Positions 1 to 64,000 of a stretch of 64,000 bases of DNA are shown one piece after another. The translations under genes and the position numbers were made by a program. Source of the DNA: Cenococcum geophilum 1.58 (lineage: Eukaryota; Ascomycota; Dothideomycetes; Gloniales; Gloniaceae). How positions within the stretch are numbered: the first letter of the stretch is position 1; every line of letters begins with the position of its first letter. The DNA lies in the NCBI GenBank assembly GCA_001692895.1, contig KV748264.1, positions 372,001 to 436,000 of the forward strand. Reading direction: 5' to 3'. Under the pieces are notes generated by a model that worked only from the letters and a program-made list of their open reading frames with translations, was not told the origin of the DNA and made no database searches.

Positions 1-2056
1 TAGCCTTGCTGATTATAAAGCATATGTATATAGCTGTTTTTGGTTTATATAGGAGCTGGAATCCTTAGGGGCAGTATATTAATTATATATAGGTATTATA
101 ATACGGCTCTTATATAGCAAGGATATAGTATTTCTTTGGGTTTAAGCTGTCTAGCAAGGGCCTTGCAAGACGGTGGTTTGTATTACCGCAGTTGTACTAT
201 ATAATGGATAGGTGGCGGACCCCCAGCGGGGGTCCTTCGCCTCTCCTTTATTCCTCGCTTCCTTTATTTCCACTTTCTCTAGGATATTTAAAGCTTCTGT
301 CTCTTGTATCTATATCCTAGTTACTACTTATTTTATATAGAGCTTTCTATTTCTATGTCTTATGTTCCTAGTAGCGCTTCTATATCTAAATCTGTTATTA
401 TCTCCAGTTCCTCCCCTATTCTTACTGGTTGGCTATATACCCTTTAAGAGTCGGCTATAAATGTTATGTTTACCGCGTTAAGTCTAATTCTTAATTATCC
501 TGGTCTTAAGCTTGCTATAGCTGTCCATAATAGTCTTCCTATAGGGCGTCCTCTCCCTTATATCCCCTATAACCCTTATATCCCTATACGGTTTAGTAAT
601 ATCACGCAGCAACACTTCTGGCCCGTTAAGGCTTAGGATGGCTGGCCTAGCCCCCTAGTATTAAAGGTAGGAAATGCTGGAAAGGTACCTGCGCCCCCCT
701 AGCTTATCGCCTATTATTTCTATTTATATAACCTAGCGTATAGTTATTTCCGCAGCTATTAAGCCCTTACCTTCTATCTCCTATATTTAATACAGTCTCC
801 TCTCTCCCACGCCTTATATATGCTTTAGTAGCAGTTTACGCATTTTATTTAGTCTTAATTTAAGCAGTTTCTTATATTGTAGGGGCCTATATAGTGGCCG
901 CAGCACACCTATACTGCGTATGTGGATTAGGTATATCCCTATTATATATAGCGGTAGCATTATTTTAGGTGGAGTTTATAGTTATAGAGCCTTATGTCGT
1001 ATATAAGGCCATTTATAATAATACCTTTTTGGATAAGGAGTTTTTGCATTTCTAGTATATATATGCTAATAATAAGGAAGCTATATGTTTAACCGGCGTC
1101 TCCCTAGCGAGTCTCTGGCGACCCTTATATTTTTTTATTATTCTTATTATATACTTAGTTTACATTTTCCTATTAAAGCCATTAAATTTAAGTAATCTTA
1201 AGTCCTAGTATAAGGCGTTCCGTTTATTTTACTATCTTATATATAGTTGCCGTATTATCTGCCTAGCGTCCCTTTTCTACCCTAAGGCTTAGGGGAACCG
1301 CTAGGACTTTAACTAGGTAATCTTCACGAAGCACTTTTATGCCAATACGTTCTCCTAGCCTGTCCCCTACCCTTATAGCTTATTCCTTTACCTATTAGTC
1401 CCTTAGGGTGACTCTAATATCTCCGCTCTTAAGGTATTAGACTATAACGGCGTTATAGACCTCTTTGCAAATTTCTATAAGGACTTCTATTTCTAATTAT
1501 CCCCTAAGCCCCTCTACTTTCTCTATATTTAGTTATATTATAATTATATATCTGGATATTATCTTTAGGGGGGTAGGCTCCCTATACTATAGAGACGCAG
1601 CTACGGCGGCCTAGGTACGGTTCGCCGGTAGAAAGGGGTTTTATTTATTTTTAATTTTGCTTAGCCGTTAGAGGATTTAGTTAAGGGTTTACTAAAGAGG
1701 CGCCTAAGGTACGCTAGATTGGCGGAGCTATTCTGCTAGCTGTATTAGTTCGTTATAGCTAACGGTTGCTCCCCCATAACTACGGATACTAGACGCGTCT
1801 AATAGGCTTTATATTTTATTAGATGCCTTCTTAATAGAGGTCTTTCCGTTTTATAGTGTGGTATTCGCCCGTTCTTATTATGGAGGGCTATTGCTAGGCG
1901 TGGTTCTAGTGGGCGCGCGCGAGTATAAACCACCGTCGTTCGACGTGTGTCTCCCCTACGATACATGCATCTTAGGGGGATTCTCTAGGTGTTTTTCAGG
2001 GTTCTTTTGGTTGTTTTTGGTCTTTTTGGGCCGGGTGCAGCAAGAGCTCCTAGGTA
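1..2056 (-). mobile_element. Tad1-like LINE, 5' part, RIP-degenerate
   Basis: This stretch is the reverse complement of the 5' part of the LINE at 37802-43300: the two match from the 5' untranslated region (around 1860-2056 here, 37802-38000 there) through ORF1 to the start of the endonuclease region, where the window begins. Coding is on the minus strand and is broken by many TAG/TAA codons at expected Gln/Trp positions. The stretch at 1858-2056 keeps an open frame only because it is the GC-richer, less mutated 5' UTR; it is not a gene. The element is cut by the window edge, so its 3' end lies outside. Family assignment rests on the better-preserved second copy. Confidence 0.85.
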
Positions 2057-2734
2057 AGTTATCTTCTGAACTTTATAAGGCTTTATATATAGGGGCTCTA
2101 ACTAATACTTTACCCAACGCTCTATATATATAGCTTTATCCCTTTATATAGCAGAAGTAACTTTTTATATTAGGCGCTTTGGGCGCTCCTACCTGGGTTA
2201 GCATGCTGCAGGCACCCTAGCTAGCGTGATTTTATTAGCAACCCTCACCAAAACACGTTAATATTGTAATGCCGATAAAATACTACAGAAGGCCATTAAG
2301 GCTACCATTAAAAACACCTATATTTTTTTAAGGAAGTTGGGCAAAAGTCGTAATATATAATATTATGACTGTAGGTTTCTGCCTTTCCTCTATTAACCAG
2401 CTGCTGATTATATAGGAAAATTCTCCATTAGAGTCCTCCCCCAATTTACTACCACCTATCTACTTTATATACGTTCTTGACATTAATAAAAATAAGCCGG
2501 TAAAGGACCAGCTTAAGGTTATAAGGGAGGATGTGCTATATATATTAAATAAGGTGTACTAAGTGCTACAAGTAATTAAACAGTTCAATTAGCGGTTATT
2601 TAATATAGAGGATCGGTTAAAGGTAGTAGAGAAGGGCTTAAAGGAGGCTAAAAAGGACACTGCAGTAAAGGCTTAATTAGCTTTAGAGTCTCAATATTAG
2701 AGGCGTAAGGGAGTAGAGGACCTAAAATAGTTAC
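2057..2734 (+). other. Degenerate sequence with a coiled-coil-like reading frame
   Basis: No intact gene. From about 2395 one plus-strand frame reads through to about 2730 as a charged, coiled-coil-like protein; each stop in it (for example near 2418 and 2553) is TAA/TAG where Gln would fit. It could be the C-terminal tail of another transposase, converging on the piggyBac relic, or a shadow. The left part (2057-2390) shows no coding signal and may hold the terminal region of the piggyBac element; I could not place its ends. Confidence 0.3.
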
Positions 2735-4960
2735 CTAGTCGTCGCCTATTAAATAAAAATTGTTAAAGCACTAAAGGCATAAAGGAAGCCTATAGGCCTC
2801 GTATTTATATACCGTTTGCCTAACCTTTACTATAAGCTTTTTGGCCTCTTTCCATCTACATATTTAGCACTTTAGTAGGGTCTTATAGCTTAGCTTCCTT
2901 ATAAAGCTTTTAATAGAACAGTAAGTTCGCGTCTTATACCATCAAATTACAGGTAATGGGGTTTTAGCGGTAATGTAGGTGGTTTTTTAATTTATACTAA
3001 TATTTTTATAACCAGGCCTAATGCCAAGCTAATATTGCCTATATTTTGGTAAGCTTTAATAAAGAAGACGCTTAGTATTGTACTTATCTAGGCCTATCCA
3101 CTAACTACCTATAATAATAAGGTTCTATACCAATCGTATATAGAAACGGTGGTAGGTTTAAAAGGACTTCCTAGACGTCTAGAAGATCTTCTTACTAATA
3201 ATATAGGCGTTAATTATAGCCGCATTAAGCGCCTAAAAGAATAAAGGTAGCTAAGTACGGATAGTAGTAATCTAGGTGGTATAATAGCTTCGAAGCTAAT
3301 TATAAATATTAACGCCACCTATTTAGTTATTGTAGTTAATAGAGAGCCTAAAAAGCGTTAATTTCTTAATTAGATTATTGCCCTATACGTTAGCTACTAG
3401 CTTTTTAAGAAAGGAATTATATACCTATAGCCGACGCCGATTAACTTTATTAATATCCTTATCGCTATATAAGTGAACTATCGTTAAAAACCGTACCAAA
3501 TTCTTATCTTACTATATAATTAAAAGTACTAAATTAACTGCCCCAACGACCACTTTTGTAATGAAGTTGAACGGTAGCCTTTCCTTTCTTTTATTAGCCC
3601 TTTTATGCACCTCCGGATAGTCCTTTAAGTTTAATTAAGCCGTGCCAGCTGCAGCAATTTTAAGTCATTAAAGCACCTAGAGCAACGGAATATTTATAAA
3701 GTAGTTATCCAAAAATAAGCAAAATTAATAAGCCTAAAGAGGGAGCTATCGGGTAAGATAAAGGACGCATTTAGAGGTCTTTAAAAGAACAATATCTTAA
3801 TAATCCGTTTAAGAAGGAAGCCTAAAAAAGCAGCCAGGTAAGGTAAACATAAAGCTATAGCAATACCCATATTAACAAAGGCTTAATATCTTAAAGCCCT
3901 TAGGTACTGGTTTACCAGGTAATTTAATTATAGCCGTAAATCATCTAGTAAACCTCACTATTATTTTATTAAAGCTAACCATAGATCTAGGTATAACGTA
4001 CTTTCTAAACGCCTTGCCTAAAGGAGTTATTAACAGCTCAATTTTCTTAAAGATTTAACGTTTAACGCCCTCTAGTAGAGGTGGTAAAATATAGAAAAAG
4101 CGCTTAAGTTGCTCCTATCTTTTTTAACCCATAAATAAGCTAATTAAGTGTCTAGGATATTCAGAATTTATAGCCTAAAGATCTTATACCTAAGGGCTTT
4201 TAAAGACGCCTATATAAATAATAAGCCCTACCTAAATTATTAATTTGCTAGCAGAGGTCTCCTTTCACACTTATAATTATTTACCTATATATTATCCTAA
4301 TTAGTAATATCCGCTAGTATTTTAAAAGGCTGCATATAGGTTTATATTAACCGCGAGCTTCTTAAATATACTAATACTAAAGAATAGTAGAAATACTTAA
4401 ATCGGCAAGTCCTATCCAGATCTACACCCGCCAGACACTATACCAATTTAATCTACTAGTATACAGTAAGCGGAGCGCTTACTATCCTCATCTTAATCAG
4501 GAAAGTCATCAGATTTAATATCCGCGTTAACCCCACCAATAGGTTTACTAGCACGCCGAGCGGCAAATATTAGCTTATTTAGAAGGTTAATAACTTTAAG
4601 ATCTAATTCAGGAACAGCGGCCATAGGCTCCCATAAAGTAGGGACAGCAGGAAGGCCCATTCTTATAACTTCTTCAGCTAATAGCTCTGGTAGTTCAGTC
4701 TCATCTACCTCATCTGCCTCATCCTTAGCAGTCTCGCCGCGGGCCTCAAAAACGGCTCCTAATTCGTCCTCAATATCCTCTATCTAGCTGCTTGGCCAAG
4801 CCTCCTCAATCACTACCTGCTGCGTAGCTACTGCCAACAAGCTATCATATATATACTGTGTTGCTTAAAAGGATTGTAAATAGGACTCCCAGGCTTGGGG
4901 TGCTTTTGGAGGCTTTAAAGGCTTCGGAGCTAAAGACGCACAACATTTTTTAGGCGGCAT
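2735..4960 (-). pseudogene. piggyBac-like transposase relic
   Basis: Read on the minus strand from an ATG at 4960, the frame starts MPPKKCC, runs through an acidic N-terminus (many Glu/Asp, about residues 60-130), and then shows the piggyBac DDE_Tnp_1_7 signatures: a KYVIPRS...VRFTRR segment near 4000, a FKILSLC..GYCYSFMF segment near 3890, LDNYFINIPLL near 3700, and YNNQIGGVNIYN..RSYY followed by NAAIINAYIISK near 3320-3200 (Q standing for a TAA/TAG). A Cys-rich C-terminus (CQICR...LCL.CF) ends at a TAG at 2735. Length would be about 742 codons, normal for the family. Stops are nearly all at Gln/Trp codons, so RIP rather than drift is the likely cause. The enzyme would have cut at TTAA sites; I could not identify the ends. 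Confidence 0.8.
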
Positions 4961-5235
4961 AAGGACAATATTTTACTGGCAATTCAATAATCAAATAGAC
5001 GGCGACACGATATTAAAGCTTTTTAATTAACTACACCAAATATTATAGGCTTCCTAGCCACATTGCTGCTGTTCACCGCAATATCCAAGCGTCAATGAGG
5101 CGCCAGCACCCTTGCTACGTACTAACTTAAGGCTCCAACACCAAGCTCTATACGATATAGAGCCTCTAGATTGGCTTATGAGGCGTACATATACAAAAAG
5201 TCCTTGAATTCTTACCACACCAAGGGATATAAAGC
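4961..5235. other. 5' flank of the piggyBac relic
   Basis: No gene seen. It holds the presumed leader of the piggyBac relic and moderately AT-rich DNA with a few intact CpG sites. No clear terminal repeat was found. Confidence 0.4.
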
Positions 5236-5397
5236 CTAGTACTAGCTATATTTATAGCGTTATATAATAGAAATAAAGGATTTAGTTTTATAGTTAAAAT
5301 TCTATAGATACTAAGCGTTATCTAGATATTATCTAATATTTAGGCTATCCTTAAATAGGATTATTATCCAGCTAACTAGATAGAATAGTTTATTCTT
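5236..5397 (+). repeat. 162-bp direct repeat, mutated copy
   Basis: Matches 6586-6747 in the same orientation, both starting CTAGTACTAG. Differences are mainly C to T or G to A in this copy, so it is RIP-mutated while its partner is not. The pair flanks about 1.19 kb that includes the minisatellite. It could be a pair of short LTRs (a TRIM-like element) or a duplicated segment; no target duplication is visible. Confidence 0.7.
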
Positions 5398-5999
5398 TAT
5401 AAATATATCTTTAATAGACTTATAGAGGATAGGCTAGATAGGCCTCTTAAATAATAGATCTATTAGCTAATAGTATCTAGAGACTATCTAGATAGTCTTT
5501 AGATAGCCTTAGCTATATTTCTTAATATATAGTAAAATCTCCTTAATACGATATGGGGTATATAATAATAACCTCTACATTACAATCTACACCCCTTAAT
5601 TAAGCCATTTTTAGTGTAATATTACAATAATCTAACTTTTAGCAATATTGTTAAGCACCTACTACCAATATTAGTATAACCAGTAGAGAATTTATATAAG
5701 AGAAGGCCTTATTTAGCCCGCGAGGTAGACATCCTAAGCCTTTTTAGGTATTAAGCTCCTTTTTTTCCTACTTATTTACCCAACACATAACTCTTAATAT
5801 AATAATACCATTGGTATTACAATACGCTCGGCCAAACAAACGGTATCGTACTAAAGAGATTTTACTATAAAATTATTTAAAGCTTAAAGAGGTTTAAACG
5901 TCTATAATAAAATTAATATTTATTAGCTAAGTAGTTATATATATTTTTAATTGAATATTATAATATTATATAGAGGCTTTACGTATAAAAGCTTTATAT
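5398..5999. other. AT-rich non-coding DNA between the direct repeats
   Basis: No recognisable gene on either strand; short A/T-rich inverted motifs such as around 5460-5510, and no protein signature. Strongly depleted of CpG and CpA, as in RIP-affected DNA. Confidence 0.5.
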
Positions 6000-6560
6000 A
6001 AGGCTTTATACAAGGATCTACACAAATCTCTATATATGGAGGCTCTACACAAAGCTCTGCATATAGAGGCTCTACACAAAGCTTTGCGTATAGAGGCTCT
6101 ACATAAAGCTCTGCATAAAGCTCTACACAAAGCTCTGCACAAAGCTTTTATGGAGCCTCCGTAGTAGAGCCGTCGTACGCAGAGCCGTCGTGCAGAGCCT
6201 CCGTATACAGAGCTTCGTGCGGAGCTTCGTGCAGAGCCTCCGTCGCAGAGCTTCGTGCAGAGCCTCCGTCGCAGAGCTTCGTGCAGAGCTTCGTGCAGAG
6301 CCTCCGTCGCAGAGCTTCGTGCAGAGCTTCGTGCAGAGCTTCGTGCAGAGCTTCGTGCAGAGCTTCGTGCAGAGCTTCGTGCAGAGCTTCGTGCAGAGCT
6401 TCGTGCAGAGCTTCGTGCAGAGCTTCGTGTAGAGCTTCGTGCAGAGCTTCGTGCAGAGCTTCGTGTAGAGCTTCGTGCAGAGCTTCGTGCAGAGCTTCGT
6501 GCAGAGCTTCGTGCAGGGCTTCGTGCAGGGCTTCGTGCAGAGCCTCCGCAGAGCTTCGTA
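6000..6560. repeat. 12-bp minisatellite in inverted orientation
   Basis: From about 6190 to 6560 the unit GCAGAGCTTCGT is repeated about 28 times, with a few CCTCCG and TGTAGAG variants. From about 6000 to 6150 the reverse complement of the same unit appears as ACAAAGCTCTGC and variants, so the array is a large imperfect palindrome centred near 6155-6180. The left arm carries G to A/C to T changes, the right arm keeps its CpG. The unit length is divisible by three, so long open frames appear in several frames on both strands (Ala-Arg-Ser-Ser-like or Arg-Ala-Ser-Cys repeats). These are a product of the repeat and I do not call them genes. Confidence 0.9.
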
Positions 6561-6585
6561 AAGAGTCTCCGCAGAGTGAATTTCA

Positions 6586-6747
6586 CTAGTACTAGCCATA
6601 TTTATAGCGTCGTACAATAGAAATAAAAGATAGTTGAAATTCTATGGATGCTAAGCCTTATCCAGATATTATCCGGATATTATCGGATATCCGGGCTATC
6701 CTCGGATAGGATTATTATCCGCCCAACCGGATAGGATAATTTATCCT
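6586..6747 (+). repeat. 162-bp direct repeat, unmutated copy
   Basis: Partner of 5236-5397. It keeps CpG-rich motifs such as repeated TATCCGGATA, which read TATCTAGATA or similar in the other copy. Confidence 0.7.
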
Positions 6748-7493
6748 CCGCAGGTCTGGTTTTAATTCTGGTGTTCCGCACAGACTACCTGCTTTGTGCA
6801 CGCTAGCGGGTTAAGGGATAACAGGGGCAGAGAGTGCTGGGATTCCCCGCAAACTGGCAGGATTTTCCCCAATATAGATAGAACTCATTGTCACCTTGTA
6901 TTCCACGTCCAACCAAACTAGTAAGTTAATAGCCCGCTATGGGCGCGTAAGTAAGGGTCGTCATCCATCACCTACTCACCGTCCAGCACCACTTGCCATT
7001 TAGAACCTGCCCGCCGTTAACCCAGCACCTGCCCACCATCTAGTATCTACTTGCCGTCCAGCACCTGCTTACCATCCAGTGTCACGGTCACGAAAGAATG
7101 AGGCAGGGCCGTAATCAACGTGAACAAGTGGTTGCATATGCAGAGGCGAAACGTAGGCTTGGCAGAGAGCCCTGGGAACCTTTTTAGTCGGGCCTGTCTT
7201 GGAGCCAGAAGTGGTACTAAAGAGCCCTCTACTCTGCCACCTCAGGGTCTGCTTAGGATTGCTCAGTCATCGCTGAGGTTAAGGCGACGGCAGCTTAGGT
7301 TTCACGCCAAACGTCACTACCTAAGCGTAACATTTTTAACGCTTTGACACGATTTCAAAGCCAAGTATATAAAATAATTCGATTTTCAGAGCAAGGAAAT
7401 GTTCTGTTTGATAGCTTGGGGCTATAAGGAAGGTATATTAGGAAGGTGGTGGGCTTGCAAAACGTTAATTAACAAGCTATATAGCTTTGAAGA
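6748..7493. other. Intergenic DNA with a degenerate 18-bp repeat
   Basis: Not RIP-damaged. Around 6965-7085 a loose tandem of a unit close to CACCTGCCCACCGTCCAG recurs about six times. No coding region is convincing; the small open frames at 7120-7347 and 7399-7764 lack any recognisable domain, and the second runs antisense to the ankyrin repeats. Confidence 0.5.
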
Positions 7494-8976
7494 TTACAGC
7501 AGCTTTACGATCGCCTCGTGCCCGTTCCTCGCAGCCCACGACAGCGGCGTCCGACCAAACTTAGAGTCCTTCAAGTCTGCATCCACCTTACCAGTATTGA
7601 GTAGCAGCTTCACGATCGCCTCGTGCCCGTTCCCCGCAGCACACGACACCGGTGTCCGACCAGAACCCTTCGAGTCCGCGTCCACCTTGCCGGTATTGAG
7701 CAGCAGCTTCACGACCGCCTCGTGCCCGCTCCGCGCAGCCCACCACAGCGGCGTCCGACCGTAAGAACCCTTTGAGTCTGTATCCACCTTATCGGTATCA
7801 AGTAGCAGCTTCACGGTCGCCTCGTGGCCCTTCTCCACAGCCCACCACAGAGGCGTCCGACCGTAAGAGTCCTTCGAGTCCGCGTCCACCTTATTAGCAT
7901 TGAGCAGCAGCTTTATGATCGCCTCGTGCCCTTTCTCCGCAGCCCGCGACAGCAGCGTCCGACCGATAGAGTCCTCACAGTCCGCGTCCACCTTACCAGT
8001 ATCGAGCAGCAGCTTCACGATCGCCTTATGCCCCTTCTCCACAGCCCACCACAGAGGCGTCTAACCGTACGAGTCCTTCAAGTCGGCTCCGATGTTGCTA
8101 TCTTCGTGCCTACCCATCAAAAGCCTCTCTGTCAAGTAAAGCAGTCCATACCTAGCTGTAAGGTACAGTCCACTTATTCGATTTGGGAACCTTCTACTAT
8201 AACGTACTTTACAAGCGAGTCGCGTATATAAGGGAGTCGCGCACTGCAAAACCCCACCAAAATCGCGATTTTTTGACCCTAGTAAAATCAACCAATTCTT
8301 AATAATAATTTATGCAAATTTAATAGCGGCCTATTAATGCAATAACTAACTTATATAGGAAGTACTGGAAATCTTACATAAGCGGAAGTAGGTTAAATAG
8401 GAAAGTGGGGGCCAAATTGCCCTACTTTTCCGATTTAACCTACTTCCGCTTATGTAAGATTTCCAGTACTTCCTATATAAGTTAGTTATTGCATTAATAG
8501 GCCGCTATTAAATTTGCATAAATTATTATTAAGAATTGGTTGATTTTACTAGGGTCAAAAAATCGCGATTTTGGTGGGGTTTTGCAGTGCGCGACTCCCT
8601 TATATACGCGACTCGCTTGTAAAGTACGTTATCTTTATATTTAAATTTTGGCATCAACACAGCTTGGATAATACAGTCAACCAAGGCTTCGTCGCAAAGG
8701 AAAGTTAGCGCTAAACGAGACGTAGTATTTTCTACCGGTCGCATATGCTCGCTCTAGTAATCTGCTAAGTACTCAAAGAATGCATTTTCGGCTAGCCTCT
8801 GTTCGAAAGCTTTATCGTCGGCACAACTGCCGCTCCGAAACGTGTCAAAGGATAAGTACGTTATACAGGCTACCGCTATCTTTTCCTGAGCGCCAGGGTT
8901 CCATTCAAAGCGTACTTACTCAAAGTACTCCTGTGTCGTGTAATGCACGAGACGGACGACGTTGCTTTCCTCGTCT
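7494..8976 (-). pseudogene. NACHT-ankyrin NLR pseudogene, 3' part
   Basis: This is the C-terminal part of the NLR whose N-terminal part lies at 33479-35178. Reading on the minus strand from 8976, it gives the post-NACHT helical segment typical of fungal NACHT-ankyrin proteins (DEESNVVRLVHYTTQEYFE, then AVACITYLSFDTF), then the entry to the ankyrin domain (RRFPNRISGLYLTARYGLLY around 8190-8130), then about six ankyrin repeats of about 34 residues with the GRTPL..AA..GHEA.VKLLL pattern, ending at a TAA at 7494. Breaks: a MITE at 8202-8629, a TAG at 8061-8063 where a repeat expects Arg, and a TGA...TAG pair near 8895 and 8755. The repeats 7494-8042 are open and little mutated. NLRs of this kind act in non-self recognition; this copy cannot make a full protein. 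Confidence 0.88.
8202..8629. mobile_element. 428-bp hairpin MITE inside the NLR
   Basis: A near-perfect palindrome: arms of about 200 bp starting ACGTACTTTACAAGCGAGTC and meeting at a short centre near 8405-8430. TA lies on both sides (8200-8201 and 8630-8631), as for Tc1/mariner-pogo insertions. It shares ACGT termini and an inner CCCCACCAAAATC motif with the MITE in the kinase-patatin gene. It interrupts the NLR coding sequence just before the ankyrin domain. The arms are almost identical, so insertion is recent or arms are kept alike by conversion. Confidence 0.88.
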
Positions 8977-8977
8977 A

Positions 8978-9279
8978 ACGTGGCTCCCGGGGTTTTGCAC
9001 GAGCCCTGAGTTTTGCACGATTTGAACATCAAAATTCACCAAAATGCCAACTTGGTAGTAAATAACTAGTTAAAGCCATTACAAGTTATTACATTGTTAG
9101 TAAGGAGTCTTAAAATAATTAAAAGATAGATAAGTCTATTTAAAGTCGATTTCTAGGTATTTTAATACCTTAGCTGCATTTTAAAGTTGCTTAATAGTAA
9201 CTTGCTATCGGTCGCAAAAATTAGAAGCTCGCCTAAAGCCAAACGTCGCGCATTACCCACCCCATTAAAATAATACACC
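8978..9279 (+). mobile_element. Outer MITE of the nested stack, left half
   Basis: Starts ACGTGGCTCCCGGGG after a TA at 8976-8977 and ends ...ATAATACACC before a TA. Its right half is at 33120-33476, which starts (reverse complement) with the same about 28 bp and is also followed by TA. The two halves together make an about 661-bp element that inserted in the NLR gene; everything between 9280 and 33119 was inserted later in its middle. The same family appears complete, in reverse orientation, at 9282-10065. Confidence 0.85.
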
Positions 9280-9281
9280 TA

Positions 9282-10065
9282 ACGTAGCTCCTGGGGTTTT
9301 GCACGAGCCCTAAGTTTTATATAAACTAGTAGACCGCTTCCCTTTTTAAGCTAATGGGTTTCCTAAAGTAGAATATTGCCGTATCTAAACTTTAAACATT
9401 AAATATTAACTTTTAAATTTATTATTAAATAATAGCTATACCGTTTAAACCTTATATATTAAATATAAAAGACTACTTATAAGCTACTTAAATAGCCTAG
9501 TAAACTAGCGGCTTTTATTATAGCCTAGAAGCCTACATAAAGGCCTATAAAGTCTTTTTTTTTACTATTAGTTATAAAAAATCAGAAGCTTACCTAAAGC
9601 CGAATGTTGTATATTACCCCCTATTAAAATAATATACCTACTATAACTTTACTAATATAGCTTTATATTTTATAAATAGGGCCTTATTTTATAGCCCTTT
9701 ACTAAAGCTATAAAACTAGCCCTAATTTATAAAATATAAAGCCGTATTAGTAGAGTTATAGTAGGTGTATTGTTTTAATGGGGTAGGCAATACGCGATAT
9801 TTAGCTTTAGGCGAGTTTCTAAATTTTATAACTAATAGCAAGTTATTATTAAGCAACTTTAAAATATAGCTAAGGTATTAAAATACCTAGAAATCGACTT
9901 TAAATAGACTTATCTATCTTTTAATTATTTTAAGACTCCTTACTAATAATATAATAACTTATAATAGCTTTAACTAGTTATTTACTACTAAGTTAGCATT
10001 TTAGTAAATTTTAATATTTAAATTATATAAAACTTAGGGCTTATACAAAACCCTAAGAGCTATAT
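9282..10065 (-). mobile_element. Second copy of the same MITE, reversed, nested
   Basis: Left half 9282-9638 matches the outer copy's right half (33120-33476) and right half 9764-10065 matches the outer left half, so this is the same element inserted backwards at the centre TA of the outer copy. TA flanks are at 9280-9281 and 10066-10067. It is itself split by the 121-bp MITE at 9641-9761. RIP has changed its right terminus (CACGT reads TATAT at 10061-10065). Confidence 0.82.
9641..9761. mobile_element. 121-bp palindromic MITE, copy 1
   Basis: Starts CTATAACTTTACTAATA and ends with the reverse complement of that end; TA at 9639-9640 and 9762-9763. Whole element is a hairpin. A second copy of the same length is at 10068-10188. 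Confidence 0.82.
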
Positions 10066-10067
10066 TA

Positions 10068-10188
10068 CTATAACTCTACTAATATAGCTTTATATTTTAT
10101 AAATTAGGGCTAGTTTTATAGCTTTAGTAAAGGGCTATAAAATAAGGCCCTATTTATAAAATATAAAGCTATATTAGTAAAGTTATAG
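10068..10188. mobile_element. 121-bp palindromic MITE, copy 2
   Basis: Reverse-complement copy of 9641-9761, flanked by TA at 10066-10067 and 10189-10190. It stands between the second MITE copy and the foldback arm at 10191. Confidence 0.82.
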
Positions 10189-10190
10189 TA

Positions 10191-10309
10191 ACGTAAGTTA
10201 TAGGGTTATGACGGCGATAGGGTTATGACGGTCGGCTACTACCGCCTTCCTAGTTGGGCTTACGGTTTGGAACACCAAAATACTGCCCCCTTCAGCTACC
10301 GCGACAGTG
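10191..10309 (+). repeat. 119-bp inverted repeat, left arm (pogo-like foldback)
   Basis: ACGTAAG...GCGACAGTG; the right arm is the reverse complement at 32999-33117, also 119 bp. TA flanks at 10189-10190 and 33118-33119. The arm resembles the terminal region of the pogo element at 51614 (shared ACCGCCTTCCTA and ATACTGCC blocks). Either a palindromic MITE whose centre took the Crypton insertion, or the ends of a 22.9-kb compound unit; the first is simpler. Confidence 0.8.
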
Positions 10310-10311
10310 AT

Positions 10312-10573
10312 ATGCACGACTAGCTTCCACCCTTTGGCGAGCGCTCTAAAATTTTAAATTTAGTGTATCCAATCTTATATAAGTAAAAGAAAGAGAAAGG
10401 GGAATGTTTATTAAGGAAGTGTATATTAGGCAAGTTCTAAGCTAATTCTCCTAGCTAACCAGAATAATTCTCTAAGGCATAGTCCTTGCGCGTAGCCATA
10501 ACCGTTTAGTAGCGATTAAGCGAGATTGGATGTGGAGCGCTCGTTAAAAGGGGGTGGAAGCTAGCCGTGTACA
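10312..10573. mobile_element. 260-bp MITE at the left edge of the Crypton array
   Basis: Ends are inverted repeats of about 37 bp containing GGCTAGCTTCCACCC-type sequence (10320-10337 and 10548-10566, reversed) followed by GCGAGCGCTC-type sequence. Interior has no coding signal. It sits exactly between the foldback arm and the first Crypton unit; boundaries are approximate. Confidence 0.6.
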
Positions 10574-10574
10574 T

Positions 10575-13530
10575 CAATAGTATGTCCACGGTTCGATTTG
10601 TATGGCTGAATCAGCCGCTGAGTCAGATTTTATAGGCGAAGAGGCCCGTGCGCTTAGTGGCATGTGGATGTTACCCTATATCTACGGTCGATCTACGATC
10701 GCCAGCGATACCGCGCTCTTAATACCCGTTGAGCGCTATGCGTAGAGCTAGCTAAGAGCTCTCTACTCGCACTAGAATGGTAAGAATTGGCCGTAGGTTA
10801 ATAAAGATATTTATATTTTAAGTTGGGCGCCACTATTGTATAAGCACCCTACTAAACTTATACCGCACTAAAATAAGCCCCTAAGGGGCTATAGATAAAG
10901 GTTTTAATAGAAGACTCCTTAGTATTTTAGAGATATATACTATTTAATAGCTTTTTTACCCGCTTAAAGCCGTTTATAAAGCTAATCTAGCGAGCACTGT
11001 ATCTACTTCTACTGTAAATTAACCTGCTATATAGCCGCTTCCTCGCTAACCCTCTAGGCCTACGCGACCCGCTTAATCTCCTTAATAACCTTAGGCCGTA
11101 GGGAGTACTATTAGAGCTTATTCTGCCGGCTAGCCCGCTATCTACTACCCTATTTAGAATCTAGCGCTGCTATAAAAGGATTACCTTTAAGCCCCTTAGT
11201 CCACTTACGCTAAAGGGCCCGTATGGACTTTACTGTACGGCATATATAATATACGGGCGGCTGCTTAGGCGGGAGCTTAAGCTTAAGCTTAGACTTAGGC
11301 CCTTACTGCGGCTATAGCTACGGCTATAGCTACGGCGGCGTTAGTAAAGGGGAAGCTATAGCGCTTACCTAGGCCAATATATACTAGCTTAATCCCGCAA
11401 TAGATAGAGGCGCCAGTGCTATTAGTAGATATGCTATTAGTGGCCGTGCCAAAGGGACCTTAAGCTAAAAGGTAAGGCTACTAGATATAAGCAATTAAAG
11501 CTATAAAGACTGCGCCTACTAAGACTTGGCTATATAATTAAATAACGCCTATAGCTTACCTACTCTTTAGTTATTCTTACGTACCCTCTAGTTATTCTAG
11601 GCGTCTATAGTCTTTAGGCAGTCCGTAATAGCTAGCATAGCCTAGTAGAGTATTAATAGCTAGCTAGGGCCTTCTTCCTCCTACTATAGATAGGTTTCGA
11701 CCTTCCGCGTAAAGGGTAGATAGGCCTTATACTAAAAGACAGGGTGGTTCTATATAGGGCTGCTTAGGAATATCTCGCGGAGGACTACTAAGTCCTATAG
11801 GATAACCTCCTAGAGGTAAAATAAGAGGTTCGTGGCGCCTATAGCTATAAGGTCGTTAATTTAGCCGACCTAAGGGCTAAACTAACCTTTCTAGACGTCT
11901 AGATCTGGCTAGATTGTCAATAGTAGTACGTTAAGGGGGGCGACGCTTACCCTATAAATCTTAAAGCAGCCTATCTATAGTGTATAGCCAGTCATCGTCC
12001 GTATAAACTCCTGCGGTAGCGAGTTTAAGTAGTAGCTAACTATCTACTCCTGGTTCTACCTACTAGCGCGTCTAATTTAGTCCTTACTAACCCCTTTTAG
12101 CTCTACCGTTTTAGCGCTAGCGCTTTATCTAATATAGGTTTTCTTTTATAAGAAGACGCTAATATACTAAAACACCTTAGCAACCTACTCCCGCTACAAG
12201 TTATACGAGAAGGCCGCCTTATAGTCCCTAGCGCTGCTCTTAATTAGGCGGATATTATACCATACTAACCGCTTACTAAAGTCCGGAAATAGCTTATCGC
12301 TAAGGTCCTAGCGATATAGGAGGTAAAAAGCTAGCCCGCTAAGTATATAAACAAGCGGCTTCTTATTACATAGAGCCCTAATAGTCTTAAGGCGGCCGTA
12401 CTAGTTCTGCTTACTAGCGTATATAGTAAATATTAGGGGCATATAGCGGGTAGGGCCTTTCCCCTTAAACTTAAAGGTAAATAAGTCTAAGATCTTAGTA
12501 GAGCGCCTATTACCGCTATGGGTAAGCATATAGTGGCCTAGTAGGATATCTATAAGCGTATAGAGGTAGCATTCTAGCAAGGAGTCTCTATGGGCCTATA
12601 GCTGGCGGCAGATATTCTTAAACTCGTCCTCCGTATATCCATTAAGTAGCGTGTCTCTACCCTTATCCGTAAACTACTGCTTTTCCTACTACGCGTCCCT
12701 CCGTTATAGAATCTTAAAGTACTCCCTAACGTTATCCTCCTGCGGGAACTAGTAGCTGTTTATTCCTATGGCCTTCTACGCCTAATAGAGGTCTATTAGG
12801 GCCGTAATATAGCCGCGAACTAAGTGCTAGGAGAGCCGTGTCTTATCCTAGGGTACGTTATTACTAGCCTTACGGCTTTTTACTTTTAGTAGCTAGCCTA
12901 TAACCTCCTTAACGAGAAAAAGAAGTAGTTTCTCCTTTATAACGGTATTAGTATTATAGTACTACTTCTTCTTATAAAAGGCCTAGGAAGACGCGCGTTA
13001 GCTATAAGTATACTACTCCATAAAGTATCTAGCTACCTACCTTAAACTCCTTCTACTTCGGCTTATAATTTAAAGACGTGTTTTTAGGCCTCTTAGCACG
13101 CGTAAGGGCGAGAATACTCTATGCGTTAGCGCGTAGTTCGGCATTATTCGCGACGTTAATCTCTACGCGACTAATTAACGCTATTTTTAAGATAGGACGC
13201 TGCTAAAGAAGCTATGCCCTAGGGGGATTTCTATTTTTTATATATACACAGATAGAGACCGGGGAGAAGAGGTAGAGAAAGTATACCTACTAGCCGTTTA
13301 GTAAGCAGATAAATGACCTTACCGTATAGGGTAAATATATAGGCGCACGGCTGGCCTAATAGGCTAATAGTACGCGTGCATTAGCGACTTAATTAGTAGG
13401 GGTAAAGACATTTAAAGATGTCCACGGCTTAGCTATAGGCTCGGCTATAAATATCCGCGAATATTAATGGGGGTTATATATATTATATACGGCTTAGTAA
13501 CTAAGCGGGCGCTTAGCTAAGCCGTAAACA
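10575..13530 (-). mobile_element. Crypton unit 1 (tyrosine recombinase), RIP-degenerate
   Basis: First of four head-to-tail units of about 2.94 kb. Minus-strand coding from about 13200 to 10880: N-terminal INVANNAELRANA...RPKNTSL segment, then an intron 12983-13040 (GTAGGT, branch GCTAAC, CTAG), then a long recombinase region of the NDC10_II/Crypton type: YTEDEFKNICRQL near 12620, LLGHYMLTHSGNRRS near 12510, KSSARDYKAAFSYN near 12200, and KGVSKDQIRRA...YYLNSLP near 12090-12030, which contains the C-terminal Arg and candidate catalytic Tyr. The C-terminal part (CRTVKSI.ALQRKWTKGLKG near 11210) is a GCR1_C DNA-binding domain. Stops fall at Gln/Trp codons. Cryptons are circular-intermediate DNA transposons that use this recombinase. 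Confidence 0.85.
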
Positions 13531-16460
13531 CTAATAGTATATCCACAGTTCGATTTATATAGCTAAATTAGCCGCTAAGTTAGATTTTATAGGCGAAGAG
13601 GCCCGTGCGCTTAGTGGTATATAGATATTACCCTATGTCCACAGTCAATCTATAATCGCTAGCGACACCGCGCTCTTAATACCCGTTGAGCGCTATATAT
13701 AGAGCTAGCTAAGAGCTCTTTACTCGCACTAGAATGGTAAGAATTAGCCGTAGGTTAATAAAGATATTTATATTTTAAGTCGGGCGCCGCTATTATATAA
13801 GTACCCTACTAAACTTATACCGCACTAAAATAAGCCCCTAAGGGGCTATAGACAAAGGTTTTAATAGAAGACTCCTTAGTATTTTAGAGATATATACTAT
13901 TTAATAGCTTTTCTACCCACTTAAAGCCGTTTATAAAGCTAATCTAGCGAGTACTATATCTACTCCTATTATAGATTAACCTACTATATAGCCGCTTCCT
14001 CGCTAACCCTCTAGGCCTACATAACCTGCTTAATCTCCTTAATAACCTTAAGCCGTAGGAAGTACTATTAGAGCTTATTCTACCAGCCAGCCCGCCATCT
14101 ACTACCCTATTTAAAATCTAGCGCTGCTACAAAAGAATTACCTCTAAGCCCCTTAGTCTACTCGCGCTAAAGGGCCCGTATAAACTTTACCGCATAGTAT
14201 ATATAATATACAGGCAGCTGCTTAGGCGGGAGCTTAAGCTTAAGCTTAGACTTAGGCCCTTACTACGGCTATAGCTGCGGCTATAGCTACGGTAGCGCTA
14301 GTAAAGGGGAAGCTACAGCGCTTACCTAGGCCGACGTATACTGGCTTAATCCCGCAATAAATAGAGGCGCCAGTGCCGTTAATAGATATACCGTTAGTAG
14401 CCGTGCCGAAAGGACCTTAAGTTAAAAGGTAAGGCTACTAGATATAAGCAATTAAAGCTATAAAGACTGCGCCCACTAGGACTTGGCTATATGGTTAAAT
14501 AACACCTATAACTTACCTACTCTCTAGTCGTTCTTACGTGCCCTTTAGTTATTTTAGGCGTCTATAGTCTTTAGGTAGTCCGCAATAGCTAGCTAGGGCC
14601 TTCTTCCTCCTACTATAGGTAGGTTTCGACCTTTCGCGTAAAGGGTAGATAGGCCTTATACTAGAAGACAGGGTGGTTCTATATAGGGCTACTTAGGAAT
14701 ATCTTGCAGAGAACTACTAAGTCCTATAGGATAACCTCCTAGAGGTAAAATAAGAGGTTTATAGCGCCTATAGCTATAAGGTCGTTAATCTGGCTAACTT
14801 AAGGGCCGAACTAACCTTTTTAGACATCTAGATCTGGCCAGATCATTAACAATAGTACGTTAAGGGGGGCGACACTTACCCTATAAATCTTAAAGCAGCC
14901 TATCTACGGCGTATAGCCGGCTATCGTCTGTATAAACTCCCGTAGTAGCGAGTTTAAGTAATAGCTAACTATCTGCTCCTAGTTTTACCTACTAGCGTAT
15001 CTAATCTAGTCCTTACTAACCCCTTTTAGCTCTGCCGTCTTAGCGCTAGCGCTTTGTCTAATATAGGTTTTCTTCTATAAGAAGACGCCAATATACTAAA
15101 ACGCCTTAGTAACCTACTCCCACTATAAGTTATATAAGAAGGCCGCCTTACGGTCCCTAGCGCTGCTCTTAATTAGGCGGATATTATATTACACTAACCG
15201 CTTACTAAAGTCTAGAAATAGCTCGTTGCTAAGGTTCTAGTAATATAGGAGGTAAAAAGCTAGCCCGCTAAGTATATAGACGAGCGGCTTCTTATTATAT
15301 AGAGCCCTAATAATCTTAAGGCGGCCGTACTAGTTCTACTTACTAGTATATATAGTAAATATTAGGGGTATACAGCGGGTAGGGCCTTTCCCCTTAAACT
15401 TAAAGGTAAATAAGTCTAAGATCTCAGCAGAGCGCCTATTACCGCCGTAGGTAAGTATATAGTGGCCTAGTAGGATATCTACGAGCGTATAGAGGTAGCA
15501 TTCTAGCAAGGAGTCTTCACGGGCCTATAGCTAGCAGCAGATGTTCTTAAACTTATCCTTTATATATCCGTTAAGTAGTATATCTCTACCCTTATCCGTA
15601 AACTACTGCTTTTCCCACTACGCGTCCCTCCGTTATAGAATCTTAAGGTACTCTCTAACGTTATCCTCCTATAGGGACTAGTAGCTATTTATCCCTATAG
15701 CCTTCTGCGCCTAGTAAAGGTCTATTAAGGCCGTAATATAGCCGCGAATTAAGCGCTAGGAGAGCCGCGTCTCGTCCTAGGGTACGTTATTACTAACCTT
15801 ACGGCTTTTTACTTTTAGTGGCCGGCCTATAACCTCCTTAATAAGGAAAAGAAGTAGCTTCTCCTCTATAATAGTATCGGTATTATAGTACTGCTTCTTC
15901 TTATAAAAGGCCTAGGAAGACACGCGTTAGCTATAAGTATATTACTCTATAAAGCATCTAGCTACCTACTTTAAACTTCTTCTACTTTGGCTTATAATTT
16001 AGAGATATATTTTTAGGCCTCTCGGCACGCATAAGGGTAAGGATACTCTACGCGTTAGCGCGTAGTTTGGCATTATTCGCGACATTAATCTCTACGCGAC
16101 TAATTAACGCTATTTTTAAAATAGGACGCTGCTAGAGAAGCTATGCCCTAAAGGGGTTCCTATTTTTTATATATACACAGATAGAGACTAGGGAGGAAAG
16201 GTAGAGAAAGTATACCTACTAGCCGTTTAATAAGCGGATAAGTGACCTTATTATATAGGGTAAATATATAGGCACACGGCTGGCCTAATAGGCCAATAGT
16301 ACGCGTGCATTAGCGACTTAATTAGTAGGGGTAAAGACATTTAAAGATGTCCACGGCTTGGCTATAGGCTTGGCCGTGGACATCCGCGAATGTCAATAGG
16401 GGTTATATGTGTCACGTGCGGCTTAGTAACTAAGTGGGCGCTTAGCTAAGCTGTAAACAC
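13531..16460 (-). mobile_element. Crypton unit 2, RIP-degenerate
   Basis: Second tandem unit, colinear with unit 1 over its whole length and directly abutting it. Same recombinase and GCR1_C reading frame, broken at its own set of sites, with a few small deletions (for example one near 14590, where unit 1 has an extra stretch of about 30 bp). Separate mutation patterns show RIP acted after the array formed, or in several rounds. Confidence 0.85.
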
Positions 16461-19396
16461 CAATAGTATATCTACGGTTCGATTTATATGGCTGAATTAG
16501 CCACTGAGTTAGATTTTATAGGCGAAGAGGCCCGTGCGCTCAGTGGTATATAGATATTACCCTATATCCACGGTCGATTTACGATCGCCAGTAATACCGC
16601 GCTCTTAATACCCGTCAAGCGCTATACGTAGAGCTAGCTAAGAGCTCTCTACTCGCACTAGAATGGTAAGAATTAGCTATAGGTTAATAAAGATATTTAT
16701 ATTTTAAGTTGGGCGCTACTATTATATAAGCACCCTACTAAACTTATACTGCACTAAAATAAGCCCCTAAGGGGCTATAGACAAAGGTTTTAATAGAAGA
16801 CTCCTTAGTATTTTAGAGATATATACTATTTAATAGCTTTTTTACCCGCTTAAAGCCGTTTATAAAGCTAATCTAGTAAGCACTATATCTACTTCTACTA
16901 TAAATTAACCTGCTATATAGCCGCTTCCTTACTAACCCTCTAGGCCTATACAACCCGCTTAATCTCCTTAATAATCTTAAGCCGTAGGGAGTACTATTAG
17001 AGCTTGTTCTGCCGGCTAGCCTACTATTTACTACCCTATTTAGAATCTAGCGCTACTACAAAAGGATTACCTCTAAGCCCCTTAGTCCACTTACGCTAAA
17101 GGGCCCGTATAGACTTTACTGTACGGCATATATAATATACGGGCGGCTACTTAGGCGGGAGCTTAAGCTTAAGCTCAGACTTAGGCCCTTACTGCGGCTA
17201 TAGCTACGGCTATAGCTGCGGTAGCGCTAGTAAAGGGGAAGCTATAGCGCTTACCTAGGCCAATATATACTGGCTTAATCCCGCAATAGATAGAGGCGCT
17301 AGTGCTATTAGTAGATATACTATTAGTGGCCGTGCTAAAGGGACCTTAAGCTAAAAGGTAAGGCTACTAGACGTAAGTAATTAAAGCTATAAAGACTACG
17401 CCTACTAAGACTCGGCTATATAATTAAATAACGCCTATAGCTTGCCTACTCTCTAGTTATTCTAGGCGTCTATAGTCTTTAGGCAGTCTATAATAGCCGG
17501 CACGGCCTAATAGAGTATTAATAGCTAGCTAGGGCCTTCTTCCTCCTGCTATAGGTAGGTTTCGACCTTCCGCGTAAAGGGTAGATAGGCCTTATACTAG
17601 AAGATAGGGTGGTTCTATATAGGGCTACTTAGGAATATCTTGCGGAGGACTACTAAGTCCTATAGGATAACCTCCTAGAGGTAAAATAAGAGGTTTGTGG
17701 CGCCTTTAGCTATAAGGTCGTTAATTTGGCCGACCTAAGGGCCGAACTAACCTTTCTAGATGTCTAGATCTGGCTAGATTGTCGATAGTAGTACGTTAGG
17801 GGGGGCAACGCTTACCCTATAAATCTTAAAGCAGCCTATCTACGGCGTATAGCCGGCTATTATCTATATAAACTCCCACGGTAGCGAGTTTAAGTAGTAG
17901 CTAACTATCTGCTCCTAGTTCTACCTACTAGCGCGTCTAATCTAGTCCTTGCTAACCCCTTTTAGCTCTGCCGTCTTAGCGCCAGCGCTTTATCTAATAT
18001 AGGTTTTCTTCTATAAGAAGACGCTGATGTACTAGAACGCCTTAGCAACCTACTCCCGCTGCGAGTTATATAAGAAGGCCGCCTTATAGTCCCCAGTGCT
18101 GCTCTTAATTAGGTGGATATTATACCACGCTAACCGCTTACTAAAGTCCGGAAATAGCTCGTCGCTAAGGTCCTAGTGATATAGGAGGTAAAAAGCTAGC
18201 CTACTAAGTATATAGATAAGCGGCTTCTTATTACGTAAAGCCCTAATAATCTTAAGGCGGCTATACTAGTTCTGTTTACTAGCGCGTATAGTAAATATTA
18301 GGGGTATATAGCGGGTAGAGCCTTCCCCCTTAAACTTAAAGGTAAATAAGTCTAAGATCTTAGCGGAGCGCCTATTACCGCCATGGGTAAGTATATAGTG
18401 GCCTAATAGGATATCCACGAGCGTGTAGAGGTAGCATTCTAGTGAGGAGTCTCTATAGGCCTATAGCTGGCGGCAGACGTTCTTAAACTCGTCCTCCGTA
18501 TATCCGTCAAGTAGTGTATCTCTACCCTTATCCGCAAACTACTGCTTTTCCTACTACGCGTCCCTCCGTTATAGAATCTTAAGGTACTTCCTAACGTTAT
18601 CCTCCCGCGGGAATTAGTGGCTATTTATTCCTATGGCCTTCTACGCCTAGTAGAGGTCCGTTAGGGCCGTAATATAGCCGTAAACTAAGTGCTAGGAGAG
18701 CCGCGTCTCGTCCTAGGGTACGTCATTACTAGCCTTATAGCTTTTTACTTTTAGTAGCTAGCCTATAACCTCCTTAATAAGAAAAAGAAGTAGCTTCTTC
18801 TTTATAACGGTATTAGTATTATAGTACTACTTCTTCTTATAAAAGGCCTAGGAAGACGCGCGTTAGCTATAAGTATACTACTCTATAAAGCATCTAGCTA
18901 CCTACCTTAAACTCCTTCTACTTCGGCTTATAATTTAAAGACGTGTTTTTAGGCCTCTTGGCACACATAAGGGCGAGGATACTCTACGCGTTAGCGCGTA
19001 ATTTGGCATTATTCGCGACGTTAATCTCTACGCGACTAATTAACGCTATTTTTAAGATAGGACGCTGCTAGAGAAGCTATACCCTAGGGGGATTCCTATT
19101 TTTTATATATACACAGATAGAGACTAGGGAGGAGAGGTAGAGAAAGTATACCTATTAGCCGTTTAGTAAGCGGATAAGTGACCTTACTATATAGGGTAAA
19201 TATATAGGCGCACGGCTGGCCTAATAGGCTAATAGTACGCGTGTATTAGCGACTTAATTAGTAGGGGTAAAGACATTTAAAGATGTCTATGGCTTAGCTA
19301 TAGGCTTGGCTATAGACATCCGCGAATATTAATAGGGGTTATATATATTACGTGTGGCTTAGTAACTAAGCGGGCGCTTAGCTAAGCCGTAAACAC
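16461..19396 (-). mobile_element. Crypton unit 3, RIP-degenerate
   Basis: Third tandem unit, period 2936. Same order of domains on the minus strand. Has a small deletion near 17460 compared with unit 1. The unit boundary keeps the hairpin-forming GTCCACGGC...GCCGTGGAC block (16348-16382). Confidence 0.85.
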
Positions 19397-19747
19397 CAAT
19401 AGTATGTCTACAGTTCGATTTATATAGCTAAATTAGCCGCTAAGTCAGATTTTATAGGCGAAGAGGCCCGTGCGCTTAGTGGTATATAAATATTACCCCA
19501 TATTTACAGTTAATCTATAATCGCTAGCGATACCACGCTCTTAATACCTGTTGAGCGCTATATATAGAGCTAGCTAAGAGCTCTTTACTCGCACTAGAAT
19601 GGTAAGAATTAGCCATAGGTTAATAAAGATATTTATATTTTAAGTCGGGCGCCGCTATTATATAAGCACCTTACTAAACTTATACTGTACTAAAATAAGC
19701 CCCTAAGGGGCTATAGATAAAGGTTTTAATAGAAGACTCCTTAGTAT

Positions 19748-20036
19748 TATGGTGGTGTGATTTGGCCCCTAGATTTAACATTTAGATTAGGTATAGCTTT
19801 GGGAGAGCCTAGGCCTTCCATAAGTTATATAGATCGGTCTAGAGCCCTTAGAGTCTTTAATAACTCAGGCGACACTAACAGATACACAACTTTCCTTAAA
19901 TACACTCTTTTCTTTCTCTTTATACTGCTTAATTCTAACTAATTATAACTAACTAATAGACTAACCGACAGACTAACTAACAGACTGACTGACAGCACTA
20001 TAACTTTCCTATTTTAGAGAGGTCGTACCCTCCCAT
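19748..20036 (+). repeat. 5' LTR
   Basis: 289 bp, begins TATGGTGGTGTGA and ends CCTCCCAT. Differs from the 3' LTR by scattered C to T/G to A changes only. The open frame within it has no protein signature. Confidence 0.9.
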
Positions 20037-20310
20037 ATATTTTATGGCATTCCACGTGGGGACGACGGCAAGCTCTTTAGATTAGAAGTCTGGTGCTCTA
20101 TATATAGGAGACGCATAGAAACGATCTAGAACTGCGATAAAACGACCGAGACTAAGAAGCACGGGCATATTAGCGACCTATGTATAGCTACCGCCACAAA
20201 GAATAAACCAACAACACTTGCCGAGTTTTCTATGCGGGAATGGTAGTCGGCAAGCAGCGACGAAAAGGCGGGTACGTAGCATAGTAAGACAAAGGATAAA
20301 AGGAAGAACT

Positions 20311-21900
20311 ATGGCACACCAGGAACGGCAGAGAAAAATCTTTTACATTTTATTTACTATATTTGCAACAGTCTATACTATTATTCTCGCATTTATTGGA
20401 GCTACCTTTAAATTTATAATAATGGCGACAGTACCAGCAAAGGGATTGTTAGGAATATTAGGCCCATTCTATAACGACGGTAAAGGCGCTAGAAAGGAAG
20501 AGGAAAGTAAGCAGCCTGTTAAACCGCGAAGCTCTCCTAAACTAGGGCATGCGATACTAACCCTGACTCCCATAATATTAGGGACCGACGACCCTTAACA
20601 GACAGAGGATAGGGGTTACGAGGTCCACCTACCTGTCCCTAAAGAAACTGTAGGTCCGCTACCTCCTACTAGACTACTAATGGAACAAGATAAGGTATAT
20701 GTTATAGCCTAGCCTATACTAGCTCCGGGAACCCCTAAGACCCCTTACTTTACGGGACAAAATATATTACAATTTATTAAGCAGTATAAGTGGCTATGCA
20801 TCCAGCACCGTGTTACAGACAACGAAAAGTATTAAGGACTTCCGGAGTATTGCGACTATTAGATAGGGACATAGATTAGAAGTCTGCCTAAGTTTGCTAT
20901 TAGTAACTAAATAGAACTTATAGGAAAGCTTAGGACAGACTACTAAGGAAGTAACTATTTTCAATAAGTCGAAACGGTAGAATTCTTAGAAGCTTATATA
21001 CTGCAGTATAGGAACACTCCACCCAGCAGTATACGCGAATACTGTAGGCAGTTTATATTAATCTCCTAAAAGGTTACTAAGGCTGGCAATTTAGAAAACC
21101 GCGAATAAGGGTACTGGTTTGCAAGAGGACTCCTATTTAAATACCGAAGATATACAATAACTAAAACAAAAGCCGACCCTAATAGGCGAGAGTCTTTTAA
21201 CTTCTACCTGCTAAGGAGAGCTATAGAAGACAGGCTTAATTCGCATAAAGGCGCTAATTAATTATTAATAATAAATCCTAAGAAACAAGGCCTTTGTTAG
21301 CTAGTTAGACAATTCCATAATTAGTAACCAGCTATAATAAACTAAAGAGATACTACCCTTTAACTACCTATAGTCTTTTAGCCAAGCGAGTCGGCAAATA
21401 CCTATTAAATAACTTAGGAAACAGACCCTAAACTAAAGAAACTTACTAATTAACTCCGGAAGCTTAATCTTGGAATGGTTGAATTAGTAGGCGTTATATC
21501 TTTAATGCCGTTTCTAGACAGGATTTGCTAAGATTTAATATAGTATATACAGCTCCTAAATAGGGCGTTAATGCGTTAAGAACAAATGGACCCGTAACCG
21601 GCACTAGGTAATAATAGACCGCAGCCGCCCTATAAGGGAGCACTATAAGAACGATATAAGCCGGGCCTAGGAAGGTATAGAGGGCTAGGGAACTTTGGCG
21701 CATACTAGATATAAAATCAGACATATTATAGATGCGGGGGTACCTACCGTTTTATTAATTAGTGTCCAGAGCTTAAAGAGTTAGTTCGTTATAGTTTCCT
21801 ATATATAAACGAAAATAACTAAATATACGCTGGAACACGTAAGCGCCTAGGAAATATAATTTTATATTTACTAAGCGACAATCAGATCCAGTTCCTTAAA
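20311..21900 (+). pseudogene. gag of the Ty3/gypsy element
   Basis: From an ATG at 20311 the frame is open to 20598, with a hydrophobic N-terminal stretch near residues 10-45, then reads on through Gln stops. It shows a fungal retrotransposon gag core (YFTGQNILQFIKQYKWLCIQ near 20740-20810, then LPEYCDY and a LEAYILQYRNTPPS stretch near 20990) and a damaged CCHC knuckle around 21730-21775 (RCGGTYRFIN.CPE). Role: packaging of element RNA. Not functional now. Confidence 0.75.
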
Positions 21901-21999
21901 GACTGGCTAAGGCAGAATATGAATATTAATCCTAATGCGCTAGCGACAGGTATCTAACTAAAGGCAACTTCCGTAGAGCTTATAGAGGGTAGTAACGCT

Positions 22000-24900
22000 A
22001 AAAGCAAAGAGGAACTTAGTAAGTCCTAGGAAGATATATACCAAGTAGAGTTAATATACGTTGATTCGGTAGGGGCCGTAACTTAGTCATAGCCTATGCC
22101 GTGGGTATATAATCTTAGGAGACCGTAAGGGGAAATAAGGGTGATAAAATAGCCTCCAAAACCATCTAGTCCGCAACCGGCAACGGTTTAAAATGTATAA
22201 CCAGGAGGACATATCTAAATTACACCACGGCCCTAGTAGCAGGCTCCTCTACTACTATTAAGCAGTAATAGGGGTAATAAAATAAATTATACTAAACAGC
22301 TAGGACAGACGGAGCAAATAGCGGATGCAATAATAATAGTTAAAGCATTACAACCAAAGCTAGTTAGGATAATAGATATACTAAAAGAAAACGTCCTAAG
22401 CCCAACTGTGATGGCGGATAAGATCTTATCAAAAACTATTAAAGTTACTATTGGTGACTACCTTATATACATACCTAAAGTCATAAGGCTATTCTTTAAG
22501 CCTCTCTCGCTACCCCTTATAGAGCCTTACTAATAAAAGTAGGAGGACGTTAAGGTATCTATATCATTAGTATACCTAACGTTCTATGCTAATTAAGCCG
22601 GCCTAATAACTGCTAAAGTGGACCAGATCGAACAAGAAGTAGGATTTATCCGATTTTAAAGGCGATGCCTAAAGGTAGAAGCGTAAATAAGAGACAGAAG
22701 GGCTAAATGCCTAATTAACTCTAGAGCTAAGCTTAACCTAATTAAGGAAAGCGTAGCCCTATAACACGGCCTACTAATATTAAGTCTACCTTTATAGTTA
22801 TAAGGCGCGCGTCTAATGTCTATAAATGGAACTTAGTCTAAGTTCATTAGGCTAGTGTATATAGTCCTTATAGTAATAGGTAACGTCTTAATATCTACGA
22901 CGTTTATTGCTGTAGGGGAAATATTATATAAGGTAATACTTAGTAAGCCATAGTCGGTAAGGGCTAGACTAGCAACAAAACAAACCGTAATAGGTTAGGT
23001 ATCTTATATTATTTAATTAAAAGATAGCAGAGTTAAAATAAGGTTCTTAACGTCCCATAAGGATGCGATATTCTTTAAACTAGATAAAGGTATTAGTATA
23101 AAAAACAGTTCGGAAAATATATAGCTAGTATAACCGCTAGGATTATATCCGGGGTTACTTATAACCTAGCATATTAGGACAAGGAGGACATTAAGAATAA
23201 AAAGAAGGGAAATAAGGTGCGGCTCCAACACGGATATATACCATTTTAGATATCCGCTAAACAAAGCTATTAGTAGGGAGAGGAGCATAATATTAAATAG
23301 AGAGAGCTTAACAGTAAAACGTTAAAGGAAGTCCTAAAGAAACACTTAAGAAAGAATCGAAAGCTAGTATTTAAAGTAAAAGCTAAATCCCTTATATATT
23401 AAATATTAAAGATAACAGATCTATTTACAATATAAATAGAAAGCTACCGGAGTAAGGCCTAACTAAGCGCTATAAACATAACAACCGTATATAAACGAAA
23501 GGCAGATAAGGTCTACCTAGTTAATTTATCGGCACCAGATAGAACAGTTATAGGAGGCATAGTGGAATGGTAAGAGGTGGCCTTATATTAACAGAAGGCG
23601 TCCATCTAAGGATTGCCTCTTAGACCGTATAATCATTTTCTTAAGCCGCGATATACTAAGCTGGCCTACAGTACATAACTAAAGCTAAAATAATTAGAGC
23701 GTATAATTATAGGAGATATTTAGCTAAAAGAATAAGAGATCCTTAAGGCCATGTTGTTTAACTAAGAAGAGGCTCTAGTATAGGAGTTCTCTAAGATGGG
23801 TCGCGTTAGCAAAGACGTAACTCCACTACTAAAGATCAAAACTGTGCCGTATAAAGTATAGCAAGTACCAAACTTTCTAGTACCTAGGGCCCTATAAGGA
23901 GAAGTAATAAATATATTACGAGAATAACTAGCTTAAGGGACTCTAGAATATTATAAAAGCCTATATAGGAATCTATAGTTTTTTATAAGCAAGAAGGAAC
24001 GCAATAAGTACTAACTAATTAATATGGCGATAAATATTAACCAAGTAACTATTAGGGACGCAAATCTGCCGCTATATACCGATAAATTTTCTAAGGAGTT
24101 TGCGGGGTGTAAGGTTATATCTCTAGTGGACTTCTTCTTAGGCTATAACCAATTAGAGCTAAATATAGAAAGCCAGAACTTAATAGCTTTTATAATACCT
24201 CTAGGACTTCTATAACAAATAATAGTACCTATAAGAGGCACAAATTCCGTAGCCTAGTTTATACGGACAATTACTAAGATCTTAGAACAACACATCCCAT
24301 ACCATACCCTACCATTTTTGGATAATATTACAGTAAAAGGCCCACAGACAGTGTATAATAGGGAGGAGAGCCTTTTAGGTGTATATAGATACATTCTAGA
24401 ATATATTATATAGCTAGACGGGGTGCTTATAGATTTAGAACGAGCTAGGTATACAATCTTAGGCGTAAAGTCTTATTTCTACAAAGACAAGATTATAGTG
24501 GTTAGTTACCGCTATAATAGAAAAGGATAATATCCGGAAGAGTTAAAGGTCGCAAAGATCATTTACTAAAAAGACTACGAAGACGTTATATTAGCCTGAG
24601 CGTTCTTAGGAGTTGTCGTATATTACCAAATATGGGTAAAAGACTTCGCAATTAAGGTAGAGCTAATCTTCCAACTACTACAAGTAAACGTTTCATTTGT
24701 ATAGGGTATAGAGCAAATAGCCGCTATAAAGACTCTAAAGTATACAGTCACTACTACACCCGCATTAGTTCAGCTAGATTATAGTAAAGGGGCTAGGCTA
24801 ATTATTCTCGCCGTTAACGGATACAAGAATGGATAGGGGTGCGGCCTTATACAACTAGACGTGTAAGATCATCGTCACCTATATTAATATAAAAGCGGTA

Positions 24901-26600
24901 TCTAGTCTTAGGTAGAGCAGAAATATAACTTAGGAAAGCTTAAATATCAGGCATTAGTGCATACGTTAAAGAAGTATCGCGTATACCTATACGGCGTTCG
25001 CTTTATAGTAGAGACGGATATAAACACCCTAGTTATATAATTAAATTATACCGCTACTAATTTACCCAGAGCCTTAATAATAAGATAGCTAGCATAGATC
25101 TAGCTATAGGACTTTAATATCAGACATATGCTAGGGAAAAAGAATAGCCTAGCTAATAGACTTTTGCGACAACTACCTAATAGTAAACGACCTAATAAGC
25201 CGACTAAGGATATTAAAGAGTTTATTAACTATAAACTAAGTGCCTTAAAATATATAGCTGCCCCTCTTAAAATAGAAGCGGGTCTATTATTAAAAGACTT
25301 ATATTTAAAGGAATCTCAGAAGATTATAAAGTAGCTAGTAACCTTATAATGTCCGGAAGAGATAAATACTAAGGAGTTTAAAAAGTTTAAATAATATGCG
25401 CTAAAGTTCCTAGTGCGTAATTAACAGCTCTTCCGCCAGCAGTCGAAAAATATACTAATATAAAGGGTAGTTAATAATAAGGACGCTTAGCAGGAGATTA
25501 TTAAAAGCCTTTATAATTAAAGCGGATATCACGGATAAGAGGGAACGTATTAGAGGGTCTTAAATTAATATTAGTGGCTAGGGCTATAGGATTAGATATT
25601 ATAGCATATTAAGTCATATCTGTAATACTAGGAGCGACAGCCAAAACAGGAAGAAGAAGCGATGTACCCTATATAGGAGTCCACCTTATAGTAACAAGTA
25701 GTAGTAGATATTACATTTATACCTCTAAGCCGTCTCGGATTTTAGTACCTAGCTATTACTTAAGAATATATATCTAAATAGGTGGAGGCTTAGGCCCTTT
25801 AAAATAAGAATACAAAAAGTATAGCGAAGTTCCTCTATAAAGATGTTATCTGCCAATAGGGAGCATTCGGACAGCTCTCTATAGATAGTAGAGAAGAGAA
25901 TGCTAACGTTACCGCTGCGCTTGTAAAGCTTTATAATATTAAGAGGGTTATAGCTTTTACTTACTACACTTAGGCACAAAGCTTTATAAAGCGAGGCCAC
26001 AGACCTATAATAGATGCTTTAGTAAAGATAGATAGCTTATAGCTGGACAATCTTTATACTATTTTGTGGGCAGATAGGATAACTATTAAGCGGCCTACGG
26101 GAATAACACCGGCAAGAGTTATATGCGGATATAAGCATATCCTTCCTATTAAACTCTATATACCTACTTAGTAGATACTACCTTAGCAAACAGTCCAGAC
26201 CACTACAGAGCTACTAGCACTTCGTGCAAAGTAGTTTAATTAAAAAGACGCAGATATAAAAGAGGCTATCGCGCGTATAAAACGACTAAGGGTAGTAAAT
26301 AAGAAGTACTTTAATAATACCCACCATATTCGCCAGGACGGATTTAAGGTTAGAGATATAGTTATACTTTATAATACGTAGCTTAAGTAAGACTATTCTA
26401 GCAGTTATAAGTTAGATCTAAAATAGCTAGGCCCGTTTTATATACGTAAGAGTCACCCTTATAAAGAATAGTACTTAATTAAGGATCTTAATAGCACGCC
26501 GTTCCATAATTAAACTCTAGGGAATAGATTAAAGAAGTTCTATTAATAATGGATGTCTAAGGTCCGCTAGAAAGACCAGTTTAACTAGTTAGGTGGAATT
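22000..26600 (+). pseudogene. pol of the Ty3/gypsy element
   Basis: One frame holds most of pol. Reverse transcriptase: VTIRDANLPLYTDKFSKEF at 24045-24100, then DFFLGYNQLEL; the catalytic box reads LPFLDN near 24311-24330 where FLDD is expected, a G to A change. RNase H: about 24690-25060. Integrase: the core begins VVDITFIPLSRLGFQYLAI near 25700 and ends near 26100; the C-terminal region runs to about 26560. A protease region should lie around 22.8-23.3 kb but its DTG/DSG motif could not be read. Many in-frame TAA/TAG at Gln codons. Confidence 0.8.
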
Positions 26601-27040
26601 ATGCTATAAAAAATAACAGCAGAGCTAGAACCTAAGGAGGATATTATATAAAATCCACCAGTATTATAACACCGTATAGTTTAAGAAGTGCGCGTTCTAG
26701 AAAGATTATTTAACAGAACTAAGTATAAAATATTTAACTAGGGGACAGTTAAGTTCTAAAGTAGGGGAGGGGATATAGATAACAGCCGTGCAATCCATTT
26801 ATTTATTTACCGTATTTCCTAAAGCTCTTTTTATTACACTTTCTTATTTACTTTTTTTAGTCACAGGAATCTAATATATAGTAGCAGTAAGGTAAGGACA
26901 GAAGAATGTTTGCGTACAACTATCTAGTATTATTTACTATAAAGATATCAGTTCCGCTTACCGCCTTTATTAAGCTAATAGCGATTTTCTATCCCGGGGA
27001 TAGAAAATTATAATTAGTCCATTTAACGATTAGAGCCGAT

Positions 27041-30000
27041 AGAACTCCACACCACCACCTAGATTTAGTAGACTATTCAGATTAGGAAACCCTATTTAGA
27101 ACTTTACCTTTTTACCCTTAATAAACCTTAAACACAGCCGCAATTAGTTAAAGTCACAAATTAAACAGAATTAACAATAGTATATTTATTATATCTTTAT
27201 CTAGTAAACCTCTAGTACTATATAAAGGAGCTAAGTAATAGATTAGTAACGTCCTTACAGAAGTTAGAGGCTTTGCAGTTAATTAGCGTTAGGTAGTGCT
27301 CCTCCAAATCTATAACAAGATTCTGCTCTCTTAAGAAAACTACATAGATGCTACTAGTGTAGTAGTTAATTTTATTAACTAGGATAATAGGCTATAAGCA
27401 TCTCTAGGAAGGGACGCGTTCTTATTAATCTTTAAGGATATCTCTAACGTTAGTAAGATAGCAAAAGATTAAAAAAATCAATATAATGAAGCTAGAGAAA
27501 CTATCCGAAAGTCCTAGAGACAAGGTATTCTTAACAGTCCACTTAAACACGCGGTCTCCTACTACTTCCTTTCTACCGCCTAAAAGCTTACCATCCACCT
27601 ACTTTATAAAGTAACGGCATAAGTTAATAAGGCCCTAATTAACAGGCTCAAATATCTAGGGCGTGGTATTAAGAATACTACTTAACTACAGCTAACTAAT
27701 TTCGTGCTCGCGCCGAAGATGCTAGAAAGGGCGGTATTAGACCAGGTAGTAAATAATTATAGCTTAGAAAGACACTTAACTAGTTTCCTTATTCCAAACA
27801 AGGACCTACCGCCAAGAAGTAAAAAACTAACTACTGTAGGACCAGAGGTTACTAATGTCGGAATTAAACAAGTAGGAGAGAGCTTAGCTCTTATACTGCG
27901 AATATATTTATAATATACTTCTAACATAATAAATCCCTTAGCTTTTTAGCCATTAACACCTATTTAAGGAGGAGGCGTTAGTATTATACCAAGCCCGTCC
28001 CAATAAGGATTACCTATATTAGTTAACTCGCTATTATTATTTATAAACAAGAGCATTCTCGCGGCTAGAACGCCTATTGGCTTGCCCCTACGGCTACTAG
28101 TATCTTCGTTTAGGAGGAATCTAAGAAGAGGGCTAACGATTGCTTACCCAGAAGTAGGAGGGCTAGGGGTGGCATTAATATTTAATGAGAACATTATTAA
28201 GCCGGAAGATAATAAGGAGTATATTAAGGAGGCTGCAGATACTATAGCGGTACTCCATATAAAATAAGGGTGTAACTATAAGGATAATATACCCACTTAT
28301 CTTAAGGCGTCCCTAAACCAAACTACTAAAATTAAACCAACTAAGGTTATAAAGCTCTTGCGCAGTTAGTATAGGGCAGCTAGTTCTAATCCAAAGATAT
28401 ATAAGGTCTGCTAGATACATACGCAAGCCATAAAAGGACGTATAGGTTTGGCAATAAAGGGTCTAAACTATACCGCACTATATTATAAACTCTGTTTAAT
28501 ATATTACGCTTATAACTACCTTAGCACTATAAAGACCAATTCTACTACGTACTCTTAGTTTAGAAAAGCTTATAGACCTCCAGTTCCGTCTAATTCCTTA
28601 AGACCGTATAAGTTTATTTACAACTTAGCACTAAGGTTTTTATACAATAGAGAGGCTTTGCTTAATTGGATAATGTTACTAAAAAACCAAGAAGTATAGC
28701 AGCGAGAAGGATCTGTAATTTTAAACGTGTTTAGATAGTAGTAGGATTCTAATATCTCGGTAATAATTAATGAGGAAATATATATATACCGCCACTATTA
28801 GCGTCTAATTAATGGGCGGCTAAATTATAGCTGGTTAAGAACGATAGTCTATGGTCTCTACTAACAGCTAATAAGATAAGACCCTTAGTATTATCGTCTC
28901 TATTACGCTCTTAGGCCTAACAGCTAGTAGTAACTTATTTCCTACCCTTATTATATAAAATTCGCGGTTAAAGAAGACTCTACAGCTTTCTGTTATATTA
29001 ACGTTAATATTCCCTTACTCCTTAAAAGTGGATATAATACCAACATAATCTAAGGGAGCGTTTCTCTAGATAATAAGACTAAGGATAACTGCACAATTAT
29101 TCTACCTAGTATACATTACTACCTAGAATTATAGTAGAAGGATCTTAAGGCGTAAGGATCAACTAAGGGTAACAAATTCGTTTATAAGATCTCTAACTAA
29201 GACTAGACTACTAAAGATATAGAAAAGTATGCGACCAACTAGGTAGCTTAGCCATATAAAAAAGAAGATATACATATAACTATGCCTTACCTTCCTTATA
29301 GAGCAAAAGGACCTTTAACTGGAACCCAGCAAATAATGCTATTATAGTTCGTTGGTATTTAGGACGATTATAATAACCTTAAGGTTACTGAAGGAGGTAC
29401 TTAGGCAGAGTTGGCAGATACGCACCAAGACTTAAAAGCGCCGCCCTATACGCCGTCTGGACATACTAATCTTTACGGCGCGATTCTATATTGCTTCCCT
29501 GTAGTAATTAAGCTTATAGCTACTAGCGCTCTATCTAACGCCCTTCTTAGTAAATAATAATAGGATTCTCTAGCGGTAATTTAAGATTATAACCTTCTTC
29601 TTAATGGCAACGGGAACGAAGTTAGGAAATAGATATATTCCTACCGTCTTAGGGCCGTTAAGAATTATAAAGATGCGTTTAGGCTAATACGTGCGACTAA
29701 GATAGAACGCTTTAATAGCCGCTCTTACTTCTACTGCATTAATAATAGAATTAATCCTTTAGCTATTACGGTAGATCCAAGTAGAGTGCCCCTAGTTATT
29801 ACAGAAGGATAAAGTTATACAGAGTTGCCTAAAAAATTATAAGACAGAACTAAGCAAATAGAAGGGCGCGAAAGAGCTATATTATCTAAGAGCCGCTAGT
29901 TTAAGGTCTCTCTTACTGCTTAGCTAAGTAGACGAGAATGGTCTTATTTAACTAAAATAGAGTCTCCTTATTTATTATCTTAAGTTTATAGTAAGGGCAA

Positions 30001-30098
30001 GGAACGTATACAATTACCTGCTGCGTCTTTATTTCGAAGATAAGGAGTTTTAGAGTTTCGGAAGTCGTTAGGGGACAACGACTTAGGTAGGGGAGGTA
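27041..30098 (+). pseudogene. Extra ORF after pol, 2OG-Fe(II) oxygenase-like
   Basis: A single frame, different from pol, reads about 1019 codons from 27041 to the 3' LTR with only RIP-type stops and open islands at 27704-27913 and 28082-28267. The second half (about 28950-29450) has the layout of a 2-oxoglutarate/Fe(II) dioxygenase: CYINVNIPLLLKSG (an H-x-D box would be expected at YIN), then IIQGSVSLDNKT, ILPSIHYYLELQ, and MPYLPYRAKGPLTGTQQIML, where a distal His and an Arg ten residues on would be expected; the His codons read Tyr, as C to T change would give. Fold and activity are inference. Such frames are not part of standard gag-pol, so this is a captured or lineage-specific gene. Confidence 0.55.
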
Positions 30099-30387
30099 TA
30101 TAGTGGTGTGATTTGGCCCCTAGATTTAATATTTAAATTAGGCATAGCTTTGGGAGAGCCTAGGCCTTCCACAAGTTATATAGATTGGTCTAGAGCCCTT
30201 AGAGTCTTTAATAACTTAGGCAACACCAACAAACACACAACTTTCCTTAAATACACTCTTTTCTTTCTCTTTATACTGCTTAATTCTGACTAATTATAAC
30301 CGACTGATAAACCGACCAACAGACTAACTAACAGACTGACTAACAGCACTGTGACTTTCCTATCTTAGAGAGGTCGTACCCTCCTAT
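30099..30387 (+). repeat. 3' LTR
   Basis: 289 bp, same length as the 5' LTR, ends CCTCCTAT followed by the AGTAT target duplication. Confidence 0.9.
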
Positions 30388-32998
30388 AGTATTTTAGAGA
30401 TATATACTATTTAATAGCTTTTTTACCTACTTAAAGCCGTTTATAAAGCTAATCTAGCAAGTACTATATCTACTCCTACTATAGATTAACCTACTATATA
30501 GCCGCTTCCTCGCTAACCCTCTAGGCCTATATAACCTACTTAATCTCCTTAATAACCTTAAGCCGTAGGAAGTACTATTAGAGCTTATTCTGCCAGCTAG
30601 CCCGCTATCTATTACCCTATTTAGAATCTAGCGCTACTATAAAAGAATTACCTCTAAGCCCCTTAGTCTATTTACGCTAAAGGGCCCGTATAAACTTTAC
30701 TGTATAGTATATATAATATATAGGCGGCTACTTAGGTAGGAGCTTAAGCTTAAGCTTAGACTTAGGCCCTTACTACGGCTATGGCTACGGCTATAGCTAC
30801 AGTAGCGCTAGTAAAGGGGAAGCTATAGCGCTTACCCGGGCCGACGTATACTAACTTAATCCCGCAATAGATAGAGGCGCTAGTGCCGTTAGTAGATATA
30901 CTATTAATAGCCGTGCCAAAGGGACCTTAAGCTAAAAGGTAAGGCTACTAGACGTAAGCAATTAAAGCTATAAAGACTACGCCTACTAGGACTCGGCTAT
31001 ATAGTTAAATAACGCCTATAACTTACCTACTCTTTAGTTATTCTTACGTGCCCTCTAGTTATTTCGGGCGTCTATAGTCTTTAGGTAGTTTATAATAGCC
31101 AGCATAGCCTAATAGAGTATTAATAGCTAGCTAGGGCCTTCTTCCTCCTGCTATAGGTAGGTTTCGACCTTCCGCGCAAAGGGTAGATAGGCCTTATACT
31201 AGAAGACAGGGTGGTTTTATATAGGGCTACTTAGGAACATCTTGTAGAGGACTACTAAGTCCTATAGAATAACCTCCCAGAGGTAAAATAAGAGGTTTAT
31301 AGCGCCTATAGCTATAAGGTCGTTAATTTAGCCAACCTAAGGGCCGAACTAACCTTTTTAGACGTTTAGATCTGGCCAGATTATTAATAGTAGTACATTA
31401 GGGGGGGCGACGCTTGCCCTATAAATCTTAAAGCAGCCTATCTACGGCGTATAGCCGGCTATCGTCCGCATAAACTCTTATAGTAGTAAGTTTAAGTAGT
31501 AGCTAACTATCTACTCCTAGTTTTACCTACTAGCGTATCTAATCTAGTCCTTACTAACCCCTTTTAGCTCTGCCATCTTAGCGCCAGCGCTTCGTCTAAT
31601 ATAGGTTTTCTTCTATAAGAAGACACCAATATACTAAAACGCCTTAGTAACCTACTCCCGCTATAAGTTATATAAGAAGGCCGCCTTACGGTCCCCAGCG
31701 CTACTCTTAATTAGGCGGATATTATACTACACTAACCGCTTACTAAAGTCCGGAAATAGCTCGTTACTAAGGTCCTAGCGATATAGGAGGTAAAAAGCTA
31801 GCCCACTAAGTATATAAATAAGCGGCTTCTTATTATATAGAGCCCTAATAGTTTTAAGGCGGCCGTACTAGTTCTACTTACTAGCGCGTATAGTAAATAT
31901 TAGGGGTATATAGCGGGTAAGGCCTTCCCCCTTAAACTTAAAGGTAAATAAGTCTAAGATCTTAGCAGAGCGCCTATTACCGCCGTAGGTAAGTATATAG
32001 TGGCCTAGTAGGATATCTATAAGCGTGCGGAGGTAGCATTCTAGCGAGGAGTCTCCGTAGGCCTATAGCTAGTAGCAGACGTTCTTAAACTTATCCTCTA
32101 TATATCTGTTAAGTAGTATATCTCTACCCTTATCCGTAAACTACTGCTTTTCCCGCTACGCGTCCCTCCGTTATAGAATCTTAAGGTACTCCCTAACGTT
32201 ATTCTCCTGCGGGGACTAGTGGCTGTTTATCCCTATAGCCTTCTACGCCCGGTAGAGGTCTATTAGGGCTGTAATATAGCCGCGAACTAAGCGCCAGGAG
32301 AGCCGCGTCTCGTCCTAAGGTACGTTATTATTAGCCTTACGGCTTTTTACTTTTAGTAGCCGGCCTACAACCTCCTTAATAAGGAAAAGAAGTAGCTTCT
32401 CCTTTATAATAGTATCGGTATTATAATACTGCTTCTTCTTATAAAAGGCCTAGGAAGACGCGCGTTAGCTATAAGTATACTACTCTATAAAGCATCTAGC
32501 TACCTACCTTAAACTTCTTCTACTTCGGCTTATAATTTAGAAACATATTTTTAGGCCTCTTGGCACGCGTAAGGGTAAGAATACTCTACGCGTTAGCGCG
32601 TAGTTCGGCATTATTCGCAACGTTAATCTCTACGCGACTAATTAACGCCATTTTTAAGATAGGACGCTGCTAGAGAAGCTATGCCCTAGGGGGGTTTCTA
32701 TTTTTTATATATACACAGATAGAGACTAGGGAGGAGAGGTAGAGAAAGCATACCTACCGGCCGTTTAATAAGCGGATAAGTGACCTTACCGCATAGGGTA
32801 AATACATGGGCGCACGGCTGGCCCAATAGGCCAATAGTACGCGTGCATCAGCGACTCAATTAGTAGGGGTAAAGACATTCAAAGATGTCCACGGCTTGGC
32901 TGCAGGCTCGGCCGTGGACATCCGCGAATGTCGACGGGGGTTGTATGTGTCACGTGCGGCTCAGCGACTGAGCGGGCGCTCAGCCGAGCCGTGAACAC

Positions 32999-33117
32999 CA
33001 CTGTCGCGGTCGCTAAAGGGGGCAGTATTTTGGTGTTCCAAACCGTAAGCCCAAATAGGAAGGCGGTAGTAGCCGACCGTTATAACCCTATCGCCGTCAT
33101 AACCCTATCACTTACGT
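32999..33117 (-). repeat. 119-bp inverted repeat, right arm
   Basis: Reverse complement of 10191-10309, less RIP-mutated than the left arm, followed by TA at 33118-33119. Confidence 0.8.
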
Positions 33118-33119
33118 TA

Positions 33120-33476
33120 GGTATATTATTTTAATAGGGGGTAATACACAATATTTAGCTTTGGGCGAGCTTCTAATTTTTTACAACTAATAGTAAAAAA
33201 AAGGACTTTATAGGCCTTTACGCAGGCTTCTAGGCTATAATAAAAGCCGCTAGTTTACTAGGCTATTTAAGCAGCTTATAAGTAGTCTTTTATATTTAAT
33301 ATATAAGGTTTAAACGGCATAGCTATTGTTTAATAATAAATTTAAAAGTTAATGTTTAATGTTTAAAGTTCAGATGCGGTAATATTCTACTTTAGGAAAC
33401 CCATTAGCTTAAAAAGGGAAGCAGTCTACTAGTTTGTGTAAAACTTAGGGCTCGTGCAAAACCCCGGGAGCCACGT
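33120..33476 (+). mobile_element. Outer MITE of the nested stack, right half
   Basis: Reverse complement match to 9282-9638, ends GGAGCCACGT followed by TA at 33477-33478. Partner of 8978-9279; marks the right edge of the 24.5-kb stack in the NLR gene. Confidence 0.85.
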
Positions 33477-33478
33477 TA

Positions 33479-35178
33479 CTGTATAACAAGCCCAGCGCAG
33501 ACGGAGATAATATCTTCCACATCATAAATATTGCCGTTATTTAGAGTTTTATCGCCGGGCTCGATAGCTAGCGCTTGGCAAAGTTCTTTTGTTAAAAGTA
33601 GTCTCTATACATGCGTTATCTAGAATAGAGCGTGCCTAGCAAGCGAACGGTCTTCAGCTAGTTATCCATCTATTCGTTTGATCGCCTCGCTATAGGCCTC
33701 ATCGAGCGCTGCTGACCCTTTCAAGAGCTTTTCCACCGTGGATAGTACTTTCTACTTATTCCTTTTATCAAGAAGCGAGTCGACGTATAGACGCGCAAGG
33801 AGGAACCTAGCGGTTTTGTGAGTAAGAATGCCTTATATGTATAAATAAGTAGAGAGCACCTACATGCCATTAACAGCTTTAACAATCTTGTTCTGTACGG
33901 CATGCTTAAGCTCCTCGTCGCGTTAGATGCAGTTCAACAGACGTGGTATCTAACCTACAACAAAGCGCCTCACGTCCTCTTCGCTGGCACGCACCTCTAG
34001 TATAGGATTCAATTGGAATTTCTGTGTTATGTCGGGGATAAAGCGGGAGGTAAATAGAAGTCGTACGTCTATTCTGGCCTGCAGCTCGCGCAGTTTATCG
34101 ATAAGTCGGCCGCGTGCACCATTTCTATCCGCGCATTCGTCCAACGCGTCTACTATAATATATACTGTAGCGTGATTAGAGCAGATAGACTACAAAGCCG
34201 CGAATATATCGTCGAGAGATGGTTTGCTTCTTCGCTTTAAGTGGTGGTCGTACATATACGCCACCAGAGCTGCGATGTCCAGCCTACTCTACACTAGCTG
34301 CTTTAAAAGAGCAGCAAGCAGACTCAATGCGCTCTAATCAGCTTGCGCTTTATAATTGCAGAACAAGTAGGCAACTCTAATATCATCGCGCCCTATCGTT
34401 CTACAGAGATAGTCAATAGCGATCGCCGCTATTATCGTCTTGCCAGCTCCAGGTATACCGGGGCAGAACAGCGTCCTATCGGACCCCTACAGCCATTTCT
34501 TAAACTCGGGAGAATCTAGAAACCATTGTCCGGTGCCTTCCTGTCTTCAAGTAATAATATCGTGTTGCAGGGCTAGGAAGTCTGTCGGCGATAGCCAAGT
34601 TATAATAGTATAGTGCTGCTGGAGCTTCTAGGTATCCAGTTGCAGATTGTGCGTATCTTAAATCGCAACAACGTGCGTTTAAAGGGAGAATAGGGTATCT
34701 CGCGCAAATGAGGTGTCTTTCTTAATCGCTAGAGATAGTTTACTTAAGGGAGTAAGGATATAGATCTTCGTCTAAAATATTAATGTGCTCATAAGTAATC
34801 CATCTTAAGCGCGATGCTTACGAGACTCTTTAGCCGCTCCATCCTCGTCAGGATGCTTGCGACTTCTTCCTTACTAAACTTCCACAACAGCCGCCTCTTG
34901 ACCTCCTGTACGCCGTCTTAAATCTCCGCCCTTAACCGCAGCTATTTAAGAGCTTACTTATATTGGTCGAGAGGTCCATTTTCAAGACTTAGAGCCCGAA
35001 TCGCTATGTACCAAGGGCCGCCTGTCTTTCCCTGGTTAAGGTGATACAGAAGATTGATCAGGAGGCTTTGTAGGTTTGAAGCCTCAGTCATGCACCGCTG
35101 ACATTCTTTCGGAGCGTCTTTGACGTCGTTGAGCTGAAGGAGAGCTATAATGCTGGAAGCTTCGCTCAGGCCATCCAT
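33479..35178 (-). pseudogene. NACHT-ankyrin NLR pseudogene, 5' part
   Basis: Minus-strand start ATG at 35178 gives MDGLSEASSIIALLQL, the N-terminal helical domain common to fungal NACHT-ankyrin proteins (about eight residues seem missing after it), then KRRLLWKFSKEEV. The NACHT domain follows: Walker A PGIPGAGKT at 34436-34462, Walker B YIIVDALDEC near 34133-34165, and LLFTSRFIPDI near 34050, with ILEVRASEEDVRRFVVG after it. The frame then runs to VCAGLV at about 33486, where the transposon stack begins; the next residues are found at 8976. Stops at about a dozen places fit Gln codons (for example in the segment after DQYK and before LRLRAEI), and one frame change occurs between 34740 and 34520. 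In life such a protein would bind NTP and signal non-self recognition. Confidence 0.88.
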
Positions 35179-35575
35179 TTCGCGAAAAGATCAGATAATT
35201 ACGGGTAGGAATTAGAATACCGCGCTTCAACGAGCGACGCTGTTTGAGCACTGCGTGGCTGCATCGTTGCGGTGTGTTTAAGGCTGAAGACCTGAAGGCG
35301 CCGCATACACTCCGCCTCGAGACTCTGCGCCCGTCGCGTACGCCTTCAATTGACCAGTCGAAGCACGTGCCAGTAAACTGTAGGTAAACTGTGAAGGCCA
35401 ACACATAACTCTGAGAGATGAAAAATGAGGTAACTAAGTAATGTGAACCGGGAATTCCGATTCTATGCCTTCTATATTTCAAACTCCCCCATTTAACGTT
35501 GTTATTATGTGATTCGACTGGCGGCTGCCGTGTAAAGTTCATCGAACACCTCGCCGATGCCACTTTGCCCGCAAC
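35179..35575. other. NLR upstream region and transposon leader
   Basis: Lies between the NLR start codon (leftward) and the Tc1/mariner fragment (rightward). It keeps CpG. Long open frames here (for example 35084-35605 minus) have no domain and overlap the NLR start, so they are ignored. It should contain what was the NLR promoter; no clear core element was picked out. Confidence 0.45.
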
Positions 35576-35830
35576 ATGGCACCAAACCTTGCAGCATCGC
35601 AGCATGCGATAATCTATGACATAATAGTTTCAAAAACGCTCTCTGCCGTACAGATGGCTGACGCCGCTGACTATAGCAAGCGCTCGATTAAACGCATTCG
35701 CTTAAACATACGCTGTTTCGGCACCACTAAAGCACCTCCCAACGGCGTTAGACGACGTTAAAGTATTACGTCTTCGATGTTGCAAGCCTTACAACAACAC
35801 TTACTCGAGAAGGCTAGACTGTGCGCGCGC
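35576..35830 (+). pseudogene. Tc1/mariner transposase fragment
   Basis: ATG at 35576 begins MAPNLAASQHAIIYDIIVSK, the start of the helix-turn-helix region of fungal Tc1/mariner-type (DDE_3) transposases; it continues with QMADAADYSKRSIKRIRLN. A TAA at 35759-35761 is followed in frame by SITSSMLQALQQHLLEKARL, which is the expected next segment. The match stops at about 35830 and the DDE catalytic domain is missing, so this is a truncated relic. Confidence 0.75.
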
Positions 35831-35867
35831 TCAAAGGGTAAAATCGATTTCGTTAGGCACTGTAGCC

Positions 35868-35931
35868 TTTGTCTTCGGCTAGCCTTTGTCTTCGGCCAGC
35901 CCTTGTCTTCGGCCAGACCTCCTCTTTAGCC
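35868..35931 (+). repeat. Short tandem repeat, about 17-bp unit
   Basis: About four copies of CCTTTGTCTTCGGCCAG with minor changes. It replaces the expected continuation of the DUF3435 fragment on the other strand and marks its truncation. Confidence 0.7.
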
Positions 35932-35934
35932 AGC

Positions 35935-36803
35935 CTTTCTATTGGAGCCGCCTCCCTAGTACGGTAGCTTTAATATGTTAGTAGCAAAGTTAAAGGAGTG
36001 CTTGAGGCCGGTTTGCTGTAAAGCTAGCTAGCTGTATAAACAATTAAATTTCTATGCGAAGCCGACCATGGGAGTAACGCCTCTCGGTTGTGTATATATT
36101 CGTCCGCAGTACTTCCTTGAGATCTTCTACGTATATACACGGCTTTTCCTGACCTTCGTCCTTTAGTTTATGCTTCCTCGCGAGTTTGTGGAGTACCTAG
36201 CACGTAATATTAGCTACTATCTGTTTGTCTGAGACCATGGAAGCTGAATACCCTATGCATGACGCGGTTTATCTGGCCGTTAATCTTCTCGCCAGTAGCT
36301 CTCTCGTACACAAGGCAATAGAGTTTCCAGTATATACCTAAAGAACTCTTGTGTTTCGTGCCACGCCTTCTTCCGCCTTTGCCCCTTGTCTGCCGTACCA
36401 GCCAATCAAAAAAGCTGTATAAATCGCTAGCGCGCAAGGTCATGTATATCGTCTAAGGGTCCTTTCTAATGTATTGGCAGTATCTACACACGGTCAAAAT
36501 TCCTAATAATGGATAGAGTATAAGAGGCGAATCAGCTTACAGGAACCATTGCTCTTTAATCCGATCTAATAGGCGGGTTATACTAAAGCTATAGTCCTCC
36601 TTTATATCTTCCGTCTTATTAAAGTCTTCTATAAGTTAAAGATAGTACTCTAGTAGATGGTCGTCATCTACGAGGAGCCAGGCCGAATTAGCTATATCTG
36701 TTAAATTTGTTAAGTCCGTCTTATAGCCTACCTTATCGTCGGACCAAACGTCGTTACGCGTTAAGCCCTAAGAAGAGGAGTCTTCTAGTGGTTGGGTGTC
36801 CAT
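35935..36803 (-). pseudogene. DUF3435 recombinase fragment (Starship captain superfamily)
   Basis: Minus-strand ATG at 36803 (MDTQPLEDSSS). The frame shows DLYSFFDWLVRQTRGKGGRR, then YWKLYCLVYERATGEKINGQ (36430-36300), and after a one-base frame change near 36235 a second block: VLHKLARKHKL, KPCIYVEDLKEVLRTNIYTT and LASFTANRPQALL (36190-35990). This order is typical of DUF3435 proteins, whose family includes the tyrosine recombinases (captains) of Starship elements. The recombinase catalytic part is lost: the match ends near 35940 in a tandem repeat. Several in-frame stops sit at Gln codons. Whether it was a captain or a related non-captain copy cannot be told from this part. Confidence 0.72.
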
Positions 36804-37801
36804 ATTAATTTAAATCGTTAATGTTAAAGAGAATAGGGAGTTAGAAAAATTAGCAGAATAACTATAACGAAGGAAGAGGGGAGATAAGGAGAAATAAGGG
36901 TAATAAAGTAACCAAGGGTAGAAAGGCAGAGGAGACGAGAGCCTCTTAAAAAGGCGAGGGACGGAGGGAGAAGCCATGCGGAAAACGCTAAGCGCCATTT
37001 TTAGACCCCACGGATGTGGACGGAGGTCAAAAAGTAAGATTTAAGAATTGCAAAATCGCGAAACTGAAAAAACGAACCCCTGGCGCCTTAAGTGAGGCTG
37101 CGTAATGCAGCACGGTGTGTTACAGGGACCCCTGGCCGAGTGTAGTAACTAGGCAGCCATTAGACAGGGCCTGCGATTGGCGGGTAGGCTAGCAGATTTA
37201 CCGCCAGAATCTGCGTCACAAACCGCCAAAAATGGAGGTTGACCTGCCATCAGGTTATTTAAGGTAGTAAATAAAGGTATTAAATATCTACCTAGGCAGT
37301 TGTTAATAATAAAGGCTAGGCAGTATACTATAGTTTAGTATTACTACTGCTAGAGCAACTAATAAACTCTACTTATATATAATAAGTATATATCGCGCAT
37401 ACGCGGGCTATATACGTACTCTATGCCGAAAAAATATTATTAGTCTGCTTTTACTATATATACGTTCTTGTATACTAGGGTGAATATACTACCGCTATAA
37501 TTACAGAACACCGTAGTAGTAGCTATATATTATAAGTATATGCCTAACGTATATAGATAATACTTACTTCTCTATGCTTTCCTTAAGCTTTTTATTAATC
37601 TCTACTACCTAGTATAGACAACTACTACGCTTTTAGAGGTTATTAATTAATTTAAGCTTAACCCTATTATATGCGGAGTATATACGAAGTATATCCTTAT
37701 ATATATACTTACAGTGTCTAATACCGCTGCATTTAAACGCTTAATAAAATGCTTTTCCATTTTCCTAATTATTATTTTCCGATCGCCGCCATATATTTTT
37801 G
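36804..37801. other. Intergenic DNA
   Basis: 36810-37000 is purine-rich on the plus strand (GGGAGATAAGGAG-like) and could be the leader of the DUF3435 gene. 37000-37250 keeps CpG and has imperfect inverted GC-rich motifs around 37060-37160. 37250-37800 is AT-rich and RIP-like without a recognisable reading frame. Confidence 0.5.
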
Positions 37802-40800
37802 TAAAGGAGCTCTTGCTGCACCCGGCCCAAAAAGACCAAAACCAACCAAAAGAACCCTGAAAAACACCCAGAGAATCCCCCTAAGATGCATGCATCGCAG
37901 GGGAGGCACACGTCGAACGACGGTGGCTCGCACTCGCGCGCGACCGCTAGAACTACGCCCAGCAATGGCCCTCCACAATAAAGACGGGCGAATACCACAC
38001 CATAAAGCGGAAATACCTCTATTAAGAAGGCATCTAATAAAATATAAAGCCTATTAGACGCGTCTAGTATCTAGAATTGCGGGGAAGTAACCGTTAGCCA
38101 TAACAAACTAATATAGCTAGCAGAATGGCTCCGCCAGTCCAGTGAACCTTAGGCGCCCCTCTAGTAAACCCTTAATTAAATCCTCCAATAGCTAAGCAAA
38201 ATTAAAAATAAGTATAACCCCCCCTTACCAGTAAACCGCACCTAGGCCGCTATAGCTGCGCTTTTACAGCATAGGGAACCTACCCCCCTTAAGTTAACAA
38301 CCGGGTATATAATTATAATATAACTAAACATAGAATAAGTAGAGGGGCTTAGGGGATAATTAGAAATAGAAGTCCTTATAAAGATACGTAAAGAGGTCCA
38401 TAATGCTGTTATAGTCCAATACCTTAAGAGTGGAGACATTAGAGTTACCTTAAAGGACTAACAGGCAAAGGAACGAGCTATAAGGGTAGGGGATAGGCTA
38501 GGAGAACGTATTAGCATAAAAGTACTCCGCGAGGATTACCTAGTTAAAGTCCCAGCGGTTCCTATAAGCCTTAGGGTAGAAAAGGGACGCCAGGCGGATA
38601 ATATAGCAATTATATAGGAGATAGTAAGACAAACGGAACGCCTTATACTAGGACTTAAAATCACCCGAATCCAATAGCTTTAATAGGAAAATGTAAACTA
38701 AGCATATAATAAGAATAATAAGAGGATATAAAGGTCGCCGAAGACTCGCCAGGGAGACGCCGGACGAATATATAGCTCCCTTATTATTAGCACACATACA
38801 CTAGGAATACAAAAACTCCTTATCCAAAAAGGAATAATTATAAATGGCCTTATATACAACACAAGGCTCTATAACCACAGACTACGCCTAGAACGATACT
38901 ATTGCTATATATAATAGGGACACACCCAATCTATATGCGCAGCATAGGTATGCTACGGCTACTATACAGGCCCCTACAATACAAGACATTACTTAAATTA
39001 AGACTAAATAAAATGCGCGAACTGCCACTAAAGCACATATAAGGCGTAGAAGAGAGAAGACTGCATTAAATACAGGAGATGGAAAGCAAGGGCTTAACAG
39101 CTGCGGGAATAACTGCACGCTAGGTTATACAAATGGAAATAATAGGCAATAAGCTAGGGGGACGCAGGTGCCTTCCTAGCGTTTCCTACCTTTAATACTA
39201 GAGGGCTAGGCCAGCCATCCCAAGCCTTAATAGGCTAGAAGCGACGCCGCGCGATATTACCAGACTAATTAGGGACATAAGGGTTATAGGGGACACAAGG
39301 GAGAGGACGCCCCGTAGGAAGACCCCTATAAACAGCGACAGCAGGCTTAAAACTAGGATAATTAAGAATTAGACTTAATGCGGCAAATATAATATTTACA
39401 GCCGACCCACAAAGGGCATATAGCCGACTAGTAAGAATAGGGGAAGAACCAGTAATAATAACAGATTTAGACATAGAAGCGCTAACAGGAACATAAGATA
39501 CAAAAATAGAAAGCTCTATATAAAATAAGTAGTAACTAGGGTATAGACACAAGAGATAGAAGCTCTAAATATCCTAGAGAAAGTGGAAATAGAAGAAGTA
39601 AGGAACGAAGGAGAGTCAAAGGACCCTCGCCAGGGGTCCGCTACCTATCTATTATATAATATAACTGCGGCAACACAAACCACCGCCTTATAAGGCCCCT
39701 ACTAGACAGTCTAGACCCAGAGAAATACTATATCCTTGCTATATAAGAGCCGTATTATAATACCTTTATATAATTAACATACTGCCCCTAAGGATTCCAG
39801 CTCCTATATAAACCAAAAGCAGCCACACGTGTGTGCTTTATAATTAGCAAGGCTATTAGCCTATCCTTATAGTTATAGCAGGCAGTCAACCTAAACATTA
39901 TAGTTATAATAATCTAAATATATAGGGGACCGGTACAAATTATTAATATATATAACCCTAGGGTTAAAGGGGTCCTATAAATAGAGAATATTATATTGGT
40001 AATAAGCTTACTAGAAACCAAAGGTATAGAGTCTATCCTATTAGGAGATATAAACCTCCACTACCCGCGGTAGGGGGGTATTTATATTACTGCAGACCAA
40101 TAGTTAGAGTGCCTACTAAGAGCTATAGATATCTAGGGCCTTAAGCTAGCTACCCCCCTAGGAGTAATTATATAGTAACAAGGCACCGCCAGAAGTATAA
40201 TTAACCTTATATTTATAGACGAAGGCCTATATTAGAGACTTAAAAGGTACAACCCTAAAGAAGAATAGGCACTTACCCTAGACTATATCCCTATCTAGAT
40301 ATAGCTAGACCTAGATACTAAAGCGCAACTAAATAGAAAAAGATACGTAATAAGGAAGCTTAAGACAGACAGTTTCCTTAATACAGTTAAACAACAATTT
40401 TAAGACCTAGAAGAAATCCACCTAATACTAAACGAGCGAGGCCTATTAACTACCCCCAAGGAAATTAACCGAAGACTAGAAAGGATCTAAGCAGTAATTA
40501 AAAATAGGCTAAAAGAGCACTACCCGATCTTAAAACCGGGCCCCTATACGCGACACATATAGTCTATATAATACGCAGTTCTGGTTACCAGTTAATAACG
40601 AGTAAGAAGGAAATATATAAGTAGCCACGACCCTAAAGATAAGAGATAATATAAAGATATAAGAAACTAGCTAAAGAATACCCTAAAAAAAGAAGTAAGG
40701 AATAACTGGAGACGGTTTATAAATAAGTATACTTCTAACCTAAGCCTCCCCTATAACAAGGGCCTTTAGAATATAGCAAAATAGGTAAAGAAAAAGGTAG

Positions 40801-43300
40801 GGCGCCTAGTAGAAGACCTACACCTACTACCCCTACGAAGAGTAGGAGAATCATAGGCTATAAACAACAACGATAAGAAGGCAAAGATCCTTATAGAAAG
40901 GTTCTTCCCCTAACCGGCTCTAGTAGACCTTAGTGATATTATGGGCGAAACACCAGTAACTCGCCTACGGGTCGACAGCGATATAATAATAGAGGAAATG
41001 GCTAGAACTATTAGCCGCCTTTTAAATAATATAGCACTAGGACTAGATAGGATTCTAAATAAGGCCTTAAAAACCTATAGGCCATTTATAGCACCTTGGC
41101 TTGCAGATGTAGCCAGAGCATGCTTTGCTATAGGCTACTACCCGCAACTCGGAAGATCTATGACGATAGTTATCCTATAAAAAGAAGGCAAAGTAGATTA
41201 CTTAATCCCAGGAAGCTACCGCCCTATTGCCTTAGAAAACACCCTTAGTAAGATCTTAGAAAGGGTAATAGTGGAACGCATGGTAGACACGGTAGAGGAA
41301 CACGCCCTACTACTATAAAGCTAAATAAGGGCAAGAAAGAACCGCTTAACACTATTAGCACTTACGCTACTCGCTACCACCATTAAATCTATATGGGCGA
41401 TGCGAAAGGACTTTATAGTATTAATGCTTAGCCTAGACATTAGTAGTGCCTACGACAATATACCCTATAAGCGTCTCCTATATATTCTTAGGGCAAAGGG
41501 CTTCCTAGAATGGATTATATAATTTATCTAAGGGTTTATAGGCCAGAAAGAAACATCACTGGTCTTCAGCGGATACTAGAGCCCCCCTATTGCAGTTATA
41601 ACAGGAATACCATAAGGATTACCCCTCTTGCCTATACTCTTCCTTTTCTTTATAAGCAACCTACTTAACTCTTTTAAGGAAGGGGCGACTTAGGGGATAG
41701 GCTTTGTTAACGATATAAACCTAATTATATACGGGCTAACAGCCGCAGAGAACTGCAAAACACTAGAGAAAGCCTATAATACTTATATAGAGTAGGCAAA
41801 ACGCTATAGAGTCCAATTCTTACTAGAGAAATACTAGTTAATCTATTTTATAAGAAAACGCAACTAATCTACAGATCTCTAGCATATAATTTGCATTTAA
41901 GGCTTTAGGGGTTAACCAGTTTAGGGCCTAAGGGTATTAGGAGTATAGGTAGATAGCAAGCTCCAATAGAGCGTATATGCGGCACAAGCGGCCCGTAAAG
42001 GCTAAGCACAGTTTATTACTTTATTTAGGATTATTAATTCCATATAGGGTCTATACTTCTAGAGGTTACGCCTACTATATACAGCAGTTATCCGGCTAAC
42101 TATAACATATAGATCTAGTATCTGGGCCATTAGAGAAACTAAAAAGGGCCCCCTAAAATTACTCCTTAAACCACTTCAAAAGGTCCAAACAGCCTGCCTT
42201 TAGAGTATTATAGGCGGGTATAAGCGAACGGCCATAGCACTGCTTAAGAAGGAATCTAATATTCCCCCCCTATAGTTATATATTAAAGCCGCTGTAATAT
42301 AAAGAACGTAAAATGAACGCAACTCTAATGTTATAAAGTATATTAAGACACGCCTAAGTAAACTATAGAGGGATTCTAGGGTGCCCCATAGGAGAATAAA
42401 CCAATAACCCTAAAGTAGGGAAGAGATATTAGAGAAACAGGTAAAGAAAGTAGAAGAAGAATGGTGCCGCTTTAGGGCCCAGGCCTATATAGAGGAGGAA
42501 GGGAGACGCGTAAGAGGTTAGTAAAGATAACAGCAAGATAGAGAAAGGAGCTAAAGTAGAACATATAAGAACGCTGGGAAACCATCTACCACAATATAAT
42601 ACTGGTTGGACTAACGCTGGAGAGGTAAATAGGAGTTAAAGGTATAGAGGCTAACTTAGGCAAGACGAACCTAAGCTATAGCATGGTTAACGCCATAGGG
42701 GGTAAATACCTAAGGGCTCTAAGAAGGCCTAACAAAGGTAGAAAATATAATAGTAACACTCTTAAGAACAGGAATAATAGGACTAAAAGATTGGCTTTAC
42801 TAGGTGGGTGTCCTAGTAGGTAGCCCGAGATGCGAATGTGGCTAGCTAAGATAGACACTAAAACACGTAATACTGCTATGCCCCCTATACACCAATTAAG
42901 AAATAATGCTCTTAGCAGCTGGTATAGAGAACTATAATACACTGCTTTTAATATAAAAAGGCCTTAAGGCGGTTACCCAGTAGCTTATTAGTTAAAATGT
43001 GCTAAATTAGTTCCGGGTTGTAAGGGAAATGGTAATAGAAGGTAAGGGGGCGAGCAGCAGGTGCCCCCTAGTAACTCTATAGTAGTAGAGTAATAGTTTA
43101 TAATACTAGCGCGTCCGTAGGCTTGTTACGGTAGTAGTAGTTCCCAAGGAGGTTAAATAGTAAGGTAGTAGAGCACCATAGGCGACTCGTAGGCGCTAAG
43201 TAGGCGAGTCCCAAAAGGCGGGGAGATAGATTACGGGGTTTTCTTATTTTTCTTAAATAGAGTTTTCTCCCCATATGTAAATAAGGAGTAGTCCGCGTGG
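37802..43300 (+). mobile_element. Tad1-like LINE, RIP-degenerate
   Basis: Second, longer copy of the element seen at 1-2056. ORF1 (about 38000-39200) has damaged CCHC knuckles around 38890-39030. ORF2 has an APE-type endonuclease (a RGPVQIINIYNPRV stretch near 39930, then LLGDINLHYPR.GG near 40040) and a reverse transcriptase (TGIP.GLPLLPILFLFFISN near 41600-41660; the catalytic box reads FVNDINLI near 41704-41728 where FVDD is expected). A C-terminal CCHC-like motif (CECG...H...C) lies near 42835-42890. The 5' end is set by the match to the first copy. The 3' end near 43.3 kb is approximate because no poly(A) or target duplication was found. No frame is intact. Confidence 0.85.
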
Positions 43301-44295
43301 GCCCAATAGGGATCCGAATTAGACGTTAAGCAATAAATTATTATAATTATTATTTTCCCTAAGAAGTTATAGTTATATAATTTTAGGGTTACTAGTTTAA
43401 TGGAATAAGAATTAAATCTACTAAATGTATAAATACAGTATATGCTTTATATATATATTACTTACCTTTAATATATACCGATTAATAACTTTACGTATAG
43501 TTTTTTAATCTGCATTTATAAATAGTAGAGGTATTACTTTATAGATAAAGTGTGTAATTCCTTTTTTTCTGCTTGCTAGATATTCTGGCATTATAATATA
43601 GTCTATTACCTCTTAGATAATAACTTAATACTTACCATTAGAGCTAATAAGTGCTATATAGTCTTAGAGTGTGCCCTAGCTATTTTAAGTATATATATAG
43701 TATATATATAAAGTTGTATATAGTCTTACCTTAGAGAGACCTATATAAAATAGAAGCCGCTGTTATATACTATCTTTATCCTTACCCTCTTTATCCTCCT
43801 TATCTTTAATACTTTCCCTGCCGATTATATTATCTTAAGAACTATCGTCTTTGTGTTTAATGTTAGGTATACTCTAGAATACCTGCGTATACTTAGCATA
43901 TGCGTAGTATATAGTTATGTATACTAACTAGTAGGCCGTTTAACCATCCTACTATGCTCTTATTTGCCTCAGTATAGTTTTTACTTATTATTAGTATGGC
44001 GAGATATGTGTAAATACGCGTATATATATGTGCATATGTATATATATGTATATGTGTATGTCTGTGTGCTTATGTGCGTATGCGTAGCATATGCCCTAGA
44101 TATTTTAATTTATATGGTTGCTTAATTTAAATATGGCTACTAATGCGCGTTCTGTATGGGTAAAAGTGTGACCCCGCCGACCTTTTGCCGGCGCACCATC
44201 GGTGACCCCGTTCAGCTTTCGCTGACCCCCATCGGTGACCCCGTTCAACTTTTCCGTGACCCCTGCGAGCTGCACCCCGTTTCTACTCCACCACC
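43301..44295. other. AT-rich intergenic DNA and upstream region of the kinase-patatin gene
   Basis: 43.3-44.1 kb is AT-rich with TA-rich runs and a (TATG)n-like microsatellite at about 44008-44090; no gene. 44166-44275 abruptly becomes GC-rich and contains a short direct repeat, CATCGGTGACCCCGTTCA at 44198-44215 and again at 44230-44247 with GTGACCCC around it. Start codon context at 44296 is CACCACCATGG, a good fungal start. Confidence 0.6.
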
Positions 44296-47200
44296 ATGGA
44301 ATCGAAAGCGGGAAATTCCCTTGTAGTTAACTTAGGTGACGACTTGACAATCGCAAATCGCAATTCTCTGCCTTACAAGCATCTCGAAAGCCTTGGTGTT
44401 GGTGGCAGCGCCTTCGTTGAGAAGGTGCAAAATACAACAACCGGTGAAATATTCGCGCACAAGGTCTTCCGGAGATACCATGGCCCAAATCTTACAAAAT
44501 TCAAAGAAGAAGTTCAGAATGAGATACAGATCGTACGGCGATTATCCTCCCATCCGCATATCATTCAGGTGTTTGCGACATATACTTGCGGTCGCGAGCT
44601 CGGCATGATCCTCACCCCGGTCGCAGACAGAGGGGACCTGGCGAGTTATCTCCAGGATATAGCGGATTCTGGCCGTCCGCTGACATATGAGCAAAGAGCT
44701 ATCCTCAACCGAGCTTTTGGATGCCTTGCTAGTGGACTTGCATTTATTCACGAGCAAACAATCCGACATAAGGATATTAAACCGCAAAATATCCTTATCC
44801 ACCAAGGCCGGGTTATCTACGCGGATTTCGGCATCGCGTTTGACGCCAGTCAGCATGACAGCACCACCACGGTTGGCACATCCCAAGCATTCACTTTTCG
44901 TTATTGTGCTCCAGAAGTTGCGAACTCAGCGAAGAGAAATAGGAAATCTGACATCTTCTCCCTTGGCTGTGTTTTCATCGAGATTCTGGAGGCTGTGTGC
45001 CCCCTTATCAAGGCGGAACCGTTAGGAAGAGTGCCATACCATAAGATTATCGATGACCTTCGCAGTATGCTCATCAATGCTATGGCGCATGTTATGGGAG
45101 CGGTGTGGAAAGGGTTGATTCGCGTGTGTCTTGAGGTGTTCGTATCTGAGCCAGAGGAGCGAATCAGTGCAGAAGGCCTTGTTCGAGAGCTGAGTTCATT
45201 GGGTAACCACAACAGTCACTTTCTACGAATCATATTTTGCGACAATTGCCGAGAGAAGCGTCTTCCACATCTCATCAAACGCACCGATGGTACTCAACCA
45301 TGCTCCAATTCCAAAATCCAAGAGAACCCTGATCAGCTTCAAGGCAGGTTCTCGTACACCATCGAGTTGAGAATCGTCAATAAAACAAATGACACGTTCG
45401 ATGTTGTTGAAGAGAGAGGAACTTGGGCTGAACTTGAAGGCGGCTATCTCCTTTTAATGGAAGTTAGCGGTACCTCTGGGATGCTCCGTTTTAAATCGTT
45501 TGCTGGAGAGACATTTTGCTTGGTTGTGGGCTTTCACAACTATAAGAGGTGGTGCGATATTGTTGTCGATCTCAACGACGATGACACTGCCCAGAAGATT
45601 TATTCAACTTACTACGATATATTTCACTCGAGATATAGTGTGCCTTGGAAACAAATAAGCGAAATCACAAGAACCACTAAGGGGGGGACGACACTAAAGA
45701 TCAATTTCTCCGAAAAGGATGGCCGCAAGTTAGTCGCTGATTTCACCATTGAAGGAACCCCCAAGCAACTAAAGATCCTCTCTATCGGTAAGGAAGGGCC
45801 CAGGTGTCTAAATAATTATAACGCTTACTGACACACTTAGATGGGGGCGGAATCCGCGGACTTTCTAGTCTCCTGATTTTAGAGAGGATAATGCATCGAC
45901 TGCGCAAGGAGTTGAAAAAGCCAAATATTGAGCCGTATCAGCACTTTGACCTCATTGGAGGCACCAGCACTGGGGGGTAAGTGGCTTTAAATGGAACGTG
46001 GCAGCTAGCTTGCCATATACTAACGGAATAACTACACAGGATTATCGCCCTCATGCTTGGTCGTCTCCGCATGGGTGTCAAGGAATGTATCAATGAATAC
46101 TGCTCACTCAGCATAAGCGTGTTCAGTAACGTAATCCACAAGCAAGTGGCCAGCACAAGCATGTGGCCACCTCACCAAAAAACCAAAAAATCGTTCTTTA
46201 ATATTTCAACAACGGCTTAATAATAAATTATAAAATTTTATAATTAGACTCTTATACTTACTTTAAGACTTCTATTAAAGTTTTAAAGTAATTTACTAAG
46301 TGGTTCTTAAGATATAATAATTAGGCTTAAATTTAAAAGCTAAATCGTAATATATTAATAACGGCTAAACCAATTACTCTAAAACTTTAATAGAGGTCTT
46401 AAAGTAAGTACGAGAGTCTAATTATAAAATTTTATAATTTATTATTAAGCCGTTGTTAAAATATTAAAGAACGATTTTTTGGGTTTTTGGTGATTTTGGT
46501 GGGGTGGCCACATGCTTGTGCTGGCCACTTGCTTATGAATTACGTTAGTCGTCAAACCTCCGGGGATGGGGAAATGTTCAAGGCCAAGGACCTCGAGAAC
46601 GCGATCAAAGCCATAATTGAGAAGAAACTAGGAACGGACAAAATCAATGCTCCGCTGCTCGATCCACTCGGGGATAAGTCGTGTAAGACGTATGTTTAAT
46701 AAAAACCCATAAGCGTTAATAGGACTAGCTAATTAACTATGGCATTTTAGGATCGTGTTTACTATAGCAAGAGACCATGCAAACAGTGCCGCGCCAACAA
46801 AGCTTCGAACTTACAAGAGTAGAGTCAGCCCTTCGGGAGATTGTACGATCTGGCAAGCCGCGATGGCGACATCCGCTACACCGCCGTTCTTTCCACCAAT
46901 ACCATTGACACTCTCATCACCAATACCGGTTGAATACATTGACCCAGGCATAGGATTTAATAATCCATCGCGAGCAATTCTTACCGAAGCTGGGACAATA
47001 TGGGGTGACACATACGGTGAAATGGATTTCAACCAAGAAATAGGCTTTTTTCTCAGTCTTGGAACTGGGCTTCCAAAAGTTGCAAGACTAGACCATGAAT
47101 CTGTTAAAAATTGGATCTCAATACAGCAAATTCCGCTAAAAGCAGTTGAAGTCCTTGGGGCTATAGCAAGGGACTGTGAAAAAACCCATAATGAAATACC

Positions 47201-47429
47201 TAACCATTTCCTTTACAAATTACAGATATATCATCGGTTTAACGTCGAGCAAGGACTCCAGGAAACGCAACTTTTTGAACATAAGAAGCTAGGGCAAGTG
47301 CAAGCAGATACCAACGCCTACCTTGACAAGAAAGACAACGAAGCGAAGATCACCTCTTGCGTGGAACAAATGTCTAAGCTGCACGTTAAGGAACAGATCC
47401 CCACACTGGATGCTCATGAATTTGAATGA
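44296..47429 (+). CDS. Protein kinase - fruit-body lectin - patatin fusion gene (MITE-interrupted)
   Basis: Exons 44296-45787, 45841-45976, 46040-46128 continuing at 46548-46689, and 46751-47429; introns 45788-45840 (GTAAGG...CTGAC...TTAG), 45977-46039 and 46690-46750. Leaving out the 417-bp MITE and one TA, the total is divisible by three (845 codons plus stop). Residues 27-300: Ser/Thr kinase with G-loop 34-39, Lys56, Glu76, HKD 158-160, DFG 177-179, APE 205-207, all intact. Residues about 352-487: fungal fruit-body lectin (FB_lectin) family, with SGTSGMLRF and GFHNYKRWCDIV. Residues 493 onward: patatin phospholipase, oxyanion loop DGGGIRG 498-504, nucleophile Ser540 in GGTSTGG, second catalytic Asp684 in a DPG motif. 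No signal peptide seen, so cytosolic. Likely roles: sugar or glycan recognition coupled to phosphorylation and lipid cleavage, perhaps in defence or incompatibility; this is inference. Confidence 0.82.
46129..46545. mobile_element. 417-bp hairpin MITE in the kinase-patatin gene
   Basis: Arms start ACGTAAT(C/T)CA and run AAGCAAGTGGCCAGCACAAG into an AT-rich interior; the right arm is the reverse complement. TA at 46127-46128 and 46546-46547. It sits in exon 3. Counting only one TA, the exon stays in frame across the site, so the insertion is clean and probably young. As it stands the protein would end within the insertion unless the element is spliced out. Confidence 0.88.
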
Positions 47430-48607
47430 TGCATTATATGGCTCTTAATCGCCGACCGGACCGCTCCCTCTTGTCTTCCTTCCCGGCTCTAGAGGTGTCA
47501 GCAGTGCAGTATAGTGTGTCAGTCGTTATGATGGCGTTGTATTTATTAAGGAAAGGTTCCGTATACTATTTCGCCGACTGCTTAGTGGTATGCGGCCCAT
47601 CTCTAGTCTAGTCCTCTTATGCTTGCTTCCATTTTTCGCTTTCTTGCTTTATGTTTGTTGTAATTTCCAGAGGATACCTTGCTGGTCCTTATTTAAAAAG
47701 CCTTCAGCTACCCTGATCTTTCGCCCTTGGAGTGGCAAATAGAAACTTAAAGTTAAGACTTTAGAGCAACTTCATGTTATGAAATATAACGCTAGTATAG
47801 GTTGAGCTGCATAAGCATGCTTAGCTATAATATCTAATAGTAATCAAAATAATTTAACACTAGATATTGCCACCGCTAGTAGGGAGGGTGGCCGACCCGC
47901 TCCGGCTATGCCCTTGTTTCAGAGCTAATTTAGCTCGATAAGTAATGACACTATTATTGATTCTTGTTTAATGTCTGATGCGGTCCTCTTACGAGTCCAT
48001 GCAGACGAATACCGATAAGTTAGGTACAAAAAACCTCCAAGGGAGACGTGAGAGGTAATGCAGCCTGTACCCCACTAGGTAGCACGCCGTACTACATCAA
48101 CGGGAGGAAAAATACCGTTAGGTCAACTGCTGAGACCCGGTAGTCCCTGATTGCCTATCTTGCCCTGTCTGCCGTTCGTACCATGCTTCCGTGCGTTTGT
48201 AGATTGCCGTGGATTGCCGTATGTGTGCCTGCCCTTCCTGCCCTGTATACGTATACACGTCGCTTGTAGTCCCCCTGCTTGCAGCATGATCCATTCCTGT
48301 ATGACCTGACCTTCCACCCCAAAGGAACAGCGGGATAAACTAGGTGTCTTGTCCTAGGGCCCCAACCTAGGTCCCCTACTGTATCTCCCAGCCAAAAGAT
48401 GTGTAGAGGAAGACGAAAGAAATACCGTGCGTTTGGTAAATCCAGGCTGTCGGGTAGGGTGGCGTGAAGGCGGGTGGATGAGAGGCTCATCACAGGCCTC
48501 CCACCTGCGAGGTGTATATGGTTCGATTGCGCGTATAGTGTTATACCGTACAGGAGGAAGGGAGTCGTCGGAGGTAGATTGCCGTGGTTCGACAGCTCGA
48601 AATCGTA
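47430..48607. other. Intergenic DNA
   Basis: 47430-47800 is the 3' flank of the kinase-patatin gene. 48050-48600 keeps CpG and has long overlapping open frames on both strands (for example 48155-48610 minus), but none has a recognisable domain, codon pattern or start context, and a short GATTGCCGT repeat is present near 48200. I see no supported gene. Confidence 0.5.
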
Positions 48608-48615
48608 CATTAGGA

Positions 48616-49598
48616 GGTGTCGGTTACGTTGCTTGTGGAACTAAGTCCTAGCGTGCATTTGTAATATGCCCGCCCCATAGTAATTTGGTACGTGCGCACC
48701 ATCGCGCGCATGACGCGTCGGATGTCAAAACAACACCATTGAATTTGAAGCTTTTGATCCTCACAAATCTTCTATCGCGATTAAATCTTGGAGTGTTTAT
48801 TCGTCCTCGTCGCTGCCAGGCTGGCAGGCAGAGCTTACTAATTACTACACTTGGATTAATAAAGCCCCCATTAATATCTGAGGCTTCGCCAGTCGCTCAA
48901 TCTAAGTTCTTTCTACTTTAACGCCAGATTCGCGCTTAAATTCTTCTATACCAGCCTTGCAAACTTCACCGCTAACAGTTATAGACTCTATAGCCTCATA
49001 TATTTTGTAGCCGGACTCCCCCAATATACGCGCCCAGTGCTTATAGCCCCCCCTTAAACAGCCATATAAAAAGCGGTTTTCCTAGATATGGCAGCAGGGC
49101 AGTTAATAGCAACAATAGAGGGAATAGGTATAGATATTCTCGCCTCTTAGTAATATAAGCTCCTCGTTGTCCTCTACCATATCATCGGCAAGCTTCATCA
49201 GTTAGGTAATAAGCTGCTGCATAGGATCTGGTTTGTCATATAAGGCCAGAGCTGGTTGGACTGTTTAACCCTTAAATAAAGGTCCTGCTGGAGGGTGAAG
49301 AAAGCACACCTCTAACCAGCAATATCGTCAGGTGTACGAAGGATTGGGTGAGCGCTGCTGCTGCCAGCGGCGGTAGGGGTTGCGCGTCTGCGAGGCATTG
49401 CAAACTCCTCCAGGATTTGATCGCGATAGAGGATTTGTATGAGGATCAAAAGCTTCAAATNCAATGGCGAGGGCAAGGTGTTGTTTTGACATCCGACGCG
49501 TCATGCGCGCGATGGTGCGCACGTACCAAATTACTATGGGGCGGGCATATTACAAATGCACGCTAGGACTTAGTTCCACAAGCAACGTAACCGACACC
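48616..49598. mobile_element. hAT-like TIR element, 983 bp
   Basis: Starts GGTGTCGGTTACGTTGCTTG and ends with its reverse complement; flanked by an exact 8-bp duplication CATTAGGA at 48608-48615 and 49599-49606, the size made by hAT transposases. The inverted repeats extend for over 150 bp each (48616-48790 and about 49400-49598). The middle has a minus-strand coding-like patch about 48900-49200 (ARILGESGYKIYEAIE, then GEVCKAGIEEFKRE) of unknown origin. No transposase is present, so it is non-autonomous. It contains one undetermined base at 49461. Confidence 0.85.
49461..49461. other. Undetermined base (n)
   Basis: The only ambiguous base in the window; it lies in the right inverted repeat of the hAT-like element, where the left repeat reads A or T at the aligned place. 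Probably an assembly ambiguity caused by the repeat. Confidence 0.95.
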
Positions 49599-49606
49599 CA
49601 TTAGGA

Positions 49607-50228
49607 GACGCAGTAGCTGTGTTTGTAAGTCTCTACTGGGGCTCACCCTCCCAGTAAGAAATTTTTTCCCATCGCCACTACGTCGCAGCGCCCGCGATGC
49701 GCTGCCGTACGTACGTCTCTACGTTTGCTCCGACAGTCTATTGGCACGATCCTGATGGAACACCAATAGTACTGCTAGGTTCCCGGGCTCCACCGTGTGG
49801 AGGTGCAGAGACCGATTTCATGGAGCCTAAAGTAATGAAACTAACTAATTAACTAACCAACTCTGGCCAGGACCAAGAATCACATGGAGCCTAAAGTAAT
49901 GAAACTAACTAATTAACTAACCAACTCTGGCCAGGACCAAGAAGCAGGGCAATATTCAAACAACGTGCTTTGGGGCGGAAGCCGATTTCGCTAGCGACTG
50001 TAATTGTGTACGTCCTATTTGGCTTCGACAATGGGACCTGTCTTTTTGGGCCAATTGGCCGATCGACAAATTAAATTTGTACACAATGACTGCTACAAGT
50101 GTTTGCTGGGAGCAACCACTTGCTGTATCCCTCTAGAAGACGGAATAAACACACGACGTTAATGTGCTGATCTTCAATTGGTTTATAAGAACCATTATTA
50201 GATTTCGAAAACCACAACCACGTAAGTT
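49607..50228. other. Intergenic DNA with a 64-bp tandem duplication
   Basis: No gene seen. 49819-49946 is two near-identical 64-bp copies starting CATGGAGCCTAAAG, back to back. The rest, including 49680-49800, is unique and not RIP-damaged. Confidence 0.6.
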
Positions 50229-51227
50229 ATGGCCCTTCCGCATCCCGCTGTCTCTCTTGGTTACCTCAAAAGCAAGGACCCGAAGGTACATTTCAACGGC
50301 CACAAAATATCGAAGGCCGATACGGATTGCCCTGCCTGGCAAACACCTAGTGAGGTAAAGCCGTGGGAAGGGTTCGAATACCCAACTCTGCAGCGCATCT
50401 TTAACGGTATTCTAGACCAGACTTTAGCTCGCTATTTTGATCTTCGAGATTTCTCTGAGATTCCCTTCACATCCGGGTAAATCTGCGACAAACAGTCTCT
50501 CAGAACTTTGCTGGTTCTGTGGAGTAAATCAGTCCTAACCGCAGGCCTTACAGCAGCTTAAAAGAAATGTGTTGACTTTAAGAGGCGCTGGGTATACGAT
50601 TATGTAGACATGGTTTGTGGTAGACAGGCTCAAGATTTTAAGGTTGGACCTGGCGGAACACTCTGTCCACATTGGGCTGGGATCCAAACGGCTAATAATG
50701 GGAGCTTTGACGGTCCTTTCGCGTGGACGAATATCCTCCCCGGAGACACCAAAATCAGTCTAAAATGGAAGAGCAAAGAGATTAAGAACGCAATGGTATT
50801 ACCCGACGCAATGAGGCATCAGTGGATCCTTCCCATTATGCAGGTCTACACATATTTTGTCAAAGCCAATGCGTGCTACGGATATATTATAACAGACAAA
50901 GAGTTGGTGGTTCTACGAATTCGTCCTAATGAGAATGCGGAGAAAATGAAGGGTCCGAGGACATATACACCGAAAGAAGCTACTGAAAGTGATGATATCC
51001 CCGGGTACACATCAATCTCTTGGGAGAGTGGGGATCAGCTGTTAGTGAACTTGGCGTTGTGGTGGCTGCATCTATTAGCAGCAAGCAATAGCTCAATAGA
51101 GTGGGATTATCCCCCGTTGGCCGAAGAGACTTTGAAACCTTCGGATCAGACTGGAAACAAGGGTCAAGAAGAGGGTCAAGAAAGTGAGGACAGACCAAGA
51201 AGACGAGGGCCAAGAAAAAATTCCTAG
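50229..51227 (+). pseudogene. Conserved fungal hypothetical protein, broken
   Basis: One frame runs from ATG at 50229 to a TAG at 51225-51227, interrupted by TAA at 50478-50480 and TAA at 50559-50561; both would be Gln if C, as RIP would produce. Between and after them the frame reads as protein (for example LLVLWSKSVLTAGLT, FKRRWVYDYVDMV, LPGDTKISLKWKS near residue 177, WILPIMQVYTYFVKAN, YGYIITDKELVVLRI). The GDTK and later Gln/Tyr/Gly spacing recall a PD-(D/E)XK-type fold, but this is a weak guess. The C-terminal tail (GQEEGQESED, Arg-rich) may continue in another frame to 51372, suggesting a frame change near 51180. I recognise the family only as an accessory fungal protein of unknown function. 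Confidence 0.6.
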
Positions 51228-51613
51228 CTTCAGTCAAGATACAGTGTCAGATTCCGCAAATGTAAGTTTTGCCCGGTCTGATATGGGGCCACCTAGCTCC
51301 TTCGGAATGGGTGACATACCCCAACTTCGGCGAGGTCGAACACCTTCTACAGCGCAGAGAAGAAGGGAATGATGAAGGATCCAGAAAGAGAAGATGATCA
51401 TGAGGATATTGATGTAAATTATGAATAAAACCTTTTGATCCATATTAAGACAATGTGAACGACATAGTTCGATGAGCAATTTTGTATCTTCTTGTAGCTT
51501 AATGTTACTGCAAACAGCCCAAAGACAACAAACTTTATTAGTTATTCCTTATCATTACAAATTCGTGGATTGGCTTCAAAACTTCAAAACCTCGGGTTTT
51601 GGTGCGAAGGGTA
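51228..51613. other. 3' flank of the hypothetical gene
   Basis: 51228-51372 holds the possible out-of-frame tail of the hypothetical protein (Ser/Pro/Arg-rich, low complexity). 51373-51613 is non-coding up to the TA at 51612-51613 where the pogo element starts. Confidence 0.5.
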
Positions 51614-52060
51614 ACGTATGTGATGGGGTTATGAAGGTGACCCTAGTTATAAAGGTTTTACATTACCGCCTTCCTATTTAGGCTAGCATATTGCCTAAAA
51701 TATACTGCCGCTTTAAACATTAACACATTAACTTTTCTCCTTACCTCCCTATACAAAACTCTATATTACTATGCCTCGCTAGCCGCGTGCTCTTAATGCA
51801 GAAGATCGTTTATAAGTAGCTTTAATAGCCTGGCGAATAATAAGTCTTTATAAAAGCGCCAAAGCTTATATAAAGGCCTATAAGGTTAACCTAGTTACTT
51901 TCCGCCGCTGGCTCCAAGGCAAATTATAGTCTTCTTAAGTTACCCACATTAATTAGTATTGTATTACTCTAGCTAAAGAGGCAGCAGTTATTTAACATTA
52001 TATTTATCTTACTAAAGCTAGCTTTCTATGTTAATACTATATAGTTTAAATAATTGTAAT

Positions 52061-52247
52061 TGTCACGGCACTGACCTGACGCATACTGTTTCATACTGTC
52101 TCGTACTATTCCCTACTGTTAGCTAGCCCACTACTAGCGACTTGGCGGCCGGCCCTACTATTTATATATAATACCCCCTTTCTACCTTCTTCCCCTCTTT
52201 ATACCACAACGTAGTTATTTAGTCTACTTTATTACAGCACTATAACA
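52061..52247 (+). repeat. 5' LTR of the chromovirus
   Basis: 187 bp, starts TGTCACGGCACTGACC. Ends TATAACA, a mutated form of TGTGACA. Confidence 0.9.
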
Positions 52248-52413
52248 GTTTGTAGTATCTTTAATTTGCGCCCTATCGCGATTACTAATTCCCCGTACCC
52301 TAGCCAATTAACCTCCGCTCTAGAGTAATCGCGACCTACGCGCGCCTCTACTAAAACTAATACGTCCCTAGCACAGTCCTAGAATAATCCTTAGTTTTTA
52401 CCTAGCGCCTAGA

Positions 52414-53990
52414 TGGGCAATACTAATAACGCCAAAATAGCCGAAACCTAGAACCCCCGCGATGTTTTTGTAGACCTATTTATAGAGACATACCCTAATA
52501 TCGCGTGGATAATCCGCCGCTCCCTACTATATCCTAAGATCTTTAAGCCTAGCAAAGCTTACCTTACCCTTATTAACTATACTAATAAGTTCCTTAACAA
52601 TATTAAAGTAGGACTATAGTATATATATAATATAAACACCGCTAATAAGAAAGCTAATAAAAACCTTAGTACCCTTATCGCTTCCTAGACAGGAACTATT
52701 AACTCCTAGGTAGAGACTATTACCGTTCTAAAATAATTAACCCCTATAATAATGGTAGTAACCTAGTAGAAAAAATAGAGATCTAAAAACCCGCTAATAT
52801 TTAGCAGAAAAGGCACCCTACTAGAATAATAAGCTAATTTCAAGACCTAGTATATTAAGATTAAGGGAGTCTTTAACCGGGACTAGGACTACTTTAATAT
52901 AGTTTAGTCCTAAATCCTTTACATCTCGGATATGCTAGAGGATAAGGCCTATAAGTTTATTAAGTAGGGCCTAGAGCTTATACACGAGAACCTAAACAAT
53001 ATATCTGCGTAGAAATGGCCTACTAAGAAAGATATGCTTAAAGACCTTACTGCCCACTATAAGGTCCTTAATATAACCTAGGTCGCAAAAAACAAGCTTA
53101 ACTATTTCCCCTAAGGCGAGCGTAATTACTAGTCCTAGAAGGGAGAGCTTAATAAGCTAATAATCCGCGCCAAAAAGACAGACGAATAGAAGGTAGACCT
53201 ATTTTAAAAGTTTATCTCTTTAAAAATAGAAAAGCTAGTACTTAGACTAGCCCATAAAATTAATAATAATAACTATATAGGTTAGAGTAAGCAAATAGAT
53301 ATATTCGCTAAGAACCTCGCGAACTATACACACCGAGCTAACCTTAAGAAGAACGCTAACCACCGCCTACCTACCTAAGCCCCTACCCCTATATTAACCC
53401 TAACCCTAGTAGTAACTAGAGAACCTATAGACCTTAATAGAATCTTAAACACGGAGCGTAAGCGCCGCGTTAATAATAGACTATACCTTACCTATAGCCT
53501 ACCTAGCCACTAAAAGGATGCCTATAACCCCGCTAAGATAGTAAACCTAGTCCTAATACCACCCCATTAAATAATATAAATAAATAACCGCGGATACGGC
53601 GACTATAGAGCCTATTATAAACGCGGCAACCGCGGAGCCTATTATAGCCGCGGCGGATAACTCCCCCTCTTTAACCCTATAGCTCAGTTACTCTAAACTA
53701 TACCCTATATAGGAGCCTAACCCGTTAACAACGCCCAGTATTAGCAACTTTATACTAGCGAATACAAACACGGCCATATTATTGGCGAGGTATTATCTTC
53801 CTATACCCTAACCAAAATAGAGATAGACACCGCCAGCTAGACGGACACTAGACCACCCCGCTAAGACAGCCCTATACCCCAGTCGTTAAAAGGCAAACCC
53901 TTAGACTAAGTTACGCCTAAGGGTCTAAACTATATAAGGAGGAAGACAAGAAGATTAGGTCCCTATTACTAAATTAATTAGTCCTTTCTA
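52414..53990 (+). pseudogene. gag of the chromovirus
   Basis: ATG near 52414 (MGNTNNAKIAE). The frame runs, with RIP stops, through a gag region of mainly helical, charged character (KIKGVFNRDQDYFN near 52860-52900, then MLEDKAYKFIK near 52930). A late Arg/Gly-rich stretch with repeated YY.RGNRG/YYSRGG lies near 53600-53660. No zinc knuckle was certain. Function would be capsid formation. Confidence 0.6.
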
Positions 53991-56900
53991 TTAGTAAACT
54001 GCTACTTAATCTTAGATTAGCAAATAGTAATAAGAAATTAATTCTTATTTAAACCTAACTCTCCTTATTACGTAACCTATACCCCCAAGTTTATATTAAT
54101 ACAGTAAGCCTAGTGGACTTTAGTAGTACTATAATAGCATTTACCAACGCAAAGTCTATTATAAAAAAGTATAACGTTATAACTAAGAAGCTACTAGCAC
54201 CTAGGCTATTACGCCTTACAAATAGTATCCTAACTTCGCTTATTACGGACTACTTTACCGCCTAAATATTAATTGGCCTCCATACTAAAGCCATACTCTT
54301 TTTTATTATTAAACTCTCGCCCACTACCCTAATTATTCTAGGTATGCCCTAGCTTTAGAAGTATAAGCCCTATCCCAGCTTTAGGAAACTTAAAATCCGC
54401 TTTAACTTAAACTACTACTCTAGGCACTGCCTCCTATAGGGAATAGCTAACGTTAGCAGGGACGCCTTATATAGATACTTAGCACTACTAAGCCTAGTGC
54501 CTAGAACTATATATAAAGCCCTAATAGTAAAAGACGTTCCTAATAAAGGGGAGCCTATATAGCTGCAAAGAAACGAAATAGTAAAAGACTGGACTAACCT
54601 AGCACTTAAAACTAAAATAACGGGCTAGCTAGCCCTACCAAGACTAAGGAAGAAGGTCCGCTTTGCGCCGCTACCACTAAAAAACCAACCCTAACCTAGG
54701 TACTATTTAAACCCTAGCCGCCTAGCCTAATACCTAAAACTAAGCCATATACCATATACGCATATAATAGCTCGCGTTATAATAAGGACTAGCTATAGAA
54801 CTACCAAGACCTAGATAATAGAAACCGCGCCACTATAACGCCTAACCTCACACCCGTCTCCCGCGCGTACTATATAGGGCCACCACCTTATTTCCGCCCC
54901 CCTAGGCTAACCAAGCTGTATTAGCCTAGCCGTAGCACTAAAGAGCCAGACATACCCTAACCTGGACAATATTAAATACACCCATGCTATTAATTTTACC
55001 CAGTTCTATAAATAAAAAGACGTAAAGGTAATAAGGATCTATATAGCGGAGCTAGTAAAACTAGTTAAATAAGATAAGCACCAACAGCTGCTTAAAGAGC
55101 TACCTATAGGCCTAATAGAAGTACTAAACCTATTAAAAAGGTCTTTCCGCTAGCTAGTAGAAGGCGACTATATAATAAAGAAAGCCCGTAAAGCGCTCCC
55201 CCCCTATTTCTATAACTTCCTTAAGATAAATCTAAAAACTAAACCCAAGCTTTTACGTCGGAAGATAGTCAATACCAATATTAAAAAATTCCTAAAAGGC
55301 AAACCAGAATTAACCTGTAAAGACATTCTATAACGCCTACTAAAGGAGTTTAGTAAATATATTAAGCACTTCCTCCCTAAGAATATAAATAAGCTGCCCC
55401 CTTACCAACCATGGGACTATAAAATTAAGATTACCCCCGGAAACTAGGCCCCGTACTATAAAAATAGACTACTCTTACCTGCTAAACTTAGGTATATAAA
55501 GAAGTGGATTAATAAGATGCTAGATAAGGGTTTTATCCGCAAATTAACCTTACTAGCTACCGCACCACTCCTCCTCACTACTAAGCCTAGCGGCGGTATA
55601 CAAATCTACTATAACTACTAAGGCCTAAACACAGTTACTATTAAGAATTAATACCCACTACTACTAATCCGCGAGACACTTAACGCACTTTATAGCGCCA
55701 AGTACTTTACTAAACTTAATATAATTACTGCGTTTAACTAGATCCGGATTACGGAGGGCTATAAGTAGCTTATAGCATTTATTACCTAGTTCGGACTCTA
55801 TAAGATACTAGTTACACTATTTAGCCTTTATAACGCACCTACTACGTTCTAAAACTATATTAACTATATTCTATACAACGCCCTTAACAACTACTACACT
55901 GCCTACCTTAATAACGTCCTTATCTTTTCTAAAACACGCGCCAAGTATATTAAGTATATAAATAAAGTCATCCAAAGACTCGGTAATACTGGACTTTAGA
56001 TTAATATTAATAAGTTTAAGTTCTACTCTACTAAAACAAAATACCTTAGCTTAATTATCTTAACTAATGGTATAACTATAGACCCTAAGAAGATATAGGC
56101 CTTACAGGAATAGAAGGACCCGACATTAATTAAAGAACTATAACAATTTCTTAGCTTCGCGAACTTCTACCAACGATTTATCTAAGGCTACTCTGCCATT
56201 ACTATACCTATAATAAAACTTCTAAAGAAGGATATCGGATGGCTATGGGGACTAGAATAAGCTAAATCGTTTAAGGCCCTTAAGGGAGCCTTTACTTTAG
56301 CACTAGTACTAGCATACTATAACTATATAAAGAAAATAGTGGTAAAGACAGACGTATTAAATTAGGCTTCTAGCGGAGTCCTTTCCTAGTATAATAACAA
56401 CGGAAAATTAAGACCGGTTACATTCTTCTCTATAAAGCACTCCGCGCCAGAATATAACTACAAGATCTATAATAAAGAACTCCTAGCTATTATTAAGGCT
56501 TTAGAGGAATAGCGTCCTAAGCTATAAGGGACTAAGGAGCCGTTTAAAATTATTACTAACTATAAAAACCTACAAACGTTTATAACTACTAAGCAGCTAA
56601 ACTAGCGCCAAGTCTAGTAGGCAGAGTTTCTTTTATAGTTTAACTTTATAATTATATATAGACCCAGCAGTAAAGCTACGCTCCCTAATACCCTAAGCCG
56701 GCTACTAGGAATAAGGCCTAAGGATACTAATAATAAACGCCTCCGCTACTAAGCCCAAGTCGTTATACTGCCCTAGAAAGTTAACCCTATAATCTTAGAA
56801 GAATTACTATATAAGTCCCATAACTCTAATAACGCGGAGTTTATAGCTACTTTAGACCCCAAAATAGCCAAAAAGTCACTGGACGAGTTAATCTGGCTAG

Positions 56901-58440
56901 GATACCAGGAGAACAAACTTGCAAAAAATATAGTAGCAGCCCTACGTAATTAGAAAGCTCGCCATTAGCTAAAGAAAATTAGGAAATTACTTTGTTGCGA
57001 TAAGTTAGAATATAGTATCGTTAATAGATAGATCTACTTCCGCCAATATCTCTTTATCCCTAACGCCCTAGACCTCTACCTAGAAGTTACCCATCGCTCT
57101 TATAGCAGCGGCCCCGCTAGTTACCCTAGCTAGGTTAAGACTCTTGACCTCTTAAACCAATTATACTAGTGGCTAGGAATCTCCTAGTTCACGGCTACCT
57201 TTATTAAAGACTATGCCCTATGCTTTCGCACTAAGACCCCCTATTCTGCCCCACCCGGTTTTCTAAAGCTACTAGAATTACCCACCCGCCTATAGACTAA
57301 TATCTTAATTAACTATATTATAACGCTACTAGTATACTAACGCTACGGTAAGGTATATAAATATATCCTTATTATTATAGACCGCCTAACTAAAATATAA
57401 CACCTTGTTCTAGTAATAGGACTCTTAATAAAGGAGTTAGTTAATAGCTTTATTAATAACGTATATAAGCTCCATGGTGCACTAAGTATAATTATCTCCG
57501 ATTACGGTATATAATTTATTAGCAACTTCTAGCAATAACTAAGTAAACGCCTTAAGATAACCTTGCGACTAAGCTTAGCCTAGCACCTAGAAACGGACGG
57601 CTAAACTAAAATTATTAACGCCGCCATAAATAAATACCTTTATGCTTTTATTAGCTTTATATAGGACGACTAGGTTAACTACCTACCGCTTACTAAGTTT
57701 GCTATAAATAACTAAGTTAACGAGAGTATAGGCATCTCCCCATTTTTTATAAATTATGGCTTTAACCCTCGCCTTAGAATTAAGCCTACTGGCCCCCGCC
57801 TATTAACACTATTAGTATAAGCAAAAAAGGAGTTCTTCCGCGTAGACTCTATGGCCAACCGCTTTAAGCGGATATTAACATAGCTTAAGGCCCTAGTCTG
57901 GATTTTATAGTAACGTTATAAAGATAATACTAATACCCGTAGGGATAAGAGCGCGTTATTCTACAAAGGTAATATAGTTATAGTTAGCTTAAAAAATATA
58001 AAGATAAATAAACCTAAGAAGAAATGGGACGATAAATGGGACGGCCTATACCCTGTACTCGTAGTATACTAAGGGGTAGTTATAGTAGACCTCCTAGACT
58101 ATATCTAAGTAAATAAATCCTTTTATATATCTAAGGTCCGCCTCTAGGCTGCTAAAGAGATCCCTAGCTAAGCAAATATTAATACTATAAAGCGCCGTAA
58201 TATACAAGGATAAGTGGCAGAGAGAGATAATAACAGCAATATAGAAGATAAATAGAAGTTTAAGAAAATCCTTAATATACATAACGAAGACCCCTAGGGC
58301 CTAACTTATAAGATTAAATGGAAATATTATAAGGATATAACCTAGCAGCTAGAGAAAGACCTAAAGGGTTGCGAATAAGCTGTATAGCGCTTTTATAAGC
58401 AACACCCTAAGAAGCTAGAACCCCTAGACTAGGCACGAGA
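53991..58440 (+). pseudogene. pol of the chromovirus
   Basis: Protease: region around 54090-54400, with a LIILGMP.L.KY motif near 54325 where ILGMPWL is usual; the DSG is mutated. Reverse transcriptase: TTKPSGGIQIYYNYQGLN around 55578-55632 and the catalytic box YLNNVLIFS near 55905-55930 where YLDDVL is expected. RNase H 56250-56600, integrase about 56800-57900 with the zinc-binding and core parts partly readable, and a chromodomain near 58255-58420 (LTYKIKWKYYKDIT.QLEKDL). Domain order PR-RT-RH-IN-chromo defines a chromovirus. All stops are RIP-type. Confidence 0.8.
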
Positions 58441-58788
58441 TAAGGAAAAGTTACGCTAAGGTTACGGCCGACTACCGCATTAAAATTTATAGTGGTTAAG
58501 ATGTTATAGAACTTTAACCAGCGGTTAAAGTTATTTAATTAGCCAAATTCTTACTAAGAAACGCCACACGGACCGATTTAGGTGGTAGTGTGGAGTTCTG
58601 CCGACCTTACTTACTAAACTAACCAATTAGGATTTTCTATACCCAGTATAGAAAATCGCCATTAGCTTAGTTAAGGGCGGTAAGCAAAACTAATATCTTT
58701 GTGGTAGAAAATAGGCAACCCTATACACTGCCTATTTTTAAGTTATCTATTTAGTTTAGGGACTAAACTATCTAGGGGAGAGGAGTAC

Positions 58789-58975
58789 TGTTACGGCACT
58801 GACCTAACGCATACTGTTTTATACTATCTCGTACTATTCCCTACTATTAGCTAGCCCACCACTAGCGACTTAGCGGCCGGCCCTACTATTTATATACAAT
58901 ACCCCCTTTTTACCTTCTTCCCCTCTTCATACCATAACGTAGTTATTCAGTCTACTTTATTGCAGCACTGTGACA
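58789..58975 (+). repeat. 3' LTR of the chromovirus
   Basis: 187 bp, starts TGTTACGG and ends CTGTGACA, followed by the GTAAT duplication. Confidence 0.9.
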
Positions 58976-60995
58976 GTAATACTTATTCTCTAATGCGAAA
59001 ACCCCAACCTCCCTTATACCCAAGTTATACTACTTAGTATAAAATAGATATACGGCTTCCTAAAACGGCAGGAGGAGCTCCATACTTGCTATATATAATT
59101 AATTAGCTTAGAGCGCACTATTACTAGCAATAATCCTACTTTAATTAAGAGGTTTTTTACCAACTACTTAAATGCAAAGACTTAGTATAATATTAATAAC
59201 GCTAATGTATAAAATATAGATAAGACTAGCTATGCTATAGGCTTTATATATAGCGCCAAAGTAGTTATATTAAGAGGCAACGTTATTAACTTTAAGATAA
59301 TTAACGGCTTTTAGGAGTGGGTTTTATAAATTAATTTAATTGGTATATAAGGGGGGATAATTCCACCGTTTATTATTTTTAAAGGACGCTAATATATAGA
59401 ATCGCTATGGCAAGAAGCAGAGGAAGCTATAGGCGAGTGTATAATTATAATAAGCGAAAATAGATAGTTAAATTAAGAGCTTAGGATACGGTGGCTAAAG
59501 CACTTTAAGCGCTATACCCAACAAACTAAGGTATAGGAGAGGACAATAGAAGACGGAAAATACAACGGCTATTAACTGTTAATTATGGACGGCCATAGTA
59601 GCCACGTTAATATTAAGTTTATTAAGTTCTGCTAGTTAAAGAAAATTATACCAATTTGCCTACCGCCGTATTTAATACACCTTCTTTAGCCCTTAGATCT
59701 AGTTATCTTTTTAGTTCTTAAGTAACTCTATTTATTAAAAGTTAATAAATATACGGCGCGCGGTATTACTGGTATTAATAGAGACTATTTTCTACGGATA
59801 CTAGGTAAGATTCGGCCGCAGGTATATACTAAAGAGTTAATTAGGAGCGCCTTTAAGGCTATAGGCCTCCTTCCCTTTAACCTAAATTAAGCCCTCGCGC
59901 GCTACTCTAAACAGCCTATATCTATTAAGCTATCTACGCCTCTACCTCATCATAAAGAGGTAACGATCTTATTCTCCCCTATATATCCTCCCCTACTAAA
60001 TAGCGAGCATACTCGAGCTTAGTATATATATATAATCCTTTATCTAGAAACTACACTAGAGGCAATAGAGGCAGTTGTTTTAAAGTTAATGCAATACTTA
60101 TAATCCTTAGAGGAAGGCCTTAAGCTTATATAAGTTAAAAACAACGATCTTCGGTAATATACTAAGGAGAGGAAGGCTAAGAAGAAGCGTAAACGGAATA
60201 TACTCTCTACTAAATTAGTTCTTACTTTAGAAGTAATAAGGGAGCTTACTGCTACTAAAGAGGCTACTTAAAAGGCTAAAGAGCAAGCTACGCTTACTAG
60301 GAAATAGCTTAAGAAGGATTATTAAGTAGTAGTAGAGCTTACTAAGGAGCAAGTTAAGGTCTAAAAGGCAGCCTGAAAAAGGGTTGCTAATGCAAAGGAG
60401 CTGGCTAAGGTTCACTATAGAGGAGCAGTAGAGGTAGGAAAGGTAGCTAAGAAGGCGCAAAAGGACTCCCTTACTGCCGCTAATATAGCTCACAGAAAGC
60501 ATACTAAAGAAGCTTAATTAGCGGCTAATATAGCAGCCTATTATATAACGTTAAAATAATTAACCGTGGATAAGCTCCAGAAGCGGGCGGAAGAGTTCTC
60601 TGCTACCGCCGCTACGGCTATAGTTTTTATTAAGCAACTTTAAGAGACCGCCAAAAAGGCTATAGAAGAAGCTGCTTTATTAGAGGACTCGTAGGAAGGG
60701 CAAGAGGATAATAATATAAGTAATTTAAGCGACGAAGAGTCCTTAGATAAGGAGCCTAAGTTAATTAGCGATATCTAGAGCCAAACTCGGTCGTTAGTTG
60801 AACTTTAAAACACCAAAAATCGACTTTATATAGACTCTATTATATATATTTATAGCTTCAATGCTCCTTAATAATGATGCAGTGATTTTAAATGGGGTTT
60901 ACTGGTTATTTGCGACCAATTTTGTATTTTCGAGTATTTTGATGTTCAAAACCTTCATAACTAGGGTCACCTTCATAACCCCATCACATACGTTA

Positions 60996-61730
60996 TAAGC
61001 TTCAGACAAGTAAATAAATAACTATGCAGGGAGTCCTGGAATTTTGATAATGCCCTACGCTACAGCAAAATAGTACCAGCCTTTGGAATTTTACGTACAC
61101 CTAATGTGATTCGTTTGGTCGTTCCCACACCATGGATTGGTTGAAGAACTTCAAAAGACATGTGTAAAGTAATTACGCAGTTTTCATAAGCTATGCATTG
61201 GTGCACGACTTGCCTTCATGTGGTGCTAAAAGGTATGGCATAAACAAGGTGGGAACAGCGATACGGAATAATGAGTCAGGCTTAGGAGTGGGGAACGGAA
61301 GGAGAAATTTAAGAAGATATTGGCGGGAATTAACCAAATATACCATGATATGAAACCAAAGGCCATATTGGAACAGCGGAATTTGCGGGATAGAATAGTG
61401 GGAAGCATTTCACCACAAACTCTTTCATTGTCTAGGTTCCAGACTCTTTGGTGACATGAATATTATACCAGAGACCGAATGAGTCCTTGTTCAACCCTCA
61501 CTGCCAGTCTCAGGTATTTTAACCTCAGCCGAAGTGATTCCTCATCTCGAGTGGACGTACCCAGTGGTCGGATTCTCGACGAACGATTCCCCTCTCACTG
61601 GACTCGGAAGGATAATGATTATGGGATTTTTTTCCCTGCTAGATCCTCTCTTGCGGTGATGAATGATATTCCAGGCTATGCCTCGCGTAAGCATAGCCAA
61701 AATTTCAAGCCGAACTCTACAGTTAGCCCA
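60996..61730. other. Intergenic DNA to the RRP42 stop codon
   Basis: Unique sequence with normal CpG content, the first ordinary gene space after the transposons. It probably includes the 3' untranslated region and terminator of RRP42. The small open frames here (for example 61226-61408 minus and 61479-61874 plus) have no domain; the latter lies antisense to RRP42. Confidence 0.6.
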
Positions 61731-62914
61731 TCATCCATCAACCTCGACCTTCTCCAGTGCCTCAAGCACTTCCTCTGCTACTCCTCCCTTCTCAACCACC
61801 ATCTTCAAAACTCGCCCAACCAAGCCTCGTTTAATGCCACCTCGACGCGGGGTCCACACGCCCGACAAGTTTAGGGCCTCACGCTGTGCCATGGCATCTG
61901 TGCTTGAGACAGGCGCGCTACCGCCAGTGGCAGAGTTCATGGAGTTGGGGATCCCAGGAGGGGTGAGACGTGAAGGAGGATCGATTGTGCGGATAGAAAG
62001 GAGACGAACCGGATTGGCCGAAGATGTGTGCGAGGCAGCGCAGGAGACGGCAAGGACGGCTTCTGCAACGGCTAACTCTTCTTTGCTAGGATCGAAGATG
62101 ATATTTTGGCCTACGGCAATGACGAGAAGGGTTACGGGTGGTTTTTTTATGTGGGTTCTAGAGGGGTTGTTAGGGTTGGAGCGAGGGAAGAGAGAGATGG
62201 AAGCGGCCCAGTCATCGTCAAAGAGAGGGTCTTCGTCTTGTTCGGATTTGAGAGCTGGGAGGCGCGCAGAAAGGAGGGCCAAATGTGTGGTTAAAGAGAG
62301 GAGCGGAAGCGGGTAGGAAAGAGGTGGGGAGAGAAGGAGGATCTAACATCTGAATTAGTGATGAGAATTCTTGATAGCGGAGGCTGATAAAAAAAGGAAC
62401 TAACATCGATATACAGTTTCCAGTGGAAGCGTCGATTGATATATAACCTGTCCTTAAGTTCTCCACTCGCAAGCAAAGCTTCTGTTAACATCGCAGAGAG
62501 GAAAATGGGTAACGCGTCGTCGTCGCGGAAGCCAGGAATCTCAATGCTCATTTCTACCCATGAATCCTGCCCCATGCCTTTAGTTTTACTTGCGTCTCCA
62601 CTCTCGCCCTCGTCGTCATCCATCACGATGTCTCCCGCGGCAACACTGAGACGCCTTTGTTCCCCAGCTGTAGGTCGCCATTGTGACTTCTCTACCTCAG
62701 CTTTCACTCCTACAATTGCTTCTGTGCCATCAGCAAAACAAACTCGAGCGCTGCCATTTGCGCTAGGCAGAATGTCGCTCTCTGCTACCAAGAGACGGAA
62801 TTGAGTAGGCGTACGGCCATCAGGGCGAATTGGTGGACTGAGAGAAAGTGAAGAATGTAGATAGGAAAGCTCGGCGGGAGAGAGGAGGACCTGCGCCGTT
62901 TGAATGGGAGCCAT
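61731..62914 (-). CDS. RRP42: Exosome complex subunit Rrp42 (RNase PH-like)
   Basis: Minus strand, ATG at 62914, exon 1 62914-62405 (170 codons), intron 62404-62343 (GTTAGT...CACTAAT...GTTAG, 62 nt), exon 2 62342-61731 ending TGA. The predicted protein is 373 residues. Exon 1 opens with the RNase PH fold: RPDGRTPTQFRLLVAESDIL, then NGSARVCFADGTEAIVGVKA, and ends LYINRRFHWKLYID; exon 2 carries on ILLLSPPLS, then SEQDEDPLFDDDW and FDPSKEELAVAEAVLAVS. Rrp42 is one of six RNase PH-type subunits of the eukaryotic exosome ring, which degrades and trims RNA in nucleus and cytosol; subunits of this ring are catalytically inert in most eukaryotes. The fungal protein has an extended, low-complexity stretch before its C-terminus. 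The intron phase and length are normal and the gene appears intact. Confidence 0.93.
62343..62404 (-). other. RRP42 intron
   Basis: 62 nt: donor GTTAGT, branch-like ACTAAT, acceptor GTTAG. Removing it joins the two RNase PH parts in frame. Confidence 0.88.
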
Positions 62915-63189
62915 CAGAGTAATATCTCTCGCAAGGCTATTTTCTCTGGTGGTTAAAGCTCGGGTTGGATTTCACGATGGCGTCCTCCAGCCACTAGCCA
63001 CCAATGAATTTTGCCGAGGAGCGTCATCGCAGCTGGGCGCGAGGAACGCCCAAGGCACAAACACCAGCCTCCAATCTGCCCTTCACGACTTCCCTTGCTT
63101 CATTTTCACACTCTTTTTCATGATATTTTTATCCTCTACTATCCAATGCATTTCTAGCTTCCTACATACGTACTCGTTTTATTCAAGTT
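62915..63189. promoter_or_regulatory. Shared divergent promoter region of RRP42 and MCH1
   Basis: 275 bp between two divergent start codons. Both genes must start from here. Pyrimidine-rich runs (TTCACACTCTTTTTCATG-like, about 63105-63140) stand upstream of MCH1, as in many fungal promoters; no clear TATA box was seen. Confidence 0.6.
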
Positions 63190-64000
63190 ATGCCTCCCCC
63201 TGCCTCCTCGAATGGTAATGGTATCGATAAGCTCGACTACCGCCCATCCGACGTGCGCCGCCCTCTTCTCCAGCCTGATGCAGACAGCGACTCCAGTCGA
63301 CCTAGCCAGGACACTAGCTATGCTGGCAGCTTCTTTGAGCAGGTAGCGGAAGGCATTGCTGAACGAGATCGCCGGAAAATGCAGCGTCAAGTCGTCCGAT
63401 GGCTCGGCTTTATCTGGGCTATATTGAATTGTCTCTGCGCAGGTAGCATCACAGCCTACTCGCTCTATGGCCATCTCTTCCAATCACGGCTGCATTACAC
63501 GCAGTTCCAGGTCAACATAGTATCTATAACGGCGGAGCTAGCCATGTACCTTCCTGTACCGGTGTTTGGATATCTTTGCGACCGACTAGGCCCGGGTGTT
63601 CCGTCTTTCCTTTCTGGATTCCTCTTCGGGCTTGGGTATCTCCTCGCTGCGTTTTCATATCACAGCGGTCCTCCGCCTTCAGCTGGTGGGGAAGGATGGC
63701 CGTTCGGCGTTATGGTCCTGGCATTTGTGGGCGTTGGGATGGGCACAAGTTGCATGTACCTCTCTGCGGTTACAACATGCGCGAAGAACTTTGGAAGAGG
63801 GAAACACAAGGGCTTAGCATTAGCAGTGCCAATTGCAGCATTTGGGCTCAGCGGCATGTGGCAAAGCCAAGTTGGGAGTCGGTTGCTCTATGAACGCGCG
63901 CCAGACGGGAGTAGAGGAGATGTCGATGTCTTTCGTTACTTCCTTTTCCTCGGCATCACTCTCCTTTGTGTTGGTTTTATCGGCACCTTTACGCTCAAGA
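63190..64000 (+). CDS. MCH1: MCH1-type MFS transporter, N-terminal part
   Basis: ATG at 63190 and then open without stop to the end of the window (270 codons, cut by the edge). The first 57 residues are hydrophilic (MPPPASSNGNG...RRPLLQPDADS). Then six membrane segments follow, at about residues 71-95, 109-130, 139-157, 173-197, 208-224 and 247-268, with the major-facilitator motif GYLCDRLGP between the second and third. Sequence character (nodulin-like MFS proteins) fits fungal Mch1, a vacuolar-type membrane transporter whose substrate is not established (yeast Mch1 does not carry monocarboxylates despite its name). No intron in this part. The rest lies past 64000. Confidence 0.88.
   Translation, partial: MPPPASSNGNGIDKLDYRPSDVRRPLLQPDADSDSSRPSQDTSYAGSFFEQVAEGIAERDRRKMQRQVVRWLGFIWAILNCLCAGSITAYSLYGHLFQSRLHYTQFQVNIVSITAELAMYLPVPVFGYLCDRLGPGVPSFLSGFLFGLGYLLAAFSYHSGPPPSAGGEGWPFGVMVLAFVGVGMGTSCMYLSAVTTCAKNFGRGKHKGLALAVPIAAFGLSGMWQSQVGSRLLYERAPDGSRGDVDVFRYFLFLGITLLCVGFIGTFTLK

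What the first reader, a model, noticed from the sequence alone, without database searches (positions are those of the whole stretch)
44296..47429. Protein kinase, fruit-body lectin and patatin phospholipase fused in one gene
One continuous frame across three short introns joins a kinase with all catalytic residues, a FB_lectin-family domain and a patatin catalytic domain. The intron 45788-45840 places the patatin loop DGGGIRG directly after the lectin, so the fusion is not two neighbouring genes read by mistake. Fruit-body lectins are known as stand-alone, defence-related sugar-binding proteins with a pore-former-like fold; patatin domains are common effector domains in fungal incompatibility proteins. 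Kinase + lectin + patatin in one chain looks like a sensor-effector design that I do not know from the literature. What the sequence shows is the domain order and intact motifs; the biological role is inference.
Basis: partly seen in the sequence, partly recalled or inferred. Interest (0 to 1): 0.9.

Follow-up and report, generated by a model that had tools for sequence, protein, structure and literature searches.

The report
Kinase-lectin-patatin gene cut by transposon
A fungal gene joins a protein kinase, a mushroom-type sugar-binding domain and a lipid-cutting patatin domain in one spliced message, but in this genome a small jumping element sits inside the patatin part and ends the protein early.

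Summary
One open frame (44296-45787) encodes a kinase (135.9 bits) and an FB_lectin domain (122.1 bits); two short introns lead into a patatin N-terminal part (40.8 bits). A public spliced-transcript product, P0001, equals this gene over 572 residues and crosses both junctions, so the three domains share one mRNA. A 421-bp TA-flanked, near-palindromic element (46127-46547; at least 41 places in the genome) lies between the two parts of the patatin domain. The genomic frame stops inside it at 46218; P0001 also ends in element sequence. This allele should make about 602 residues, with the patatin serine but without its aspartate. The stated 845 residues are reached only if the element goes unread. 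I read it as a modular self/non-self-recognition protein (lectin sensor, kinase, patatin executor) with the executor disabled here. Closest known designs: Podospora HET-B (HET plus FB-lectin fold) and Neurospora PLP-1 (patatin NLR). I found no second such fusion, but fungal coverage was probably poor. Function is inferred.

The parts
44296..45787 (+). exon 1: protein kinase plus FB_lectin in one open frame
   Evidence: identical in P0001
44374..45183 (+). protein kinase domain, residues 27-296; G-loop at 34, K56, HKD 158-160, DFG 177-179, APE 205-207 (roles of the motifs recalled)
   Evidence: Pfam PF00069 135.9 bits; motif positions
45352..45741 (+). fungal fruit-body lectin domain, residues 353-482
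   Evidence: Pfam PF07367 122.1 bits; XCL lectin best in PDB by sequence and by predicted fold
45788..45840 (+). intron 1 (GTAAGG...TTAG, 53 nt)
   Evidence: absent from P0001
45841..45976 (+). exon 2: patatin start, DGGGIRG to GGTSTGG (nucleophile serine)
   Evidence: Pfam PF01734 40.8 bits, residues 495-554; present in P0001
45977..46039 (+). intron 2 (GTAAGT...ACAG, 63 nt)
   Evidence: absent from P0001
46040..46126 (+). exon 3 up to the inserted element
46127..46547 (.). 421-bp near-palindromic repeat element with TA at both ends, inside the patatin coding region; first in-frame stop at 46218
   Evidence: inverted repeats; 41 places listed, 10 full-length at 94-100%; TA at both ends of the 10 copies read; stop position
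46548..46689 (+). patatin coding sequence beyond the element, part a
   Evidence: open frame; Patatin 33.6 bits together with part b
46690..46750 (+). predicted intron 3 (GTATGT...TTAG, 61 nt); no transcript support found
46751..47429 (+). patatin coding sequence beyond the element, part b; holds the aspartate motif (here DPG) and the stop codon

Best explanation
A modular fungal gene in which a Ser/Thr-type kinase, a fruit-body-lectin domain and a patatin phospholipase domain were joined in one spliced mRNA (shown for kinase, lectin and the patatin start). A non-autonomous TA-flanked DNA element sits in the patatin coding region (shown), so the assembled allele and the one sampled transcript product end in element sequence and encode about 602-605 residues: kinase, lectin, and a patatin stub with the nucleophile serine but not the aspartate (shown for the sequence; loss of activity inferred). 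The likely original job (inferred) was self/non-self or intruder recognition: the lectin domain binds a ligand, a glycan or, as proposed for HET-B, a protein; the kinase transmits or gates the signal; the patatin damages membranes to kill the cell. In this allele the executor step is probably lost, leaving at most a kinase-lectin protein.
For: Domain scores. P0001 identical over 572 residues without introns 1 and 2, then reading into the element. Element family and TA flanks. None of the 12 GT sites between the start of exon 3's frame and the in-frame stop is one of 7 strong donor hexamers I listed, nor GTAAGG, the donor of intron 1. The closest kinase paralogue (59% over 230 aligned codons) is joined to WD40 repeats; of 19 kinase-paralogue frames scanned 3 carry WD40 and 1 TPR, so this kinase type has various partners here. 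Codon-position differences between the two kinases are 72, 49 and 131 of 230, the pattern expected from past protein-level constraint. In HET-B the lectin-fold domain sets recognition specificity; in PLP-1 cell death depends on the patatin activity.
Against: No function was tested. No NACHT, NB-ARC or HET domain in the gene. The lectin keeps only part of the sugar contacts known from SRL. P0001's tail equals the other arm of the element, not the arm next to the gene in the assembly, so its end is either an assembly arm-switch or another orientation in the sequenced strain. Strain(s) behind P0001 unknown. No allelic or population data. The patatin aspartate motif departs from most relatives that show it, which fits decay as well as divergence.
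Confidence: 0.5

Rival explanations
1. A dying pseudogene: a chance domain shuffle in a repeat-rich region, transcribed but without function before or after the insertion.
For: The element interrupts the patatin; repeats in the window; the only other FB_lectin match in the genome search is a broken remnant; the patatin aspartate motif departs from relatives.
Against: Exon 1, exon 2, exon 3 up to the element and both pieces beyond it are free of stops; kinase and lectin core motifs are kept; kinase codon-position pattern fits past constraint; it is transcribed and spliced.
Confidence: 0.3
2. The truncated kinase-lectin protein is itself the working product: the lectin directs the kinase to a glycan-bearing or protein target and the patatin stub is dispensable.
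For: The kinase-lectin frame is complete and transcribed, and P0001 ends in the element.
Against: The patatin stub of about 80 residues is unlikely to fold alone (inference); the sequence beyond the element is still open and patatin-like, which points to a young insertion rather than a settled new form.
Confidence: 0.15
3. The element is removed by splicing in some mRNAs, so some full-length patatin protein is still made.
For: 20 of 60 GT-AG pairs tested across the element are phase-compatible, which is what one chance phase in three gives; donors after the first stop and acceptors past 46600 were not tested.
Against: No strong donor among 12 GT sites; the one transcript product found reads into the element.
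Confidence: 0.05

Closest known systems
HET-B (BH) of Podospora anserina: HET domain, HAD, C-terminal FB-lectin-fold domain (PMC10890737; abstract and passages seen)
   Same: A fruit-body-lectin-type fold built into a larger protein; there the lectin fold decides recognition specificity.
   Different: BH carries HET and HAD and a lectin fold only distantly related to FB-lectins; here the lectin is a clear Pfam FB_lectin match, the partners are a kinase and a patatin, and no HET domain was found.
[not shown]
   Same: A patatin phospholipase domain in a protein family that executes recognition-triggered cell death.
   Different: PLP-1 has N-terminal patatin, NB-ARC and TPR; here the patatin comes last, after kinase and lectin, and no nucleotide-binding switch domain was found.
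Stand-alone fruit-body lectins (XCL, BEL, SRL, ABL)
   Same: Domain family, predicted fold (TM 0.82-0.85) and core stretches SGTSG and HNYKRWCD.
   Different: Those are free-standing proteins of about 140 residues; here the lectin is an internal domain with a shortened N-terminal loop and some changed sugar contacts.
Kinase-WD40 frames of the same genome (C15, C13, C44)
   Same: Same kinase type; the C15 copy is 59% identical over 230 codons.
   Different: WD40 repeats in place of lectin plus patatin.

Membership tests
Protein kinase (PF00069) | profile match, with lysine, catalytic-loop Asp and DFG present | tested here: met
   135.9 bits; K56, D160 and DFG 177-179 present, HRD reads HKD
FB_lectin (PF07367) | profile match over most of the domain | tested here: met
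   122.1 bits, profile positions 2-139 of 140
FB_lectin (PF07367) | fruit-body-lectin / actinoporin-like fold | tested here: met
   predicted model (mean pLDDT 79.5, 9-sequence alignment); nine best PDB matches are fungal lectins at TM 0.82-0.85, then actinoporins at about 0.5-0.66
FB_lectin (PF07367) | sugar-contacting residues | tested here: inconclusive
   of SRL residues named, D77, I78, R101, H70 and Y72 are kept, T80, Y112 and R105 changed; read by eye off the alignment
Patatin (PF01734) | profile match | tested here: met
   40.8 bits before and 33.6 bits after the element, pieces searched apart
Patatin (PF01734) | Ser of GxSxG and Asp of the DxG motif in one polypeptide | tested here: not met
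   Ser lies before the element, Asp after it, with an in-frame stop at 46218 between
Fungal NLR | NACHT or NB-ARC domain | tested here: not met
   no such Pfam match in either piece at E <= 0.01
HET-B-type HET-lectin protein | HET domain | tested here: not met
   no such Pfam match in either piece at E <= 0.01
Recognition / cell-death protein (functional class) | strain-fusion or cell-death phenotype | not testable with these tools
   no functional data
TA-target miniature inverted-repeat element | terminal inverted repeats, many copies, TA at both ends | tested here: met
TA-target miniature inverted-repeat element | a known mobilising transposase | not tested
   no autonomous partner was sought

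The most novel reading that the evidence does not exclude
A previously undescribed class of one-chain fungal immune receptor in which a fruit-body lectin senses, a kinase gates and a patatin executes, without any nucleotide-binding switch, and in which a transposon insertion yields an armed/disarmed allele pair kept in the population.
Probability: 0.12. Interest if true: 0.78.

Novelty: new variant of a known kind. Interest (0 to 1): 0.5.

Why it matters
HET-B showed that a fold related to FB-lectins, a family otherwise described there as defence lectins of fruiting bodies, can decide recognition in fungal allorecognition. A clear FB_lectin fused to a kinase and a patatin would extend that idea to a new set of partners and tie a glycan-binding fold to a cell-death-type enzyme. 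The interrupted allele would allow a natural comparison, if strains with and without the element exist, of whether the patatin arm is needed.

Tried and rejected
Two neighbouring genes misread as one: rejected, since P0001 crosses both junctions. A false FB_lectin match: rejected by profile, PDB sequence and predicted-fold results. A near copy elsewhere in the genome: none found. The other FB_lectin match (C24) is a broken stand-alone-like remnant, and a tblastn of the left piece against 9.9 kb around it found lectin pieces only; the best other match to the last patatin exon is 34% identical. The same fusion elsewhere: a search of about 5.8 billion predicted proteins scored on residues 300-520, with candidates limited by length to about 315-1001 residues, gave 1 hit among 1002 candidates, P0001 itself. 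The lectin alone gave 8 hits among 17 candidates, with lengths limited to about 76-243 residues. I believe that collection breaks intron-bearing fungal genes, so this is weak evidence of rarity. Paper searches on this point listed nothing that I recognised as a kinase-FB_lectin-patatin protein; only open-licence papers are held; two searches asked for only some of their terms, and the 15 papers listed hold no 'FB_lectin'. The fungal lectin survey PMC8227253 has 0 occurrences of 'kinase' or 'fused' in its main text (passages only). Species: 177.19 Mb is close to the 177.57 Mb that I recall for Cenococcum geophilum (one search shows only listings of papers holding both terms); not identified here. 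Comparing the lists by eye, no patatin match other than this gene's lies within 10 kb of a listed kinase match (nearest about 10.7 kb, C77); both lists are capped.

Full report
Observation. Window 44296-45787 is one open frame whose product scores 135.9 bits for Pkinase and 122.1 bits for FB_lectin. After a 53-nt intron comes the patatin DGGGIRG loop, and after a 63-nt intron the next part of the patatin; this left piece scores 40.8 bits for Patatin. The coding sequence beyond the element, searched apart, scores 33.6 bits. A six-frame search of the whole genome finds FB_lectin twice: here (126 bits) and in a broken copy on C24 (53.2 bits, one stop inside).

Transcript evidence. The protein collection holds P0001 (605 residues, 7 member sequences, 1 contig of 1896 nt, source tag lgn, which I take to mean Logan assemblies; recalled), identical to the gene over residues 1-572. 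Its coding length of 1818 nt plus the two introns would be 1934 nt, longer than the contig, so it comes from spliced RNA. Which strain or strains it comes from is not known.

The interruption. From 46127 to 46547 lies a 421-bp near-palindromic element (arms 46172-46328 / 46337-46493, 88% complementary, and 46127-46190 / 46484-46547, 89%), 28.7% G+C, with stops in all three forward frames. The genome search lists it at 41 places, this one included (82 rows, each place on both strands; only 40 of 586 candidates were scored, so a lower bound); the ten best are full length at 94-100% identity. In those ten copies the element begins and ends with TA, and the 15-nt flanks look unrelated. It lies inside patatin coding sequence: the search tool, reading through stops, counts 21 stops within the patatin match here. 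Read on from exon 3, the frame stops at 46218, giving 602 residues. P0001 also enters the element and ends, but its last stretch equals the other arm. The arms share an exact 32-nt run, so a short-word assembly could switch arms; another orientation in the sequenced strain is the alternative. Of the 12 GT sites before the stop none is one of 7 strong donor hexamers I listed, nor the GTAAGG of intron 1; 20 of 60 GT-AG pairs tested are phase-compatible, as chance would give. A search with the piece beyond the element gave 10 hits among 634 candidates, the best about 50% identical, so no transcript of this gene's own 3' part was found.

Domains. Kinase: G-loop, K56, HKD 158-160, DFG and APE are present (roles recalled). 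HKD in place of HRD is shared with the C15 paralogue. Lectin: best solved structure by sequence is XCL (89.8 bits); the predicted fold (mean pLDDT 79.5) matches fungal lectins at TM 0.82-0.85 and then actinoporins at about 0.5-0.66. The best-scoring database relatives are two liverwort proteins, 44%. Against the SRL residues named, D77, I78, R101, H70 and Y72 are kept and T80, Y112 and R105 changed; V in place of T80 is also seen in 7 of the 8 relatives. Sugar binding is plausible, not shown. Patatin: nucleophile serine before the element; the aspartate motif after it reads DPG, where of 10 relatives aligned 5 read DAG, 3 start after the motif and 2 differ.

Setting. A search of the genome with P0001 gives 74 matches (72 of 293 candidates scored), which include this gene, patatin-only and element-only matches as well as many kinases. 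I scanned the frames at 19 of the kinase matches: 3 carry WD40 and 1 TPR, 1 has two weak zinc-finger matches below cut-off, none has lectin or patatin; 4 of the 19 frames were cut by the edge of the fetched stretch, and introns were not resolved. At one patatin paralogue (C23) a WD40-like frame follows on the same strand (recognised by eye). So kinase and patatin domains of these kinds have other partners in this genome.

Mechanism. The reading I think most likely is a recognition-type protein: lectin sensor, kinase relay, patatin executor. It rests on HET-B, where a chimera showed that the lectin-fold region sets specificity (abstract and passages); on PLP-1, where cell death depends on patatin activity (passages); and on Pkinase and Patatin being listed among N-terminal domains of fungal NLRs (passages). 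By the domains tested it is neither an NLR nor a HET protein. In this allele the executor should be inactive. Against this: no function was tested, the lectin's sugar contacts are only partly kept, and decay of a non-functional shuffle explains the data almost as well.

Verdict. The fusion is real and, as far as my limited searches show, undescribed. Interest is moderate (0.5).

Noticed in passing
46127-46547 and G000 copies L004-L012: A TA-flanked, near-palindromic 421-bp element family at 41 or more places; the other nine best copies are 94-98% identical to this one, which suggests recent activity.
   Followed up: partly
G000 C24:85344-85502 (L002, L034): The second FB_lectin match is a broken lectin remnant; no kinase piece was found in 9.9 kb around it.
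   Followed up: partly
G000 C15:482780-484992 (L033:2781-4993): Closest kinase paralogue, its kinase followed by WD40 repeats; about 630 nt separate the matches to its first and second kinase part.
   Followed up: partly
window 10563-19684 and 30099-31421: Repeat units spaced about 2.93-2.96 kb, with further copies about 13.6 kb on; listed copies 75-95% identical to their references.
   Followed up: no
window 7497-8060 (-): Ankyrin-repeat frame over a direct repeat with 102-nt spacing.
   Followed up: no
lectin domain, window 45343-45759: The best-scoring database relatives of the lectin are Marchantia liverwort proteins (44%).
   Followed up: no
L069 (G000 C23), 222-1208 and 1462-2109, both -: A patatin frame followed on the same strand by a WD40-like frame; whether they form one gene was not tested.
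   Followed up: no
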